Assembly (NCBI RefSeq): GCF_016811075.1
Contig: NZ_JAFBGL010000004.1
Location: forward strand, 124,001 to 188,000
From: Oceaniferula flava
Lineage (GTDB): Bacteria; Verrucomicrobiota; Verrucomicrobiia; Verrucomicrobiales; Akkermansiaceae
DNA: 64,000 nucleotides
Direction of reading: 5' to 3'
This document shows positions 1 to 64,000 of this stretch, in pieces. The notes beneath the pieces were generated by a model. It was not told the DNA's origin. It ran no database searches and saw only the letters and a list, made by a program, of their open reading frames with translations. Position 1 is the stretch's first letter. Each line of letters starts with the position of its first letter. The position numbers and the translations under genes are program-made.

Positions 1-2
1 CG

Positions 3-410
3 GAACACTTCGAGGAGCAACCGCTGGTGCCGATTCCCCTGACGGCCGCCGAGCGTGCTTTTTCCAAGGATTTCCCCGGCAGCATCGCCAGCTTTCGCTG
101 CGGAGATCAACAGGTGATCCTGCGACAAGTCACACGCGCCACCCGCAAACTGCACCCCTCTGCCGATTGCTTACGCGCCTCCGGACATCGACTCGAATCG
201 GTCAAACTCCACCGCGACGTGCATGGTCGTCACTGGGCAGGCTGTCATGCCCGCCGAGGCACTGAACGTTATTTCATTCGCGAGCGCATCATCGCGATGG
301 AAAATCCTGATGAGGAATGGACCGATGTTTCCTCCTGGTTCTGGCATGCACAGATGGCTCCGGATACGGGCCCCTGGATGGCAATCACCTTGATTCGCCG
401 GGAGCCCTAA
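3..410 (+). CDS. C-terminal part of a possible exosortase-associated (EpsI-like) protein, 5' truncated by the window
   Basis: The frame is open from the first bases, so this is the end of a longer gene; a GTG at 27 lies inside it and is probably not the true start. The visible part (about 135 residues) has no membrane segment. It carries a short H-P-S-A-D-C-L stretch, several tryptophans and an ending G-P-W-M-A, an arrangement resembling the C-terminal domain of EpsI-type proteins that accompany exosortases. A PEP-CTERM protein at 50917-51564 shows that an exosortase system exists in this organism, which fits but does not prove the call. It converges with the DUF2017 gene, overlapping by 4 bp. 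It could equally be an unrelated conserved protein. Confidence 0.4.
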   Translation, partial: EHFEEQPLVPIPLTAAERAFSKDFPGSIASFRCGDQQVILRQVTRATRKLHPSADCLRASGHRLESVKLHRDVHGRHWAGCHARRGTERYFIRERIIAMENPDEEWTDVSSWFWHAQMAPDTGPWMAITLIRREP

Positions 411-862
411 TCGGTCTCCATCACGTATTCTAACAACATACTCTGCAGCATGAGGTAAAACCGGTTACGGAAGTGCGCGCTGCGCAGCTCCGGGGCGGCG
501 TCTTCAATCGCGTCTTCTGTGGCATCCAACTGATAGCGGGCTTCCAGTGCCAGGCGGGCTTGATTGATCGCCCCATACCACATCTCGGCCTGCTTGGGCT
601 TGATGAACACCACGGGCTCATCATGTTCTCGGGCGTGTTCGATCGTTTTTTCGACCAACTTGCACTGACTGTTGAAGCTCGATGCCAGATCCGGCACCAC
701 GAACTCCTCCCAATCGCTGTCCTCATCCATCAGCCCTGCCAACGACTCCGCCAAATGCGCAGGCCGCCCGACGTCTTGGGTGATTTGCTCCAACACCACC
801 CAATCGGTTTCCGAAGATGGCTCGATGGCCAAGCCTCCTTCCAGTGTGGGCATGATATTCAT
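407..862 (-). CDS. DUF2017-like protein, downstream partner of ClpS
   Basis: A 151-residue acidic, mostly helical soluble protein with no signal peptide or membrane segment. Its ATG overlaps the clpS stop codon by 4 bp (ATGA), so the two are translationally coupled. The length, the helical C-terminal half and the position straight after clpS match DUF2017, a family best known beside clpS in Actinobacteria. Function is unknown; the pairing suggests a role in ClpS-dependent (N-degron) delivery of substrates to ClpAP. The family call rests on context plus general sequence character. Confidence 0.6.
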   Translation of the reverse strand: MNIMPTLEGGLAIEPSSETDWVVLEQITQDVGRPAHLAESLAGLMDEDSDWEEFVVPDLASSFNSQCKLVEKTIEHAREHDEPVVFIKPKQAEMWYGAINQARLALEARYQLDATEDAIEDAAPELRSAHFRNRFYLMLQSMLLEYVMETD

Positions 863-1140
863 CCTGATTTCTCCATGGTGGTTTGAAGCTGCCAGCCATG
901 AAGCTGCTGCACGTAAAACTCAGCCTTTTCCTTGGCTCCCGACCACACAATCGATCGGCCCACAGTGTGCACTTCCATCATCAGAGTTTCCGCTTTGGTC
1001 TGCGTATAACCAAAGACTTTTTTGAAGACCATGGTGACGTAAGCTTGTAGATTCACGGGATCATCTAACACAACCACATTCCATGGCACATCCTTCTGAG
1101 TCTTAGGTTTGGGTTTTTTCTTGATCGCAGGGATTGGCAT
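859..1140 (-). CDS. clpS: ATP-dependent Clp protease adaptor ClpS
   Basis: 93 residues. ClpS binds proteins with destabilising N-terminal residues and hands them to the ClpA(C)P protease. A lysine-rich N-terminal tail of about 18 residues is followed by the core fold: the W-N-V-V-V-L-D-D-P-V-N stretch (about 20-30) holds the conserved N/D of the N-degron pocket, then V-F-G-Y-T, E-V-H-T-V-G and a final A-E-F-Y-V-Q-Q-L-H helix. All are typical of the family and the length is normal. It is the first gene of a two-gene operon with the DUF2017-like gene. No Shine-Dalgarno sequence is visible before the ATG. Confidence 0.93.
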   Translation of the reverse strand: MPIPAIKKKPKPKTQKDVPWNVVVLDDPVNLQAYVTMVFKKVFGYTQTKAETLMMEVHTVGRSIVWSGAKEKAEFYVQQLHGWQLQTTMEKSG

Positions 1141-1188
1141 AGGGCGCTGGGTTGAAGCTTATAAACACTTGTTTTGCAAATGTTTATA

Positions 1189-2664
1189 TCACAGAATCTC
1201 ACGAAACGCGAGACCTAGCGACACTAACACATCCGAGGCTGTGAGTGATGGTTGGGACTGGTCGCCATGACTAATCGCCAGCTCTGCAGCTCTCCCACAG
1301 AGCCACGCTCCTGCCCGAGCAGCATCCATGGGGGCGATCCCCTGCCCAGCCAAGCCAGCAATCACGCCGGTGAGGACATCACCTTGCCCTCCTGAGGCCA
1401 TTCCCGAGTGACCACTGGCATTCACTTGGAGCGGCTGTCCGTCCTGTGCCACCAAGCTGTGAGTGCCCTTGAGCAACAAGGTGGTGGAAGGAAACTGCTG
1501 GGTAAAGGCGGAGACTACCGACTCACGGCTAACATCGCGACTATCTGGAAACAGCCGCCGCATCTCACCAGGGTGAGGAGTTAGAATCATATTTCCCCTC
1601 ACATGTGTGCTCACACCATCAGCCGCTATGCGGTTCAAAGCATCTGCATCCACAACCATCGTGCGTGAAAAATCCTCGATCAGTCGAAAAAATTCCTCGT
1701 CTGACCACGCCGAACCCATCCCCGGTCCGATGGCCAAGACATCGAGGTCTTGTTCCATGACAGCAGTCAGAGATGTCACAGGTTTGACCATCACTTCGGG
1801 AGGCAGCATCGGCACCAAGAGCGAGTAGATATTTTCCTCTACAAACAAGGTCACCAGCCCGGCGCCCGACCGTAATACCCCAGTGGCACAGAGCACAGCT
1901 GCTCCCAACATCCCTCTGGAACCGGCAACGATTCCCACCCTGCCAGCGTTACCTTTGTGGAACTCGTGAGGGCGGCGTAGTGGCAGGGAGCGCAGGGAGA
2001 AGCGATCGCTCAAGCTCGGCGATCCGTCATCAGGTGCAGGAAGTTCATCCACTGGGATGGTTTCCATCGATCCGGTGTGACTGGCCGAACTGGACTGCAA
2101 GAGGCCACTTTTCGCAACGCCGATCGTCAAAGTCAGATCCGCGATCACGGCTCCGTCATAAACTTCACCGCTATCACCATTCACTCCCGAGGGGATGTCC
2201 ATGGCGATCACATCAGCCGAGCAGCTTATTCGAAGGTCGTTCATCCAGGCGGCGGCGCTGGCCAAAGGTTCGCGCAATGCACCGCTGGCACCAATCCCTA
2301 ACAAGCCATCCAAGACAATGACTTTCCCCCGGCCTGGTCGTGACATAATCGCCTCAGGGCTGGGCATGTCACCGAGTGCTCGCCATTTTTTCCATGGAAG
2401 CTCAGCGAGTTTGGCGCTGGCCACGGTTGGCTTCACCGCGATGTTCCAGCCAGCTTGTGCCAGGTGTTTCAACGCCACCAGAGCGTCGCCTCCATTGTTG
2501 CCGCTGCCGATGCAAGCAATGGCAACTCCGGGTCGTGGATAGCGGCGTAAAATCTCGCGGGCAATTCCTGCACCGGCCTGATCCATCAAGCCTTCCGGCG
2601 TAGCACCTTGGGCAAAAGCCCGGTGCTCGAGATCCCGCATTGCTTGACAACTTAAACTCCCCAT
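1189..2664 (-). CDS. nnr: Bifunctional NAD(P)H-hydrate repair enzyme (epimerase plus ADP/ATP-dependent dehydratase)
   Basis: About 491 residues. It repairs hydrated NADH and NADPH: the N-terminal epimerase interconverts R and S NAD(P)HX and the C-terminal kinase-like dehydratase restores NAD(P)H. The epimerase half (about 1-205) has G-S-G-N-N-G-G-D-A near residues 53-61 and D-I-P-S-G-V-N-G-D near 156. The dehydratase half (about 215-491) has L-T-P-H-P-G-E, K-G-T-H-S-L-V and G-G-Q-G-D-V-L-T-G near 425-433. I prefer the ATG at 2664; a TTG at 2679 would add five residues. It stands alone between clpS and a coiled-coil gene. Confidence 0.93.
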   Translation of the reverse strand: MGSLSCQAMRDLEHRAFAQGATPEGLMDQAGAGIAREILRRYPRPGVAIACIGSGNNGGDALVALKHLAQAGWNIAVKPTVASAKLAELPWKKWRALGDMPSPEAIMSRPGRGKVIVLDGLLGIGASGALREPLASAAAWMNDLRISCSADVIAMDIPSGVNGDSGEVYDGAVIADLTLTIGVAKSGLLQSSSASHTGSMETIPVDELPAPDDGSPSLSDRFSLRSLPLRRPHEFHKGNAGRVGIVAGSRGMLGAAVLCATGVLRSGAGLVTLFVEENIYSLLVPMLPPEVMVKPVTSLTAVMEQDLDVLAIGPGMGSAWSDEEFFRLIEDFSRTMVVDADALNRIAADGVSTHVRGNMILTPHPGEMRRLFPDSRDVSRESVVSAFTQQFPSTTLLLKGTHSLVAQDGQPLQVNASGHSGMASGGQGDVLTGVIAGLAGQGIAPMDAARAGAWLCGRAAELAISHGDQSQPSLTASDVLVSLGLAFREIL

Positions 2665-2733
2665 CACGCTCTTAGCCAAGCATGGTTTAGTCTCTGCGAC
2701 ACGCCTATTTTTTGCACTTCACTGCCCCAGCGA

Positions 2734-3624
2734 CTATGCATCAGCTATCGCGGCGAGCTTATGGTTCAGCGCGATTGAGGTATGCAGCGTCTGCATCTGG
2801 GCAATCAGATGCGCGTGCTCCTTGCAGATTTTTGTGCAAATTGGATCCGTGCCTGCGTGGTTACTAATGTAGCGTCCGATTTCTGAAAAATGTTGGGTCA
2901 TCTCGGCTTCGAGCAATCCGACTTCAGCGGTTAACTTGGACTTGTCACGATTGGCTTTACCGATGTTTTGATACGCTCCAGACGCTTCCTCACGGTGACG
3001 TTTGCGGTCGGTTTCGATTTGGGTTTCCAGCTCACTGATTTTCGCCTCAAGTTCAGAGATCTGCACGCCGACTTCCTCCCGTCCTTTTTTCAGTTTATCA
3101 AAACTGGCCTTATACTCACTAAGCTTGGCGCGCTCCTCGCGGATCACTTCCTGATGATCGCTGCCACCCTCGTCCTCCTCTCCGGTCAGCACCATCACCT
3201 TCGTGCGTGATGCCTCAAAGTTACGTTTCACCAGTTGAGCACGGCTGACGATTTTATCACGCTTCGCATTCAATTGCTCCAGCTCTCTGACCAGCTCATC
3301 GCGTTCGGTCTCGATCACCTGGCAGACTTCGTTCGAGTGGTTGAGTATCGAATTTCGCTCGTCGTGCGACTGCTGTAAAATTGCATCCGCTTCTTCGATG
3401 GCTTTTTCCAACTTCCCCACGGACATCTGCAACTTGCGCAAATTCCAGTATTCCGAGTTAAGCGCCTCGATCCCCTCGGTCTGCTCCCAAGTGTCCTCAC
3501 CGAGGATTTCCTCAGCTTGGCGGAGCAGGTGCATCTCATCGGCAGCCTCGGAGAGTCTCCGGTTTTTCCGGTGAATACCGAAGGCTGCAGCGATGCGAGC
3601 AAGGATGTAGCGTGAGCTATTCAT
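2734..3624 (-). CDS. Coiled-coil protein of unknown function
   Basis: 296 residues, highly charged and dominated by heptad-like helices from about residue 30 to 250, with many E, K, R, L and Q and no signal peptide. The C-terminal 45 residues (about 250-296) hold two cysteines and three histidines (C-T-K-I-C-K-E-H-A-H), which could form a small metal site. I do not recognise a catalytic domain. It lies 44 bp downstream of acsA on the same strand, so the two may be cotranscribed, although an imperfect GC-rich hairpin sits in the gap. A scaffold or structural role is possible but is inference. Confidence 0.75.
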   Translation of the reverse strand: MNSSRYILARIAAAFGIHRKNRRLSEAADEMHLLRQAEEILGEDTWEQTEGIEALNSEYWNLRKLQMSVGKLEKAIEEADAILQQSHDERNSILNHSNEVCQVIETERDELVRELEQLNAKRDKIVSRAQLVKRNFEASRTKVMVLTGEEDEGGSDHQEVIREERAKLSEYKASFDKLKKGREEVGVQISELEAKISELETQIETDRKRHREEASGAYQNIGKANRDKSKLTAEVGLLEAEMTQHFSEIGRYISNHAGTDPICTKICKEHAHLIAQMQTLHTSIALNHKLAAIADA

Positions 3625-3668
3625 AATGAATGATTACGATTAGCCCCGCACAAATGGTTTTGCGGAGG

Positions 3669-5621
<1,953 letters not shown>

Positions 5622-6067
5622 GGCTAAACAGATGATCTAAAAGGTGAATATGATTCATAACAACTAACCACAAGGTCAGCTGGGGACAACACTCCTTTTG
5701 GAAAATGTCACATCACGAGTAGGCTGACACGTTATCTCCACCCCACGAGAACACACAAGAACCTCACTGACAGAATGAGTTAGGATTACTGTCTCGGATT
5801 ACTCTTCTCTATTGAACTGTTAGTGATTGAGGCATGAAAGCGCACTTCTTTTTGTTTCTAACACTCCATTTTCACGAAATGCCAAAATCCTCTCAAGGCA
5901 CAGTCAGAAAAGGCTGTGCTCCCGTGATTGCGGCTGACTTCACTCGCATGAAAAGGAACTGATAATTTCTGAACTCCACCAGCTGTGGCCTGTGTCCTTA
6001 CTCTGAGACCCTGCCATTCGCCACATTCGGGAATGGAGGGTGCCGCCACCGCCGAGTTTTTTGCCAG
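5622..6067. other. 446-bp intergenic region, no convincing gene
   Basis: It holds the leader of acsA and the end region of the SHD1-esterase gene. I see one small hairpin (GCACAG at 5898-5903 and CTGTGC at 5914-5919, 10-nt loop) without a T-run. A 63-codon reading frame at 5858-6049 on the minus strand has composition unlike the surrounding genes and no recognisable features, so I treat it as chance or as a degraded repeat. No tRNA-like fold is evident. Confidence 0.5.
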
Positions 6068-7354
6068 CTACTTCTTAACGGTCACCTTTTTCATCGCCTC
6101 GAGAACCTCGTTGATCTCGGGAATATGACCGTAACTAAGCTGAAGTTTTTCAACGGCGGAAACCACACGTTTCGGTGGTTTATGCCCCATTTCAGAACCG
6201 GCATCTTCACCTAGCGGAGCGTAGTATTTTCCGGAGAATTTATCGATGGCCAGTAAGGCTTCGTGGTAGAGGACATTGTCTTTGTCTTCCGCGAGCTCTT
6301 TGATCAACTGCTCCAGTGCCCGGCCATTGCTGCCTTCCGGCTGATAAATTTCCTGGAACACGATGGCATTGGAATACGCGCGCTTGGGATTGTCTTGCTT
6401 GAGCGTGGCGAGCCACTCGAGGGTGCTGATTTCAAAGTCCTTGGCTTCCTCCTGGTGATCTTTCTTAGCATCACCGAGATACTTGCAGTGCATCCAGAAC
6501 ATGCCATCGCCGCGATGATCGGCCGGGGCGCGGTTATGGCTGAGCTTGGTCATCCGGTGAAATCCATCTTTCTTATAGCGCTCAGCGGCGTCTGCGGTGA
6601 GGTAGCGGTTGTAATCATAACCGCCACCGAGAGCGTAAACGACGGTGGTGCGCACCTTCACACTCTCAAGTGCGTAGCTGGTGTTCGGCAAGATCCCGTA
6701 TGCCGCCATCGTCTCGGAGTTCAAAAAAGCCACAGCCCCACCGCCTGAGTTCCCCGTGTAGTGGATCCGCTCGTCGTCCACCGGCAGCGTGGCCATGATG
6801 TGTTCTAGCGCCAGTTTGCAGCTGGCTTTGCTTTTTTCATACCCTGCTTTGTTACAAGATTCCACAGAGATTGCGACCACCCAGCCAAAGAGCTCGGCAT
6901 ACTCGGTAAGTTCCTGAATCCACTTGCCATTGCCATTGATCGAATTGGTGTAGAACAGCAGCGGGGCCTTGCGACCCTGCTTGAGGCTCTTCGGCAGATA
7001 AACATAGTAGCTGGAGTTTGTGCCGGCCTGCACAGGTCCCGTGATTTCACCCACCGGGTGGGGCAGCCCCTCCGCAGCTTTGGCGCCACTACCGTCTGCC
7101 AGTGCGGGCTCGTCCGAAATTTCAAAATGCTTTTTCAGTCGCTCTTGGTCGGCGGCAACAAATTTCGCAAGCGGCACGCGAACGACTTTGCCGTCCTCTT
7201 TTTCCAAATGCACCGTGCCTTCGTCCACCTGCGTGGCCTTTGCCTGAACTTTGTGACCCGACGTGGCTTGCCAGGTTCTCAGTTCGGTCGGTTCAGCCGC
7301 GATGGCGAAACTGATCTGCAGCAGAAGACAGCAAAAGCTAACAAACATTTTCAT
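6068..7354 (-). CDS. Secreted SHD1-domain protein with an alpha/beta-hydrolase (esterase-like) domain
   Basis: 428 residues. A signal peptide (about 1-20, ending A-I-A-A) shows export. Residues about 24-78 are an SHD1 module: R-T-W at its start, then E-D-G-K-V-V-R-V-P-L and A-D-Q-E-R-L. This domain is frequent in secreted planctomycete and verrucomicrobial proteins. Residues about 100-350 look like an alpha/beta hydrolase of the esterase/PHB-depolymerase kind: G-N-S-G-G-G at 201-206 is a nucleophile elbow with Ser203. I could not place the acid and histidine with certainty. Substrate unknown. No operon partner is evident. Confidence 0.75.
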   Translation of the reverse strand: MKMFVSFCCLLLQISFAIAAEPTELRTWQATSGHKVQAKATQVDEGTVHLEKEDGKVVRVPLAKFVAADQERLKKHFEISDEPALADGSGAKAAEGLPHPVGEITGPVQAGTNSSYYVYLPKSLKQGRKAPLLFYTNSINGNGKWIQELTEYAELFGWVVAISVESCNKAGYEKSKASCKLALEHIMATLPVDDERIHYTGNSGGGAVAFLNSETMAAYGILPNTSYALESVKVRTTVVYALGGGYDYNRYLTADAAERYKKDGFHRMTKLSHNRAPADHRGDGMFWMHCKYLGDAKKDHQEEAKDFEISTLEWLATLKQDNPKRAYSNAIVFQEIYQPEGSNGRALEQLIKELAEDKDNVLYHEALLAIDKFSGKYYAPLGEDAGSEMGHKPPKRVVSAVEKLQLSYGHIPEINEVLEAMKKVTVKK

Positions 7355-7535
7355 GCCTGTTAGTTAGACAAAATGGAAGCCCCCATCCAATTCTTATCTC
7401 AGGCTTGATCCTTCGATTTTGTGCCGATTCTTTAGTGGATCGACCATGGATTGAGCGCCCACTCCTTCCAGTAGCCGGGCAGTCATCCGGCTAGGGGCGA
7501 GAACTTTAATCGGCCGAGCCACGGCCATGACGCCA

Positions 7536-8453
7536 CTAACGGCGACCGCGAGGCTTGCGCTTTTGGCTGGTGCCGCGGCCGGTTTTTTTCGGAGCCCGCT
7601 TGGTGTTTTGGAAATTTTTGGTGCCCTTTTTCTTCATAGGCGTCCGGCGTTGCAGGCCTTTGGCTCCACGCGGGCTGGACTTGCGGGCCGGTTCGTCGCC
7701 AGATTGACCTCCATCGTCACTGACGCGAGGCTGGCGTTGACGTGGGTTCTGTTGCAGGGCTTGGATTTCCTCGGCATCGAGCGTGCGCCACTGGCCGGTT
7801 TCCAATCCTCCGCCGGTGAGGGTGCCGATGCGGATGCGGACGAGCTTGGTCACCTTGATGTGCACGGCATCAAACATGATGCGGATCTGGCGCTTGAGGC
7901 CGGTTTCCAAAACCACTCGGAGACGGCGCGGGGAGATACGCTTGATCGACTTCGCGGCGGCACGACCTTCGACCGTGTGCACGCCTTTAATGAGCTTATC
8001 GATGATCTCGTTATCAAAAGCTTGGTTGACCGTGACGAGGTATTCTTTCTCCACCTTCTGGCTAGGGTGGGTGAGCTTCAAGGCGAGGTCGCCATCGTTG
8101 GTGAGGACGAGCATGCCCTCGGATTCCTTATCGAGTCGGCCCACATTCTTCAAGTGATGCAGCTGCGGTGGCAGGGCGGCGTAGATCGTCTCGCGACCCA
8201 GCTCATCGCTGGCGGAGCTGACGAGGCCACGGGGTTTGTTGAAAAGGATGACCTCGGTGCTCTTTGGGGTGACGGTTTTCTTACCGACCCGCACCACATC
8301 GTCCGGCCCGACGCGCAGGGCGGGGTTATCGACGCGGGAGTTATTGATGAAGACGTCGCCTTCCTTGATGATGGTATCGCATGCCCGGCGGGAGCCGACG
8401 CCGCAAGAGGCGAGGTATTTATTCAGTCGAGTGCCAGTGGTGTTATCGGACAT
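7536..8453 (-). CDS. rluB: Ribosomal large-subunit pseudouridine synthase, RluB/RsuA family
   Basis: 305 residues. It isomerises a specific uridine of rRNA to pseudouridine. An S4 RNA-binding domain occupies about 8-55 (R-L-N-K-Y-L-A-S-C-G-V-G-S-R-R). The catalytic domain follows, with G-R-L-D-K-E-S-E-G at 105-113 (Asp108 catalytic), L-V-L-T-N-D-G-D-L and the G-L-K-R-Q-I-R motif. The last 65 residues are a basic, low-complexity tail, which is common in this family. RluB (23S U2605) is the most likely orthologue, but RluE/RsuA cannot be excluded by eye. It lies just downstream of the ribosomal-protein operon, after a strong terminator. Confidence 0.88.
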   Translation of the reverse strand: MSDNTTGTRLNKYLASCGVGSRRACDTIIKEGDVFINNSRVDNPALRVGPDDVVRVGKKTVTPKSTEVILFNKPRGLVSSASDELGRETIYAALPPQLHHLKNVGRLDKESEGMLVLTNDGDLALKLTHPSQKVEKEYLVTVNQAFDNEIIDKLIKGVHTVEGRAAAKSIKRISPRRLRVVLETGLKRQIRIMFDAVHIKVTKLVRIRIGTLTGGGLETGQWRTLDAEEIQALQQNPRQRQPRVSDDGGQSGDEPARKSSPRGAKGLQRRTPMKKKGTKNFQNTKRAPKKTGRGTSQKRKPRGRR

Positions 8454-8525
8454 GGTGGTGTTTTTTAGGTTTTAAGATTTAAAATTCAAATACCAAGTGC
8501 TTGCAGAATGAAACACGTGGCGATG

Positions 8526-8564
8526 AAAAAACCCGCCCGGATGTGGTGGTCCAAGGGCGGGTTT
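8526..8564 (-). terminator. Rho-independent terminator of the rplM-rpsI operon
   Basis: Perfect 10-bp arms, AAACCCGCCC at 8529-8538 and GGGCGGGTTT at 8555-8564, with a 16-nt loop. Read on the minus strand the stem ends in a run of six T. It sits 25 bp past the small basic protein stop, ending that operon before rluB. Confidence 0.9.
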
Positions 8565-8588
8565 GAAAAGATGGATTTGAGCCGTGGC

Positions 8589-8744
8589 TTACGCCTCTGG
8601 CTTGGTTTTAGGAAGGCCGATTGGGCTCTTACCTTTTTTCCATTGGCCGCGTTCCTTGAGGAGCTTAATGCGTTCGAAACGCTTAAGAACCGAACGCTTG
8701 CCGCCGGCTCCACCGGATACTTTGAGAGATGCGTGTTTAGACAT
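8589..8744 (-). CDS. Small basic protein of the Chlamydiae/Verrucomicrobia type
   Basis: 51 residues, strongly basic, starting M-S-K-H-A-S-L-K-V and containing K-R-S-V-L-K-R-F-E-R-I and G-L-P-K-T-K-P near the end. This matches the short basic protein family conserved in Chlamydiae and Verrucomicrobia (I recall it as TIGR04137), whose function is unknown. The gene lies 36 bp after rpsI and before the operon terminator, so it is expressed with ribosomal proteins. Size, charge and context suggest an rRNA- or ribosome-associated protein; that part is inference. Confidence 0.88.
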   Translation of the reverse strand: MSKHASLKVSGGAGGKRSVLKRFERIKLLKERGQWKKGKSPIGLPKTKPEA

Positions 8745-8780
8745 AATTCGTTAGTGTATAAGGTTGGATATTGGCTGGGA

Positions 8781-9176
8781 TTAGCGTTTGGAGAACTGGA
8801 ACTTCTTACGTGCACCAGGCTGACCGTATTTCTTACGCTCTTTCTGGCGGGGGTCACGACGCATCAGGCCGACTTCCTTGAGGGCGGGACGAAGTTCTTC
8901 GTCGTGCTCGCAGAGGGCGCGGGAGATGCCGAGGCGGATGGCTCCAACTTGACCGGAAATGCCGCCACCTTTGGCCACGACTTTGACGTCAAATTTCTTG
9001 AGGAGATTGGATTTTTCGAATGGTTCGAGCACTGAGTTCTGGAGAGTCAGGGTAGGAACGTATTCTTCGAAAGGTTTGTTGTTGATCGTGATCTCGCCGG
9101 TTCCGGCGGTGACCCAGACGCGGGCGACGGATGTCTTGCGACGACCAGTGGCGCAGTATGTAGTTGCTTCGCTCAT
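8781..9176 (-). CDS. rpsI: 30S ribosomal protein uS9 (S9)
   Basis: 131 residues. A small-subunit head protein whose C-terminal tail reaches the P-site tRNA. It has the family hallmarks: A-T-G-R-R-K-T-S-V-A-R-V near the start, G-G-G-I-S-G-Q-V-G-A-I-R-L-G-I-S-R-A-L in the middle, and the basic end R-D-P-R-Q-K-E-R-K-K-Y-G-Q-P-G-A-R-K-K-F-Q-F-S-K-R with the terminal S-K-R. It follows rplM by 37 bp, the near-universal gene order. Confidence 0.98.
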   Translation of the reverse strand: MSEATTYCATGRRKTSVARVWVTAGTGEITINNKPFEEYVPTLTLQNSVLEPFEKSNLLKKFDVKVVAKGGGISGQVGAIRLGISRALCEHDEELRPALKEVGLMRRDPRQKERKKYGQPGARKKFQFSKR

Positions 9177-9213
9177 GAGAATGTAAAATTTAAAGTGTTA
9201 GGTAAGTGGATAA

Positions 9214-9645
9214 TTAGGCGACTTCAACAACTTCAGGCTGCTGGGCCTCGTGTTTGTGATCGGAGCCGACGACGACTTTGAGCTTCTTGTAGATGGCATC
9301 ACCCAGTTTGTTGTGGGGAACCATGCCGCGGACGGCGCGCTCGAGGAGGAGTTCCGGACGACGCTCACGGACCTTGCGAGGGGTCTCGATTTTCTGGTTA
9401 CCGACGTAACCGGTGTAGCGTGTGTAGATCTTATCGTGCTCCTTGGTGCCGCTGAGGACAACTTTTTCAGCGTTGATGATGATGACGTAGTCACCGGTGT
9501 CAACGTGAGGAGTGAAGATGGTTTTGTTTTTACCACGGAGGAGGTTGGCGGCCTTGACGGCGACCTGACCGAGAATTTGGTTCTCGGCATCGATGACGTA
9601 CCACTTGCGCTCGACGTCCTGTGCTTTAGCTGAAAAAGTTTTCAT
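9214..9645 (-). CDS. rplM: 50S ribosomal protein uL13 (L13)
   Basis: 143 residues. An early-assembly large-subunit protein. Family features include W-Y-V-I-D-A at the start, the [17 protein letters not shown] block, the Y-T-R-Y-T-G-Y segment and [13 protein letters not shown]-terminal tail rich in E, V and H extends slightly past the usual end. It is the first gene of the operon rplM-rpsI-small basic protein. The 5' leader is about 100 nt from the proposed promoter; the leader could hold an autoregulatory structure, but I see no clear one. Confidence 0.98.
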
Positions 9646-9746
9646 TGGCTTAGTTGTTTTTAGTATGAGTTGACCTGTTACAGTCGGCTTCCCAGGGAGA
9701 GCGCTCCATCACGGTTGACTCACCCACCTCAAATCGAGGGGCGCGC

Positions 9747-9775
9747 AAACTAGGAGGACACCCGTCACATGTCAA
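9747..9775 (-). promoter_or_regulatory. Probable sigma-70-type promoter of rplM-rpsI
   Basis: On the minus strand a perfect -35 TTGACA (9775-9770) is followed after exactly 17 bp by TAGTTT (9752-9747), a moderate -10 match. It lies about 100 bp upstream of the rplM start, a normal position for a ribosomal-protein operon. Confidence 0.55.
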
Positions 9776-9866
9776 TGCAAATCTAGGGGAGTTTTTTAAA
9801 ATTCCCTCCGCAACCATCACAGCGAGAGGCTGCGGCTAGGATTTGACATCCAGCGCATCGGCCGAC

Positions 9867-10745
9867 ATGTTTTCTGCCGTGCATCCACCTGACGACCCCC
9901 ACCTTGCAGCATCCGATCCGGAACCGTCACGCTCCGAATTCAAAGAACGGCTGTGGGCGATTATCTTCGAAGCAGAAACGCCGAGTGGCAAATTCTTCGA
10001 TGTCGCGCTGCTCTGGGTGATTGGCATCAGCGTGTTGGCTGTGATGTTGGAGAGTGTGGAAAGCATCCACCGCCAATATCATCAGCCACTGCTCGTGGTG
10101 GAATGGATTTGCACCGTGGTCTTCACCGTGGAATACATTCTGCGGATCTGGCTGGTGCGGCGTCCGAGACGTTACATCTTCAGTTTCTATGGCATCGTCG
10201 ACTTACTTTCCTGCCTCCCCAGCTACCTCGCGTTGATTTTCACCGGCGGCAGTCACTTCATCGTCATCCGCCTGCTCCGGCTTCTCAGAATGTTCCGGGT
10301 CTTGAAAATGGTGGGCCATGTCCGCGGGGCGAACACCATTCTCAGAGGCCTGGCGGCATCGCGAGCGAAGATCACGGTATTCTTTTTCTCCATGCTCATT
10401 TTTGCCATGCTGGCCGGCACCTTGATCTACATCGTGGAATCCGGAGAGCCCGGCACCGCCTTCACCAGCATCCCGGTGAGTATCTACTACGCGATCGTGT
10501 CCATCACTACCGTGGGATACGGTGACTTGGCAGCGCAGACGGTTTTGGGTCGACTCATCACCGCCCTGATGGTGCTCGCCGGTTATGCCATCATTGCGGT
10601 GCCGACAGGGATCGTTGCCAGTGACATGGTGCGCGAAGCCCTGCATCCGGATGAAAGCACTGATGCCTGCCCAGGCTGTGGCGCACACGGCCACCTCAAC
10701 GATGCGGTTTACTGCCGAAAATGCGGTGAACTTTTAGATGACTGA
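9867..10745 (+). CDS. Voltage-gated potassium channel-like protein with a C-terminal zinc ribbon
   Basis: 292 residues from the ATG at 9867 (a TTG at 9843 is possible). Six membrane segments: S1 about 44-63, S2 about 74-97, S3 about 105-125, S4 about 131-149 with regularly spaced arginines (R-L-L-R-L-L-R-M-F-R), S5 about 168-191, then the selectivity filter T-T-V-G-Y-G-D at 214-220 and S6 about 226-252. This is the Kv/KvAP plan for K+ conduction across the inner membrane. After S6 come two C-x2-C pairs (Cys268/271 and 283/286), a small zinc ribbon facing the cytoplasm, which is unusual on such channels. It stands between rplM and prmA with no obvious partner. Confidence 0.9.
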   Translation: MFSAVHPPDDPHLAASDPEPSRSEFKERLWAIIFEAETPSGKFFDVALLWVIGISVLAVMLESVESIHRQYHQPLLVVEWICTVVFTVEYILRIWLVRRPRRYIFSFYGIVDLLSCLPSYLALIFTGGSHFIVIRLLRLLRMFRVLKMVGHVRGANTILRGLAASRAKITVFFFSMLIFAMLAGTLIYIVESGEPGTAFTSIPVSIYYAIVSITTVGYGDLAAQTVLGRLITALMVLAGYAIIAVPTGIVASDMVREALHPDESTDACPGCGAHGHLNDAVYCRKCGELLDD

Positions 10746-10786
10746 TTTTTGTTACATCTCCTCGGTATTTGTGATTAGTTAGAGCC

Positions 10787-11635
10787 ATGTGGGTATGGTC
10801 CAAGTTATCCGGCGCCAAATGGATGGACGCCTGGGAAGATCGATTTTACGGTAATCCGAATGCCGTGATCTCGAAGTTGAAGTCGCAGAAAACCGTGCGA
10901 GTGGAGGTTTACACCGAGACCGAGGAGGAAGCGGAAAAAATCAAAGCTCAGTTCGGCGGCAGCACCCGTAAGCTGGTGCACCAGAACTGGGCAGCCATGT
11001 CCGAGCCTGAGCGCCCGCCCATTCGAATCCGCAGCTCCGTCATCATTTCCGGCTCACGGGACGACGACGCCCGCGAGTCCCTGCAGCAGCAGTTTCCGGG
11101 TCGGCACATCATCCAGATTCCTGCGGACATGGCCTTCGGCACCGGCGATCATGCTACCACATCCACCTGCCTGCGTCTGGTCACCGACATCGCGGCAGAA
11201 CGCAAGCGCGCTGGTCACGACTGGAAACTTCTGGATCTCGGCAGTGGCAGCGGAGTGATCGCCATCGCCGCACGAATGCTCGGCGCAGGATACTGTCACG
11301 GCATGGATTTCGACCCACAAGCGGTGAAAGTCGCCAAGCGCAATGTCGAGCGCAATGGAGTCGATCAGGTGAAGATGACCGAAAACGACGTCCTGAAATG
11401 GCAACCCGATGGCCAGTGGCCGGTGGTGGTGGCCAATATGTTTTCCACTATCCTCCAGCAGGCCTTCCCTATCATTGTAAAAGCGATGGAAAAAGACGCC
11501 GATCTGGTGGTCTCCGGAATCCTCAACGACCAGTGGCAGGAAACGCTCGAAGTAGCACAAGAAAACGGTCTCGATTTCCAACAAGTAATCCACAAAGGTA
11601 AATGGACCACGGCCCGGGGCAGACTGCGCCAATAG
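10787..11635 (+). CDS. prmA: Ribosomal protein L11 methyltransferase
   Basis: 282 residues. It methylates lysines and the N-terminus of ribosomal protein L11 using S-adenosylmethionine. The N-terminal L11-recognition domain is at about 1-105. The F-G-T-G-D-H-A-T-T motif (117-125) is followed by the SAM-binding L-D-L-G-S-G-S-G (149-156). V-V-A-N-M-F-S is a variant of the N-[IL]-x4 catalytic loop. It starts 41 bp after the channel gene on the same strand and may be cotranscribed. Related class I methyltransferases share the fold, but motif order and length fit PrmA well. Confidence 0.9.
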   Translation: MWVWSKLSGAKWMDAWEDRFYGNPNAVISKLKSQKTVRVEVYTETEEEAEKIKAQFGGSTRKLVHQNWAAMSEPERPPIRIRSSVIISGSRDDDARESLQQQFPGRHIIQIPADMAFGTGDHATTSTCLRLVTDIAAERKRAGHDWKLLDLGSGSGVIAIAARMLGAGYCHGMDFDPQAVKVAKRNVERNGVDQVKMTENDVLKWQPDGQWPVVVANMFSTILQQAFPIIVKAMEKDADLVVSGILNDQWQETLEVAQENGLDFQQVIHKGKWTTARGRLRQ

Positions 11636-11790
11636 GCCGTCATACTGGCAAAAAATCCACCCGCGCTGACGGCAATAAACTTGCATCAGCGGCCTCATCG
11701 GTTAACAAATCCCTCACCGCTCCGGAGGAGGGTGCTCATGGAAACCGCCATCGCCCCGTTCCGGACGATTGCAACCAACCATTTCATTCC

Positions 11791-12957
11791 ATGGACTCCA
11801 TTTCATCACGCGTTGATAAGGTCGCCCCTTCGCTCACACTTTCTGTCACGAACCAAGCCAAGGCCATGAAGGCGCGCGGCGAAGAAGTTTACGGACTGGC
11901 CGGTGGCGAACCGGATCAGGACACCCCCGATTTTATCAAACAAGCCGCCATCGACGCGCTCAACGAGGGAAAGACCAAATACACCCCTGCCGCCGGCATC
12001 CCCGAGCTGCGTGAGGCCATCGCTGAAAAACTGAAGACCGACAACGGCATCGACTACGACCCGCGCCAGATCGTGGTCAACAGCGGCGCCAAGCAATCCT
12101 GCTTCAATGCCATCCTTGCCGTCGTGGAAGAAGGTGACGAGGTCATCATCCCCGCTCCTTACTGGGTCAGCTATCCGGAAATGGTCCGCCTTGCAGGTGG
12201 TATTCCCGTGATCGTGGAAACCACCGCGGAAAACGATTGGAAACTCACCCCCGAGCAGTTCGAGGAGAACATGACCGGCCTGACCAAGATGATCATCCTG
12301 AACACTCCTGGCAATCCCACCGGCTCCGTTTACAGCGCGGATGAGCTCAAGGCTCTGGGTGAAGTGGCCCTCTACGAGGACATCATCATCCTCTCCGATG
12401 AAATTTACGAGCACCTCGTCTACGGCGAGACCAAGCACACCAGCATCGCCTCGCTCAGCAAGGACCTCTACGATCTCACCATCACCGTCAACGGCTTCTC
12501 CAAAGCTTACTCGATGACCGGATGGCGCATCGGCTACACCGCTGCTCCCAAGCCGCTGGCTGATGCCATTTCCAAGATTCAGGGTCACACGACCTCGAAC
12601 GCCACCACCTTCGCCCAGTATGGCGCCCTCGCCGCCCTGGCTGAAGGCAAGGACTTCATCAAGGACCTGAATGCTGAATACGATGTCCGCCGCCAGTTTG
12701 TGCACGGTCGCCTCAGCGCCATCAACAACATCAAAGTGGTCGAGCCCAAGGGTGCCTTCTACTGCCTGGTGGACACCACTGACCTCGGACTGAAATCCGT
12801 CAACCTCTGCGACAAGTTGCTCACTCGTTACCGCGTTGCCGCCGTTCCTGGTATCGCTTTCGGAAACGACAACAGCATCCGCATCAGCTACTGCACCACC
12901 CTCGACGTGCTCAACGAAGGCCTGAGCCGCTTCGAGGAATTCTGTAAGGCGCACTAA
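11791..12957 (+). CDS. Pyridoxal-phosphate-dependent aspartate-type aminotransferase (class I, subgroup Ib)
   Basis: 388 residues from the ATG at 11791; the frame extends upstream to 11602, but that part overlaps prmA and has atypical composition. It transfers the amino group of aspartate (or another amino acid) to 2-oxoglutarate. N-T-P-G-N-P-T-G (171-178), S-D-E-I-Y-E, and S-K-A-Y-S-M-T-G-W-R with the PLP lysine at 238 are all present. The subgroup Ib signature and length match the AspC/AAT enzymes of thermophiles, Rhizobium and the PVC group. Aromatic or glutamate-prephenate activity cannot be excluded. A strong terminator follows at 12999. Confidence 0.9.
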   Translation: MDSISSRVDKVAPSLTLSVTNQAKAMKARGEEVYGLAGGEPDQDTPDFIKQAAIDALNEGKTKYTPAAGIPELREAIAEKLKTDNGIDYDPRQIVVNSGAKQSCFNAILAVVEEGDEVIIPAPYWVSYPEMVRLAGGIPVIVETTAENDWKLTPEQFEENMTGLTKMIILNTPGNPTGSVYSADELKALGEVALYEDIIILSDEIYEHLVYGETKHTSIASLSKDLYDLTITVNGFSKAYSMTGWRIGYTAAPKPLADAISKIQGHTTSNATTFAQYGALAALAEGKDFIKDLNAEYDVRRQFVHGRLSAINNIKVVEPKGAFYCLVDTTDLGLKSVNLCDKLLTRYRVAAVPGIAFGNDNSIRISYCTTLDVLNEGLSRFEEFCKAH

Positions 12958-12998
12958 GCTGAAGATTTAAAGACTAAACTCTAAACACCAAATTTCAG

Positions 12999-13032
12999 CG
13001 CGGCATGCCCATCGGGTATGCCGCGTTTTTTT
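12999..13032 (+). terminator. Rho-independent terminator after the aminotransferase gene
   Basis: A 12-bp stem with one G-T pair: left arm 12999-13010, three-base loop ATC, right arm 13014-13025 ending ATGCCGCG, followed by seven T. It lies 41 bp past the stop codon. The remaining stretch to truA (13033-13189) holds no gene that I can support. Confidence 0.93.
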
Positions 13033-13189
13033 GTCCCTGTCAGAGTCAGCAATTGGCAAACAGAAAGCCAATTTAGACCTCGTTCCCACCCGTGTCCTGC
13101 GGGGCATCGGCGAAGAAGAGTCAAAAACTCACAAGCCAAGGAATCAGTAACCCAAGAAACAAAATTCGTCCAATTCGCCAGATTCGCGG

Positions 13190-13948
13190 TCAAGAATAGG
13201 TCACATGGTCCAGCGCCAAACCATCCGCCGGCGCGCAATACGGCGACCTTCCATGAGGCAGGTCAGCAGGCTGATCCAAGAGCCCTTCCAGATCGTCCAG
13301 TCGCAGCCTCCCCTGAGCCGTGTAAATCGCCGCTCCGGTGAGTAGCCTTGCCATTTTATAAAGGAAACCATTGCCAGTGTAGGTGATGCGATACCCGTTC
13401 GGCAGTGTCTGCAACTCACAGCGACTCAGCGAACGCCGGTAGGACGTGTCCTCCGTCTCATTGCCACGCTTGGCGGCAAATGCCCGGAAACAATGCTCAC
13501 CCTGGAGGATTTCCAACGCTTGCTCCAGCGATGCCGGATCGAGCTGTCGCGGCAAATGCCAGGCGAGCCCAGCCTGCAGCGGCGGTAGCACCGGAGCCAG
13601 GCAGAGATCGTAGGTATACGTTTTCGCGACGGCGGAAAAGCGGGCGTGAAAGTCGTCGGCCACCTGTTCGCAGTCGATCACTCGAATGGTGGCAGGCAGT
13701 TTACTGTTCGCGGCGGGCACCCAATTGTAGGGATTCATGCTCAGGCCTTCCGGAGCATCGAAATGCGCCACCTGCCCATGCGCGTGCACCCCGGTATCGG
13801 TGCGACCCGACCCTTGGATTTTAATCTCCTGCTTGGCCACTGTGGACAGCGCCTTCTGGAGAAGATCTTGCACCGTGTTGCCTCCCGGCTGGGTGGCCCA
13901 GCCTTCGAATGGGCGGCCGTCATACGCTATGGTCAGTTTCAATCGCAC
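13190..13948 (-). CDS. truA: tRNA pseudouridine(38-40) synthase
   Basis: 252 residues from the GTG at 13948, which puts R-L-K-L-T-I-A-Y-D-G at the N-terminus as usual in TruA; a GTG at 13999 would add 17 residues of no family similarity. It forms pseudouridine at positions 38-40 of the tRNA anticodon arm. The catalytic aspartate is in G-S-G-R-T-D-T-G-V-H-A (Asp51 in this numbering). F-S-A-V-A-K-T-Y-T-Y and the C-terminal G-N-G-F-L-Y-K-M-A-R-L-L-T-G-A motif are also present. It is transcribed alone. Confidence 0.94.
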   Translation of the reverse strand: MRLKLTIAYDGRPFEGWATQPGGNTVQDLLQKALSTVAKQEIKIQGSGRTDTGVHAHGQVAHFDAPEGLSMNPYNWVPAANSKLPATIRVIDCEQVADDFHARFSAVAKTYTYDLCLAPVLPPLQAGLAWHLPRQLDPASLEQALEILQGEHCFRAFAAKRGNETEDTSYRRSLSRCELQTLPNGYRITYTGNGFLYKMARLLTGAAIYTAQGRLRLDDLEGLLDQPADLPHGRSPYCAPADGLALDHVTYS

Positions 13949-14147
13949 AGAGACCCAGTAGATCCAATCCACTGAAATTGCACGCACATCTATCGTCACT
14001 GAGCAGTTTTTAAACCGCTGCCAATAGACCCATAGGCTGATCGATGAAGTAAATCTTTACAAATTTACGATTGTCCAAGGGTGGATCTGGACTCAGTCTG
14101 CTAAGGCGTCGATTCAGTTCGTCGTTTCACACACACATTTCCATACC

Positions 14148-14585
14148 ATGTCACACACACGACATCGGGTGCTGAACAGGAGAGTGCTTTTCCTGCTATC
14201 GGTCACCCTGATCTTCCGTATCATCATGCTGGCGACCGCACTGGGCGCCATTATCTACGCCCTCAATCAGCACGCCATGGAGCCCCTCTATCTGGCAGGT
14301 GGCTGCCTCGCATTCGTGCTCATTTTACAAATGATCCACAGCATCGAGTCGAGCAAAGTTGTCTGCCCGGTCTGCCGATCTCACATCTTAAAGAACAAAC
14401 GATGTTCCAAACACAAGAATGCAAAAACAACCTTGGGAAGTCACGTTCTGCGAGTGGGCTTACAAGTGGTCTTTACCAAGCATTTCCTCTGCCAGTATTG
14501 CAACGAACGCTACCAATGGCGTGGAAAGAGACAGCCTAAAACTGATCTCACTCAGAGCGTAGATCCTCGCCTGCCACGCGCCTGA
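14148..14585 (+). CDS. Small membrane protein with cysteine pairs, unknown function
   Basis: 145 residues. Two hydrophobic segments (about 12-38 and 42-62) are followed by a soluble part carrying C-P-V-C (about 75-78), a lone C near 86 with nearby His/Lys, and C-Q-Y-C near 122-125. The two C-x2-C pairs suggest a zinc knuckle on the cytoplasmic side. I do not recognise the family. Its 3' end overlaps the end of tsaE by 38 bp in convergent orientation, which supports both reading frames being real but compact. The leader has no SD. Confidence 0.6.
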   Translation: MSHTRHRVLNRRVLFLLSVTLIFRIIMLATALGAIIYALNQHAMEPLYLAGGCLAFVLILQMIHSIESSKVVCPVCRSHILKNKRCSKHKNAKTTLGSHVLRVGLQVVFTKHFLCQYCNERYQWRGKRQPKTDLTQSVDPRLPRA

Positions 14586-15003
14586 CTAGACGGCATTGGT
14601 CCTCATCAGGTGATAACTCAAACTGCAGCCAGACTGTAGCGGGCGGCAGGAGGTCTGGAAATTTGTTGGGCCACTCAACGACGATAATGCCCGCTTCGTC
14701 AAGATACTCATCCCAGCCGATCCGGAGGACTTCGTTCACCGAATCCATGCGATAAAAATCAAAATGGAACACGGGCAGTCGACCGCCCGTGTATTCGTGA
14801 GCGAGTGAAAAAGTAGGGCTGGTCACCTCACCCACGCAGCCCATTCCGGCCGCAATGCCTTTGGTGAAATGTGTTTTCCCCGCACCCAGACCACCGCACA
14901 GTGCCAGCACAGCTCCAGCGTGCAACTCACCAGCCAGCCGCTCTCCCAGAGCAACCATTTCCTCCGGACTGGTTACCCGGAATACTTCTCCATGTTCCGC
15001 CAC
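14548..15003 (-). CDS. tsaE: tRNA threonylcarbamoyladenosine biosynthesis ATPase TsaE
   Basis: 151 residues, GTG start. The P-loop ATPase works with TsaB and TsaD to make t6A37 in tRNAs that read ANN codons. The Walker A motif G-G-L-G-A-G-K-T lies near residues 38-45, followed by F-T-K-G and the S-P-T-F-S-L segment typical of TsaE. F-H-F-D-F-Y-R and the I-V-V-E-W-P-N-K acidic strand are the other family markers. It lies 20 bp downstream of the TetR gene on the same strand, so it may be read from the same transcript. Confidence 0.95.
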
Positions 15004-15023
15004 CTGACTGCGTGAGGTTCGAG

Positions 15024-15698
15024 CTACTCCGGCTGACCGCCAAATCCGTAGATGGAGAAATCAATGACCTCGGCAAGCATTGCTTCGCGGTCGATTTCCT
15101 GAGGATCACCGTGACCGCCAGCACTGAGCTGCATCGCCAGCTTGCCCACACCGTGGTAGTAGATCACTGCACCAGAGGCAAAAACGATCCGTTTCACCAG
15201 CTGCGGCCCGGTTAATTTGGGAAAGTGGGCCTTCAGAGCCATCGCAAAAGTTTGGAACACATCGGTGTAGAGATTCCGGCTCACCGATGGGATATTGTAG
15301 TCGGACTCGATCAGGTAACGCGCCACTAAACGTAGCATCAAGCCTGAGCGAACTCCGCATTCTTCGGGCATGACGGCCGGACGCATCAGAGCGTTCATGA
15401 TGGTCTCAAGTGGCACGTTTTCAGCTGAGCCATGTTCTTCGATGGCTTTTTTCAGAAGGTTGATCCGGTATTCGTTGATGGGGTTCATGCAGAGCTTCAC
15501 GGTCTCTTGAATCAGACCTTCTTTACCACCGAAATGGTAGCTTACACTCGCCAGGTTTACCCCTGCTGCATTGGTGACATCGCGCACCGAAACATCTTCA
15601 AATCCACGCTCCGCGAAAAGGTCCCATGCCGCCTTCAGTATTTGCTCTCTCGTTTCCACTTGGACTGGACGATATGCCTGGGCAGGGGTGACGGTCAA
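15024..15698 (-). CDS. TetR/AcrR-family transcriptional regulator
   Basis: 224 residues from a TTG start at 15698 (a GTG at 15659 is an alternative; an in-frame stop lies just upstream). The N-terminal helix-turn-helix spans about 16-60: R-E-Q-I-L-K-A-A-W-D-L-F-A-E-R-G, then V-S-V-R-D-V and N-L-A-S-V-S-Y-H-F-G-G-K-E-G-L. The C-terminal ligand domain resembles the CecR/YbiH group (DUF1956) but the inducer is unknown. It is divergent from an amidohydrolase-like gene across a 154-bp gap holding a dyad at 15714-15738, the arrangement expected of an autoregulated local repressor. Confidence 0.85.
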   Translation of the reverse strand: MTVTPAQAYRPVQVETREQILKAAWDLFAERGFEDVSVRDVTNAAGVNLASVSYHFGGKEGLIQETVKLCMNPINEYRINLLKKAIEEHGSAENVPLETIMNALMRPAVMPEECGVRSGLMLRLVARYLIESDYNIPSVSRNLYTDVFQTFAMALKAHFPKLTGPQLVKRIVFASGAVIYYHGVGKLAMQLSAGGHGDPQEIDREAMLAEVIDFSIYGFGGQPE

Positions 15699-15713
15699 GG
15701 TTAAACGGGTGTA

Positions 15714-15738
15714 TCAAGTAAATGTTTAACACACTTGA
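15714..15738. promoter_or_regulatory. Candidate operator between the TetR gene and the amidohydrolase-like gene
   Basis: Inverted arms TCAAGT (15714-15719) and ACTTGA (15733-15738) separated by 13 bp, placed 15 bp upstream of the TetR start. The region also repeats TTTAAC/GTTAAA-like words. The spacing suits a TetR dimer, but binding is inferred. Confidence 0.4.
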
Positions 15739-15852
15739 GGTAAACAGGTTATATTTACACTCCTCACATTCAATTTACAAATTTCAATTAGCGCTCAAAG
15801 CAAGCCCAAAGGAGCTTGCCAAAACCACGCGCATCCCTGAATTTCGTCGTCA

Positions 15853-16650
15853 ATGATTGATGCACACGTTGAAGTCTCCTCAGAGAATCTATCTCAGGCC
15901 CTGGAGGAATTGGAAAATGACATCGAGTTCAGTGGCGTGGACCAAGTGATTGCCATCCAGCGACACCCGGATGCCGCACTGAATGCCCCCTTGCTTGAGC
16001 TCGCTAAAGCCTCGGACGATCTCATTGCCGGCTGTGTCACGTGGATTCCGCTGCATTCCCCCAAAATTAAAGCTTATCTGGACGAAGACACGCACCGCCC
16101 TAACGTGGTGGCTTACCAAGAAAGTATCGCATCCGCAGAAGACTTGCAGGATGCCGACTTCAGCCGCGGCGTGCAGCAAGTCACCCTTTCCGGCAAACCG
16201 CTGGAGCTGTTCATGAGCTTTGACGAGCTCGGCGCGATGATTCAGTTTGCCGATCAGCACCCGGGGCAAGCCATGATTGCCGACTTCGGAGCATCAATTG
16301 ACCCTGCCTCCACCCTGCCGAAATCCGGCAACTGGGCACGACTAATCAGAGAGCTGGCGCGCCGTCCGCACATCTACATCCGTCTTTCCAGCCTTACACC
16401 GCTGCTGCAAGGAGAGACTGCCGTAGCGCAGTCAGAGTCCCTGCTGCCCTATTTCGATACCCTGCTGAGCGCCTTCGGTCCGCAGCGTATCCTCTTCGGC
16501 TCGGGCTGGCCTCACGCGCTCGGCCCAACCAACTACCCCACCTGGCTGAGCACGGTGGATAATTTAATCCATGCTCTGAGCGATGCCGAGAAACGCGCCG
16601 TCTATCATCACAACGCCGCAACCTTCTACCAGCTCAACCCGCCGGAATAG
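15853..16650 (+). CDS. Amidohydrolase-2-like TIM-barrel protein, probably with a degenerate metal site
   Basis: 265 residues, cytosolic. It opens M-I-D-A-H-V-E-V where active members have D-x-H-x-H, and ends with R-I-L-F-G-S-G-W-P-H and N-A-A-T-F-Y-Q-L, the closing motifs of the amidohydrolase-2 (L-rhamnono-lactonase/2-pyrone hydrolase) family. The second histidine of the first motif and the usual D-H-x-x-K-P strand (here A-D-F-G-A-S) are missing, so hydrolysis may be lost or changed. It is divergent from the TetR gene, which may control it. It converges with recQ with 17 bp between stops. Confidence 0.7.
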   Translation: MIDAHVEVSSENLSQALEELENDIEFSGVDQVIAIQRHPDAALNAPLLELAKASDDLIAGCVTWIPLHSPKIKAYLDEDTHRPNVVAYQESIASAEDLQDADFSRGVQQVTLSGKPLELFMSFDELGAMIQFADQHPGQAMIADFGASIDPASTLPKSGNWARLIRELARRPHIYIRLSSLTPLLQGETAVAQSESLLPYFDTLLSAFGPQRILFGSGWPHALGPTNYPTWLSTVDNLIHALSDAEKRAVYHHNAATFYQLNPPE

Positions 16651-16667
16651 CACTACTCGCCAAGATC

Positions 16668-18590
16668 TCACAAAGGCAGACGATGAGCCAGCTGCCGCAC
16701 CTCCTCGAAGGGGAATCGCTCCAGCATGCCCCAATGGTCGTGCTGATAGAGGCGGTAGCGCATCATCGCCGGGCTGTAGATGCCACAGAGGAAACGAGCC
16801 AAGCGCTCGGGGCTGGACAAGGGAGCTCGCTTCTCGGCCACCAGCTGCTGGATGCTCTCCAGCTCATCCAAACTAACCTCCGCGGCAGGCGATGCGGGTA
16901 ATTTCCGTGGCCGCTTTTTCCCCAGGCAGGAGGCGCAGTGGCCACAGGGTGCTGCTAACTTTTCTCCGAAATAACCGACCAATGAGACCGCCAGGCAGCG
17001 TCTCGATTGAGCCATTTTGAAGACACTGTCGATCCGCTGCAGGTCGTATTCCGTGTGCTGCTGGAACACCGCCAGCATCTCCTCCACCAGCTCTTCCAGG
17101 TTCTCGGGTTCTTTTTTGATACGGAAATGTGTCAGGCTGTGACTCATCTTCAGTCGCACCTCGCCGCCGGCTTCCAGCTCGCGCAGTTGACCGACGATTT
17201 TGTTCATCTTCACCACCTGGTTCTCGGCCAGCTCGAGGAGGGAAATGCGGCGCTTCGAATCCAACATTTCCAAAAACATCGCCTGCTGACTCTTGGGAAA
17301 ACCGCGCAGCATCCGCTGGCGTGCCGCCTGATCCCAGCGCAGCGGCACCAAATGGCACCACATCCAAGAAGCTCCATCCTGCACCATCCACCCCGCTGTT
17401 TCTAATCGCGCGAGAAGAATATCCAAGAGCTCCACCGGCACATCGTTGAGGGTGCTGAGATTGTATCTGGAAACGATCGCCCTAGAACCTTGGGAAAAGA
17501 CGTGCTGCAGGATAGCCCGCACGGCAGCAGCTCCAGGTTGTTTGGCTTGCACCAGTCCTTCTAACATCGTGCGGTCGTCAGCATTGATCAGCAGCTCGCA
17601 ATGGCTCGGCAGCCCGTCACGCCCTGCCCGACCACTCTCCTGAATCCAGCCTTCTGGCGACTTCGGCGGGTGGTAGTGAATCACCGCCCTGACATCGGGC
17701 ATGTCCACTCCCATGCCAAAGGCGATGGTGGCGCAGATGACCGGGAAACGGTGGGCGACAAAACCGTCTTGCACCTCGGCACGGACATCGGCGGGCATGC
17801 CAGCATGGTAGGATTTTGCCACCACACCATGCCGATTGAGAAAGGCCGTCACCTCCTCGACGTCGCCCCGCTTGGTGGCGTAAACGATCGCGGGGGTCAT
17901 CCCTGCCGACTGCAGCACCTCTAACAACCTACCCTTTTTCGCTTCCTCATTCCCAGCCGTCACATCGAACTGCAGGTTCTCACGGTAAAACGAAGTCTGC
18001 ACCTGGTCCTTTTTCAGGATCCGAAATGCCTTGCGAATCCCCTGCGCAGTCTGGGGACTGGCGGTGGCGGTGAGTGCGAGAATGGCCTTCGGTTTCAGCG
18101 ACTTCACAAGCCGCGGCATGCGGATGTAAGATGGCCGAAAACTGTGACCCCACTCCGAGATACAGTGCGCCTCGTCCACGGCCACCAAGGCGATGTTCGA
18201 TTTCTTGAGCAAGGCGAGCAGCGCCGGATCGGTCAGTCGTTCCGGGGATAAATAGAGCAGCTTCAAACCCCCTGCCGCGATCTCCTGCATAATCTCCTCC
18301 CGCGCCTCATCATCGGCGGACGAATCCATACGCGCCGCCGCGATGCCTTGCTGCAACAAGGTATTCACCTGATCGCGCATCAGCGCAATGAGTGGCGAGA
18401 CCACCACAGTGAGCCCATCGGAAACCACCGCTGGAAATTGGTAACAGAGCGATTTCCCACCCCCGGTGGGCAAGATGGCGAGCGTGTTGACGCCCGCGAG
18501 CACCCGATCGATGATCTCCGCTTGGCCCGGCCTCAGTGAGGCGTGACCGAAGTGCCGCTGGAGCAGCTCATGTTGCTCGGACGTGTTCAC
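16668..18590 (-). CDS. recQ: RecQ-family ATP-dependent DNA helicase
   Basis: About 640 residues. A 3'-5' helicase acting in recombination and repair. It has L-R-P-G-Q (motif 0), T-G-G-G-K-S at 42-47, D-E-A-H at 139-142, Q-E-S-G-R-A-G-R-D-G (motif VI) and a RecQ zinc-binding site (C-G-H-C-A-S-C). The C-terminal 80 residues do not look like a classic HRDC domain. I choose the GTG at 18590 because it overlaps the pdxA stop as GTGTGA, the coupled arrangement seen elsewhere here; a TTG at 18599 is the alternative. It forms an operon with pdxA. Confidence 0.92.
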   Translation of the reverse strand: MNTSEQHELLQRHFGHASLRPGQAEIIDRVLAGVNTLAILPTGGGKSLCYQFPAVVSDGLTVVVSPLIALMRDQVNTLLQQGIAAARMDSSADDEAREEIMQEIAAGGLKLLYLSPERLTDPALLALLKKSNIALVAVDEAHCISEWGHSFRPSYIRMPRLVKSLKPKAILALTATASPQTAQGIRKAFRILKKDQVQTSFYRENLQFDVTAGNEEAKKGRLLEVLQSAGMTPAIVYATKRGDVEEVTAFLNRHGVVAKSYHAGMPADVRAEVQDGFVAHRFPVICATIAFGMGVDMPDVRAVIHYHPPKSPEGWIQESGRAGRDGLPSHCELLINADDRTMLEGLVQAKQPGAAAVRAILQHVFSQGSRAIVSRYNLSTLNDVPVELLDILLARLETAGWMVQDGASWMWCHLVPLRWDQAARQRMLRGFPKSQQAMFLEMLDSKRRISLLELAENQVVKMNKIVGQLRELEAGGEVRLKMSHSLTHFRIKKEPENLEELVEEMLAVFQQHTEYDLQRIDSVFKMAQSRRCLAVSLVGYFGEKLAAPCGHCASCLGKKRPRKLPASPAAEVSLDELESIQQLVAEKRAPLSSPERLARFLCGIYSPAMMRYRLYQHDHWGMLERFPFEEVRQLAHRLPL

Positions 18591-19468
18591 ACCGGACAAT
18601 TTCCACTCATCTCACAGGCTAACTGGATGGCGTGAACCATCGAGCTGGCACTCGCCTTGCCGGTGCCGGCAATGTCGTAGGCCGTGCCGTGATCCGGGCT
18701 GGTGCGAGGGTAGGGCAGGCCGAGGGTGACGTTGACTCCGGTATCGAAGTCTAACAATTTCAACGGAATCAAACCCTGATCGTGATACATGCAGAGCACC
18801 GCATCATAGTCGCCATCGGCAGCGGGACGGAAGATGGTATCCGGCGGATGCGGACCACTGAACTCGACTCCTGCCACACTCTGCTCCAGCTCTCGCACAG
18901 CGGGCTCGACCAATTCCAGGTCCTCCTTGCCAAAGGCACCATTCTCGCCGGCGTGGGGGTTGAGTCCGCAGACAGCCACTCTCGGCTGGCGAATCCCACG
19001 CTGTTGGCAGAACTCGGCGATGAGTTTCCCGATGCGGACGATTTCATCTTTTTCCAACAGCTCCGGCACATCGGCCAGGGCGACGTGGATCGTGACCAGC
19101 GCGACGGTCAGGTTTTTCCCCGTGAGGCACATCGCATGGTTCTGACATTGCAATCGATCGGCAAAGAACTCGGTCTGGCCGGGGAAATGGAAACCGACCT
19201 CGTGCAGTCCCTCTTTCCCCACCGGGGCAGTGACCACGGCGTCGATTTCTCCATTTTTCAGCAGCTGCACGGATTCCTCCAGAGCATCGAAAGCGGCCTG
19301 GGCGCTGGCCTTGGTCGGCTGACCGGGCTGGACGTCGATTTTATCGCCGATGATGCGGTAATCACAGTCGGTCGGCACCTGACCGGATGTCAGTGCCGCC
19401 GCCACCACTTCCGGGCCAATGCCCGCCTGATCCCCGAGTGTGATCCCAATAATCGCTTTTTTCTTCAT
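18587..19468 (-). CDS. pdxA: 4-hydroxythreonine-4-phosphate dehydrogenase family protein
   Basis: 293 residues. In pyridoxal phosphate synthesis (DXP-dependent pathway) PdxA oxidises 4-phosphohydroxy-L-threonine with NAD+. The three metal-binding histidines are in place: V-T-I-H (128), N-P-H-A-G-E-N-G (172) and M-Y-H-D-Q-G-L-I-P-L-K (229). The opening motif is G-D-Q-A-G-I-G-P-E instead of G-[DE]-P-A-G-I-G-P-E, and the substrate-phosphate motif usually read G-H-T-E is G-Q-T-E (97-100). These changes may be lineage variation or point to the PdxA2 group with other substrates. It is coupled to recQ by overlapping stop and start. Confidence 0.9.
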   Translation of the reverse strand: MKKKAIIGITLGDQAGIGPEVVAAALTSGQVPTDCDYRIIGDKIDVQPGQPTKASAQAAFDALEESVQLLKNGEIDAVVTAPVGKEGLHEVGFHFPGQTEFFADRLQCQNHAMCLTGKNLTVALVTIHVALADVPELLEKDEIVRIGKLIAEFCQQRGIRQPRVAVCGLNPHAGENGAFGKEDLELVEPAVRELEQSVAGVEFSGPHPPDTIFRPAADGDYDAVLCMYHDQGLIPLKLLDFDTGVNVTLGLPYPRTSPDHGTAYDIAGTGKASASSMVHAIQLACEMSGNCPV

Positions 19469-19597
19469 GTGCCTGCCCCATCATCCTCATGGAAAGGGTG
19501 GAGATCAACGAGAATCAGATGTAGGGTTGCAAGGAAATGCGATGGGCCCATACTTAGGCTAAACAATCGTCCCCATTTAAGCCGATAGACCGTCAAC

Positions 19598-20557
19598 ATG
19601 GCAAAGCCCGACAAAGCAGAAACAAGTAAACGCCGCTCCGAAACCAAGCGTGACTACGCTGGCATCCTCCCGAAAAAAGGATGGCCGCGTAGAAACTATC
19701 ACTTCTTGCGCAGGCGACTGCTGCCCCAGATGTTCAAAAAAAGCGACGGCACCGTGCGGGAGCCGATCCCCCATCCGCCGGAGGAGGGAAAAATCCGCGT
19801 CACCTGGATCGGCCATGCTTCCTTTCTCGTCCAGTTTGCCGATCACTCGGTGATCATCGATCCCAACTGGGCGAACTGGCATGGCGTGGTCAAGCGACAG
19901 CGCGTGCCGGGGCTCGACCTCAGCCTGATGCCCCTGGTCGATCTGGTGATGGTCACCCACGCCCACTTCGACCACCTGCACAAACGCAGCCTGAAAATCC
20001 TCGAGTCCCACGAGGGCATCGTGGTCCCCCAAGGCAGCGGCTCACTGGTGAAACGCCTCGGTTTCAAGACCGTGCACGAAATGTCCGTCTGGGATGAATT
20101 AAAGTTTGGCGATCTCAATGTCACCCACACCCCCAGCCACCACTGGGGTGCCCGCTACCTGCACGATACTCACCGCGATTACGGCGGTTACATGATTTCC
20201 TCCGGTGTGAGTAAGGTATTCCACTGTGGCGACAGCGCCTACTTCGAGGGCTTCAAGGAAATTGGCAAACATCACACGCCAGACGTCGCGCTGATGCCGA
20301 TCGGTGCCTACGATGCGCCCAGCGGCCGCGACGTGCACATGAACCCGGAGGAAGCGGTGCGCTCATTCATCGAGATGAAAGCCGGCATCCTAATCCCCAT
20401 GCACTACGGCACCTTCCCCCTGGGCAATGAGCCTGATCACGAACCGGTAGAACGCCTGGTGGCCGAGGCAGAGCGTCTCGGTGTGGCCGATCGCGTGCTC
20501 GTGCTGGAGGAAGGCATCGGTATCGAGGTTGAGTGCTTGGCGGAAACAAAATCTTAA
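19598..20557 (+). CDS. MBL-fold metallohydrolase, NAPE-PLD/UlaG-like
   Basis: 319 residues with no signal peptide but a basic N-terminal 45 residues. The zinc-site motif H-A-H-F-D-H is at 121-126. T-W-I-G-H-A-S-F (68-76), P-S-H-H-W-G-A-R, F-H-C-G-D-S-A-Y and I-P-M-H-Y-G-T-F complete the pattern of N-acyl-phosphatidylethanolamine phospholipase D-like or UlaG-like hydrolases. The first group acts on phospholipids, which would fit a membrane-associated role; the actual substrate is unknown. It is followed after 40 bp by the C39-like protease gene on the same strand. Confidence 0.83.
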   Translation: MAKPDKAETSKRRSETKRDYAGILPKKGWPRRNYHFLRRRLLPQMFKKSDGTVREPIPHPPEEGKIRVTWIGHASFLVQFADHSVIIDPNWANWHGVVKRQRVPGLDLSLMPLVDLVMVTHAHFDHLHKRSLKILESHEGIVVPQGSGSLVKRLGFKTVHEMSVWDELKFGDLNVTHTPSHHWGARYLHDTHRDYGGYMISSGVSKVFHCGDSAYFEGFKEIGKHHTPDVALMPIGAYDAPSGRDVHMNPEEAVRSFIEMKAGILIPMHYGTFPLGNEPDHEPVERLVAEAERLGVADRVLVLEEGIGIEVECLAETKS

Positions 20558-20597
20558 TTTTCAGAGAAAAGCTGCATCCTCGAACGCTCTTTATATC

Positions 20598-21899
20598 ATG
20601 ATCAAAGCCGCCGTTTTCAGCCTCACTCTCAGCGCCCTCAGTCTGGGCTCCGTGCTCTCGGCCACTCCGGCGCGCGATCTCGATATCCTGTTCATGGATG
20701 CCAAGATGTGGGATCAACCGATCGCTGAAGTGCTGAACAAGCGCAGCCACCTGGCGTTCCGCTGGCTGTCCAAGGAGAAACGTGACGCCCGTTCCAATGT
20801 CAAAGGCCTGCAGCTGTGGTCGCTCCCCGTCGGCGAGACCATCCTCCGCAGCCAGGAGGGAAAGCTGCACTCGTTCGAGGTCTCGATCTACAACCGTGGC
20901 GACATGGGCGTGATGAAAAACGAAGATTTCAAGCAGCTCACCGAGAAGTGGCACGGGCTGATTGCCGCCAAGACCGGCATTGATGGCGAAAAAATGAACC
21001 GCACTCAAAAAGGCAGCGTTGTCTCGGCGAACCGTTGGCTGTGGGAGTGCCCCGGCGCCTACATCGCCCTGACATCCAGCGCCTCAGGATACGGCACTGG
21101 CAAACGGCCTGAGTTCCTCAAACTCACTCTAGTGTCGGTGAAGTTTGGCCGCGAGATGTTCTCCGGACGAGGCGGCATCACCAAGAGCATGAGCCGCCGC
21201 TCCGAGCTGAAAGATTCCGTGGAGGAAAAAGACAATGGCGACCGAGTCATCGCCGGCGTGCCAATGGTCGATCAAGGTCGCAAAGGTTACTGCGCGGTGG
21301 CCAGCGCCGAGCGTGTGTTCCGCTATTACGGACTGCAGGTGGATCAGCATGCCATGGCTCAAATTGCCCAAAGTTCCGCCCAGGGAGGCACCAATCCGGA
21401 TAGAATGGTGGCATCGTTAAAACGCGTCGCCGGTCGCACCAAGACCCGACTGCACGTGCTCTATGAAATTGACCACCGCGAGGCTGAGTCCGACATCAAG
21501 GATTACAACCGAGTGGTCAAAAAAACTCGCCTAGCCCCCGAGTTCCCGATGAGCAGCGGCTACTTTTCTTTCCAACAGTTCCTCTCCGTTTGTCACCCGG
21601 CTACGCTGAAAGCCGTCCGTTCAAAAGGCACGAACTACGATCGATTCAAAAAAGCAATTCACGATAAAATCGACGAAGGAATCCCTCTCCTCTGGGCACT
21701 CCAAGTCGGGGTGATCAAAGAAAAAGGCATCCCCCAAGCCGGTGGCGGGCACATGCGCCTGATCATCGGCTACAATGAAAAAACCGATGAGATCATCTAC
21801 ACCGATTCCTGGGGCCCCGGTCACGAATACAAACGGATGAAAACTCCCGATGCCTTCGCTCCGAGCATGCACTTGATCACCATCAAGCCATCATCTTAG
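20598..21899 (+). CDS. Exported C39-like cysteine peptidase domain protein
   Basis: 433 residues from the ATG at 20598; the frame continues upstream into the MBL gene but with atypical composition. A signal peptide (about 1-22, ending V-L-S-A) predicts export. Residues about 30-200 are of unknown type. The C-terminal half is a papain-like C39-type domain: P-M-V-D-Q-G-R-K-G-Y-C-A-V-A-S with Cys232, G-G-G-H-M-R-L-I-I-G-Y with His385 and Y-T-D-S-W-G with Asp403, the classic Cys-His-Asp set plus an upstream Gln226. No ABC transporter is fused or adjacent, so it is not a bacteriocin-leader exporter. Substrate unknown. Confidence 0.75.
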   Translation: MIKAAVFSLTLSALSLGSVLSATPARDLDILFMDAKMWDQPIAEVLNKRSHLAFRWLSKEKRDARSNVKGLQLWSLPVGETILRSQEGKLHSFEVSIYNRGDMGVMKNEDFKQLTEKWHGLIAAKTGIDGEKMNRTQKGSVVSANRWLWECPGAYIALTSSASGYGTGKRPEFLKLTLVSVKFGREMFSGRGGITKSMSRRSELKDSVEEKDNGDRVIAGVPMVDQGRKGYCAVASAERVFRYYGLQVDQHAMAQIAQSSAQGGTNPDRMVASLKRVAGRTKTRLHVLYEIDHREAESDIKDYNRVVKKTRLAPEFPMSSGYFSFQQFLSVCHPATLKAVRSKGTNYDRFKKAIHDKIDEGIPLLWALQVGVIKEKGIPQAGGGHMRLIIGYNEKTDEIIYTDSWGPGHEYKRMKTPDAFAPSMHLITIKPSS

Positions 21900-21908
21900 C
21901 GCCAGTCT

Positions 21909-23672
21909 TCACTCACCTGCCTGCCCCTTGGGTAACATGTTAGAGTCGCTGAGTGTTTTCAGAAAAGCGACCAATGCCCGCTGATCCTCCTCGGAAAGCC
22001 CCAGCCCCTGAGGGTGTTTGGCTAAGTTAGGATCGAGGGTTTCCGAGAGCTCGGGTGCGGCATTGTAGTGATCGATCACCTGCTCGAGCGTGGCGAAGCG
22101 GCCGTCGTGCATGTAGGGTTCTGTTAGGGCGATGTTGCGCAGGCTCGGGGTGGCGAACTTGTGGCGATCGCTTGTTTTCCCAGTGGTCTCCTCGAGGCCG
22201 AGGTCATCGCCGGAGGCAAGGCCGTTGTTGTGGAAGGCATGATCGGTGAACAGGGCACCGCCGTGGCAGTGGAAGCAGTCGGCCCCACGTTTGCCGAGGC
22301 GAGGTTCGGACTCGGTGAAGAACAGTTCAAAGCCGCGCTTTTCCTGATCTGTTAGTGTGGCTTGCCCCTTGTGGGCACGATCCAGTTTTGAATCAAAACT
22401 GAGACGTGTGAGCAGGAAATTTTCAATCGCGAGGCCGATATTCTCCGGGGTGATTTTTCCAGAGCCAAAGGCGGCGGCAAAGAGCGGCGGGTAGCTGGGG
22501 TCGGCCTTGAGCTTGGCGGCGACCCGATCCAGCGATTCATCCATCTCGAGATGGTCCTCGATTGGGATCAATGCCTGGGCACGCAGTGTGGGAGCTCGGC
22601 CGTCCCAGAAGAAGCTGGATTTCCAAGCGAGATTGAACAGTGGCATGGAGTGGCGCCGGCCAAGTTCACCATCGACTCCCGGACTCAAGCGGCGGGGATC
22701 GCTGAGGGTTTCACCCTGGTGGCAGGAGGCGCAGGAAATGCTGTTGCTGCGCGAGAGCTTGGGCTCGCGGAACAGCTTTTCACCGAGGGCGACGCGCGTT
22801 GTTAGAACCGGGTTATCACTCGGCAGCGCAGGTAGTGGTATGTGTTTCGGCAGGGTCAGCGGGTAGCCCTTGGGATGGGCTGGCAGGTCGATGGGGGCGG
22901 GCGGGTTAGGCTTCGTGGGGATGCCGCCACGGTGAATGCCGGTGATGCGAAATGCCGATGGCAGATTGGACTTCAGCCGGGCGGCGACCGGATCACCGTC
23001 GCTGGAGTGGGTGGTGCTGCCGTCTTGGGCAAAGGACAGACCTGTTAGAACCTTGTTGGCATCCAGAGCGATGCCGACCCGGGATTCATCGCGCAGGTTC
23101 AGATGGACCGGTAGCGTGATCTTGCAGCGATTGGCATCGCGCGCGAAGTGGTAGGCAAAACCACCGGGAAGCTTCTGCCCGGCTGCGCGCCAGTGGCCTT
23201 CGAGTGCCAGAAAGATATACCCGCCCTGCCAGTCCCAGTGCAAGCGGTTGACGTTCGGGTTGAGCGGATGACTGGCCGCGTAGCTGGCGGGATCCGAGTG
23301 GTTGCTTTTCCGATCAGGGCCGACGTGAAAGCTGATCGCCGTGATCGTTTCCGAAGGGAGATTGGGGAGGGTGAGCGTAGTGCCGCGTGTCGGGATGAAG
23401 GCGCTGGCGGACGGCAGGGTGATGGTTTTTCCGGCGCTCGTGGTCAGGGAAAAATCGGAGGCTAACCAATCGATGCGGGTCAGCGAGAAGGTTTCGCTCC
23501 GCGAGTTCTGGTAACGCAAGGAGTCGATCCGCAGTGGCCGGCCATCGATTTCATGAGAGAAGTCCAGGTGCAGCGAGCCCCCCAACACCGACGGTGCTAC
23601 CAGCATCGCGAACAGCAGCATGCCGCCTGGGCGGGCGGCAAACTGATGGCAGGATGGAAGGAAACGGGGCAT
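21909..23672 (-). CDS. Exported MbnP-like copper-binding domain fused to a diheme cytochrome c peroxidase (MbnH/MauG-like)
   Basis: 587 residues. After a signal sequence (about 16-32), residues about 33-245 match MbnP: F-H-V-G-P-D near 115, H-P-L-N near 135 and H-W-D-W-Q-G-G-Y-I-F at 145-154, where in MbnP a tryptophan is oxidised to kynurenine to bind copper. Residues about 275-580 are a diheme peroxidase with C-A-S-C-H at 314-318 and C-F-H-C-H at 466-470, plus F-W-D-G-R and Y-M-H-D-G-R-F. In known systems MbnP and MbnH are separate neighbouring genes, MbnH being the MauG-like enzyme that modifies MbnP; here they are one chain. It follows the YHYH gene by 69 bp. Confidence 0.85.
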   Translation of the reverse strand: MPRFLPSCHQFAARPGGMLLFAMLVAPSVLGGSLHLDFSHEIDGRPLRIDSLRYQNSRSETFSLTRIDWLASDFSLTTSAGKTITLPSASAFIPTRGTTLTLPNLPSETITAISFHVGPDRKSNHSDPASYAASHPLNPNVNRLHWDWQGGYIFLALEGHWRAAGQKLPGGFAYHFARDANRCKITLPVHLNLRDESRVGIALDANKVLTGLSFAQDGSTTHSSDGDPVAARLKSNLPSAFRITGIHRGGIPTKPNPPAPIDLPAHPKGYPLTLPKHIPLPALPSDNPVLTTRVALGEKLFREPKLSRSNSISCASCHQGETLSDPRRLSPGVDGELGRRHSMPLFNLAWKSSFFWDGRAPTLRAQALIPIEDHLEMDESLDRVAAKLKADPSYPPLFAAAFGSGKITPENIGLAIENFLLTRLSFDSKLDRAHKGQATLTDQEKRGFELFFTESEPRLGKRGADCFHCHGGALFTDHAFHNNGLASGDDLGLEETTGKTSDRHKFATPSLRNIALTEPYMHDGRFATLEQVIDHYNAAPELSETLDPNLAKHPQGLGLSEEDQRALVAFLKTLSDSNMLPKGQAGE

Positions 23673-23741
23673 GGAAGTCTAGGAGTCGGTAGGGCTGAAA
23701 ACTGACAAGCTCCCACCCAAGTCCTCCTTTCGCGGTTGATC

Positions 23742-25394
23742 TTACGGCCCCAGAGGCGGACCTCCCGGACCACCCGGATCGCCACCACCGGCAGCGGCGG
23801 CAGAGCTGAACTCGGTGTCATCGTAGGTCGAGAGGCCGATTTGGTAAAGCCGGTAGAAACGCTGGGTGGTGAGGGCATCGGTCGCCTCGATGTAATTGGA
23901 GGTGGCGGTGAAACTGGCTGCGGTTTGATCGAAGCTGCTGAGATCGTCCGAGGTTTCAACCCGGTAGACTCCGCCTTCGACCCCCTTCCAGGTGATGGTG
24001 ACGTTGCCATTGTCTACCTGGGTGGCGGCGTTGCTGGGGCTGGTGTTGGCAGCGCCGTCAAATTCCACAGTGACTCCGCTCGTCTCCACTTCCGAACTGG
24101 CGATGCCGGCGGCGAGCGTGGCATCACCAAAGTACTGGTAGGCAAGATTGTAGGGATAAGCGGGGGTTCCGTCCTCCTCAACACTGGTGAAGTATGCCCA
24201 GGTTCCGTTGGGAAATTCAGGGGTGACACACCAGCGCACGTTGTAGGCATTCAAATCATAGTGACGGGTGGCATCAAAGTTGCCTTGGTTGGTGGGGTCC
24301 GTGTAGGATTCAAAAGTGGCGCCCGAGCTGTCTGAAACAAGATCCCCCTTGAAGGCATAGTCTTCCATGTAGTGACCCAGGATGAAGCTGCTGCTGACAT
24401 TGGGGCCGTATTGCGAGGATGATAGAGCGGTGCTGCTGCGTTGCCCTTGGGTCACCGTCCACTGGGGCAGGGAGTGACGCCCTGTGCTGCTGAGGTCTGT
24501 GCTGCCGTTGCTGCCGTCGCGTTTTTGATATCCGGAAATCATCCGACGCACGGTGCTGTTAGGATCGAGAGGATCGCTGTAACCGTAGGGGCCATACATC
24601 GGCAGTCCATCGTTGACCCACGCGATGATCGGCGAGTGCTTGCCGTTGAAATTTTCCGTGTAGGGGCTGGCTTGACCGATGCCTTGGTAGACCACCGTGG
24701 AATCGTAATCCACCGAATCGCCAAGCCTGGATCGGAGTGCCGTGGGGCTGGCGTGGTAGTGAAATGCCTCCATCGCCTGGTGGGCATTTCCGGCATCGAA
24801 GCTGACGCCCTCGTTGACAAAGGCATCACGATTCCAGTAACCATCGCCGACGTTGCTATTGGTCGGTTCCTGATCGCCGCCGGCGGAGGTATCGTAGGAA
24901 AAGGTATCGCTGGTGTTGAAAAGCGGCACGCCATCGACGAAGAGGCCGCAGGTGCCGATGTTAGTTTCTGTGCGCGAAGCGGGGGCGTAGCTTTGCGGGT
25001 AGTTAGTGCTGCGAGGGAAGCGATAGAGGATGGCGGCATTTCCTGGAAATGAGGGAAAGGCGGTGGTGCGGGCGGCATTGAGAAACCAGGGTCCCATGGT
25101 GTTGGTCGCCAGGCCGGTGGATTTGATGTAGACGTAGCTATTGGAATAAGAAATCCCCTGCACCCCGGCGTAGACGGGTTCCGTCTGATCTCCGACGGTC
25201 ACGCCATCGTAATCGGTATAATCCCAGGTGGTCAGTGAGCTTTCCCCACCACCACCTCGCTCGGTGATTTCTTGTTCTTGGGTCGCCCAGATCCGGGCAT
25301 ATCGTCCGGAGTCCGCCGTGTGCCACGAAGTGATGATCGGCTCGGCCGCCGCAGCGCCAGCCAAGGCAAAAAAGATGATAGTAATGGATTTCAT
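23742..25394 (-). CDS. Exported YHYH-domain protein
   Basis: 550 residues with a clear signal peptide (about 1-18, A-G-A-A-A-A). A-F-H-Y-H-A-S-P near residue 212 is the namesake motif of the YHYH family, and G-L-P-M-Y-G-P-Y-G-Y shortly after is its second conserved block. From about 440 to 520 a beta-sandwich module follows (Y-R-V-E-T-S-D-D-L ... R-F-Y-R-L), then a Gly/Pro tail. Function is not established. It is the first gene of a likely operon with the MbnP-peroxidase fusion, which hints at copper handling or oxidative chemistry in the envelope. Its start codon is one base from a 25-bp palindrome. Confidence 0.85.
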   Translation of the reverse strand: MKSITIIFFALAGAAAAEPIITSWHTADSGRYARIWATQEQEITERGGGGESSLTTWDYTDYDGVTVGDQTEPVYAGVQGISYSNSYVYIKSTGLATNTMGPWFLNAARTTAFPSFPGNAAILYRFPRSTNYPQSYAPASRTETNIGTCGLFVDGVPLFNTSDTFSYDTSAGGDQEPTNSNVGDGYWNRDAFVNEGVSFDAGNAHQAMEAFHYHASPTALRSRLGDSVDYDSTVVYQGIGQASPYTENFNGKHSPIIAWVNDGLPMYGPYGYSDPLDPNSTVRRMISGYQKRDGSNGSTDLSSTGRHSLPQWTVTQGQRSSTALSSSQYGPNVSSSFILGHYMEDYAFKGDLVSDSSGATFESYTDPTNQGNFDATRHYDLNAYNVRWCVTPEFPNGTWAYFTSVEEDGTPAYPYNLAYQYFGDATLAAGIASSEVETSGVTVEFDGAANTSPSNAATQVDNGNVTITWKGVEGGVYRVETSDDLSSFDQTAASFTATSNYIEATDALTTQRFYRLYQIGLSTYDDTEFSSAAAAGGGDPGGPGGPPLGP

Positions 25395-25395
25395 G

Positions 25396-25420
25396 ATGAT
25401 CGTGTGAATTTCACGATCAT
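25396..25420. promoter_or_regulatory. Palindrome abutting the YHYH gene start
   Basis: ATGATCGTG (25396-25404) and CACGATCAT (25412-25420) are perfect 9-bp inverted arms around a 7-bp A/T-rich centre. The start codon is at 25394-25392, so the dyad occupies the place of the ribosome-binding site. It could be an operator or an RNA hairpin controlling translation of the YHYH/MbnP-H operon. Confidence 0.5.
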
Positions 25421-25538
25421 CAAAGCTCAGTTCTGTAAACGGAGTGTGGGGAAGCTCCGCTAATTTGTTAAGTTTGTGTTAAGGTCTGCAACTTATGATG
25501 ATCACTTAGCTTCAGCAGGCACTGACACAAAGAGCCAA

Positions 25539-26927
25539 TCACCCGCGCCACTGGGCGAGCTGCTCCGGGAATGGGCAGCTTTGGCAGTCGGTGACATCAC
25601 GCAGGCAGAAGTCTTGGTAAATCTGCAAGAGGGCTTGGTGCTGCCAGGCTTTTTTCAGGTAATTCTTCCTCCGGTCAGTCTCGCCAAAGAGCCGGAGCGA
25701 TGCCTTGTCCACTTTCTCACTGACAGCCGGGGCTGGGATTTTCTGATAGAATTCCCAAGCCGCTGGCCGGTCTGCGGCCAACTGTACGGGAAGAAGGTGG
25801 TTGATCTGAAAATCGCGGATGCGGTCGGCTCCTACCAGCGCCATTTCCTTAGCCGCACGTTTTGATTTTAAGGTGTAGTGGACGCTCCAGTAGGGATGCT
25901 TCAGCCCGCTCATCCAATCGACCAATTCCACGGCATTGAATTCCCTCAGGCAGCGCCGCGAAAACTCCGACCACTGCCTAACAATGGTCGCCAGGCAAGC
26001 CAACCTCCGCTGGGGATGGTTCACCGGCCTGATACCGGAAAGTTTCCATGGAATCGCCCGTTCCGGCACCGGCTCGAAGTCATCACGCACCTGCCACCAG
26101 CTTTGCCATAGGCCACGGAGGTAGTCGCGACTTTCGGGCGCGGCTTGCTGGTAGGATTCCGCGGATAAAAAACCGGCCGCACCGAATAAGATCGACTCCG
26201 CCTCAGCGGGCTTCTTTTGCAACATCTGCACCGGCAGCCGCTGGGCGAGTAGGGTCATTGCCAGCTTGTTGGGTCGGTAGCCCATGGTTTCCGCGATCAT
26301 CTGCCAGAGCCATTCATCCTCACCGAGCACATCCACGGTTCGTTTGCGCCGGCGCGCCTTTACCATCGCCCGGTGTCGCGCCGCCCCTAACATCAAGGCA
26401 TCGACGTGCCTAGTTTCCATGGAACCCAGAGGATTGAAACAGCGGCCCGGATGAGCATCGGCCACTTCTAACAACGGCAAACCCATCGCCTCTCTGAGCA
26501 CCTCCGCAGGCACACACACTCTCGGCACTTCGCGGTGTTCCGAGGTGCGTGTATAGTGGCTGCTGTGATCGGCTGCGAACACGACGTGGAGCACCACCTC
26601 GTTGAATGCGGGATTGACCGCGTGACCATGCGCCTCCCAATCGGACGCGCGGTGATCCAGTTCCAATGGCCCTGAATGTAGTTCGCCATCGATTTCCACC
26701 GCGGTGTGGAGAAAATCCGGTCCAGCACTATGGTTCCAGTGGCCGAACTGCACCACCCTCACCGCTCGGCCATCGGTGCTGACGAAATCCCGACCTAACT
26801 GCCCGGCAAACCAAAGTGCCTGCAAATGCATCTCATCCGGCAGCGTCGCTGATCCAGGCGGTAGCTCTTCGCACAGCCGCACTCCCCCTGATCTCACAGA
26901 TTCCAGCAACTCACGATAATCAGACAC
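25539..26927 (-). CDS. DUF2851 family protein
   Basis: 462 residues, GTG start, cytosolic. It shows the DUF2851 hallmarks: L-W-F-A-G-Q near residue 36, G-H-W-N-H-S-A-G-P-D-F-L-H-T-A near 62-76, the S-G-P-L-E-L-D-H-R-A-S-D-W-E-A-H-G-H block and V-V-L-H-V-V. The C-terminus has C-x2-C-x2-C-P-F (C-L-R-D-V-T-D-C-Q-S-C-P-F), perhaps a metal site. The family is widespread in Bacteroidetes and the PVC group and has no proven function. It stands alone between the YHYH operon and a divergent beta-propeller gene. Confidence 0.82.
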   Translation of the reverse strand: MSDYRELLESVRSGGVRLCEELPPGSATLPDEMHLQALWFAGQLGRDFVSTDGRAVRVVQFGHWNHSAGPDFLHTAVEIDGELHSGPLELDHRASDWEAHGHAVNPAFNEVVLHVVFAADHSSHYTRTSEHREVPRVCVPAEVLREAMGLPLLEVADAHPGRCFNPLGSMETRHVDALMLGAARHRAMVKARRRKRTVDVLGEDEWLWQMIAETMGYRPNKLAMTLLAQRLPVQMLQKKPAEAESILFGAAGFLSAESYQQAAPESRDYLRGLWQSWWQVRDDFEPVPERAIPWKLSGIRPVNHPQRRLACLATIVRQWSEFSRRCLREFNAVELVDWMSGLKHPYWSVHYTLKSKRAAKEMALVGADRIRDFQINHLLPVQLAADRPAAWEFYQKIPAPAVSEKVDKASLRLFGETDRRKNYLKKAWQHQALLQIYQDFCLRDVTDCQSCPFPEQLAQWRG

Positions 26928-27053
26928 CCTATCAATCTAGCAAACATCCCACTGCCTCACCAAGTGTAGATTACGAAAAATGACGCCATGTTGACACTTG
27001 CCTCAGTACACCGAAAGACCATGGTTCTCCTTTCTTTCCCATCATCATTGATT

Positions 27054-28112
27054 ATGCGCGCCCTCATCCACCCCATCATCTCCTGCTCCTTGGCAACCCT
27101 CGCCAGCCTCCCTCTCAGTCATGCCCACGAGGGCCACGATCATCCACCGAAGGGTGAGGCGCTGACCGAGGTGCTACACACCGGCTCGGGAGCGTTTACC
27201 TATCGGACAGTGCCAGGCTTCGGCCAGCTCCCAGATGGCGCCAAACTCGGCCCGACACACGGAGGTGTGGCGGTCGATGCCAAGGGCCTGATCTATGTGA
27301 GCACCGACGGTGAAAAGTCGCTCTGTGTGTTCAAACCCGACGGTAGCTTCGTCCGCGCCATCGCCTCGCCAGCCCAAGGAATCCACGGCATGCAGATGAT
27401 CACCGAGGGGGAGCAACAATTCATCTACGGGGCGCAGCTCAATAGCTACGGTAAGAAAAACAAGCACAAGCGTGCCGTGAAGCTCGATCTCTACGGTAAC
27501 ATCGTGATGCAAATCCCTAACGAGAACACCGGCGACATCCCCGGAGGGACGAAGGGAATCACTGGCATTGCCGTGGCGCCAAACGGACACATCTACGTCA
27601 GCATGGGCTACGGCTCCAACCTCATCCACCAGTTTGACCAGACGGGAAAACGCATCAAGTCCTTCGGTGGCCGCGGCAAGGAGAAGGAAAAATTCAAGAC
27701 CTGCCACGGGTTGGGAATCGACACCCGCTTCGGCGCCCCCCGCCTGCTGGTGTGCGACCGTGAAAAGCGCCGCCTGATCCACCTCGACCTCGATGGCAAT
27801 TGGATCGGCGAATACGCCACCGGCCTGCGCCGCCCTTGTGCAGTCAGTTTCCACGGCGACCACGTGGCAGTGGCTGAACTCGAAGCGCGGGTGGTCATTT
27901 TAGACAAACAGGGCAAGCAAGTCTCCGTGCTCGGCGATAACCCGAACAAGAAGCAGTGGGCGAATTTCCGCGTCGCTCCCAAGGACCAGAAAGTGGGTAT
28001 CTTCACCGCTCCTCACGGGCTGAGCTTTGATCAGGCGGGCAATCTCTACGTCCAGGATTGGAACACCTCAGGACGCGTCAGTAAGTTGCTGTTAGTTCCA
28101 GCCACCGACTGA
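27054..28112 (+). CDS. Exported NHL-repeat/6-bladed beta-propeller protein
   Basis: 352 residues from the ATG at 27054, which gives a standard signal peptide (ending L-S-H-A); upstream ATGs at 26988 and 27021 are less likely. A His-rich segment H-E-G-H-D-H follows the cleavage site and might bind metal. The body repeats V-D-A-K-G-L-I-Y-V-S, V-A-P-N-G-H-I-Y-V-S, H-L-D-L-D-G and similar strands, giving about six propeller blades of the NHL kind. It ends G-L-S-F-D-Q-A-G-N-L-Y-V-Q-D-W. Ligand or enzymatic role unknown. Confidence 0.75.
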   Translation: MRALIHPIISCSLATLASLPLSHAHEGHDHPPKGEALTEVLHTGSGAFTYRTVPGFGQLPDGAKLGPTHGGVAVDAKGLIYVSTDGEKSLCVFKPDGSFVRAIASPAQGIHGMQMITEGEQQFIYGAQLNSYGKKNKHKRAVKLDLYGNIVMQIPNENTGDIPGGTKGITGIAVAPNGHIYVSMGYGSNLIHQFDQTGKRIKSFGGRGKEKEKFKTCHGLGIDTRFGAPRLLVCDREKRRLIHLDLDGNWIGEYATGLRRPCAVSFHGDHVAVAELEARVVILDKQGKQVSVLGDNPNKKQWANFRVAPKDQKVGIFTAPHGLSFDQAGNLYVQDWNTSGRVSKLLLVPATD

Positions 28113-28154
28113 GGAAAAATCCAATATGTCACTCGGGTCATGAATCACATTGCA

Positions 28155-28209
28155 ATTCACGATCAATTGGTCAAACTGCCTCGAGTTTTCTAACTTACAT
28201 TCACGATCA
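28155..28209 (+). repeat. Two direct copies of ATTCACGATCA upstream of the FHA gene
   Basis: The 11-mer ATTCACGATCA occurs at 28155-28165 and again at 28199-28209, the second running into the start codon of the FHA gene. The copies start 44 bp apart (about four helical turns). The same core CACGATCA is part of the palindrome before the YHYH gene. A regulatory role is only a guess. Confidence 0.35.
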
Positions 28210-28862
28210 TGCCGAGAGTCACCATTTCCGAACCGGGAAAAACCCCGCAACCTTACCGATTTAAACTTGAGCGCAAGACCATCGATATTGGTCGAGGCAG
28301 CGATAATGACATCGTCGTCGAATGTGGCTCCGTTTCCACCAAACACAGCGTGATGGAGCGCATTGAGGGTGGATATATCCTGCGTGATAACGGCTCAACC
28401 AATGGGATCAAGCTGGATGACACCCTGATGGACATCATCGATCTGTTCGACGGCATGGAAGTGCTCGTCGGTGACATCCCCCTGAAATTCGAGCTCTCCA
28501 AGGAGGAAATCAGCGTGCTCAGTGACGAGGAATTCACCAGTCACCAACGCCGCAAACTGCCTAAAATCAATGACGATGCGCAGGAAGCACCTCATCGCGA
28601 AACCAGACCGGCAACCACCTCATCACCACGCGCAAACCATCGCCCGCATCAGCCGGTCGTCGTGCAGCAGAGCGGTGGTGGGTTCAAAACCTTGATGACT
28701 TTCATCCTCATGATTGTCGCCGTTTTTGCCGGCATGAGCCTGCGCCACTACAAGGAAACCAACGAGTTCCTGCTGCCGAAACTCATGGGAGGGGCTGAAA
28801 AATCATCTACTCAGGAATCGGAAACTCCCGAGGAGGAGGCTGAGCCCGCCGCAGAAGAGTAG
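28209..28862 (+). CDS. FHA-domain membrane protein
   Basis: 217 residues. An N-terminal forkhead-associated domain (about 5-100) keeps the phosphothreonine-binding residues: G-R at 28-29, S-x-x-H at 43-46 and N-G-S-T-N at 61-65. A linker follows, then one membrane helix at about 160-178 and an acidic C-terminal tail (E-E-A-E-P-A-A-E-E). The FHA domain is therefore in the cytoplasm if the tail is outside, acting as a reader of Ser/Thr kinase signals. No kinase gene is nearby. It has its own leader without SD. Confidence 0.85.
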   Translation: MPRVTISEPGKTPQPYRFKLERKTIDIGRGSDNDIVVECGSVSTKHSVMERIEGGYILRDNGSTNGIKLDDTLMDIIDLFDGMEVLVGDIPLKFELSKEEISVLSDEEFTSHQRRKLPKINDDAQEAPHRETRPATTSSPRANHRPHQPVVVQQSGGGFKTLMTFILMIVAVFAGMSLRHYKETNEFLLPKLMGGAEKSSTQESETPEEEAEPAAEE

Positions 28863-28902
28863 TCGGCGAGCTGGTGCTAAATGCCCGACTGAATTATTTT
28901 TT
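28861..28902 (+). terminator. Possible terminator after the FHA gene
   Basis: AGTCGG (28861-28866) and CCGACT (28885-28890) can pair, with an 18-nt loop, followed by an A/T-rich stretch with six T. The long loop makes it weak. It overlaps the end of the convergent lipoate ligase gene. Confidence 0.35.
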
Positions 28903-29604
28903 GTGCAGCCAGGCGGAGGTGTCGTAACGCTCCTCGGCGAGCCTAGCAGCATCGGCTAACAGCGCGGAGTCAGCATTGAGCTCGCGCTCTTCCTGCGCCA
29001 GCATCGCTCCGAGCCGCTGGTGCAATTGATCGCGAAAAATATCAGGAGTCATGCGCGGAATGACGCTTCCCTGGTGCAGCAAGCCGTATTTGCTGCGGCG
29101 CTGCCCTGCTCCCGCCACTTTGTGCCCCTCGAGATCCGTCAGGTCGTAGGCCACCGGATTGGTGAAACACTGCACGCCACCATCACCTTCACAGCAGGAG
29201 GTTAATCGCACGGACTCCCCCACATCTGTGAGCAAATCGGCCAAGGCTTGATGAATCACCTGGTAACTCACCGCGCCGCGGGTGTTCGCCAATTTTTGGC
29301 TGCGAGGAATAGCGAGGGTGTAGGTAACATCGCAGCGATGATCCACCACGCCGCCGCCCGTCCAGCGGCGCACGTAGGTGATTTCCTCCGCTTCTGATTC
29401 TGGGAATGCGGCACGGGCATCGGCCAGTGCATTGAAGTAGCCAAAGCTCACCGTCGGCTCGCTCCATCGATAGATTCGCAGCACAGGCAGGTCCTGGCTG
29501 CGCTCCATCAGCAGCTGATCCACCGCCATGTTCTCAGCGCCGGTGCGTGGCACTTCGTCATGCCAGACACGGATGGCTGAAAACTCCTTAGCCACAGCGG
29601 ACAT
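28894..29604 (-). CDS. Lipoate-protein ligase A family protein
   Basis: About 236 residues from the ATG at 29604 (a GTG at 29625 would overlap kbl by 17 bp). It belongs to the BPL/LplA family that attaches lipoate or octanoate to the E2 and GcvH proteins. Conserved features: R-W-S-E-P-T-V-S-F-G-Y, R-R-W-T-G-G-G near 79-85 and G-H-K-V-A-G-A-G-Q with the catalytic lysine near 162. It could be a ligase, an octanoyl transferase (LipM) or an amidotransferase; sequence alone cannot say. It starts five bases after kbl, with AAGG just before the ATG, so they form an operon; GcvH of glycine metabolism is an attractive target. Confidence 0.78.
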   Translation of the reverse strand: MSAVAKEFSAIRVWHDEVPRTGAENMAVDQLLMERSQDLPVLRIYRWSEPTVSFGYFNALADARAAFPESEAEEITYVRRWTGGGVVDHRCDVTYTLAIPRSQKLANTRGAVSYQVIHQALADLLTDVGESVRLTSCCEGDGGVQCFTNPVAYDLTDLEGHKVAGAGQRRSKYGLLHQGSVIPRMTPDIFRDQLHQRLGAMLAQEERELNADSALLADAARLAEERYDTSAWLHKK

Positions 29605-29608
29605 CGCC

Positions 29609-30802
29609 TTAGATTCCGAGTTCACCCTTCACAGCGACAAATGCCTCGATGGCTTTATCCAGCTGCTCACGGGTATGACCGGCAGAAATCTGGGTGCGAA
29701 TCCGTGCCGTCCCCTTAGGCACCACGGGGAAGAAGAATCCCACAGCGTAGACACCGTGATCGAGGAGCTTGTTGGCGAATTGTTGCGACAGGGCGGCATC
29801 GCCTAACATCACAGGTGTGATCGGGTGATCTTTACCCGCGATGTCGAAGCCTGTTTGCGCCATGGCATTGCGGAAATACTTGGTGTTGTCCTCAAGTCGG
29901 TCACGCAGCTCGGTGGAGGCCTCGAGCATATCGAGCACCTTGAGAGTCGCCGCCACAATCGCGGGAGCAACGCTGTTGGAGAAGAGATAAGGACGGCTGC
30001 GCTGACGCAGCAGATCGATGATTTCCTTCTTCCCGGAAGTGAATCCGCCGGAAGCACCGCCGAGGGCCTTGCCGAAGGTGGAGGTCACGATATCGACGCG
30101 CTCCATGACATCGTGATACTCAGGTGTGCCCCGACCCGTTTTACCGAGGAATCCAGAGGCATGGGAATCGTCCACCATCACCAGTGCGTTGTATTTTTCC
30201 GCCAGATCACAGACTCCTTTGAGGTCGGCAATCACGCCGTCCATGGAGAAGACACCGTCAGTGGCAATCAGCTTCTGGCCTTTGCCATCGGCGTCCGCCT
30301 GCTTCAGCTGAGCTTCCAAATCGGCCATGTCGTTGTTGGAGTAACGATAGCGGCGCGCTTTACAGAGTCTCACTCCGTCGATGATGGAGGCGTGGTTCAA
30401 CTGATCAGAGATGATGGCATCGTCTGGTCCTAACAAGACTTCAAACAATCCCCCGTTGGCATCGAAGCAAGAGGTGTATAGAATGGTGTCCTCAGTGCCC
30501 AGGAAGCCGGCGATGCGTTCTTCCAACTCACGGTGCAGCGTCTGGGTGCCGCAGATGAAACGGACCGATGCCATGCCAAACCCCCAACGCTTGATCGCAT
30601 CTTCCGCCGCTTCCATGACCTCGGGGTTATCGGCCAGGCCGAGGTAGTTATTTGCGCACATGATGATCACATCGCGACCGTCCTTGAGGGTCACGGATGC
30701 GTTCTGGGTCGAGGCCAGTTGACGTTCGTGTTTGTAAAGACCGGCGTCGTCGATTTCCTGAAGAACTCCCTGGAGTTTCTGCTGGTAAGATTCTGAATAC
30801 AT
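29609..30802 (-). CDS. kbl: Glycine C-acetyltransferase (2-amino-3-ketobutyrate CoA ligase)
   Basis: 397 residues from the ATG at 30802; an upstream extension to 30892 has no family similarity. PLP enzyme of threonine breakdown: 2-amino-3-ketobutyrate plus CoA gives glycine and acetyl-CoA. It matches the E. coli enzyme along its length, e.g. [30 protein letters not shown] and S-T-F-G-K-A-L-G-G with the PLP lysine at 245. Threonine dehydrogenase (tdh) is not adjacent. It is followed directly by the lipoate ligase gene. Confidence 0.96.
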
Positions 30803-30918
30803 AATGGTGTAATTGGGATAGCGGCTGAGCAATTGCTGTGCCGACATGAAAATCATATCCCCTGCCACTTGGCGAGAGAGAAGATGCGCCAAGAGAAATC
30901 AGATACCGCTCGCCGTGA

Positions 30919-32055
30919 TCACACCCCACCGGACGGGTCCACCGTCTTCGCCAAATGCTCGGCCACCTGCCGAACGCGCTCAGCCCCTAACGGAGCGGGG
31001 CAAATCACCCCGAGGATGAGCAAGCCATACAAGCTGCGGCATGGAATCACCTCGAGTGTGGCACTGGCGCCAATTTTCACATGAAGATTCCCTACATCAG
31101 CTGCTCCTTCGGTCTGGCGCGAGGCCGTGCGGGAGGCGTTGGCCAAGGTCCGCGCGACCTGAATGAGCTTACTATTTCCCACTTCATCAATCAGGATCTG
31201 CCCTTCGTTATCGATCAGGAACATCGCCTTGGTGCCAAGCCGCTCACGCAGCTGGCCACTGAATTTTTTCAATCGAGTCAGGAAGGGGCCACGAGCCACT
31301 CCGGTGCTTGGGCGCGCTGCAGGTGGCGGCGAACCGGATGGCAAGGTGACTTTTTCATTCGACTCAGGCTGCGACTCAGGCTGCGGATCGGCTGGGGCAA
31401 TTTGCTTTTCGGCGGCAACGGCTGGATCGATTTCGGCATCAGGCTGAACCTCCTGCTGAACTTCTGGCGCCCAGCTATCTTCGCCCTCATTCACCTGCCT
31501 CGCCATGGGCACTTCTTCATCCATCGATTGGTCCTCGCACATCTGGAAGGGTGACGCCACTTGCGGTGCAAGGGCGGACGTGGGGACGGGAGGCTGATTG
31601 ACCGTGATTTCCGCAGCGGCCTGGGTTTCAGACGCGAGCATGCCACTACCTTCGGCAAGACGTTTGGCATCGGCGAGTGCGTGGCTCACCACGATGCGGG
31701 CTGTGGTGCCCAGACTTTCGTCCGCCTGTTCAGGCTCCACCAATGGAGCTGAAGGAGTGGGCATCGGCGCTTCCACCGGAGGGAAAACCTCCGGATCCAA
31801 CCCTTGAGGGACGTGAGCCGATTGGGAAACTTGAGAAAACCGCGGCCTGACCGGAATTTCAACCGCTGCCTTCATCCCCGGCAGATCGGGTTGATTGCCA
31901 TTGCTCACCTCACCCTTGGCGTTGGCAAAACCTTCAAAATCGTCTCCATAGCCGGCATCTACGGCGGCTGGCTCCACTTCCGGAGCCGGCGCCATCAGGC
32001 TTTCCGCCATCCTTCGGACTTCCTTGGCATCCAACCATGACTGTAAACGGTCCAT
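30919..32055 (-). CDS. Protein with a long disordered region and a C-terminal roadblock/LC7-like domain
   Basis: 378 residues. Residues about 20-255 are rich in P, A, E, Q and V and look disordered. The final 110 residues resemble a roadblock/LC7 fold: A-M-F-L-I-D-N-E-G-Q-I-L-I-D-E strand-turn-strand, a V-A-R-T-L-A-N-A helix, then G-N-L-H-V-K-I-G and G-L-L-I-L-G-V. Such domains dimerise and bind or regulate small GTPases or ATPases. It follows the ParA-like gene by 45 bp on the same strand, so a roadblock-ParA pair working in positioning or motility-type regulation is likely. Domain call by eye. Confidence 0.6.
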   Translation of the reverse strand: MDRLQSWLDAKEVRRMAESLMAPAPEVEPAAVDAGYGDDFEGFANAKGEVSNGNQPDLPGMKAAVEIPVRPRFSQVSQSAHVPQGLDPEVFPPVEAPMPTPSAPLVEPEQADESLGTTARIVVSHALADAKRLAEGSGMLASETQAAAEITVNQPPVPTSALAPQVASPFQMCEDQSMDEEVPMARQVNEGEDSWAPEVQQEVQPDAEIDPAVAAEKQIAPADPQPESQPESNEKVTLPSGSPPPAARPSTGVARGPFLTRLKKFSGQLRERLGTKAMFLIDNEGQILIDEVGNSKLIQVARTLANASRTASRQTEGAADVGNLHVKIGASATLEVIPCRSLYGLLILGVICPAPLGAERVRQVAEHLAKTVDPSGGV

Positions 32056-32100
32056 TAAGAGTGATTGAGCATGAGGTTTGTAATGAGGGGGCAGCAGGTG

Positions 32101-32880
32101 TTAGGGCAACACCGAATCGGCTTCGAGTTTGCCCTCCGTTTCCTGACGAAGTTTCTCAAACACGGCCAGCACACCGGCTCCTTCTTCCATCACCCCCACC
32201 GGCAGCCCCTTGGCGCTGGCACGGATGAATAAATCTTCGCGAGGCACCACGGTGCGCATGACCATGTTCTGAGGCAGTAGGCTGCGCAGTGCCTGCACAG
32301 CTTCGAGACTTTCCGGAAGGCGGTTCTGCACCATGGTCATCACCACGCCGAGCACCTTCAGCTGCGGGTTCACCACGCGCATGCGCGTCAGCGATTCCAA
32401 CATCTTCGGCACCGATCGGATCCCCAAGGGCTCAGCCTGCTGGGGGATGATCACAGCACTACAGGTGGAAAGGATGTCTGCGGTGACGCCAAACAGGCCC
32501 GCCGCGGTGTCGACGATGCAGACTTCATAGCCTTGCTCTTCCGCCATTTTGAAAAATTTCCTCACGCGATGCAGGGCAACACCGGTGGAACCTCCATCAA
32601 GATCATAATCGCTACACTGCCCAGCAGGCACCAGACTCAGAGTTTCCAGACGCGTCGGCACGATCAGCTGCTCCAGCGGAAATTGGGGATCAGCGATGGC
32701 ATCGTAGAAGCCATTCAATGAGCGCGACTGGCGGGTCAGCGACAGCCCCACCGACCCTTGGGGATCGGCATCCACAAGCAGAGTGCGTTTGCCGCTCCGA
32801 GCGAAGGCATGGGCAAGGTTAATGGAGACAGTGGTTTTCCCCACCCCCCCTTTTTGACTAGAAATAGCTATGGTAATCAC
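32101..32880 (-). CDS. ParA/MinD-family ATPase
   Basis: 259 residues, GTG start. The deviant Walker A motif Q-K-G-G-V-G-K-T-T is at 9-17, followed by L-V-D-A-D-P-Q-G-S (switch I) and V-D-T-A-A-G (Walker B region). Family members position chromosomes, plasmids or protein clusters by ATP-driven dimerisation on DNA or membrane. No ParB or parS site is nearby; instead a roadblock-domain gene follows, so cargo positioning or polarity is more likely than plasmid partition. There is no C-terminal amphipathic helix clearly like MinD. Confidence 0.88.
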   Translation of the reverse strand: MITIAISSQKGGVGKTTVSINLAHAFARSGKRTLLVDADPQGSVGLSLTRQSRSLNGFYDAIADPQFPLEQLIVPTRLETLSLVPAGQCSDYDLDGGSTGVALHRVRKFFKMAEEQGYEVCIVDTAAGLFGVTADILSTCSAVIIPQQAEPLGIRSVPKMLESLTRMRVVNPQLKVLGVVMTMVQNRLPESLEAVQALRSLLPQNMVMRTVVPREDLFIRASAKGLPVGVMEEGAGVLAVFEKLRQETEGKLEADSVLP

Positions 32881-33048
32881 GACAATATGAAACTCGGCGA
32901 TAGACTAAACCGACAGCTCGCCGGTGGAAGTTTTTTCTACAGCCAAGCTATCTTACGCACTATTTACCGACAACAACTAATCGTTTTTTTTGGTGCATCC
33001 TAGGCAGATCAAATTAAGCTGCTTGGGAACCGTCCGCCCATCCATCCT

Positions 33049-35262
33049 ATGGCATTACACACTCCGCCCCCTTTCCTTCTCCGGCCAGCCACACTCGCGA
33101 TGGCTATCTGCCTACTGGTCAACGCCTGCAAATCAAATAAATCCGAAAGCTCCAATGGCGAAACGGCACCTGTTCGGGTCGAATCACTGCACCGCAACAA
33201 CCTTAGTCAGAGCAACGATACCAGCAGCTTTGTCCAGAGCCAGGTGCATTCGCCGGTGCATTGGCAGGCGTGGAGTCCGCAGGTCTTTACCGATGCCGAG
33301 AGTGAGAAAACGACTGTGTTCGCCGTGATTGGTAGCGGCACCGACAGCCATAGCCGGGAGATCTTGAAGAAAATCAACAGCTCCCAGAGCTTGTGCAACA
33401 CCCTGAACAAGGTGCACACCAATATTCTGGTCGATGCCAACCAGCACCCCGACCTCGCTTTCCTCGTGGCCGCGCTAAACATCAACACCGGCAATACGGT
33501 GACCGGCACCATGCTCGTCTGGCTTTCCTACGAAGGCGTGCCGATCTCTTGGGCCAGCGTCAGCAACCACGAATCGATCAACCTCCAAGAAGTGATCACC
33601 CGCATGAGCACCACAGTGGACCACCTGTGGCAGGACGATCCCAACTACGTGTTAAAGAACAGCCGAGAAGACCTCGCTCGCCGACTGGAAATGTTCACTC
33701 CCAAGCTACCGGAAACAGAGCCCAATCCACTACTCAATCTCCGAGCCTCACGCCAAGCAGGCTCCATGTTTGACCCCGTTTCGAATACCGTGGACTACCT
33801 CGCCGGCCTCTCCGTCAGTCGATACATCCATTTCATGACCATGGCCTCGACCCACCCTGACGTATCCGAGCAGCAGCGTAAGAATTTCATGAAAATTGCC
33901 ACCCGCTCGGCAGACAACATCCTGCTCGGCGGTCTGGTCGACCCCCTGGACGGTGGCGTCTTTTCCGGCGTTCAGCAATCGACCGAGGGCCTACCCGTGT
34001 TCACCAAAACCCTGGAGGCTCAAAGCTCTGCCATGCAGGCTCTTTACGCGCTCTATCAGCAGACGAAGAACCCTGTTTATCGCAAAGCAGCAGACGCCGC
34101 AACGGCCTATCTGGAAACCAATCTGACACTGCCTGACGGTGGTTATGCCTTGGGAAAAACCTACGCCAGCCACGGCATTCAAGACAACCCATGTATTTGG
34201 ACCTTGGAAGAAATCGAAGCCGCACTCACCGAGGAGGAGACCAAGCTCTGTGTGCAAGCCTTCGAGATCAGCGGCCTGGGCAACATCCCCCTGATCGACG
34301 ATCGCAACCGTAGCTATTTCAGGAAAAACATCCTTAGCTGGAGAGTCCCCATCGACCGCCTCGCCACCTTGACCGGCCGCCCTGTCGGTGAGCTCGAGAC
34401 GAAGATGGAGTCGATCACCAAAAAGCTCGCCAAACTCCGCACCGAAAAGACCGGTGAGAAGATCTCCGAGACACTATCCACCGCAACAGACAGCGCGGCG
34501 GTGGCCAGCGCCTACGTCACCGCTTACCGCGCCACCGGTGATCCGGCACATCTGGAAAAAGCCCGCCACTGCCTCGGCATCATCCAGGAACAGTTCGTCA
34601 CCGCTGACGGTGAGCTGAAACGTGCTCGCTACAATGGCCAGCTGCTCAACGCCCCGGCCTTGGCCATCGATTACGCCAGCATCTGCCAGGCCGCACTAGA
34701 CCTTCACGAAGCCACGCTCGACGCCAGATGGCTCGAGTGGGCCACTGAACTCCACCGCCAGATGAACCGCCAATTTGCCAACGCCGATTTCACCGATCTC
34801 GTGGAAACGCAGGAAGGCAAGAACCCTCGCACACTGACCATCCGTAACTACATCACGCTGAATCCACTGAACAATCGAAGCACTTGGGCTATTGCCTATT
34901 CAAATGCCCGTCGGCTCGCACTGCGTCTGCCGGGAAGCAACTACAGCAACCAAGCCGACCAGATCGAACAACGCATCCAAGCCATTAGCGCCAAAGCCCC
35001 ACTGGCAAATATCGATTATCTCACTGCCGATGCCCGGCTTCAGCAGAAAAGCATCTACCTGAAATCCCCAGTCTCCCCCGCCCTGCTCAGCGCCGCGATC
35101 TCGCAGCCAGCCCAAGTCATCGCCGTCACAGCCAAGGGAAGCTACCCGGAACTTGAAAAAACCTCAACCACACTGAAACCCGGCCAAGCCGTAGTCATCC
35201 AAAGGGGTCAAAATCTTAGGGTTGTTAGCAATCCTCAAGACCTTGACAATTTTTCCCAGTAA
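33049..35262 (+). CDS. Lipoprotein resembling YyaL/SPATA20 (thioredoxin-like plus (alpha/alpha)6 barrel)
   Basis: 737 residues. A signal with lipobox V-N-A-C (Cys27) predicts a lipoprotein. H-S-P-V-H-W-Q-A-W and V-F-A-V-I-G-S-G near 68-97 parallel the N-terminal thioredoxin-like domain of YyaL/DUF255 proteins (N-P-V-D-W-x-x-W), but the usual C-H-W-C-H is replaced by T-D-S-H-S (98-102), so redox activity is lost. The C-terminal 500 residues are helical repeats with the glycan-epimerase-like barrel pattern. The homology call comes from motif order; function unknown, probably envelope carbohydrate- or protein-related. Confidence 0.65.
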   Translation: MALHTPPPFLLRPATLAMAICLLVNACKSNKSESSNGETAPVRVESLHRNNLSQSNDTSSFVQSQVHSPVHWQAWSPQVFTDAESEKTTVFAVIGSGTDSHSREILKKINSSQSLCNTLNKVHTNILVDANQHPDLAFLVAALNINTGNTVTGTMLVWLSYEGVPISWASVSNHESINLQEVITRMSTTVDHLWQDDPNYVLKNSREDLARRLEMFTPKLPETEPNPLLNLRASRQAGSMFDPVSNTVDYLAGLSVSRYIHFMTMASTHPDVSEQQRKNFMKIATRSADNILLGGLVDPLDGGVFSGVQQSTEGLPVFTKTLEAQSSAMQALYALYQQTKNPVYRKAADAATAYLETNLTLPDGGYALGKTYASHGIQDNPCIWTLEEIEAALTEEETKLCVQAFEISGLGNIPLIDDRNRSYFRKNILSWRVPIDRLATLTGRPVGELETKMESITKKLAKLRTEKTGEKISETLSTATDSAAVASAYVTAYRATGDPAHLEKARHCLGIIQEQFVTADGELKRARYNGQLLNAPALAIDYASICQAALDLHEATLDARWLEWATELHRQMNRQFANADFTDLVETQEGKNPRTLTIRNYITLNPLNNRSTWAIAYSNARRLALRLPGSNYSNQADQIEQRIQAISAKAPLANIDYLTADARLQQKSIYLKSPVSPALLSAAISQPAQVIAVTAKGSYPELEKTSTTLKPGQAVVIQRGQNLRVVSNPQDLDNFSQ

Positions 35263-35334
35263 ATCACATTAATGAGCACACACGTCACTTAATTCCCCTT
35301 CATGTCAGCCCCCCATGGCCGAAATTAACATATC

Positions 35335-36507
35335 ATGAAATTACATCGAACACTGCTTCTGCTTACCGGAATCTGCACCAGCTCACTGACCGCCGACACG
35401 ATCATCCTCAAGACGGGAGATCAATACGAAGGGAAAGTCCTCTCCGAGGATGCCTCCAGCTACCTGGTTGAGATTAACGTCACCAAGTCCATCCGCGACG
35501 AACGCCGCATCCCTAAGGACAAAGTAAAGGAAATTGTCAAAACAAGCGCTGCAGAGAAAAATTTCAAAGCCCTCGGCCAACTCACCCCAACACCCGACGG
35601 ACTTTCCATCGAGCACTACAACGAGCGCATCAAAGCAGCTAAAGATTTCCTCCGCCTCCACCCACGGGAAAAGCAGAGCGAAGCAGTGAAAGCCTCACTC
35701 GCCACTTTGGAAAAAGAAGCCGAAGTGATCACCGACGGCGGCCTCAAGCTGGACGGCAAGTTGATCCCCGCCTCCGACATCGAATCCGATGCCTACGAGA
35801 TCGATGCTCGCCTGCTCGCCGCCGATTTTGTCGCCCTCGCCAAGCAGGGCCAACACCAGCAGTCGCTGCGCAAGTGGGAGACCTTGGAAAATGATTACGG
35901 TGCCTCGGAAGCATACGCCAAATACCTGCCTCTCGCCGCCCGCATCATGAGCGCCTACCAGAAGTATCTGGACACCCAGCTGAAGACCTTGGACGCACGT
36001 CTGGAAAAACGCCAGAGCGTGCTCACCAGCCTCTCCGACAACGATCGCAGCCGCGCCGAGCGCACCATCTCCCTGAAAAAGGCCAAGTATGAGGCCTTGA
36101 TCGAGAAGGAGGAAAAAGAACTCAGAACTCGCTGGCTGACCCTCGATCCTTACGATGAGGACGCACTGAAATACAACCACCGCAGCACCGAGACCGAGCT
36201 GAAAGCACTTTCCAAAGTCGACACCTCCAGCATCAAAATGGCGGGCCCAACTTACCGCAAAGCTTACACCGCCATCAACGACGGCGAAGTCGAAGAGGCC
36301 AGCAAGCTGATCCGCGAGCTCAGCTCCAGCTACCGCCTGCCGGAAAAATACACCTCCAAGCTGACCACTCAGCTCGAGGAAAAAGAGGCCGAAATCGCCG
36401 CCGCCGAGAAAAAGGCGGAGGAGGAAAAGGCCGCCAAAGAACTCGAAGCACTGGAAGCCGCAAAGAAAGCCGAAGAGGACGCGAAGAAAAAACCGGCCAA
36501 ACCCTAG
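35335..36507 (+). CDS. Exported coiled-coil protein, possible PTPDL-family protein
   Basis: 390 residues with a signal peptide (about 1-20). The N-terminal 60 residues form a small beta module (T-I-I-L-K-T-G-D-Q-Y-E-G-K-V) as seen in secreted planctomycete and verrucomicrobial proteins. A stretch P-T-P-D-G-L-S near residue 87 resembles the P-T-P-D-L signature after which one verrucomicrobial family is named. The rest is long charged helices ending in a K/E/A-rich tail (about 340-390). It follows the YyaL-like lipoprotein by 72 bp on the same strand. Role unknown, perhaps a periplasmic scaffold. Confidence 0.6.
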   Translation: MKLHRTLLLLTGICTSSLTADTIILKTGDQYEGKVLSEDASSYLVEINVTKSIRDERRIPKDKVKEIVKTSAAEKNFKALGQLTPTPDGLSIEHYNERIKAAKDFLRLHPREKQSEAVKASLATLEKEAEVITDGGLKLDGKLIPASDIESDAYEIDARLLAADFVALAKQGQHQQSLRKWETLENDYGASEAYAKYLPLAARIMSAYQKYLDTQLKTLDARLEKRQSVLTSLSDNDRSRAERTISLKKAKYEALIEKEEKELRTRWLTLDPYDEDALKYNHRSTETELKALSKVDTSSIKMAGPTYRKAYTAINDGEVEEASKLIRELSSSYRLPEKYTSKLTTQLEEKEAEIAAAEKKAEEEKAAKELEALEAAKKAEEDAKKKPAKP

Positions 36508-36592
36508 GCCCCGCAAGTCGCAATTAAGCCTTGTTGAAGTTAGCGGGGCTGGATAAACGCAGCTGCGCAGCCGCCAATTAAATCACCATCTC

Positions 36593-37189
36593 ATGAAATC
36601 CAGCTCACGCACCGCTTCCCAAGATCGCAAGACCGCGGAGACATCCATCAGCATCGCCATCGACCTCGATGGCACAGGCAGCTCGGACATCTCCACCGGC
36701 ATCCCCTTTTTCGATCACATGCTCACTCTGCTGAGCAAACACAGCTTGATCGATCTCACGGTCAAAGCGGATGGCGATATTGAGGTCGATGGTCACCACA
36801 CCATCGAGGACACCGGCATCGTGTTAGGCGACTGCATTCGCGAGGCTCTCGGCGATAAAAAAGGCATCCGCCGCTACGGCATGTCTTATCTGCCGATGGA
36901 CGAAACCCTGAGCCGCTGCGTGGTTGATCTCAGCAACCGCCCGCACCTCGAATTCCGCGCCCCGGTTTCCACACCGGATGCGCCTAACATGGCCTTCACT
37001 CTGGTCGAAGAATTCTTCCGCGCGGTCACGAACAACCTGCGCGCCAACATCCACGTTGAGCTGCTTTACGGTCGCGACGGCCACCACATCGCTGAGTCGA
37101 TGTTCAAAGCTCTTGCCCGCTCGCTGCGTCAGGCGGTGGAAATTGATCCCCGCGAGACGGGCATCCCCAGCACCAAGGAAGCCCTCTAA
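36593..37189 (+). CDS. hisB: Imidazoleglycerol-phosphate dehydratase
   Basis: 198 residues, the monofunctional form without a histidinol-phosphatase domain. Step six of histidine synthesis: dehydration of imidazoleglycerol phosphate to imidazole-acetol phosphate. The metal-binding motifs are present: G-I-P-F-F-D-H-M-L near residue 38, D-G-H-H-T-I-E-D near 66, and D-G-H-H-I-A-E-S-M-F-K-A near 163. It is followed by hisH after 61 bp on the same strand, so they form part of a histidine operon; the other his genes are not in this window. Confidence 0.97.
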   Translation: MKSSSRTASQDRKTAETSISIAIDLDGTGSSDISTGIPFFDHMLTLLSKHSLIDLTVKADGDIEVDGHHTIEDTGIVLGDCIREALGDKKGIRRYGMSYLPMDETLSRCVVDLSNRPHLEFRAPVSTPDAPNMAFTLVEEFFRAVTNNLRANIHVELLYGRDGHHIAESMFKALARSLRQAVEIDPRETGIPSTKEAL

Positions 37190-37250
37190 CTGGCTGGGCG
37201 GATTGACCTCAATCCGCCGCACTGGCACCCGCCATTTACCTAACAAAATC

Positions 37251-37865
37251 ATGAAAGTTGGTATCGTCGATTACGGCCGCGGCAACATCCGCAGCGTTGA
37301 GAATGCCTTCCTCGCCATCGGCGCGGATGTCTGCCTGATCACCACTCCGGAGGAGCTCGAAGGCATCACCCACCTCGTCGTCCCCGGCCAAGGTGAGTTC
37401 GGCGATTGCGCTGCCAACTTGAAAAAGCAAGGCATGTTCGGTCCTATCCAGGAGTGGGCGGCGGCGGACAAACCTTACCTTGGCATCTGCGTCGGCTATC
37501 AGCTGATATTCGACAGCGGTGAGGAATCGCCGGATGCCGAAGGCCTTGGCATCATGCGCGGCGCGGTCAAACGCTTCCCTGACGTCGGCCTGAAAATCCC
37601 GCATATGGGCTGGAATTCGGTCAAACTCACGGACCCCGGCAACCCACTCTGGAAGGACCTGCCAGACGAGCCATTTTTCTACTTTGTCCACTCCTACTAC
37701 CCAGAGCCGGAGAACCAGGAACACACCGCCGCCATCTGCGACTACGCCCTACCCTTCGCCGCAGCGGTCACCCGTGGCAAACTTATCGCCACCCAGTTCC
37801 ACCCGGAGAAAAGCCAGCACAACGGCCTCCAGCTGCTGAAAAACTTCTGCGCCATCGAGGCGTAA
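37251..37865 (+). CDS. hisH: Imidazole glycerol phosphate synthase glutaminase subunit
   Basis: 204 residues from the ATG at 37251; the long upstream extension in this frame overlaps hisB and is not coding. HisH frees ammonia from glutamine for HisF to build imidazoleglycerol phosphate. The class I glutaminase triad is present: Cys in G-I-C-V-G-Y-Q (the usual motif is G-I-C-L-G-M-Q), and His/Glu in T-Q-F-H-P-E-K-S. V-D-Y-G-R-G-N-I-R-S at the N-terminus and P-H-M-G-W-N in the middle are typical. Confidence 0.97.
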   Translation: MKVGIVDYGRGNIRSVENAFLAIGADVCLITTPEELEGITHLVVPGQGEFGDCAANLKKQGMFGPIQEWAAADKPYLGICVGYQLIFDSGEESPDAEGLGIMRGAVKRFPDVGLKIPHMGWNSVKLTDPGNPLWKDLPDEPFFYFVHSYYPEPENQEHTAAICDYALPFAAAVTRGKLIATQFHPEKSQHNGLQLLKNFCAIEA

Positions 37866-37936
37866 AGAACGACAGCCCTTCCCTCAAAAAACCTCCCATG
37901 CCAGCCGGACAGGTGAGGTTGGAAAAGATCAGCGCA

Positions 37937-39175
37937 TCAATCGCTCCCCTTGTTCAAACTCGGCACAAGGCCCAGCCAGGTGCTGAGGAAACAGACGATC
38001 ACTGCGATATTGAGATAACTCGACGATCCGGTGACGATGGCACCGATTGCACAGCCGTAAGCCACCGCGGCAGCGCCGCCAAAAATGATCCGTCCAGGCA
38101 CCGAGTCGTTGAGGAAAACTCTGGATGCCGGAATAGCGGAAAGCATGAGGGCAGCTCCTCCCATGGCCAGGCCGAGCGGGGCAATAGTCACGCCGGCAAT
38201 CACTAGCAGCAGTCCCACACTCATCACCCCACCCACAGCGAGGGCATCGCGTTTTTCCGCAGGTTTCAGCGCCATCCTCGCCTTGCGATCCTTGAGGATG
38301 ATGAAGTGGCCGAGACCATTGGCAATCCAGCTACCGAAGACGAAAAAGATAAACAGCAGCCCCACCGCCGCCCCCAGAACAGGATGCACCGAACTGAGGA
38401 ATCCGCGCAGGAAACGGAAGGCCACGTAGATCGCGATGATGATGATCCACTGGCTCTTCTCCGAGTATTTCTGGATGAAAAAGACCCACTTGAGATAAAG
38501 CCGATAAAAGAGCGAGCGCGCCTTGTAGGATTCTAACAAACCTGCCCGACCGTATTCCAGCTCCGGGTCGATGCGCAGCGATTCCATGCAGTGCTCCTCC
38601 GCCTTTTTGTAATCGCCACGCTGCAATGCCACCCATCCGGCGTTGGCGTGGGTGAAGGGGTCTTCGGCATCTTTGGCGAGACGTTGGCCGATGGAGTCCT
38701 GCGAGGAATCCAATTTCCCCTGCAACCGCAAAAACAGGCTCAGTAAGTTCTCGGCGGAGGTATCATCAGGATCTAACTCCAGCGCGGTGCGGGCCGCTTC
38801 TTCCCCCTTGGCCCACTGGTTCAGCCCCATGTAGGCGCTGGCCTTGGCTAGCCAGGCTACGCTGAGGTCGGGGTCTTGGGTAGTGGCAGCCTGCGCCACG
38901 GCAAGAGCCTCGGTATCGCGATCCAGTTTGGTGAGGATGATCGCCTTGACCGCGGTGTAGTAAGCGAACTCGGGGGCCAGAGCGATGGCGGCATTGATCG
39001 ATGTCAGGGCCTCCTTTTTCCGACCCGGAATTTCTAACAAATTCCACGCCCGTTGGTAATGCGCCTCGTCGTTGTCAGGGTCATCGCTGAGAACTTCATC
39101 GAGTAAAGCAAGTGCTTCCTCGTAGCGATGATGATCGTGCAGCAGGTCCGCGCGCTGAAGTCTGCCGTCACTCAT
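37937..39175 (-). CDS. TPR protein with several membrane segments
   Basis: 412 residues. Residues about 1-205 hold five to six tetratricopeptide repeats (for example E-A-H-Y-Q-R-A-W-N-L-L, A-W-L-A-K-A-S-A-Y-M-G-L, T-H-A-N-A-G-W-V-A-L-Q-R-G-D). From about 230 on there are five or six hydrophobic segments, so the TPR domain probably faces the cytoplasm. Its ATG overlaps the stop of the TPR-AAA ATPase gene by 4 bp, so the two are coupled and likely act as a membrane-anchored pair. I do not recognise a named family. Confidence 0.75.
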   Translation of the reverse strand: MSDGRLQRADLLHDHHRYEEALALLDEVLSDDPDNDEAHYQRAWNLLEIPGRKKEALTSINAAIALAPEFAYYTAVKAIILTKLDRDTEALAVAQAATTQDPDLSVAWLAKASAYMGLNQWAKGEEAARTALELDPDDTSAENLLSLFLRLQGKLDSSQDSIGQRLAKDAEDPFTHANAGWVALQRGDYKKAEEHCMESLRIDPELEYGRAGLLESYKARSLFYRLYLKWVFFIQKYSEKSQWIIIIAIYVAFRFLRGFLSSVHPVLGAAVGLLFIFFVFGSWIANGLGHFIILKDRKARMALKPAEKRDALAVGGVMSVGLLLVIAGVTIAPLGLAMGGAALMLSAIPASRVFLNDSVPGRIIFGGAAAVAYGCAIGAIVTGSSSYLNIAVIVCFLSTWLGLVPSLNKGSD

Positions 39176-40548
39176 TTCTTCAATCCCATGAACTCCAACA
39201 CATCGTCATAAAACCCGCTCTGATTGGCGTAGAGCGCGTAGTTTTTAGCACTCTCGAACCATTTGCGCGTGGAGGGCTTCACCTTCTTGGCCGCCTTCAC
39301 CAGATCCTTGCCAGTGATCGGCACGATCTTCCCCTGCTTCATCGCCTCTTCGAGCTTGGACTCGGTGGCGTGATCAAAAACGGCGGTGATGTCGGCGCCG
39401 GAAAAGCCATCGGTTTTCTTCGCCAAAGCGGTCTCATCCAGCGAGACCACAGGTTTGTCTTTGGAGTGGATTTTGACGATCTCCTCACGTGCCACCTGAT
39501 CCGGCGGCGGCACGAAGATGAGTCGGTCAAAGCGTCCGGGACGCAGGAAGGCGCTATCGAGATGCCACGGTGCATTGGTGGCACCGAGCACGAGCACACC
39601 TTCGTTGTTCGCCTCGGCCCCATCGAGCTCGGCGAGGAATTGGTTGATCAAGGTTCTGCCGGCCGAGCCCTTGAGGTCACGTCGGTCAGCCGCCAGGGCA
39701 TCGATTTCATCGAAGAACAAAACCGACGGCGCATACTTGCGCGCCAACTCAAAAATCTTGTGCAGCTTGTGCTCGCTCTCACCGATGTACATGTCCAGCA
39801 CCTGGTGCAGACCGATGGAGAAAAAGTTCGCCTTGATCTCTCCGGCCGTCGCGCGGCTGAGCAAGGTTTTGCCACAGCCGGGAGGGCCATACATCAGCAC
39901 GCCACCGCCGGCTTTTTTACCATAGGCCTTGAACAGATCCGGGTTCTTCAGCGGGTGGATGATCTTCATGCGGATATCCTCCTTCACCTGCTCCATGCCG
40001 CCGACGTCTTTGAACGCGACATCGGTGTTGATTTTGAATTCAAGCTCCAGCTCGCGAGCGGCCACACCATCGAGCCCTTCCAGGCCGCCGGAGTCCTGCC
40101 AGTTTTCCTCGTGCAGCTGACCATCGCTGGTCATGGCCGTGCGCTTGCCAGTGCCACCTGAGCGGATGATTTTTTCTAACAAATTATCATTTTCCAGACT
40201 GGCATCCAGCGACACCGCACGGTCGTAACTCGCACGCGCATCCTTGCCGTCGCCCTCCTTGAGTTGCAGTCGGGCTAACAAAATCCAAGCCGCCGCGCAG
40301 TCGGGCGCTTGCTGGGTCACGGTTTCCACTCTCAGCACCGCCTCAGACGTCCGGCCTTCCAGATCGATCAAATGCGCAATCCGCACCATCGCATCGGTAT
40401 TCCCCGGCTCCAGACTAAGCACGTGATCGTAAGCTGCGCGGGCGTCGGCGAGCTCGAACTCATCTTCGTAGGCCTTGGCCACCAGAAGAAGGAGCGGCAC
40501 ATTATCCGGCGATGCCGCCAGCGCTGCCTTGAGAGATTCTAAATCCAT
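39172..40548 (-). CDS. AAA ATPase with N-terminal TPR repeats
   Basis: 458 residues from the ATG at 40548. About 1-120 are TPR-like repeats. A single classical AAA module follows: G-G-M-E-Q-V-K-E (183-190), Walker A G-P-P-G-C-G-K-T at 221-228, Walker B F-F-D-E-I-D at 278-283 and the arginine fingers in R-P-G-R-F-D-R near 336-342. It resembles the D1/D2 modules of Cdc48/spastin-type remodelers. No protease domain is present. The coupled TPR-membrane gene implies a partner at the inner membrane. Substrate unknown. Confidence 0.85.
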   Translation of the reverse strand: MDLESLKAALAASPDNVPLLLLVAKAYEDEFELADARAAYDHVLSLEPGNTDAMVRIAHLIDLEGRTSEAVLRVETVTQQAPDCAAAWILLARLQLKEGDGKDARASYDRAVSLDASLENDNLLEKIIRSGGTGKRTAMTSDGQLHEENWQDSGGLEGLDGVAARELELEFKINTDVAFKDVGGMEQVKEDIRMKIIHPLKNPDLFKAYGKKAGGGVLMYGPPGCGKTLLSRATAGEIKANFFSIGLHQVLDMYIGESEHKLHKIFELARKYAPSVLFFDEIDALAADRRDLKGSAGRTLINQFLAELDGAEANNEGVLVLGATNAPWHLDSAFLRPGRFDRLIFVPPPDQVAREEIVKIHSKDKPVVSLDETALAKKTDGFSGADITAVFDHATESKLEEAMKQGKIVPITGKDLVKAAKKVKPSTRKWFESAKNYALYANQSGFYDDVLEFMGLKK

Positions 40549-40834
40549 GAACGTAAGAAAAGCGGAACGCTGCGGCGAAGCAAAGAGTAAAAACAACCGA
40601 TCCGTCACCCGTCACCAAAAAGAGAAAGTGAGGTCGCAGGGAGCCTGTCATCATTCCGGCAGCGGAAAAACTCGGCCCCATTGCGTGGCATATCGTTCCT
40701 TTGCTTAACAAAAAGTTAGAAATCGGCACAGCCTCAGGATTTTTGCCATTTCCCACGGCTCCCGTTTCAAGTAGTTATACTAGGGTAAAGTCTCAGTTTA
40801 TGACGACTGATATCTAACAACACCCTGTGTTCCC

Positions 40835-42619
40835 ATGCTTCACTCACTCCACTTTTCGCCCGGCCGATTCCTCACCTGCCTCTCGCTGAGTCTCTCCTTG
40901 GCCAGCCCCGCATTGGCGGTCAAAGACGAGACAAACCAAGGCCGCTGGGAAACACCCGCGAAGGAAGGACCGGACGCCGAAGTCCCCGGCTTTCTCATCA
41001 ACATGGGCCCCACCGGCGCGCGCGGCATTCTCAAGGAGAGTTCCTACATCGTAAAATACATCTTCAAGAAATCACCAGCCGCCGGGGTGCTGGAAATCGA
41101 GGACGAGGTCTACGGCGCCGATGGTAAAAAGTTTGGCTCGCACGTCTTTGGCGGCACCAACATCAATCGCGGCCTCGAGGGACCTCTGCAGGACCTCGGA
41201 CTGGCAATCGAGGACAGCGAGGGCGAGGACGGCGTGCTGGAACTGATGGTGAAACGTGGCGGCGAGAAACTCAAGGTGCAGGTGCAGCTGGAACAGCTCG
41301 GGCGCTTTGCCGATAGCTTTCCGGTCGATTGCCCGAAAACCAAAATCCTGCAAGAGCGCGCGCTGAAGTATCTGGTCGATCACCCTGGCGGGCTCGATTC
41401 CCAAGGCCGCTGCGTGGCCACCCTCGCCATGATTGCCTCGGACGATTCCAAAATCTCCCGCGTTGGCAAGAAGATGGCCCTCGATTGGAACAAACCTTAC
41501 GACGACGGCACCTGGTCCTGGCACCTCGGCTTCCAGGGCATCGCACTGAGTGAATATCATCTGCTCACTGGCGACCGTAAAGTGCTCAGCACCCTGGACA
41601 AAACCCTGGACCTCCTGGAAGGCGCCCAGTGGAAAAGCCCGATCAATCACGTCAACCGCGAGAAAATGAAGAACCCGGCGTCCAAGGAAGAAGTCGACCG
41701 CGCCCAGAACCTCTACTCCGGTGGCTTTGGCCACGCCCCCTACAACGTCATCGTCAAACGTGGTGGTGGTGGCTACGGCCCGATGCAGTGGCCCACCTGC
41801 CTGGCGCTGATGACCTGGCAACTGGCTGAAGACTGCGGACTGGAATACGATCCCACCAGCCGCGAGCGCAGCTACCAATTTCTCGAAAACGGAACCACCG
41901 ATGGAGGAAAAGTCGCCTACGGTGGCGAGTTCACCCTCAACAATGGTGTGGTCGATCCGAAGCAATGGAAAAAAAACACCGCCCACAAGTTCTCCCACAA
42001 ATCTGGCCTGGCTTACCAAGTGCACCAGCTGTCACCCGAGCGCAAAGGCTCGAAGAAGGCGATGAAGCTGCACCTTTCCAACATCGATGCCGCGTACAGA
42101 GACATGGCCGATGGCCACGCCTGCGGACTGATGGGCTTCACCTGGGGTCTCGCCGGTGTCTACGCCTCGGATGATCGTAAGCTGAAAGAGAAAATCACCG
42201 ATTACTACAAGGCCTACTGGAACATGGCGCGTTGTCACGGCAGCGATTCCTACGTAGTGCTGCCTAATCGCGACTATGCCGATGGCTCCTACTACCGAAA
42301 GAACATCCGCACCCACACCACCGCCGCCATGGCATTCATCTACAGCTTTTCCTCGCCGAAACTCCGCGTGCACGGTGTCGATGGATCGGAAGCTCCCAAG
42401 GTGGTAGAGAAAGCCAAAACACCCGATAACCCATACCGCACCTTCACCAATGCGGAAGGCACCGGCAGCTTCGTCGGCAGCCTAATGATCTTCGATCACC
42501 GCGGTGGCATCGTCCGCATCCGCAAGCGCAATGGCAGTGTGGTGGATGTCGATTTCAACGATCTCAGCGAAAAAGACCAGGAATACCTGAGAGCCTACTA
42601 CTACGCCAACCGCGACTGA
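40835..42619 (+). CDS. Exported DUF6288-like protein with a PDZ-like N-terminus and a C-terminal SHD1-like domain
   Basis: 594 residues with a signal peptide (about 1-28). Residues about 50-150 look like a PDZ domain (G-P-T-G-A-R-G near 59, then I-F-K-K-S-P-A-A-G-V-L). The centre has (alpha/alpha)-barrel type repeats (D-G-T-W-S-W-H-L-G-F-Q-G). Residues about 535-590 match an SHD1 module (R-T-F-T-N-A-E-G, D-V-D-F-N-D-L-S-E-K-D-Q). This architecture fits DUF6288 family proteins of Planctomycetes and Verrucomicrobia. No enzyme activity is proven. It ends at a bidirectional terminator shared with ilvC. Confidence 0.65.
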   Translation: MLHSLHFSPGRFLTCLSLSLSLASPALAVKDETNQGRWETPAKEGPDAEVPGFLINMGPTGARGILKESSYIVKYIFKKSPAAGVLEIEDEVYGADGKKFGSHVFGGTNINRGLEGPLQDLGLAIEDSEGEDGVLELMVKRGGEKLKVQVQLEQLGRFADSFPVDCPKTKILQERALKYLVDHPGGLDSQGRCVATLAMIASDDSKISRVGKKMALDWNKPYDDGTWSWHLGFQGIALSEYHLLTGDRKVLSTLDKTLDLLEGAQWKSPINHVNREKMKNPASKEEVDRAQNLYSGGFGHAPYNVIVKRGGGGYGPMQWPTCLALMTWQLAEDCGLEYDPTSRERSYQFLENGTTDGGKVAYGGEFTLNNGVVDPKQWKKNTAHKFSHKSGLAYQVHQLSPERKGSKKAMKLHLSNIDAAYRDMADGHACGLMGFTWGLAGVYASDDRKLKEKITDYYKAYWNMARCHGSDSYVVLPNRDYADGSYYRKNIRTHTTAAMAFIYSFSSPKLRVHGVDGSEAPKVVEKAKTPDNPYRTFTNAEGTGSFVGSLMIFDHRGGIVRIRKRNGSVVDVDFNDLSEKDQEYLRAYYYANRD

Positions 42620-42680
42620 TCCGCCGGGAGCCTAGTGGAAAATCAGCTGGACGCACCGGTCAGCTATCATGCGGCGGCAC

Positions 42681-42713
42681 AAAAAAAGGGAGCCCGTTTC
42701 CGGACTCCCTTTT
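42681..42713. terminator. Bidirectional terminator between the DUF6288-like gene and ilvC
   Basis: Arms 42687-42696 and 42701-42710 (AGGGAGCCCG with CGGACTCCCT, one mismatch) enclose TTTC. Seven A precede and four T follow, so the hairpin ends ilvC transcripts on the minus strand and weakly those of the plus-strand gene. Confidence 0.85.
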
Positions 42714-42740
42714 GATATTCAGTGAGGCGAAGCCTGATCG

Positions 42741-44210
42741 TTAGATGGCTTTCATTCCGTCCATGGCGGAGCGGAGTTCTTCGCCGACGACTTCCACCCA
42801 GTGGGTGCGGATTTCTTCGTTGACGGCCACCAGCAGGCGGTTGTCCACGGCGTTGTCGTCCATGTCGAGGCCTTTGCCAATGACGCTGGTGTCGATGTCC
42901 TTCATGAAGTCTTCAAGAAGTGGCACCGCAGCGTGGGCGAAGAGGTAGCAGCCGTATTCGGCGGTGTCGGAAATGATGCTGTTCATTTCGTAGAGCTTCT
43001 TACGGGCGATGGTGTTGGCGATGAGTGGAGTCTCGTGCAGGGACTCGTAGTAGGCGGACTCAGGCTCGATGCCGGCTTCCACCATGCACTCGAAGGCGAG
43101 TTCCACACCGGCGCGCACCATGGCGACCATGAGGATGCCTTTATCGAAGTATTCCTGCTCCGAGATGTCGCCGGCGCCTTCGGTTTTTTCAAATTCGGTC
43201 TGGCCGGTCTGCTCACGCCAGGTGAGGAGGTTTTTGTCGTCGTTGGCCCAGTCTTCCATCATGGTGCTGGAGAAGGTGCCGTCGATGATGTCGTCCATGT
43301 GTTTTTCAAACAACGGACGCATGATGTCCTTGAGGTCCTCGGAGAGTTCGAAAGCCTTGATCTTGGCAGGGTTGGAAAGACGGTCCATCATGTTGGTGAT
43401 ACCACCGTGCTTGAGAGCCTCGGTGATGGTTTCCCAACCGTATTGGATGAATTTCACGGCGTAGGCAGGATCGATGCCTTCGCTCTTCATCTTGTCGTAG
43501 CAAAGCAGTGCACCAGCCTGGAGAAGGCCGCAGAGGATGGTCTGCTCGCCCATGAGGTCGGACTTCACTTCAGCAACGAAGGATGACTCGAGCACGCCGG
43601 CACGGTGACCGCCTTGAGCGACACAGAGAGCCTTGGCAATTTCCAGTCCGTCACCGTTAGGATCGTTCTCGCCGTGGCAGGCGATCAGTGTTGGGACACC
43701 GAAGCCGCGCTTGTATTCCTCGCGCACCTCGGAGCCGGGAGACTTGGGAGCCACCATGATCACGGTGAGGTCCTTACGGATTTCAACACCTTCTTCCACG
43801 ATGTTGAAACCGTGGGCGTAGGAAAAGACAGCACCTTCCTTCATGTGGGGGATCACCGAGGCGACCACAGCGGTGTGCTGCTTGTCCGGGGTGAGGTTCA
43901 TCACGATGTCGGCGGTAGGAAGCATTTCCTCGTAGGTGCCGACGGCAAAGCCATTCTCGCTGGCGTTCAGGAACGACTGGCGTTTTTCCTCAATCGCCGC
44001 ACCGCGCAGAGTGTAGGAAACGTCGAGACCGCTGTCGCGCATGTTCAGGCCTTGGTTCAAACCCTGGGCGCCGCAACCGACGATGACGATCTTCTTGCCT
44101 TTGGCAGCTTCCACGCCGTCGGCGAATTCGGAGGCGTCCATGAAGCGGCAGGTGCCAAGCTCATCGAGCTGGCGGCGGAGTGGCAGAGTGTTGAAGTAGT
44201 TCTGGCTCAT
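42741..44210 (-). CDS. ilvC: Ketol-acid reductoisomerase, long (class II) form
   Basis: 489 residues. It converts acetolactate to dihydroxyisovalerate in valine and leucine synthesis (and the isoleucine homologue) using NADPH and Mg2+. The nucleotide motif [11 protein letters not shown] is near residues 39-49. The duplicated C-terminal knotted domain explains the length, about 150 residues longer than the class I enzymes of most bacteria and like the E. coli and plant enzymes. It is monocistronic with a terminator downstream. The leader has no SD. Confidence 0.97.
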
Positions 44211-44320
44211 TGTATTAGTTGTTGATGATAAAAATTAGGGGGTGCGGGCGCAGTGCATAGCCTCTGGAGACGGACATTCAAGCCTAGATCGTGTCTTTGT
44301 AGGTCATTCCTGACTCCTGA

Positions 44321-44557
44321 CTACTCAGCCACCTTCACGCGGATACGGCTACCGGCGATGGTCTTGTCGTTCAGATTTTTAATCGCAAAGCGTGCATGCT
44401 TCACATTGTCCATCTCTACAAAACCAAAGCCCTTGGAGCCTCCGCTTTGTTTATCCATCACCAGGTCACACGATTTCACTTCACCAAACGGGGTAAATAG
44501 ATCTTTGATTTCAGATTCCGTGGTGCTGCGCGATAGGTTTCTAATGATGATTTTCAT
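44321..44557 (-). CDS. RRM RNA-binding protein
   Basis: 78 residues, a single RNA-recognition motif with the typical RNP-2 (I-I-I-R-N-L) and RNP-1 (K-G-F-G-F-V-E-M) signatures and no extra domain. Short RRM proteins of this size occur in cyanobacteria and PVC bacteria and are often cold-induced RNA chaperones. It lies upstream of ilvC on the same strand, 110 bp away, and may be transcribed separately. Confidence 0.92.
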   Translation of the reverse strand: MKIIIRNLSRSTTESEIKDLFTPFGEVKSCDLVMDKQSGGSKGFGFVEMDNVKHARFAIKNLNDKTIAGSRIRVKVAE

Positions 44558-44722
44558 AGACCGATAAGCTAGCAGGGCACGGCGAAGTCAATCCGATTAT
44601 GATCGAGGCCCAATCTCCAATTTTTAAAATCGAACAAGCGATTTTTATTCACCAATGCCAAAAACTCAAAGCGTCACCTTTTGCTTCCCGCATCCAGGTG
44701 ATCCAGGCAAGGTGATAGGGTG

Positions 44723-45160
44723 ATGAAACATTTGATATTCTCAGGATCGTTTGCAACCGCAATCCTCATGCTGACCTCCTCGGGTTCGGTTTCCCTGTCA
44801 TGGCCAAAATCGATGAAACCCGTCACCTACACCGGCCGGGTGATCAACGAACGAACCGGCAAGGGTGTCGCCGGCGCGGAAGTCCAGCTCATGAGGTCTC
44901 ATGCCAAGTATGCTAAAAGTATGATAGGGGACTGGGCGGTGATGGGATATCCAGAACGTCTCGGTAAGTTCCGGACGGATAAGAACGGCCATTTCATCGC
45001 AACCACGAAGTCTGGCTACGCCACCACCGCACGAGCGACTTCAGGTGACCTCAGCGGCCATATCGGAACCGCCGACCAAAATCACTCCGATTTAAAACGG
45101 TTACCCAATCATTTCGACATCCAGATCCAGCCGCAGAAATACACCGTGATCAAACCCTGA
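44723..45160 (+). CDS. Small exported protein with a carboxypeptidase-regulatory-like module
   Basis: 145 residues from the ATG at 44723 (a GTG lies three bases before). A hydrophobic N-terminus (about 5-25) suggests export. The rest begins Y-T-G-R-V-I-N-E-R-T-G-K-G-V-A-G-A-E-V, the pattern of a CarbopepD_reg-like (prealbumin-like) domain, with G-K-F-R-T-D-K-N-G-H-F as a later strand. The protein is short and basic. No partner is adjacent apart from the Sel1-PDZ gene 155 bp downstream on the same strand. Function unknown. Confidence 0.65.
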   Translation: MKHLIFSGSFATAILMLTSSGSVSLSWPKSMKPVTYTGRVINERTGKGVAGAEVQLMRSHAKYAKSMIGDWAVMGYPERLGKFRTDKNGHFIATTKSGYATTARATSGDLSGHIGTADQNHSDLKRLPNHFDIQIQPQKYTVIKP

Positions 45161-45315
45161 TGTGCACTGGCAGGGAGCTTTTCATCATTGATCCACTGAA
45201 CGACGACCTGCCCCTTATTCCATCGGGTCAACTGACACCGCAGCGCTGTCATCAACTACTCAGCGAGAAATAGCGAATTGACAGGCTCCGTGCGATTAAA
45301 CTAACAACGTATGTT

Positions 45316-47457
45316 ATGCTGCGTGTCAGAATTTTTCTCCTCCTACTTGTTCTCACCAATCTAAGCCACGCGGCATTTCCGGACGGCAAATGGAATGGTA
45401 AGCCGTGGGACAAAAAACAGCTTACGGAGGGAGTTGCCCGTGGAGATAAAGACGCATTGGCAGAGTGGGCTTATTGCTCGATGTATACGTATTTGGGAAT
45501 CCAATACCAACCCAAGCTTATCTATCAGCGCTCGAAATTGGCCTCCCAAAAGGGCTCGGTCATGGGGACCTATTTAACGGGGGTCTGCCAGCTCGAATTT
45601 CTGGGAACAGAAAAACAACTGGAAAGCGGGTTCAAACTCATTATCCAAGCCAAGGATGCCGGACACCCACTAGCCCTTTTGCTATATAGTCGTTTTATGC
45701 GTCTCGGCGATTTTGGGATAAAGAAGAACGTGCCACACGCCCTACAGATCATCACACAGTGCGCCAAGGATGGTGCGTGGGAGGCACACCGAATGCTTGG
45801 GTATGCAGCTGAAAAGGGTCTGATTGGCGTTGTCGATTTAGAAAAAGCCGCCGAACACTATCGAATCTGTCTTGAACAACATCGCGAGCCTCGCACTGCC
45901 AATAGAATTTATTATCTCTTAGAAGAGGGTGCTAAACGTGACGGCCTGATTCATCATTTTTCCCAACAAACCCTCGATCTGGCAGTTGCGCGTATCAAAG
46001 ATGGAGCCAGGCTCGGGCATCCTGTGAGTAATTACAGAATGGCTATGCACGAACTCCAGAATGGCAATATCAACATCGCCGTTCCTTGGATGGTGAACAT
46101 CTACAACGATCGGCACAAGACCTCCTTCGATTCCAAGCGCGGGAACATCTTGCGCGTCATCTGCTGGCATTGGTACCACGGACGATACTCGTCTGAAGAA
46201 AAATGCCAGATGGTGGGAGGCGATTACATCTCTACGTTCGCTGCTGCGAAAACGGCCTACAAATCAGGCCAACGCACCCAGTTCATCAAGGAATCCTTCG
46301 CGGATGGCGTCCTCTATGACATTCGAAAAAAACTCATCGCCCCGGAGGATGAGAAGATCGCCGTGGATATGATGCGCGCCCTGATCACCCAAGGCATTAA
46401 TGGTCACGACCCCCATCACATCCTCGGAGAATACTTCACCATCAAATACAACTACCACGATGTGGATAAAAAAGAATTTGATCGCGGCATGGCGCACCTG
46501 ATCTATCACTCGAAGTGCAATTTAGCCGCTTACTGGGTGACCTACAATTACCTGGATGCCAAGAAATCAAACGACCTGGTCAAAGGCGTGGCCGCCGCGC
46601 AGTGGGCACTCCCGATGAACGATGGCTTGCACGAAAAGTGGATGAAAAAGTGGCTCGCTCGATCGCTGAAAAAGCTCAGCCCGGAGGAAAAGAAAGAAGC
46701 CCAAAAGCTGGTCGACGAAGGTTTCCCCCACGCGGACAAATTCCGCAAGCAAGCCTTCGAATACCTGCAAAGGGTCGGTGATATCCCCGCCGATCGCCCC
46801 TTCAAAAAGAAGCAAGAAGAGGAAGAAGAGTTGGAGGAAATTTCCATCCCGGCGAAGCCCCAAGACCTGATCTCGGCCCTCACCCTCTTACTCATGCTGC
46901 CGGAGTCCACGCCACAGCCGCTTTTTACCGAGGACGATCAGCGCTTATTCACCGAATACCTCGCAGGAAAACAGCTCGGTTTCAACAAGGCCAAACGTCT
47001 CGTCATCCTGCTGACCAAAAACGACAAGAAACTGCAGGCCCTCCTCAAGCACCACGAGCAAGGCAAACACGCTGCTCGCGTCAAAGAACTCAGGAGCATC
47101 ATCGGTCACGAGCATGAGCTCCACATCGGCAACACTCCCCTGGCAGCCTCCGTCGGCTGGTATCTGACTTACCGGGGAGACAAGGTCATGTGCAATCCCT
47201 ACGTCACGCGCCTCGGCAACAATGGCCCATCATCCAAAGCCGGCCTACAGGTGGGCGACATGATCGATCGGGTGAACGGGGTCGACATCCGCCATCTTCA
47301 GGCGCGAAATCTGTTCGTCCGACTGGTCAGCTGTTGGCCGAAAGGGCTGCCGATGCATTTGCAAATCAAACGCGGCAAATTCCCCCATCGGTCCGCGGGC
47401 GACAGCAACCCTAAGACCGTGACCAAGAAGTTTCAGCTCGTGCTCCCTAAGAAATAA
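45316..47457 (+). CDS. Exported Sel1-repeat protein with a C-terminal PDZ domain
   Basis: 713 residues with a signal peptide (about 1-20, S-H-A-A). The centre shows Sel1-like repeats (A-H-R-M-L-G-Y-A-A-E-K-G-L, H-P-V-S-N-Y-R-M-A). A charged segment at about 495-515 separates them from a C-terminal PDZ domain (about 615-700): G-P-S-S-K-A-G-L-Q-V-G-D-M-I-D-R-V-N-G. Sel1 arrays mediate protein-protein contact, PDZ binds C-terminal peptides, so an adaptor in the periplasm is the plain reading. It converges with a second PDZ gene, stops one base apart. Confidence 0.75.
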   Translation: MLRVRIFLLLLVLTNLSHAAFPDGKWNGKPWDKKQLTEGVARGDKDALAEWAYCSMYTYLGIQYQPKLIYQRSKLASQKGSVMGTYLTGVCQLEFLGTEKQLESGFKLIIQAKDAGHPLALLLYSRFMRLGDFGIKKNVPHALQIITQCAKDGAWEAHRMLGYAAEKGLIGVVDLEKAAEHYRICLEQHREPRTANRIYYLLEEGAKRDGLIHHFSQQTLDLAVARIKDGARLGHPVSNYRMAMHELQNGNINIAVPWMVNIYNDRHKTSFDSKRGNILRVICWHWYHGRYSSEEKCQMVGGDYISTFAAAKTAYKSGQRTQFIKESFADGVLYDIRKKLIAPEDEKIAVDMMRALITQGINGHDPHHILGEYFTIKYNYHDVDKKEFDRGMAHLIYHSKCNLAAYWVTYNYLDAKKSNDLVKGVAAAQWALPMNDGLHEKWMKKWLARSLKKLSPEEKKEAQKLVDEGFPHADKFRKQAFEYLQRVGDIPADRPFKKKQEEEEELEEISIPAKPQDLISALTLLLMLPESTPQPLFTEDDQRLFTEYLAGKQLGFNKAKRLVILLTKNDKKLQALLKHHEQGKHAARVKELRSIIGHEHELHIGNTPLAASVGWYLTYRGDKVMCNPYVTRLGNNGPSSKAGLQVGDMIDRVNGVDIRHLQARNLFVRLVSCWPKGLPMHLQIKRGKFPHRSAGDSNPKTVTKKFQLVLPKK

Positions 47458-47458
47458 C

Positions 47459-48124
47459 TTACCGAGCTGAGTTTTGGGACTCCAACCACTCGGCAAATTG
47501 TTCCTCTTTCTCGCGCCGTGCTTCATCGGAATCATCCACCGGTGCTCCTTCGATTCGCACAAGAAGAGCCAGGGCTTTCCCCTCACGTAAAATATGAAAA
47601 GGCACCTTCTTGCCTACTTGAAGCGATGCAACGGCTTGCTTGACCACGTAAGGCTTGCCGTCTGATTTCGCATCCTGTGACCCGATGCGCACAATTCGAT
47701 CGCCGACCATCAAGCCGGCTTTCTGTGCCGACTTGCCACGACTCAGGCGCCTAACAAACATCGCGATGACGTGGGTGCCATCCTTCAGTTTTAGCTCCTC
47801 TTCCTTGAATGATAGACCAAGCACAGGCTTGGCTCGCGCCTGCCGACACACTTTGAGGATGGCGTAAAGGCGGCTTTGGAGCTCGGGATCATTGCTTGCA
47901 AAGTAAGTATGCGCCAGTTCAGAGAGGCGCTTCTGGCCATAAAGCTTCGCCAAACTCAGAAGCTCCGCGTGAGCGCGCTCTCTAACAGCGTAGTCATCGG
48001 AGCCCAACGCAAGCAGCAGCTCTGGTTCACCCCCGGCCACGTAATTTTCTGGCGCAGCCAAGCCATCGGCAGAAATCACCACCCCTAAGATCACGGCTAA
48101 AGTTGATCTCACAAACGCGATCAT
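47459..48124 (-). CDS. Exported PDZ-domain protein
   Basis: 221 residues from the ATG at 48124, giving a signal peptide (about 1-24); the longer frame to 48316 overlaps the next leader. Residues about 28-95 have a HEAT-like helical segment (L-L-A-L-G-S-D-D-Y-A-V-R-E-R-A). A PDZ domain follows at about 105-200 with S-A-Q-K-A-G-L-M-V-G-D-R-I-V-R-I-G. The same combination is common in PVC-group secreted proteins. It is convergent with the Sel1-PDZ gene and may be functionally related to it. Confidence 0.75.
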   Translation of the reverse strand: MIAFVRSTLAVILGVVISADGLAAPENYVAGGEPELLLALGSDDYAVRERAHAELLSLAKLYGQKRLSELAHTYFASNDPELQSRLYAILKVCRQARAKPVLGLSFKEEELKLKDGTHVIAMFVRRLSRGKSAQKAGLMVGDRIVRIGSQDAKSDGKPYVVKQAVASLQVGKKVPFHILREGKALALLVRIEGAPVDDSDEARREKEEQFAEWLESQNSAR

Positions 48125-48357
48125 GTTTTTTCTCAACCGGGATGGCGGGAATGGCGTGCTACATTTCACACCCACCATCCTAACGCCTGCAACAGCTTTG
48201 GAAAGCATAAGCCTCCATGATTGAGACATGGTTTCGCCAGTGCTCTGATGATGACCGCGGCTTATACCCAGCATCGATCTTAGAAAAAAATTGCCTCCTG
48301 ATATTATCAGGTTCAATATCCACAGCCCTTCAAACCCTCTCTAATCATCTTACACGT

Positions 48358-50733
48358 ATGAATTTACGACCCCTCGCGCTCTCTCTTTTTACCTTTTGTT
48401 TGAGCCAAGCATTGTTGGCAGACTACACCTATGTCGACGCCACCTTGAATAATACCACCCTCGAGGGGCAAGCTCTGACTCAGGCCCCGCCAGCAAACTA
48501 CGCCACCGCATCAAATAGTACTGATGACCTCTGGAGCCTAAGGACTGTCGCCGGATTTGAAGGTATAGGCACTTTTTTTGAAAGTGACACTGGGAACTCC
48601 GCAGGCGATAGCGAAGACACAGATGATCTAATCACCTCAGTGACTTTTCCGACGGCAGGAACTTACCGCATTGTCGCTATCTTTGATAAGGGGAATAACC
48701 GCGACATCGCCGCTCGCATAGGCAGTAGCCCTACCCAAGATGACATCTTCGACGCCTCCAACTACCTCAGTGTCGATCAAACATCCGCCCCGGCCATTGT
48801 CTTCGACGCGAGCTATACCAATGGGCGAGGAGATAATGCAGGAGCAGCAGACCTTGGAACAGTCACTACGACAACGGACAATGAAGTCGTGCAAATTCAC
48901 ATCAACGGATACGCCTCCACCGAAGCAAACGATAGTGAGCGGACCCGTTATGACGGTATAGGCTACGAGTTGGTCGTCCCTGTTTTCCCTCCAGGCTCAA
49001 CACATCGCGATGTGTTTATCATTGCCGGTCAATCAAATGCAGATGGGCGAGGTTTGAGCAGTGAACTCATCGGATCCCTGGCTTCCTATGCGTCTCAGCA
49101 ACCCGGGGTTATCATTCATTATTCCAACCCTGCTTACGGTGACACCAGTGATCCTCTTTACCAAAATTGGTCCTTGGTGCGTCCGGGCTTCTCTATCGCG
49201 CCTGGCTCTAGCGGCGCCCTTCCTCGGGGGACCTTTGGGGTAGAGATTGGGGCGGCAACGGTGCTCTCCCAATACTATCCCAATCCTGCATTCATCAAAG
49301 TGTCTCGTGGCGGCACCTCACTTGCCCTATCGGAGCAGGATTGGCATCCGCCCTTTCCAGACCCATCCGACGTCGGCCCTCTTTACACCGAATTGATCAG
49401 TTCAGTACAACAGGCGCTTCAAGAGATCACTGATGCGGGAGACACATACACACTCCACGCGATGTTCTGGCATCAAGGTGAATCTGATGGCAATCGCGAA
49501 TCTAAGTATGCTGAAACTCTGAAAAACTTCATCTCAAGTGTCCGAAAGGACCTCGGCTACCCCAACCTCCGCTTTGTCATCGGAGAGCTTTCTCCGACCA
49601 AGCCGGCAAGCTTCCGCGAGATCCAGTGGCAACTGAGTCGCGATGTTCGAAACGCCAGCTTCACACCCAGCCTTAATTACACCACTTATGATGGCACTCA
49701 CTTCGATGCTGCCTCGATGATCAGTTTTGGTCAGCGACTTGGTGCATTGCTGAGAGGGCAAGAGAGAATCCTCGGCTTTGAGGAACCCGCATTTTCTGTA
49801 GGAAATCTGGACCGTCAATTTGATTTCTCAGCAGACGCCGGTTTGGACGTTGTCGCCTCGGCAGCTTCCGGTGAATACCCTGGAGGGCAAGCTGTTGGCA
49901 ATCCGACTCTCGCGAGCCCTCTCGCAGGAGAAGTGGAGCGTATTCACCCACTTTCAGCAGCTCGATCAATGGTGGCTGAGTTTCTTCCCTCTCAATCGGA
50001 CTCCACATTACTGGTGGCAGGATGGGCCGGGGACACCAACACCAACGAGACATTCAATACTTCAGAAACAGGCATCGGCATGGGACTCAATAGCGACAGC
50101 TCATTCTTTCTCCGCACCGGTGCCAACCTCCATTTAAGCACCGGGTTCAGCTATCAACCGGGGCATTGGTATCGACTGACAACGTCATGGACTGAGCCAG
50201 ACCAGAACGGACTTCGGCAAATAGAACTTAGGGTTAGAGACCTCACCACCGGCACAGACCTCAATAGCGGTTCTCCCCTTGTCTCGATCAACATTGCCGT
50301 AAGCTCTCCTGCTCTTTGGAATGGGCTTGGCCTCATCGTGGATCGCGGCCTCCTTGATTCCATTGGTGTGGAGGAACGTGGATATTCAGGGTGGATGGAG
50401 AATCGATTTCCAACCTTAGAGGGAGGACCTGGGGCAGATGATGATGGTGACGGAATCGCTAACAGCTACGAGTACGCTCTTGGGCTCGATCCTACTCAAA
50501 TGGATCCCCCCACAAGTATGCCCTCCCCCATCTTGGTGAATGATACGCTTACCCTCTCCTTTCCCAACTACCGGAGAGCAGAAGATGTGTTAGTCAAAGT
50601 GTTTTCCTCAACGGATCTCGTGACTTGGAACCCTATCGAAGGAGAGTTCCTAACCAACACCATCGATTTCACCACCCCCCTAAATGGTGAGCCTAGGAAA
50701 TTCCTCAGATTTAGTTTATCGGTAGACGACTAA
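48358..50733 (+). CDS. Exported SGNH-hydrolase esterase, sialate O-acetylesterase/CE6-like
   Basis: 791 residues from the ATG at 48358, with a signal peptide (about 1-21). The N-terminal 210 residues look beta-rich. The esterase domain (about 215-470) has the block I motif I-I-A-G-Q-S-N-A-D-G-R-G, W-H-Q-G-E-S-D-G and Y-D-G-T-H-F-D-A, the serine, oxyanion and Asp-His elements of the sialate O-acetylesterase family. A linker with D-D-D-G-D-G-I-A-N (thrombospondin type-3-like calcium motif) leads to a final module with S-S-T-D-L-V-T-W ... F-L-R-F. It probably removes acetyl groups from polysaccharides. Confidence 0.82.
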   Translation: MNLRPLALSLFTFCLSQALLADYTYVDATLNNTTLEGQALTQAPPANYATASNSTDDLWSLRTVAGFEGIGTFFESDTGNSAGDSEDTDDLITSVTFPTAGTYRIVAIFDKGNNRDIAARIGSSPTQDDIFDASNYLSVDQTSAPAIVFDASYTNGRGDNAGAADLGTVTTTTDNEVVQIHINGYASTEANDSERTRYDGIGYELVVPVFPPGSTHRDVFIIAGQSNADGRGLSSELIGSLASYASQQPGVIIHYSNPAYGDTSDPLYQNWSLVRPGFSIAPGSSGALPRGTFGVEIGAATVLSQYYPNPAFIKVSRGGTSLALSEQDWHPPFPDPSDVGPLYTELISSVQQALQEITDAGDTYTLHAMFWHQGESDGNRESKYAETLKNFISSVRKDLGYPNLRFVIGELSPTKPASFREIQWQLSRDVRNASFTPSLNYTTYDGTHFDAASMISFGQRLGALLRGQERILGFEEPAFSVGNLDRQFDFSADAGLDVVASAASGEYPGGQAVGNPTLASPLAGEVERIHPLSAARSMVAEFLPSQSDSTLLVAGWAGDTNTNETFNTSETGIGMGLNSDSSFFLRTGANLHLSTGFSYQPGHWYRLTTSWTEPDQNGLRQIELRVRDLTTGTDLNSGSPLVSINIAVSSPALWNGLGLIVDRGLLDSIGVEERGYSGWMENRFPTLEGGPGADDDGDGIANSYEYALGLDPTQMDPPTSMPSPILVNDTLTLSFPNYRRAEDVLVKVFSSTDLVTWNPIEGEFLTNTIDFTTPLNGEPRKFLRFSLSVDD

Positions 50734-50852
50734 CTCCCTTTCATAAAGAGGCCCTGCTGTGATTGGCATGGCAATCCAGAGCACTCTGCCAGAATCTAGA
50801 TCAGGGCAGCAACAATAGCCTCTCATTGAAACTGAGTAAGCCCCCCTACATC

Positions 50853-50878
50853 AAAAAAGACGGAGCCGAAGCCCCGCC
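50853..50878 (-). terminator. Rho-independent terminator after the PEP-CTERM gene
   Basis: On the minus strand an 8-bp stem with two G-T pairs and a TTCG tetraloop (arms 50878-50871 and 50866-50859) is followed by six T. It lies 39 bp past the stop of the PEP-CTERM gene. Between 50734 and 50852 I see only non-coding sequence. Confidence 0.8.
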
Positions 50879-50916
50879 TTTGAAAATAAATTGTTAGGAT
50901 TTACGCAAATGCCTAA

Positions 50917-51564
50917 CTACATGCGACGGCGCATGATAAGTGCAAGTCCGCCAAGGCCGAGAAGTGCAGTGGAGCTTGGCTCGGGGACAGTATTGACATG
51001 AAGTTCCGTAATACGAAAATCATGGCTATCGTCTACTGTTGAATCAACCGATGTGTTCATGATCGTGATTTCTGTTCCAGCTGCAACAAAGGTGTTGAGC
51101 AGATCAAAGTCATCATTGGCTGTGCCGTCAACAAACACAAGATTGGAGAAAGCAGAAGAGCTGATGGTCAATTCCGTAACTGTGTCCAAGCTACTCACAT
51201 TAAGTAAGGTTAACTCGACATCTTGATCGAACGAAAAAATCCACGCTTCGCCCGGATCAAAATCCCTGGCATCATTGCCCGCATTGAGTGGAGTCGTTGC
51301 AGAATTAACACCTAAAGCATTCGCATTGGTGACAATATTTGTCTCATGACTGCCTCCAGCCGAATCAAGAGAGCCATCATGTCCAACGACATCTTCAGTG
51401 GTAAGGGTGAGTCCATCCACAGTCATGGTGCCTCCTACGCCCACGTTGTCTAGCCCAGTTCCATTATTGAAATCATATATGACGAGCGCTGCCTGAGCTG
51501 AAGTTGATAAAGCGATTATTCCTAGAGCAATTAGAGAAGTTTGGGTGGTTTTATTAAGTTTCAT
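50917..51564 (-). CDS. PEP-CTERM sorting-domain protein
   Basis: 215 residues. A signal peptide (about 1-25, A-Q-A) is followed by a beta-rich, low-cysteine ectodomain of about 165 residues with many N, D, T and S. The C-terminus is V-P-E-P-S-S-T-A-L-L-G-L-G-G-L-A-L-I-M-R-R-R-M: the P-E-P motif, a hydrophobic helix and a basic end, as recognised and cleaved by exosortase. The protein is probably displayed on the surface or in an exopolysaccharide matrix. It is monocistronic with its own terminator. Confidence 0.95.
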   Translation of the reverse strand: MKLNKTTQTSLIALGIIALSTSAQAALVIYDFNNGTGLDNVGVGGTMTVDGLTLTTEDVVGHDGSLDSAGGSHETNIVTNANALGVNSATTPLNAGNDARDFDPGEAWIFSFDQDVELTLLNVSSLDTVTELTISSSAFSNLVFVDGTANDDFDLLNTFVAAGTEITIMNTSVDSTVDDSHDFRITELHVNTVPEPSSTALLGLGGLALIMRRRM

Positions 51565-51740
51565 AATTGTATGTATTTCCGAAGCTGACCGTGAGTGATT
51601 TTCATCACAATAATGAGCAAAGAGATGCTAAAAATCAGCTAACATTCTTATTAAGAGTCAATATTTACTGCGAATGGTCAACCTCGAAACCAAAAATTGT
51701 TGGAAGCATGGTTTCTCTGGCACGCTGGAGATGACCGCCG

Positions 51741-52886
51741 CTAATACCCTGCTTTTTTGTCCACGCAGTTGAGTAGTGGCTCGCCGGCACCGAAGCGGCG
51801 GAGGTTTTCCACTAACAGGGCGGAGCGGCGCTCGGTGGTGACTTCGGCACGCGAGGCGATGTGCGGGGTGATGATGACGTTCGCTTGTTTCCAGAGTGGG
51901 TGATCGGCAGGCAGCGGCTCAGGATCGGTGACGTCCAGGCAGGCACCGGCGAGTTTGCCACTTCTCAGAGCTTTCATCATCGCCTCGGTATTCACCACCT
52001 TACCGCGGGCGATGTTGATTAAATAGGAACCCTGCTTCATTGCCGCAAAGGCCTCGCTGTTCATCAGGTCTTTGGTTTCATCGGTCAGCGGCACGGCGAG
52101 TGCCACCACATCGGCCTCGGGCAACATCGTGATGAGGTCCTTTGCCTTTCCTACTTTGCTAATGTAATCCGCCGATGGCTTATCGCTGCGGCGGGTGCCG
52201 ATGACGTTCATGCCAAATCCATGGGCGCGCTGCGCGATCTCGGAACCAATGCCACCGAGGCCCACCACCAGCATGGTTTTTCCTTTCAGTGCGATCTGCT
52301 GGCTGGTGCCACCACCGCGGCGGTCCCACTCCCCTTTTTTCTGATTCTCGGCGTAGTGGTTCAAGTTGCGCGTGAGTGTCAGCAGCATGGCCATGGCGTG
52401 GTCGGCAATGGCCGGGCCGTGCACACCACGGGCATTGGTCATGACAATCTTGTCGTTCTCGATCAGCGGTTTGATCCCCAAGTAGCGATCCACCCCGGCA
52501 GTTGGCGCCTGCACCCAACGAAGGTTGCTGGCCTTGGCGAGAAATTCAGGCGTGACCAAACGGGCACTGGCACCGTGGGCTTCGGTGGCGCGGGCGATTG
52601 CCTGTTTTGGAGTCAAGCCGGTGACGATGCGAACGTTCGGGGCGAGACGGGCGATTTTTGCCTGGTCTTCCTTGGAAATCGATCCGGCAAAGTAGGTCAG
52701 CTGTTTCTTCGTATCCGGCATCTCGATCGCCACCTGGGCATTGCGAAGTGAGCCTAAGTCCTCGGCGAGGGCTTTGGAGTCGGCGGTCTTATCCGGTGCG
52801 GCGGAGGCGCTGGTCACCAGACAGGCGCCAAGTGAACAAAAGAGCGCGGAGGAGAATTTTCTGCGTAGTAGTTTCATTCCTGACAT
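51741..52886 (-). CDS. D-2-hydroxyacid dehydrogenase with a Tat-like export signal
   Basis: 381 residues. It begins M-S-G-M-K-L-L-R-R-K-F-S-S-A-L-F followed by a hydrophobic stretch and A-S-A-A, that is a twin-arginine pair (R-R-x-F) before an h-region and signal-peptidase site. The enzyme body is complete: G-L-G-G-I-G-S-E-I-A binds NAD, and the Arg, Glu, His triad lies in N-I-A-R-G-K-V, D-P-E-P-L and T-P-H-I-A-S. It would reduce a 2-oxoacid or oxidise a 2-hydroxyacid. A folded, cofactor-loaded enzyme would need the Tat route. An ATG at 52877 is an alternative start. Confidence 0.85.
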   Translation of the reverse strand: MSGMKLLRRKFSSALFCSLGACLVTSASAAPDKTADSKALAEDLGSLRNAQVAIEMPDTKKQLTYFAGSISKEDQAKIARLAPNVRIVTGLTPKQAIARATEAHGASARLVTPEFLAKASNLRWVQAPTAGVDRYLGIKPLIENDKIVMTNARGVHGPAIADHAMAMLLTLTRNLNHYAENQKKGEWDRRGGGTSQQIALKGKTMLVVGLGGIGSEIAQRAHGFGMNVIGTRRSDKPSADYISKVGKAKDLITMLPEADVVALAVPLTDETKDLMNSEAFAAMKQGSYLINIARGKVVNTEAMMKALRSGKLAGACLDVTDPEPLPADHPLWKQANVIITPHIASRAEVTTERRSALLVENLRRFGAGEPLLNCVDKKAGY

Positions 52887-52921
52887 CTAACGCATCCCCA
52901 CCAAAGATCAAACCGTTTAGC

Positions 52922-54397
52922 TCAGATCTCCCCTTTGGCAATCGCGTAGGCCGGCCCCGACTCCGGACAGGGCTGGATTTTCTCGAAGCGCAGCTCGTGG
53001 GTCAGGCAGTCGAGATGGTCTTCGGCATCGTGCGAGATGTAGAGCACCTGGGCGATCTTGCGGCGGGCAATTTCATCGATCAGCTGGATGACCAAGGCGC
53101 GGTTTATCGGATCGAGCCCCTGGCAGGGTTCGTCGAGGATCAGCAGGTGGGGCCGCTTGATCAGGGCGCGGGCGATCAATAACATGCGCTGCTGGCCGAA
53201 GGACAGATTCTGGAAATTCGTCTTCGCATGCTTGTCGAGCTGTAGGAACTCCAACCACTCGGCTCCGATGCGCTTGTGCTCGCGCGACACCGGCTGATAG
53301 ATGCCGATGCTATCGAAAAAGCCAGACACCAGCACCGTTTCCGCCGGCACCCGAACGCGATATTGCTGGTGCAGTGCGGTCGACATCAACCCCATGTGGC
53401 GCTTGATGTCCCAGATCGATTCCCCCTGACCGCGGCGCTGGCCGAAGAGGTAAATCTCATTGCTGTAACACTGCGGATGATCGCCGGAGACCAGGTTCAC
53501 CAAGGTGGATTTCCCTGAGCCGTTCGGGCCGCTGATTTTCCAATGCTCACCAGGCATGATCTGCCAGTCGAGACCTCGGATGATTTCCTTGTTGTGATAG
53601 CCGACGTCCACCGAGCGCATGTCGATGATCGGCTGGCCGGAAAGCGGCTGATAGGGCACCGCGTCTTCCAGTGCCGATGGCAGTGGGCGGTCGGCGGCTC
53701 CCATCGATTGCAGCTGCTGCCAGAGCGCACTTTGTTCCACCTCCTTGCGCTCGCCGGAGAGCACCAGCTGCATTTGATGCAGGCAGGCGAGGTGGGTGAT
53801 GTGGTCGCCGAGGTGGGATAGCCGATTCACGATCAGCACCACCGGGATTTCCAGACTGAGCTGGGCGATGACTTCCTTGAGGTGGGAAACAAAGGCGTGA
53901 TCGAGGCCATCGTAGGGTTCGTCCAGCACCAGCATGTCTGGCGCTTGGGACAGGGCGCGGGCGATCATCATTCGGCGGCGTTCGCCAGTGGAGAGAATGC
54001 GGAAGCCGGTGTGCAGAAAGGCCTGCAGCTGCATGGTCTCGATGATGCCTTCGATGTCCGCATCCGGCACCGCCAGCTCGGTGATCAGCTCGTGGGTGGT
54101 GCGACCGTAGTCGATCCGGTCCATCGACTCGCTGTCGTCCTCATAAATCTCCCGCTCTAACAACCTCTGTTCGTCCTCGAAGGAAACCAGCAGGACTTTT
54201 TCAAAACCGGTCACCCGCTGGGTCTCGGACAGGTTCACCGCCCCGGCCAGCATCGCGGCAAAGGTGGATTTCCCCGAGCCGTTCCCCCCGATCACCGCCC
54301 AGTGTTCACCGGCTTCGATTTCGAAGTGAGGAACCGCTACTCGGCGGCTGCTGCCGTTGCCGACACCTGATAATTTGATCACATTTTCTGACATCAT
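52922..54397 (-). CDS. Double ATP-binding cassette protein, ModF (PhrA)-like
   Basis: 491 residues holding two ABC domains and no membrane segment. Walker A motifs are G-G-N-G-S-G-K-S (37-44) and G-P-N-G-S-G-K-S-T (about 289-297). The signature motifs are degenerate-looking (L-S-T-G-E-R-R-R and L-S-F-G-Q-Q-R), with Walker B M-L-V-L-D-E-P and L-L-I-L-D-E-P. Length and layout match E. coli ModF, whose role in molybdate metabolism is unsettled. No molybdate transport genes are nearby. The gene starts three bases after the cyclophilin stop, suggesting cotranscription. Confidence 0.8.
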   Translation of the reverse strand: MMSENVIKLSGVGNGSSRRVAVPHFEIEAGEHWAVIGGNGSGKSTFAAMLAGAVNLSETQRVTGFEKVLLVSFEDEQRLLEREIYEDDSESMDRIDYGRTTHELITELAVPDADIEGIIETMQLQAFLHTGFRILSTGERRRMMIARALSQAPDMLVLDEPYDGLDHAFVSHLKEVIAQLSLEIPVVLIVNRLSHLGDHITHLACLHQMQLVLSGERKEVEQSALWQQLQSMGAADRPLPSALEDAVPYQPLSGQPIIDMRSVDVGYHNKEIIRGLDWQIMPGEHWKISGPNGSGKSTLVNLVSGDHPQCYSNEIYLFGQRRGQGESIWDIKRHMGLMSTALHQQYRVRVPAETVLVSGFFDSIGIYQPVSREHKRIGAEWLEFLQLDKHAKTNFQNLSFGQQRMLLIARALIKRPHLLILDEPCQGLDPINRALVIQLIDEIARRKIAQVLYISHDAEDHLDCLTHELRFEKIQPCPESGPAYAIAKGEI

Positions 54398-54399
54398 AG

Positions 54400-55656
54400 C
54401 TATCGAGTTAAGTGGAGATTGCCGCTCGTTGTGTAGTAGGTGATGCCATCAGTATCTGGATTATGATGTAAAATATAGCCGCTGTTTCGTCCGGTGGAAT
54501 ACAGTGGAAAATCATCATCGATCCCCATTCTCAATTGAAACCAAACATCGTAGCCTGAATCCGTGAAGCCTGTGTAGAACACTTTCCTAGCTCCATAACC
54601 GTCTTGCTCAAGATGATCCACAGTGAACGCGGCAGAACCTGTATTATTAACAACCACCGTGCCACCATCGTCGGATGTGAAGTAAAATGCAAACGTCCCA
54701 TAACCATCAATCACCAGGCTTAACGTTTGCCCATTTAATGAACGAGGCCAGAGGTAACTCTCCAGTGGATATGTCACTTGCGAGGCGAGAAAGAACAGCT
54801 TGTCCTTATCAGCTGCGACCTCGGAAATATCCAGTGAGCTCTCGGCCGTGTCATCCAGGTCGAGGTAGATGTCGGCATAGTCTTCCCAGGTTTCCAAATC
54901 TTCACTGCGGGTAATGCGGGTCACGGATCCAGTCGGCTGCGCAGCGCCCATGGTCACGGATGCCCCCTGATGATCGAAACTCAGCGGCAAGGCGGTGACG
55001 ACCGGTAATCCCTGCGCGTGCTCATCAAAGTTTTCTGCCGAGCTACCCACCCGACGAATGGTGATCGAGTTGATCACCACATCGACGAGAGGTTGATCGG
55101 TGGAGGGATCGGTCTCCACGGTATTGATGGCATTGCAAACTTCTCTCCCCACACCGGTGTATGAGGCGCCATCGTCCGGCGCATCGTAGAAGACCACTTC
55201 ACCAAAAACCGTGTGCACATCATCGAGCCCAGATTGGGTCGCAGCCGTGATGAAAAATTGGGAACCGTTGGTGTTCGGGCCGGAGTTGGCCATGGACACA
55301 ATGTATGGCCCCGTGTGCGACAGGCTACTGAACTCGTCCTTGAAGGTATAGCCTGGGCCATCGGTGCCATCGCCGCTGCGTGAACCGGTCTGGCTCATGA
55401 AGCCGGAGATCACCCGGTGGAAGGTGACTCCATCGTAGTAGGGTTCCTGTTTCACCTGGCCACTTGCCTCATCCACCCACGGCGCGCTGCCCTCGGCGAG
55501 TCGGATGAAGTTGGCCACCGTTTGCGGCGCTTTGGTGTATTCCAGCTTGATGGAGAAGTTTCCCATGCTGGTGCTCACATCGGCGTAGATTTGTGCGTGC
55601 AAGGATGCCAGGCACGAAATGGCCAACAAGCAGGCCGCAACCATGATTTTTTTCAT
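54400..55656 (-). CDS. Exported cyclophilin-type peptidyl-prolyl isomerase with C-terminal beta modules
   Basis: 418 residues from the ATG at 55656, giving a signal peptide (about 1-21, L-H-A). The cyclophilin domain (about 22-205) has F-H-R-V-I-S-G-F-M-S-Q-T-G, G-P-Y-I-V-S-M-A-N-S-G-P-N-T-N-G-S-Q-F-F-I-T and V-H-T-V-F-G-E-V, all active-site blocks. A beta module with R-I-T-R-S-E-D-L-E-T-W follows (about 245-300), then a second unique domain to the end. It folds exported proteins. It is cotranscribed with the ModF-like gene. Confidence 0.88.
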   Translation of the reverse strand: MKKIMVAACLLAISCLASLHAQIYADVSTSMGNFSIKLEYTKAPQTVANFIRLAEGSAPWVDEASGQVKQEPYYDGVTFHRVISGFMSQTGSRSGDGTDGPGYTFKDEFSSLSHTGPYIVSMANSGPNTNGSQFFITAATQSGLDDVHTVFGEVVFYDAPDDGASYTGVGREVCNAINTVETDPSTDQPLVDVVINSITIRRVGSSAENFDEHAQGLPVVTALPLSFDHQGASVTMGAAQPTGSVTRITRSEDLETWEDYADIYLDLDDTAESSLDISEVAADKDKLFFLASQVTYPLESYLWPRSLNGQTLSLVIDGYGTFAFYFTSDDGGTVVVNNTGSAAFTVDHLEQDGYGARKVFYTGFTDSGYDVWFQLRMGIDDDFPLYSTGRNSGYILHHNPDTDGITYYTTSGNLHLTR

Positions 55657-55721
55657 CGCGCAAAGTGATGCCCGATCCCCTCTTGGCTTGCAATCCATAA
55701 TTTCCCCAGCAAGGCTCAGCC

Positions 55722-56486
55722 ATGCCTCCACGCAGCGGAACTCCTGAGCCAGCCACCGGCTACGCCCTCTTTGATCTCGATCAAACCTTGATCCCCTGGG
55801 ACACCCAGCTGCTGTTCTGTAACTTCGTGCTCAAGCGGATGCCGTGGCGTCGTTTCTATTTGCTCATCCTGATTCCCTTTTTACCGCTGACCAAAATCCT
55901 CGGTGCCGGAGGCATGAAGCGGGTGTTTTTGAACTACCTCTGGGGCATGGATCGCGCGACGCTGGAGCAGCTCGGTGAGGAATTTGTCGAGGAAATCTTC
56001 CCCGCGGCCTTCTATCCGGAAATGCTGGAGGTGGTGAAGCGGGAGCAAGCCAGTGGCCGACTGATGGTGCTCAGCTCCGCCAGCCCTGACATCTGGGTGA
56101 AACCGATCGCTCGCAAGTTAGGCTTCGACCATTGCTTTGGCACCGAGCTGGAAATTGACGGCAGGGTGAAGCTCTTCCCGGACCTTCACGGAGGCAACAA
56201 CAAGGGCGCGAACAAGCTGGTGAAAATGCGCGCCATTCTTCCTCGCGGGTATGACCCTGCGGCAGGGCAAGCACTTCCTAACAGCCATGGATTTTCCGAC
56301 AGCCACGCCGATCTCCCAATGCTCTGCATCTGCGAAAACGCCAGTATGGTGAACCCCACTGACAAACTGCACCAAGTGGGCAAACAACGTCACTGGGAGC
56401 TCCACACTCCGCCGCGTCCCACCCGTGGCAAGCGTCAGTTTGCCATCGCCTGCCTGCGCCAGGCTCTCGGGATTTACTCTGCCTAA
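55722..56486 (+). CDS. HAD-superfamily subfamily IB phosphatase
   Basis: 254 residues. Motif I is A-L-F-D-L-D-Q-T-L-I (Asp18 nucleophile, Asp20), motif II S-S-A-S, motif III with G-F-S-D-S-H-A-D-L-P-M-L. The helical cap between them (about 35-110) includes a hydrophobic stretch Y-L-L-I-L-I-P-F-L-P-L near 47, which could touch the membrane. The pattern fits the phosphoserine-phosphatase-like/HAD-IB group that includes phospholipid phosphatases such as PgpC. Actual substrate unknown. It is divergent from the cyclophilin gene. Confidence 0.83.
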   Translation: MPPRSGTPEPATGYALFDLDQTLIPWDTQLLFCNFVLKRMPWRRFYLLILIPFLPLTKILGAGGMKRVFLNYLWGMDRATLEQLGEEFVEEIFPAAFYPEMLEVVKREQASGRLMVLSSASPDIWVKPIARKLGFDHCFGTELEIDGRVKLFPDLHGGNNKGANKLVKMRAILPRGYDPAAGQALPNSHGFSDSHADLPMLCICENASMVNPTDKLHQVGKQRHWELHTPPRPTRGKRQFAIACLRQALGIYSA

Positions 56487-56569
56487 GTGGAAGGAGGGCC
56501 CCTTGACGTGGCACAATTGTCACCGAGAAAAGAAGGATTTTGCCGAGATGTCAGCGTTAGTGCTGGCTC

Positions 56570-57787
56570 ATGGAATACCTATCTCGTTCTACCATCCTGC
56601 CATTGGCGCTGTCTGCCACTGCCATCCTTTCACAATGCGGCCCGTCGCAATTAAAAAGCGGTCCCGCTACCCCTGAAATCGCCAGCCAGCACGTCACCAA
56701 GCTGCGCACCTACGATAGCCCGGGGAGATCCTCGGAAATCATTTCGTATGCCAAGCACCACGGCCTGCTCCTCGCCACCAACTCCGTGGCAGAGGAAATC
56801 CAGGTCATGCGCCTACCCAACCCTGGAGCGGCCAACCCACAACCCTTGGACATGGATGCCTCCAGTCCCGGCATCCAGGGCATCCAACTCGGTGGCGAGC
56901 CCACCAGCGTCTCCGCCCACCCCACTCAGCCTTACGCGCTGTCAGCCGTCAATGGCGAGCAAGGGCGCCTGGTTGTCATCGATCTCAACGCCGCAGCCCG
57001 CGGCCAGCAGAAGGTGGTGATTGATCAAAAAATCGGCATCCAGCTCGATAGCATCGGCGTGGCACCGAACGGACGCTGGGTCGTGGTCGCCGATGAGGCC
57101 GAGGGCGATGGCAGCACTCCGGGTAACATCCTGGTGGCCCCCATCTCTGGAAACCTAGGCAATGGCAAGTCACTGGCATTCCGCAAGGTGCCAGGATTGG
57201 CCGCAGCACTGGGTCGGCCCGCAGGTCGCGTCGAACCTGAGTTCATCGCCATCGATCCTACATCACGGTTCGCAGCGGTGAGCTGCCAGGAGGACAATGC
57301 CATCGCACTGGTTCGACTCAGCAACTCGCCATCGCTCGGCGGCGTCATTCGTCTGCCACGAAATGCCCAACCGGATGGAGTTCATCTGATTTCCCACGGT
57401 AGCCAGACCATCCTCGCCATTGCGGAAGAGGGCACCGACAGCGCTTCCTTTTACCAAGTCAGTGCTAACAACCTCAGCCAGCCAAAGTTGTTAGCCCGGG
57501 TCAACATCCGCAGTCTTGGCGGCATGGGCACACGCAGTGATCCGGAAGGCGTCGCCCTGTTCCGTCAGGGAGGTCACCTCTACTGCGCCATCGGCATCGA
57601 GCGCGCCAACCGCGTGGTCATCATGAACCTCGACCAGCCAACAGCTCCCGTAAAAGAGGCCATCGTCTCCGTGGGAAGCCGTCCTGAAGATGTCATCGCC
57701 ATCCGCACTGGCAGCACCACCACCGTGCTATCCGCCGATGAAGGTAAACCAGGCCGTGGCGAAATCAGCTTTATCCGCGTGCAATAA
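56570..57787 (+). CDS. Exported beta-propeller protein, choice-of-anchor-like
   Basis: 405 residues. The N-terminus has a hydrophobic stretch and L-S-Q-C, which resembles a lipobox but with an unusual Gln before the cysteine. The body repeats V-S-A-H-P-T-Q-P-Y-A-L-S-A-V, V-A-P-N-G-R-W-V-V-V-A-D-E-A and S-D-P-E-G-V-A-L, typical of LVIVD/YVTN-like or choice-of-anchor propellers in envelope proteins. I cannot assign a function. It ends just before the dyads preceding the first porin. Confidence 0.65.
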   Translation: MEYLSRSTILPLALSATAILSQCGPSQLKSGPATPEIASQHVTKLRTYDSPGRSSEIISYAKHHGLLLATNSVAEEIQVMRLPNPGAANPQPLDMDASSPGIQGIQLGGEPTSVSAHPTQPYALSAVNGEQGRLVVIDLNAAARGQQKVVIDQKIGIQLDSIGVAPNGRWVVVADEAEGDGSTPGNILVAPISGNLGNGKSLAFRKVPGLAAALGRPAGRVEPEFIAIDPTSRFAAVSCQEDNAIALVRLSNSPSLGGVIRLPRNAQPDGVHLISHGSQTILAIAEEGTDSASFYQVSANNLSQPKLLARVNIRSLGGMGTRSDPEGVALFRQGGHLYCAIGIERANRVVIMNLDQPTAPVKEAIVSVGSRPEDVIAIRTGSTTTVLSADEGKPGRGEISFIRVQ

Positions 57788-57808
57788 ATACGATTCACAT
57801 TTCTGACC

Positions 57809-57823
57809 ATTGTGTCACACAAT
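57809..57823. promoter_or_regulatory. 15-bp perfect palindrome upstream of the first porin gene
   Basis: ATTGTGT and ACACAAT flank a central C. It lies 108 bp before the porin start and 20 bp (centre to centre) from a second dyad. No T-run follows, so it is more likely an operator than a terminator. Confidence 0.4.
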
Positions 57824-57828
57824 AAAGA

Positions 57829-57843
57829 ACGATCAATGATCGT
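57829..57843. promoter_or_regulatory. Second palindrome upstream of the first porin gene
   Basis: ACGATCA and TGATCGT flank a central A, a perfect 15-bp dyad. Two helical turns separate its centre from that of the previous palindrome, which suits cooperative binding. The half-site ACGATCA also occurs in the dyad before the YHYH gene. Confidence 0.4.
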
Positions 57844-57930
57844 CGGCGCTGCTATACCCCCTCCGCGTCGGACAACCACACAACAACCGGAAGTCCACCA
57901 CACCCTACAAACTACAATCAGACAAAAACT

Positions 57931-59151
57931 ATGATTAAGAACAATCAAATCGCATCAGCACTTCTCGGTGCCACTGCTCTTACCGGCACAGCCATCGCTG
58001 GCGAAGTTATGGCTCCCCCTGCAGCACCTGCTCCTAACAACGGCAGCTGGTGTGATGGTTTCTCCACCGTCGGCAAGTTCTACGAAGACAAAAATGCTCC
58101 GTTCATCCAGAGCCTGAAATTCTTCGGTCGTGTCCAACTTCAAGGCGCTTACATCAACGGTGACGACGTCGATGGTGAAAGTTTCAGCGACACTCTGGAC
58201 GAAGTGCGTCGTCTCCGCTTCGGCGCCGAGATGAAGTTCCTCAACGGCTTCAAGCTGAAAGGTAACGTCAACCTCATCGACGACGGTGTGCGTGATGGTG
58301 AAGGACGCGAGTATTCCTACCAAGACTGGGATCAGCTCAAGCTTTCCTACACCCTCAAGGACTTCGCTGGTTTCGATGAAGTGAGCCTCACTTACGGTCG
58401 TCACAAAGTGAAGGTCGGTCACGAGTCCCACACATCTTCCAAGAAGATCAAAACAGTGGAACGTTCCGCACTTTCCAACAAGATCTACGACGGTCGTTAC
58501 ACCGGTATCTCCGTGGATGCTGAGCGCGGCATCTGGGCAGGAACCATCGGTTACTTCAGCCTCGACGAGAGCGACGCCCTCGGCAGCCTGGACAACCACG
58601 GCTCCGCTTGGTACTTGAGCTCCTCCTTCGATCTGGGTGGCAGCAACCTGCTTTTCGACTTCTTCTACAACAACGACGCCGATGATTCTGGCGACGATGA
58701 AATTGGTGTGGGTTACGAGTGGGTGGCATCCGCAGCCTACGAAACTCAGCTCGCCAACTGGAACCTGATGGTCAACGTGGCCTACGGTGACAACGGCAGC
58801 AGCGACTATGTAAAAGAAGAGCGCTCCGGCAAGTTCTGGGGTGTGGTCGTCATGCCTTCCACCTACCTCATCGAAGACAAGCTCGAGTTTGTCGCTCGTT
58901 ACTCCTACATGGGATCTGACGAAGAAGAAGGTGTGCGCACCAACAGCCGCTACTTCCGCGCCGACGTGCTTGATCACGATGTCGACGGTGGTCGTGGTGA
59001 TTCCCACCACAGCATCTACGCTGGCCTGAACTGGTATCTCTGCGGACACAACTCCAAGATCATGGTCGGTGCTGAGTATGAAACACTCGACGCCCCTGAA
59101 GGTGATGCAGATGCCACCACACTGTGGGCTGCTTACCGCATGTATTTCTAA
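57931..59151 (+). CDS. Outer-membrane porin, OprO/OprP-like
   Basis: 406 residues with a signal peptide (about 1-23, A-I-A-G). The mature part is beta-strand rich, acidic, with alternating aromatic residues, and ends Y-R-M-Y-F, an aromatic C-terminus recognised by the BAM complex. T-S-S-K-K-I-K-T-V-E-R-S-A-L and C-G-H-N-S-K-I-M-V-G-A-E-Y are shared with the next gene. In Pseudomonas OprO/P are phosphate/polyphosphate-selective; selectivity here is unknown. Two palindromes upstream suggest regulation. A strong terminator follows. Confidence 0.85.
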   Translation: MIKNNQIASALLGATALTGTAIAGEVMAPPAAPAPNNGSWCDGFSTVGKFYEDKNAPFIQSLKFFGRVQLQGAYINGDDVDGESFSDTLDEVRRLRFGAEMKFLNGFKLKGNVNLIDDGVRDGEGREYSYQDWDQLKLSYTLKDFAGFDEVSLTYGRHKVKVGHESHTSSKKIKTVERSALSNKIYDGRYTGISVDAERGIWAGTIGYFSLDESDALGSLDNHGSAWYLSSSFDLGGSNLLFDFFYNNDADDSGDDEIGVGYEWVASAAYETQLANWNLMVNVAYGDNGSSDYVKEERSGKFWGVVVMPSTYLIEDKLEFVARYSYMGSDEEEGVRTNSRYFRADVLDHDVDGGRGDSHHSIYAGLNWYLCGHNSKIMVGAEYETLDAPEGDADATTLWAAYRMYF

Positions 59152-59197
59152 TCATTGAGGGGTTCATCCCCTTTCTGGTTTATCTGGTAAACTAAGG

Positions 59198-59230
59198 GAG
59201 GTGCGGTCGTGAGACCGCACCTCTTTTTTT
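59198..59230 (+). terminator. Rho-independent terminator between the two porin genes
   Basis: Perfect 11-bp arms (59198-59208 and 59213-59223) around a GTGA tetraloop, followed by seven T. It ends the first porin transcript, so the second porin probably has its own promoter in the 80 bp that follow. Confidence 0.96.
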
Positions 59231-59312
59231 GTCCTTTCGAGCATCTGGCGGATCTGCTATTTCCCCAAACACCTTGCGGGCATTTTTCCCTGCAAACCAA
59301 CCAGATAAAACC

Positions 59313-60584
59313 ATGAAAAAAGTAACCAATGTTGCGTCACGCGCTGCCCTCGCAGGCTCCGCCGTCGCCCTTGCTATCTCTACGGCCAGCGCCGGAGAAC
59401 CCGCCTTGCCCCCCGTCACTCCACCCGCCAGCAACGGCGATTTTTGCAGCTGGCTGACTTCCAAGCCGGGCACTATTTACAAGAACAGCGACAACCCCAT
59501 CATCCAAGAAGTGGGTATTTTTGGTCGGATGCAGTATCAACAAGCTTGGATCGACGGCGATGCCGGTGGTCAGGATTTCTGGTACGACAGTGAAGGCGAA
59601 TTCCGTCGCCTCCGCCTCGGCGCCCGCGTCAAGTTCCTGGAGTACTTCCACCTCTGGGCCAATGCGGACATGGAGCAGGACACCCGCCCGTCCGGTGGTG
59701 ATCTCGACATCGAATACGCCGACATTTACGAAGCCCAACTGCTGTTCAACGCGCAAAAGGCCTTCGGCATGAGCGGCTTTGACAAGTTCGAACTCGGTGT
59801 CGGTAAAGCCGAAATCAAGCTCAGCGATGAGGTCGCCACTTCTTCGAAGAAGATCAAGACCATCGAACGCTCCGCCATCGCCAACAAAGTCTTCCCTCAG
59901 CCCAACCTCACCGGCGCCTGGATGAATGCGGAAGCTGGAAAATTCAGCTACTACTTCGGTGTCTTCAGCACCGAGTCCAGCACCGAGATTGCCGACTGGG
60001 ACGTCGGCACGCTGTACCACGGTCGTCTGGGTTATGACCTCACCGAGAGCACTCCTTTCGAGAGCGCCGAAGCGATCCTCGCCCTGGCCTATGTCGATCA
60101 CGACAGCAACAATGCCGACGACGATCTGGTCAGCTTCGATTGGGTGGCCTCCGCCATTTTCAGAGCCGAACAAGGCCGGGGAGCATTCAACGCTAACCTC
60201 ATCTTCGGTGAAAACCGCGACATGGGCAACAGCGCCCGCGACGGAAACTTCTGGGGTGCCGTGCTGATGCCGTCTTACTGGATTGTGGACGATCGCGTGG
60301 AAGCCGTGTTCCGCTACCAGTATCAGCATGCCAGCAAATCCGAAGGCATCCGCCTGAACAGCCGCTATGTGCGCAACGCCGGTGACGCCCGCCAGGAAGA
60401 CATCGCCTCCCTGCGCAACGGTCGTGGCGACGAGCACCACAGCCTCTACCTCGGCCTGAACTACTACTTCTGCGGCCACAACTCCAAGCTCATGGCGGGC
60501 GTGGAGTGGGAGGACCTCGATTCCGATGGTGAAGACATCTACGAAGGCTTCACTTACGGCCTGGCCTACCGGATGTTCTTCTAA
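59313..60584 (+). CDS. Outer-membrane porin, paralogue of the preceding gene
   Basis: 423 residues from the ATG at 59313; the frame extends upstream across the terminator, so that part is not coding. Signal peptide about 1-26. It is a paralogue of the first porin: T-S-S-K-K-I-K-T-I-E-R-S-A-I and F-C-G-H-N-S-K-L-M-A-G-V-E-W recur, as does the aromatic end Y-R-M-F-F. Two adjacent copies with separate transcription suggest differently regulated or differently selective pores. It converges with queG, overlapping by 4 bp. Confidence 0.85.
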   Translation: MKKVTNVASRAALAGSAVALAISTASAGEPALPPVTPPASNGDFCSWLTSKPGTIYKNSDNPIIQEVGIFGRMQYQQAWIDGDAGGQDFWYDSEGEFRRLRLGARVKFLEYFHLWANADMEQDTRPSGGDLDIEYADIYEAQLLFNAQKAFGMSGFDKFELGVGKAEIKLSDEVATSSKKIKTIERSAIANKVFPQPNLTGAWMNAEAGKFSYYFGVFSTESSTEIADWDVGTLYHGRLGYDLTESTPFESAEAILALAYVDHDSNNADDDLVSFDWVASAIFRAEQGRGAFNANLIFGENRDMGNSARDGNFWGAVLMPSYWIVDDRVEAVFRYQYQHASKSEGIRLNSRYVRNAGDARQEDIASLRNGRGDEHHSLYLGLNYYFCGHNSKLMAGVEWEDLDSDGEDIYEGFTYGLAYRMFF

Positions 60585-61615
60585 TCGCTCATCCTCGCCT
60601 TGATCTCCGCCACCGCCCACGCGGCGTGTTCCGAGATCAGGGCATCTTCATCACCTGCCGAGCGCTCTAACGCCGGCAGGTCTTTTTGTGTCCCGACGTT
60701 GCCCAGAGCGACACAGACATTGCGGAGAAATCGGCTCCGTTTGATCCGCTTGATCGGCGATTTGGCGAACAGGGAGCGGAAGGCGTCGTCGTCGAGCTCG
60801 AGGAAATCACGGAGCTGCTTTTGAAAGACCGACTGCCGAGCGTGGAATTTCGTCTCCCGGCTCACCTTGGCAAAGCGGTTCCACGGGCAGACATCGAGAC
60901 AGGTGTCACAGCCGTAAATCCGATCCCCGATTTGCTTCCTGAACTCCAGGGGGATCGACCCGTGATACTCGATAGTGAGGTAGGAAATGCAGCGGCGAGC
61001 ATCCACCCGATGGGGCTCGGTGATGGCATTGGTTGGGCAGCCGTCGATGCAACGCGTGCACTTGCCACAGTGATCGCCGAAGGCTTGGTCCGGCGGCAGG
61101 TCGAGGGTGGTGATCAGCTCGGCGAGGAAAAACCAGGTGCCCATCTCCTTGTGGATTTGCACGCAGGACTTGCCACTCCAGCCGAGGCCCGAGTCGGTAG
61201 CGAAGTCGCGCTCTAACACAGGGCCGGTGTCGGTGTAAAAACGCTGCACGCCGCCCATTTCCTCCAGCGCGTGGTTCAGATCCCTCAGCTTGGCATCAAT
61301 GATGTCGTGGTAGTCCTCATTCCAGGCATATCGCGCAATGCGGTAATCGACGTCCGGGTTCTCCTCCCCGGGGAAATAGTTCAGCGCCAGACTGATCACC
61401 GAGCAGGCACCCGGCACCACTTCCGTGGGATTGACGCGACGCTGGATGTTTTTTTCCATCCAGCCCATCTCGCCGGCACAGCCGTCTGCCACCCACTGCT
61501 TGTAGGCCTCGGCGTGGGTTGCCTCGCGCGCGCGGGACACCCGACAATCGTCAAAACCCAACTCCCGCGCGATGCGTGATAGATTCGTTTTGGCGATCTG
61601 CGGATCCAGACTCAT
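60581..61615 (-). CDS. queG: Epoxyqueuosine reductase QueG
   Basis: 344 residues from the ATG at 61615; the longer frame to 61888 is not typical. It reduces epoxyqueuosine to queuosine in tRNA, using a cobalamin and two [4Fe-4S] clusters. C-G-K-C-T-R-C-I-D-G-C-P-T and C-D-T-C-L-D-V-C-P-W-N are the cluster motifs, and D-T-G-P-V-L-E-R-D with G-L-G-W-S-G-K are the N-terminal conserved parts. The C-terminal HEAT-like repeat is present. Its ATG overlaps the stop of the TMEM220-like gene by 4 bp. Confidence 0.96.
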   Translation of the reverse strand: MSLDPQIAKTNLSRIARELGFDDCRVSRAREATHAEAYKQWVADGCAGEMGWMEKNIQRRVNPTEVVPGACSVISLALNYFPGEENPDVDYRIARYAWNEDYHDIIDAKLRDLNHALEEMGGVQRFYTDTGPVLERDFATDSGLGWSGKSCVQIHKEMGTWFFLAELITTLDLPPDQAFGDHCGKCTRCIDGCPTNAITEPHRVDARRCISYLTIEYHGSIPLEFRKQIGDRIYGCDTCLDVCPWNRFAKVSRETKFHARQSVFQKQLRDFLELDDDAFRSLFAKSPIKRIKRSRFLRNVCVALGNVGTQKDLPALERSAGDEDALISEHAAWAVAEIKARMSD

Positions 61616-61977
61616 AACTCGGCGCTTTTCTTCGCGGGTGCCTTCCTGCCCCAAGCGAGCACAATCATCCACAGGGTAACGAACAGAAGCCCCCCGGTTT
61701 CGTTGCCGGATGGGTTGTCTGGGTTGTAGAGAATCTTGTGGCTCCAGTCGACCCCCTGCACCCGAATCACAGCGGCGGAAACGGCGGCGACCGCCATGGC
61801 GATGTAGACAATCACCGGCAGGCGGCGGAAGAAGCTCGCTAGGGAAATCAATGCACAGACGGCATAAGCAGCCACCCAGAGATACCACTTCTCAGTGTGA
61901 TACTGGTCCAGATCATTCAACTGCCAGTAGGTGAACAGGGCGAACACAACGGTCATGAGGAGACACACATAGCGCAT
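61612..61977 (-). CDS. Small membrane protein, TMEM220-like
   Basis: 121 residues from the ATG at 61977. Three or four hydrophobic segments, the first with F-A-L-F-T-Y-W-Q-L-N-D-L-D-Q, close to the W/V-Q-x-N-D-P-D pattern of the transmembrane family 220 (TMEM220). A short periplasmic or loop segment (about 80-95) and a basic tail follow. The role of this family in bacteria is unknown. It is translationally coupled to queG downstream. Confidence 0.7.
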   Translation of the reverse strand: MRYVCLLMTVVFALFTYWQLNDLDQYHTEKWYLWVAAYAVCALISLASFFRRLPVIVYIAMAVAAVSAAVIRVQGVDWSHKILYNPDNPSGNETGGLLFVTLWMIVLAWGRKAPAKKSAEL

Positions 61978-62156
61978 GAAACAAGGATGCACGCTGGCGC
62001 GAAAATGTCCAGTGACGGGGTGCCTGACAGACGTGATTCTCGAGCTGGCCACCGCGACTTTCACCGACAACAGGTCGGTAATCTGGCTATTTTTCGCCCC
62101 CTTCTACGTGTTTTCACACTTTGCTTTTCTCGAAGCATGCAGGAGGATGCTCGAGC

Positions 62157-63485
62157 ATGTTTGAAACCGACCAGCCTCTCACCATTGCCACCTGTGGCTG
62201 TGGATCGCGCGCTCGCACCTACTCCAGTATCGCTACGACATTGGGCAATCGCTACTCCGTGGTGGCTGGGGCTGACCCCATCCCCGAGCGCCGGGAGGCG
62301 ATGCGCAACATTTCCAACAACCCGGATTTCCGAAGCTTCAACAGCGCCGACGAGCTGCTTGCGGAAGACCGACTGTCCGACGTGATCATCATCGCCACCC
62401 AGGACGGATACCACTTCGAACCGGCGAAGAAAGCGCTGGAAAAAGGATACCACCTGCTGCTGGAAAAACCAGCTGCCCAGACGCTGGATCAGACCCTTGA
62501 GCTGGCGCGACTCGCTAAGAAATACGATCGTAAGATCCTGCTTTGCTTCGTGCTGCGCTACACTCCTTTCTATTCCAAAGTTCACGAGGTCATCAGCTCA
62601 GGAGAGCTCGGTGAAATCATCTCCATCCATGCCAATGAGGGCGTGGAAGCCTGGCACCAGACCCACTCATTTGTCCGCGGTCATTGGGGGAAAACCAGTG
62701 AGTGCACACCGATGATCATCGCCAAGTGTAGCCACGATACAGATTACCTCGCCTGGCTGATGGGCAGTCGTTGCAAGGCCGTCAGCTCATTCGGCAGACT
62801 CTCACATTTCACCGCCGAGAACGCACCCGCCGGTGCGATCGACCGATGTGTCTCCGGTTGCCCGCATGCCGCCCCCCAAGGAGGCAACTGCATGTATGAC
62901 GCCCACCACTACATCGGCAAACACAAGCGCTGGTTAGACATGGTCTACCCCCACCCTACGGAACGCAGTGACGAAGAGGTGTTAGAATGGTTGAAGACCT
63001 CCCAATGGGGACGCTGCGCATGGCGCTGCGACAACGATGCCGTGGACCACCAGGTGGTCAATATGGACTTTGAAAATGGTGCCACCGCCAGCCTGACCAT
63101 GACGGCTTTTGATCTGGGAAGATCCATCGAAGTCTTCGGAACCAAAGGCGTCCTGCGTGGCGGACACTCGATGAAAGAGGCCACCGACGTCGATATCACC
63201 GTGCGCAATCACGCCACCGGAGTCACTGAGAACATCGTGTTGGAAAACGACATCGCCGATGGTTACAAGGGCCACGGAGGTGGCGACTACGGACTGGTGA
63301 ATGCCATGGACACGATCTTCCGCGGCAGCGGTCCGGACAGCACACTGATCGAGAACTCCATCGAAGGCGTCCTGATCGGGTTTGCCGCCGAAGAATCGCG
63401 CGTGAACGGTGGCCAACTGATCCCCATTACCCACCGGGTGGAAGCTCCCAACCCAGAGCCAGAACCAGAACCGACACTCGTCTGA
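62157..63485 (+). CDS. Gfo/Idh/MocA-family oxidoreductase
   Basis: 442 residues from the ATG at 62157, one of the few genes here with a clear Shine-Dalgarno (AGGAGG ten bases upstream). The N-terminal Rossmann fold binds NAD(P) (A-T-C-G-C-G-S-R) and the E-K-P motif (L-L-L-E-K-P-A) is present. The C-terminal domain carries an insert with C-V-S-G-C-P-H and a later cysteine (about 225-245), giving a possible metal site not usual in this family. It would act on a sugar or cyclitol. The C-terminus ends in an E-P repeat. Confidence 0.85.
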   Translation: MFETDQPLTIATCGCGSRARTYSSIATTLGNRYSVVAGADPIPERREAMRNISNNPDFRSFNSADELLAEDRLSDVIIIATQDGYHFEPAKKALEKGYHLLLEKPAAQTLDQTLELARLAKKYDRKILLCFVLRYTPFYSKVHEVISSGELGEIISIHANEGVEAWHQTHSFVRGHWGKTSECTPMIIAKCSHDTDYLAWLMGSRCKAVSSFGRLSHFTAENAPAGAIDRCVSGCPHAAPQGGNCMYDAHHYIGKHKRWLDMVYPHPTERSDEEVLEWLKTSQWGRCAWRCDNDAVDHQVVNMDFENGATASLTMTAFDLGRSIEVFGTKGVLRGGHSMKEATDVDITVRNHATGVTENIVLENDIADGYKGHGGGDYGLVNAMDTIFRGSGPDSTLIENSIEGVLIGFAAEESRVNGGQLIPITHRVEAPNPEPEPEPTLV

Positions 63486-63527
63486 TCCATCGCTCCAAAG
63501 CCGGAGCACGCCGCAATGATCAGGCAG

Positions 63528-63800
63528 CTAGCCCTTCCGCTTGCTGCCCGGCTTGGTGCGGTGCTCGCCAAAGTATTTTTCACTGCGGTAGCGCAGCCAC
63601 ACCCTGAGCGTCTGCGGCACCTGCTCGCGCTGCTCCTTGGTCAAGATTTCGTAGAGCGCCATCGCCTTCTCGCGCTCGCCCCGGCAGGCGCGGTTGTTGT
63701 GAGCATCCCAGTAGCTACGTGCGGCGCGGATGCGGCGGTTCACCTCCTTGATCAGCGCCTTGCCGACCAGGGGTTTGTTTTTGTTTTTCTTAGCCGGCAT
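63528..63800 (-). CDS. Small basic conserved protein, unknown function
   Basis: 90 residues, ATG at 63800 (a GTG precedes it directly). Basic N- and C-termini (K-K-N-K-N-K and K-P-G-S-K-R-K-G) with a helical centre (Y-W-D-A-H-N-N-R-A-C-R-G-E-R-E). I do not recognise the family. It overlaps the end of the antiporter gene by 11 bp and is probably cotranscribed with it. Confidence 0.6.
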   Translation of the reverse strand: MPAKKNKNKPLVGKALIKEVNRRIRAARSYWDAHNNRACRGEREKAMALYEILTKEQREQVPQTLRVWLRYRSEKYFGEHRTKPGSKRKG

Positions 63801-64000
63801 CACGTTCCGCGTTTCTGGCCAGCGTCTTGGCGACCAATGATTTCAAACTCAGACCCTGCACCGAAATGGAGAAAATCACAATCACATAGGTGGCCAGCAA
63901 AATCACATCACGGATCTCCCCCTGACTCGTGGGAATCGCCAGAGCCAATGCCACAGAGATCCCACCGCGTAATCCACCCCAGGTCAGGATTTTTGCCGAG
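63790..64000 (-). CDS. C-terminal end of a Na+/H+ antiporter (CPA1/NhaP type), 5' part outside the window
   Basis: The last 69 codons are visible. The segment T-W-G-G-L-R-G-G-I-S-V-A-L-A-L-A-I-P followed by a hydrophobic helix is characteristic of the last transmembrane region of CPA1 Na+/H+ exchangers (NhaP/Nhe). The gene runs off the right edge. It was too truncated for length checks. Role: sodium/proton exchange in the inner membrane, fitting a marine or salt-exposed habitat. Confidence 0.85.
   Translation of the reverse strand, partial: SAKILTWGGLRGGISVALALAIPTSQGEIRDVILLATYVIVIFSISVQGLSLKSLVAKTLARNAERDAG

Follow-up and report, generated by a model that had tools for sequence, protein, structure and literature searches.

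The locus raises the question of what a protein does when it carries, on one chain, relatives of both a copper protein and the enzyme that matures it. MbnP is the kind of protein that MbnH modifies, and a single gene at 21909..23672 of the window (the whole stretch of 64,000 nucleotides of Oceaniferula flava DNA analyzed here) appears to encode a version of each, next to a gene of the YHYH family. The reading we favor, and consider reasonably probable, is that the fusion is a self-maturing, exported copper-binding protein of the kynurenine type which serves secreted enzymes, the YHYH protein among them.

The open reading frame has an ATG start and encodes 587 amino acids on the minus strand, where all features of the window described below also lie. 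It begins with a signal-peptide-like N-terminus, read by eye from the sequence (approximately residues 1-32; 23577..23672), followed by an MbnP domain at residues 32-219 (23016..23579; Pfam PF20243, 100.5 bits, 1.5e-28, cut-off 27), which is also supported by conservation. A proline-rich linker, read between the Pfam matches (approximately residues 220-285; 22818..23015), leads to a MbnH/MauG-like diheme domain (approximately residues 286-585; 21918..22817) with matches to CCP_MauG (PF03150, 170.8 bits, 4e-50, residues 293-438, cut-off 25.6) and Cytochrom_C (31.5 bits, residues 464-575, cut-off 21.3). The AlphaFold model of residues 30-587 as a single chain has a pLDDT of 90.8 and a pTM of 0.88, and its halves match MbnP (7l6g) and MbnH (6e1c) of Methylosinus trichosporium. 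Pfam and structure matches thus agree on the domain pair that the first-pass annotation had proposed, and the N-terminal part is assigned to MbnP by both rather than to another fold. That one chain combines MbnP-type and MbnH-type domains with a W-x-W motif, histidines that could form a copper site, and the MauG-type Tyr, Trp, Gln, Pro and Glu is, on sequence and model, shown or strongly supported.

The fusion is neither an assembly or frameshift artefact nor an oddity of one species, as 25 of the 26 MbnP genes in the sampled genomes carry it. An MbnP profile search of 387 Verrucomicrobiota genomes gave 27 match rows in 22 genomes, and 365 were without MbnP. Every row was read, and 25 of the 27 show an open frame with the MbnP match and two CxxCH motifs. 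The rows represent 26 genes, one of the fusions being frameshifted (L019) with its front piece matched as a separate row (L028). The 26th gene is a split fusion: row L024 holds its front, and its MauG tail is found beyond frames that look transposase-like by eye. Genome G121 was considered as a possible case of unfused genes in the phylum and rejected, since transposase-like frames (by eye) stand between an MbnP front (L054, 8731-9186) and a MauG tail (12001-12543). That the fusion is kept as one chain wherever the phylum has MbnP in this sample is strongly supported by sequence and modelling. In the window's own genome, the profile search found no second MbnP, and the MbnH model TIGR04039 gave one weak extra match of 27 positions and no full one. 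Searched against plasmids, the fusion matched 373 records, none over more than 80 per cent of the query. Our literature search, outside which lay most subscription papers, including the main MbnP paper (PNAS 2021), found nothing on an MbnP-MbnH fusion or on MbnP in Verrucomicrobiota.

The candidate kynurenine residues are Trp146 and Trp148 in the motif HWDWQGGY (residues 145-152; 23217..23240), which was correctly located from the start and aligns with the W-N-W of MbnP. W-x-W is present in 24 of 25 fusions in a sample that was not selected on the motif and in which identity to the N-terminal domain of the window's protein falls as low as 27 per cent; the divergent fusion L023 has Pro in place of Trp148. 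Comparing the profile of 24 fusion N-domains with that of five separate MbnPs gave a probability of 99.0 (E 5e-18), and in this alignment W-x-W falls on W-N-W, H175 on MbnP H204 and H125 on H154. H135, H145, W146, H175 and H222 are found in 24/24 fusions. As a second set we used 77 sequences drawn from the best 80 of 432 relatives, among which H175 and H222 are found in 77/77 and H135 in 69/77; H145 and W146 also occur in 77/77, but both had been specified in the pattern by which these rows were found.

The MbnP half nevertheless differs from the separate MbnPs. Its structure match to 7l6g has a Z of 17.7 at 18 per cent identity. His154, invariant in 5/5 separate MbnPs, has as its counterpart His125, which is His in only 10/24 and 33/77 fusions; if His154 is a ligand, the fusions would use another residue. 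Additionally, the six cysteines invariant in the five separate MbnPs have no counterpart set in the fusions, most of which have none or one here (Cys183 in the window). On PF20243 the window's protein scores within the range of these five proteins (90-160 bits), while on TIGR04052, the model for MbnP family copper-binding proteins, it reaches 31.6 bits against a cut-off of 140, with three of three separate MbnPs at 275-321; it has the W-x-W motif of that family and lacks its conserved cysteines. Low identity, missing cysteines, a variable His125 and the loss of Trp148 in L023 would all suit a relic, i.e., an MbnP-like fold without a metal site that is kept for stability or cell-surface attachment. 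A relic would not be expected to hold the four histidines and Trp146 as constant as described above, and we give this explanation little credence.

The diheme half contains CASCH at 314-318 (22719..22733) and CFHCH at 466-470 (22263..22277), the two heme motifs first read from the letters, which correspond to the five-coordinate and six-coordinate sites of MauG, respectively. Cys314, Cys317 and His318, as well as the second motif, are present in 77/77 sequences. The nearest solved structure is MbnH 6e1c (Z 33.2, rmsd 2.2, 301 aligned), ahead of MauG (29.6) and the bacterial cytochrome c peroxidases (bCCPs, at most 29.7), which together with the two CxxCH motifs places this half with MbnH. Tyr536 (22065..22067) is predicted to bind heme 2 as its second axial ligand, as it aligns where the bCCPs 1nml and 2c1u have Met. 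W356, Q366, E376 and Y536 are found in 24/24 fusions and in 77/77 sequences of the set from the best 80 of 432 relatives, and P370 in 21/24 and 77/77, respectively. We take Trp356 to be the MauG Trp between the hemes and Gln366, Pro370 and Glu376 to be the MauG pocket. The fusion resembles MauG of the methylamine dehydrogenase system in being diheme with a Tyr/His heme. It differs in carrying its presumed substrate domain on the same chain, in scoring 195.6 bits on TIGR03791 (MauG cut-off 443.85) and in having Ala464 at the place of MauG Trp199, used for electron transfer to the substrate.

An alternative is that the diheme half simply acts as a peroxidase or transfers electrons, with the MbnP half only docking, or sensing substrate or copper, and no Trp modified. 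Plain peroxidases are among the members of the broad CCP_MauG family, and BthA is reported to turn over H2O2 despite its Tyr/His ligation (PMC6405878). However, Tyr replaces the Met of bCCP, the closest structure is MbnH and not a bCCP, W-x-W is retained in 24 of 25 domains at identities down to 27 per cent, and the fused half is of the kind that MbnH modifies. We therefore regard this alternative as unlikely.

In the self-maturing reading, the protein would be exported and its hemes attached, after which H2O2 would react at the heme of His318 and the oxidizing power would be shared with the His470/Tyr536 heme via Trp356. The electrons needed would be drawn out of the MbnP half, at Trp146/Trp148, converting one Trp to kynurenine, and this kynurenine and two of His135, His145, His175 and His222 would hold copper. 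With less confidence, we suggest that the copper-loaded fusion provides or handles the copper of a secreted partner encoded next door, which would most often be YHYH, with a galactose-oxidase-like enzyme, CusA-type pump or sugar dehydrogenase taking this role in other lineages.

The studied MbnP/MbnH pair of M. trichosporium shares both folds, W-x-W, two CxxCH hemes and Tyr at the heme-2 ligand place with the fusion, but is made of two chains. On TIGR04039 the fusion scores 215.1 bits against a cut-off of 362.85 (three of three separate MbnHs, 441-559), and the three separate pairs tested all exceed both this cut-off and that of TIGR04052. Because its scores lie so far below the NCBI models for MbnP and MbnH, the fusion is related to the studied pair without being an orthologue. 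In methanotrophs, CorA/CorB and MopE/SACCP are reported to consist of a kynurenine copper protein and a diheme peroxidase encoded together with it, with a W-x-H motif (Kyn62/His64 and Kyn130/His132) (PMC3912023; PMC3423442), and CorA and MopE are without marked likeness to MbnP (PMC3621798). Those systems are separate chains, whereas the fusion has H-W-x-W on one. If the self-maturing reading is true, having the substrate on the same chain as its MauG-type modifying enzyme would turn Trp-to-kynurenine conversion into a one-protein experiment in which the transient enzyme-substrate complex need not be caught, and kynurenine-type copper chemistry would reach beyond methanotrophs, into polysaccharide-degrading Verrucomicrobiota.

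The gene upstream, at 23742..25394, encodes an exported-looking protein of 550 amino acids whose assignment to YHYH holds up (PF14240, 88.5 bits, 7.3e-25, cut-off 25); it lies on the same strand as the fusion across a gap of 69 bp, in which a weak scan saw no promoter-like match. Its YHYH domain (residues 141-406; 24177..24974) has D200, H205, H212, H214 and H253 invariant in 51/51 sequences. In the window's protein, Phe211 replaces the first Tyr of the motif that gives the family its name. YHYH lies within 10 kb of the fusion in 17 of 26 cases, compared to 0.25 expected, which rules out coincidence, with the reservation that related genomes are not independent, and the linkage persists despite rearranged gene order. 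An apparent YHYH in the same chain as the fusion in L063 (a 1143-aa ORF) was rejected, as that ORF and the YHYH ORF overlap in different frames. Strong linkage that persists through rearrangement could also mean that an aromatic residue of the YHYH protein is the substrate of the diheme domain, acting in trans, with the MbnP half carrying copper that the finished YHYH needs, and MauG itself modifies a separate protein. Against this, MbnP as the known substrate type is on the same chain, and 31 of 97 fusion loci have no YHYH in the stretch examined, several of these loci being cut by contig ends; we consider action in trans very unlikely.

These 31 YHYH-less loci include 7 with a giant galactose-oxidase-like protein, 3 with a CusA-type pump, 6 with a GSDH-type sugar dehydrogenase, and 15 with none of these. 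The dehydrogenases would suit an electron acceptor role and speak for the reading without Trp modification discussed above. The CusA-like gene directly adjoins the fusion in all three loci, on three separate branches, the family model having been run on L118 alone; in L118 a multicopper oxidase is found upstream. Copper partners are a minority, as the 97 loci have 7 galactose-oxidase-like, 3 CusA-like and 2 multicopper oxidase neighbors, and Pfam found no copper genes among the window's neighbors other than YHYH. Some loci are flanked by two-component genes, which were given no copper label because they fail every specific model listed. Separate MbnP/MbnH pairs also have neighbors linked to copper, namely methanobactin genes in Methylocystis and those for SCO and PCu(A)C in Paracoccus, whereas no methanobactin genes were seen near the fusion, which has YHYH next to it.

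A copper-type module beside YHYH offers a genomic handle on the role of this widespread, unexplained domain. The model of residues 17-440 has a pLDDT of 92.7 and a pTM of 0.92, and compared unsplit with the PDB it gave nothing at E < 0.6, with Z of at most 2.3 in a second comparison; YHYH had no match in the plasmid search. A bolder version of our reading, which we consider doubtful, casts the fusion as a copper metallochaperone that builds its own kynurenine site within a single chain, with YHYH as main client. YHYH would then be an unrecognized copper-dependent, perhaps oxidative and polysaccharide-active, enzyme family with a fold unmatched in the PDB, which takes the place of the galactose-oxidase-like enzyme of other lineages and occurs also in cyanophage tails and giant viruses. 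The YHYH copies of cyanophage tails and base plates were predicted to be zinc-binding hydrolases (PMC7824862). These share the Pfam family, a model match and conserved His and Asp with the protein of the window, whereas the verrucomicrobial YHYH differs in traveling with a copper-type module. The domain is also often accompanied by a sulfatase, and in L124 a multicopper oxidase and YHYH form one fused protein.

The window carries a YHYH-family gene (PF14240; 23742-25394, minus strand, 550 aa) and, 69 bp downstream of it, an MbnP-diheme fusion gene (21909-23672, minus strand, 587 aa). Pfam matches MbnP over residues 32-219 of the fusion (100.5 bits against a cut-off of 27, on a model where five separate MbnPs reach 90-160 bits) and CCP_MauG over residues 293-438 (170.8 bits), followed by a cytochrome c stretch reaching residue 575. 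This confirms the first-pass annotation, which had described both domains in one chain with a YHYH gene upstream. Among the NCBIfam models, MbnH (TIGR04039) is the top one for the second half with 215 bits, below its cut-off of 363, and three separate MbnH proteins reach 441-559. The MauG model comes behind it (196 bits, below a cut-off of 444), and MbnP (TIGR04052) scores 31.6 bits on the fusion, below its cut-off of 140, with three separate MbnPs at 275-321. Judged by these scores, the fusion is a relative of MbnP and MbnH outside the two named NCBI families.

The structure prediction that the same annotation had called for gave a model whose halves match MbnH and MbnP. It was built from 77 sequences (mean pLDDT 90.8, pTM 0.88), and a pTM this high for a two-domain protein suggests that the domains may be held in a fixed packing. 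Foldseek against the PDB places 6e1c, a MauG-like protein of microbial copper homeostasis (MbnH), first (2.2e-23), as does a second structural comparison (Z 33.2, 301 residues, rmsd 2.2, 38 per cent), in which MauG entries reach Z 29.6 and peroxidases 29.7. MbnP of M. trichosporium (7l6g) matches model residues 1-224 (Z 17.7, 210 residues, rmsd 3.4, 18 per cent). Many peroxidase match rows start at model residue 116 or 117, i.e., His145/Trp146, and the W-x-W strand (W146 and W148) seems to be placed where the peroxidase N-terminal tail lies against the diheme domain. These row starts are a weak and indirect hint that the two Trp may face the enzyme domain.

In a profile comparison, W-x-W of the fusion falls on W-N-W of separate MbnP, H175 on H204 and H125 on H154. 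Position 125 is occupied by His in the window's protein and in just 10/24 fusions of the phylum sample and 33/77 from the scan of named genomes, and this low conservation counts against a metal site identical to that of MbnP. W-x-W is found in 24 of 25 fusions of a sample not picked by motif, the exception (L023) having Pro at the second Trp; in the 77-row alignment, the invariance of H145, W146, W148 and Y152 is imposed by the scan pattern, which required them. That pattern did not include H175, H222, D227 or the diheme residues named below, and all of these are present in 77/77; H135 is present in 69/77 and 24/24. The diheme half has W356, Q366 and E376 in 24/24 and P370 in 21/24, at what we take to be the positions of MauG Trp93, Gln103, Glu113 and Pro107, respectively. 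PDB entry titles among the Foldseek matches name mutants of Q103, P107, E113, W199 and Y294. The Trp93 position follows the literature. Tyr536 aligns with Met of the solved peroxidases 1nml and 2c1u; Tyr/His heme ligation is described for MauG, and Met/His for peroxidases (PMC6405878). For CorA and MopE, PMC3912023 and PMC3423442 describe copper bound by kynurenine together with two histidines, the motif being W-x-H; which histidines of the fusion would bind copper is a guess.

The first-pass annotation had also proposed a search across Verrucomicrobiota for the fusion and its YHYH neighbour, and both recur. MbnP occurs in 22 of 387 sampled genomes (27 match rows, all read), and 25 of these rows have MbnP and two CxxCH motifs in a single frame. 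Row L028 covers the front part of a fusion disrupted by a frameshift and continued in L019; the last row covers the front part of a fusion that transposase-like frames interrupt (L054, genome G121). L054 comes from a distantly related member of the phylum; both its YHYH gene and its fusion look broken, and the transposase-like frames lie between the fusion halves. Fusion is therefore the rule for MbnP within the phylum sampled, though few members have MbnP. The scan of named genomes yielded 432 confirmed relatives; the best 80 of these were kept, all titled Verrucomicrobiota, and 79 have both domains in one frame, the remaining one (L119) being cut by a contig end. At five plasmid loci examined (Methylocystis, two; Paracoccus, Trichormus and Ideonella), neighbouring genes encode MbnP and the diheme protein as separate proteins. 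Public records label the diheme protein beside MbnP at plasmid loci L135, L136, L137, L140 and L141 'methanobactin export MATE transporter MbnM'; this is a naming error, as the three tested (L135, L136 and L137) score as MbnH. The window's genome has one MbnP and, besides the fusion, one weak match of 27 positions in the TIGR04039 search, and thus no obvious separate enzyme to modify the fusion. We consider the fusion to be probably, if far from certainly, a self-maturing kynurenine copper protein.

Two features would be new to a specialist: that the fusion persists wherever MbnP occurs in the phylum, and that it is linked to YHYH. Of 26 MbnP genes, 17 have a YHYH gene no more than 10 kb away, where gene number and genome size predict 0.25, and YHYH is present in 22/22 MbnP genomes against 26/365 others, a comparison whose Fisher value is overstated because the genomes are related. 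YHYH is found in 66 of 97 distinct fusion loci within the stretch examined (64 within 3 kb, 56 within 500 bp). In 47 of the 66 it is a same-strand gene no more than 500 bp upstream, in 8 it lies downstream on that strand within such a distance, in 8 it is on that strand but further away, and in 3 it is on the opposite strand at any distance. YHYH partners are found on either side of the deepest split in the quick tree (FastTree, midpoint root). That the linkage outlasts reshuffling argues for a joint function of YHYH and the fusion. YHYH is itself fused to a sulfatase in 10 of 17 long YHYH proteins scanned (L030, L044, L046 with the sulfatase first, L053, L061, L067, L072, L098, L113 and L119), and the frame L124:2-4678 contains a multicopper oxidase together with a YHYH domain truncated by the contig end.

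The stretch examined lacks YHYH in 31 of the 97 loci, several of which are cut by contig ends. Seven of these (L049-L052, L035, L039 and L045) have a frame of 2.4-2.7 kaa that begins 0-23 bp past the fusion; some of these frames are truncated where the locus ends. Pfam on five of the seven gave galactose-oxidase-like early-set, Kelch and glyoxal-oxidase regions with a further CCP_MauG region (5/5), and a lectin or carbohydrate-binding region in 4/5; the frames of L049 and L050 were assigned through similarity to L052. A Tyr-His-Ser motif resembling that of galactose oxidase is present in 7/7 (T-H-S-x-N-T-D in 5/7), and Cys and second Tyr motifs of that type were read in L052; we presume the roles of these motifs. 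The group represents one change on the quick midpoint-rooted FastTree, computed without branch support. In 3/31 loci, on three separate branches, a CusA-like gene precedes the fusion by 0-37 bp and is read in the same direction, and L118, the one such locus run against family models, has CusB and a multicopper oxidase further upstream. A sugar-dehydrogenase-like protein occurs in 6/31 (one clade) and a DUF7133-like gene in 3/31, while 15/31 have none of the galactose-oxidase-like, CusA-like or sugar-dehydrogenase-like neighbours in the stretch examined. Of the 97 loci, 10 have a sensor-kinase gene and 12 a response-regulator gene resembling those of L042; we claim no copper role for these genes.

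The YHYH model (pLDDT 92.7, pTM 0.92) found no solved-structure relative in two structural searches of the PDB. It matches viral models from cyanophages and giant viruses, and the sequence matches 389 phage records. D200, H205, H212, H214 and H253 are conserved in 51/51 aligned YHYH proteins. YHYH has been proposed to be a metal-dependent hydrolase whose zinc would be bound by three His and one Asp (PMC7824862), the only idea of its function that our literature search found. Its travel with a copper-type module and its exchange for a galactose-oxidase relative suggest that the metal may be copper rather than zinc. That the fusion supplies copper to YHYH and other secreted enzymes is possible, though we hold it to be less likely than not.

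Two further genes lie nearby. A C39-like peptidase gene (20481-21899, plus strand; Pfam 1.1e-10) is convergent with the fusion and ends 9 bp from its stop. Beyond a DUF2851 gene upstream of YHYH, an NHL-repeat protein whose start is rich in His (HAHEGHDHPP) is encoded on the opposite strand (26988-28112, plus).
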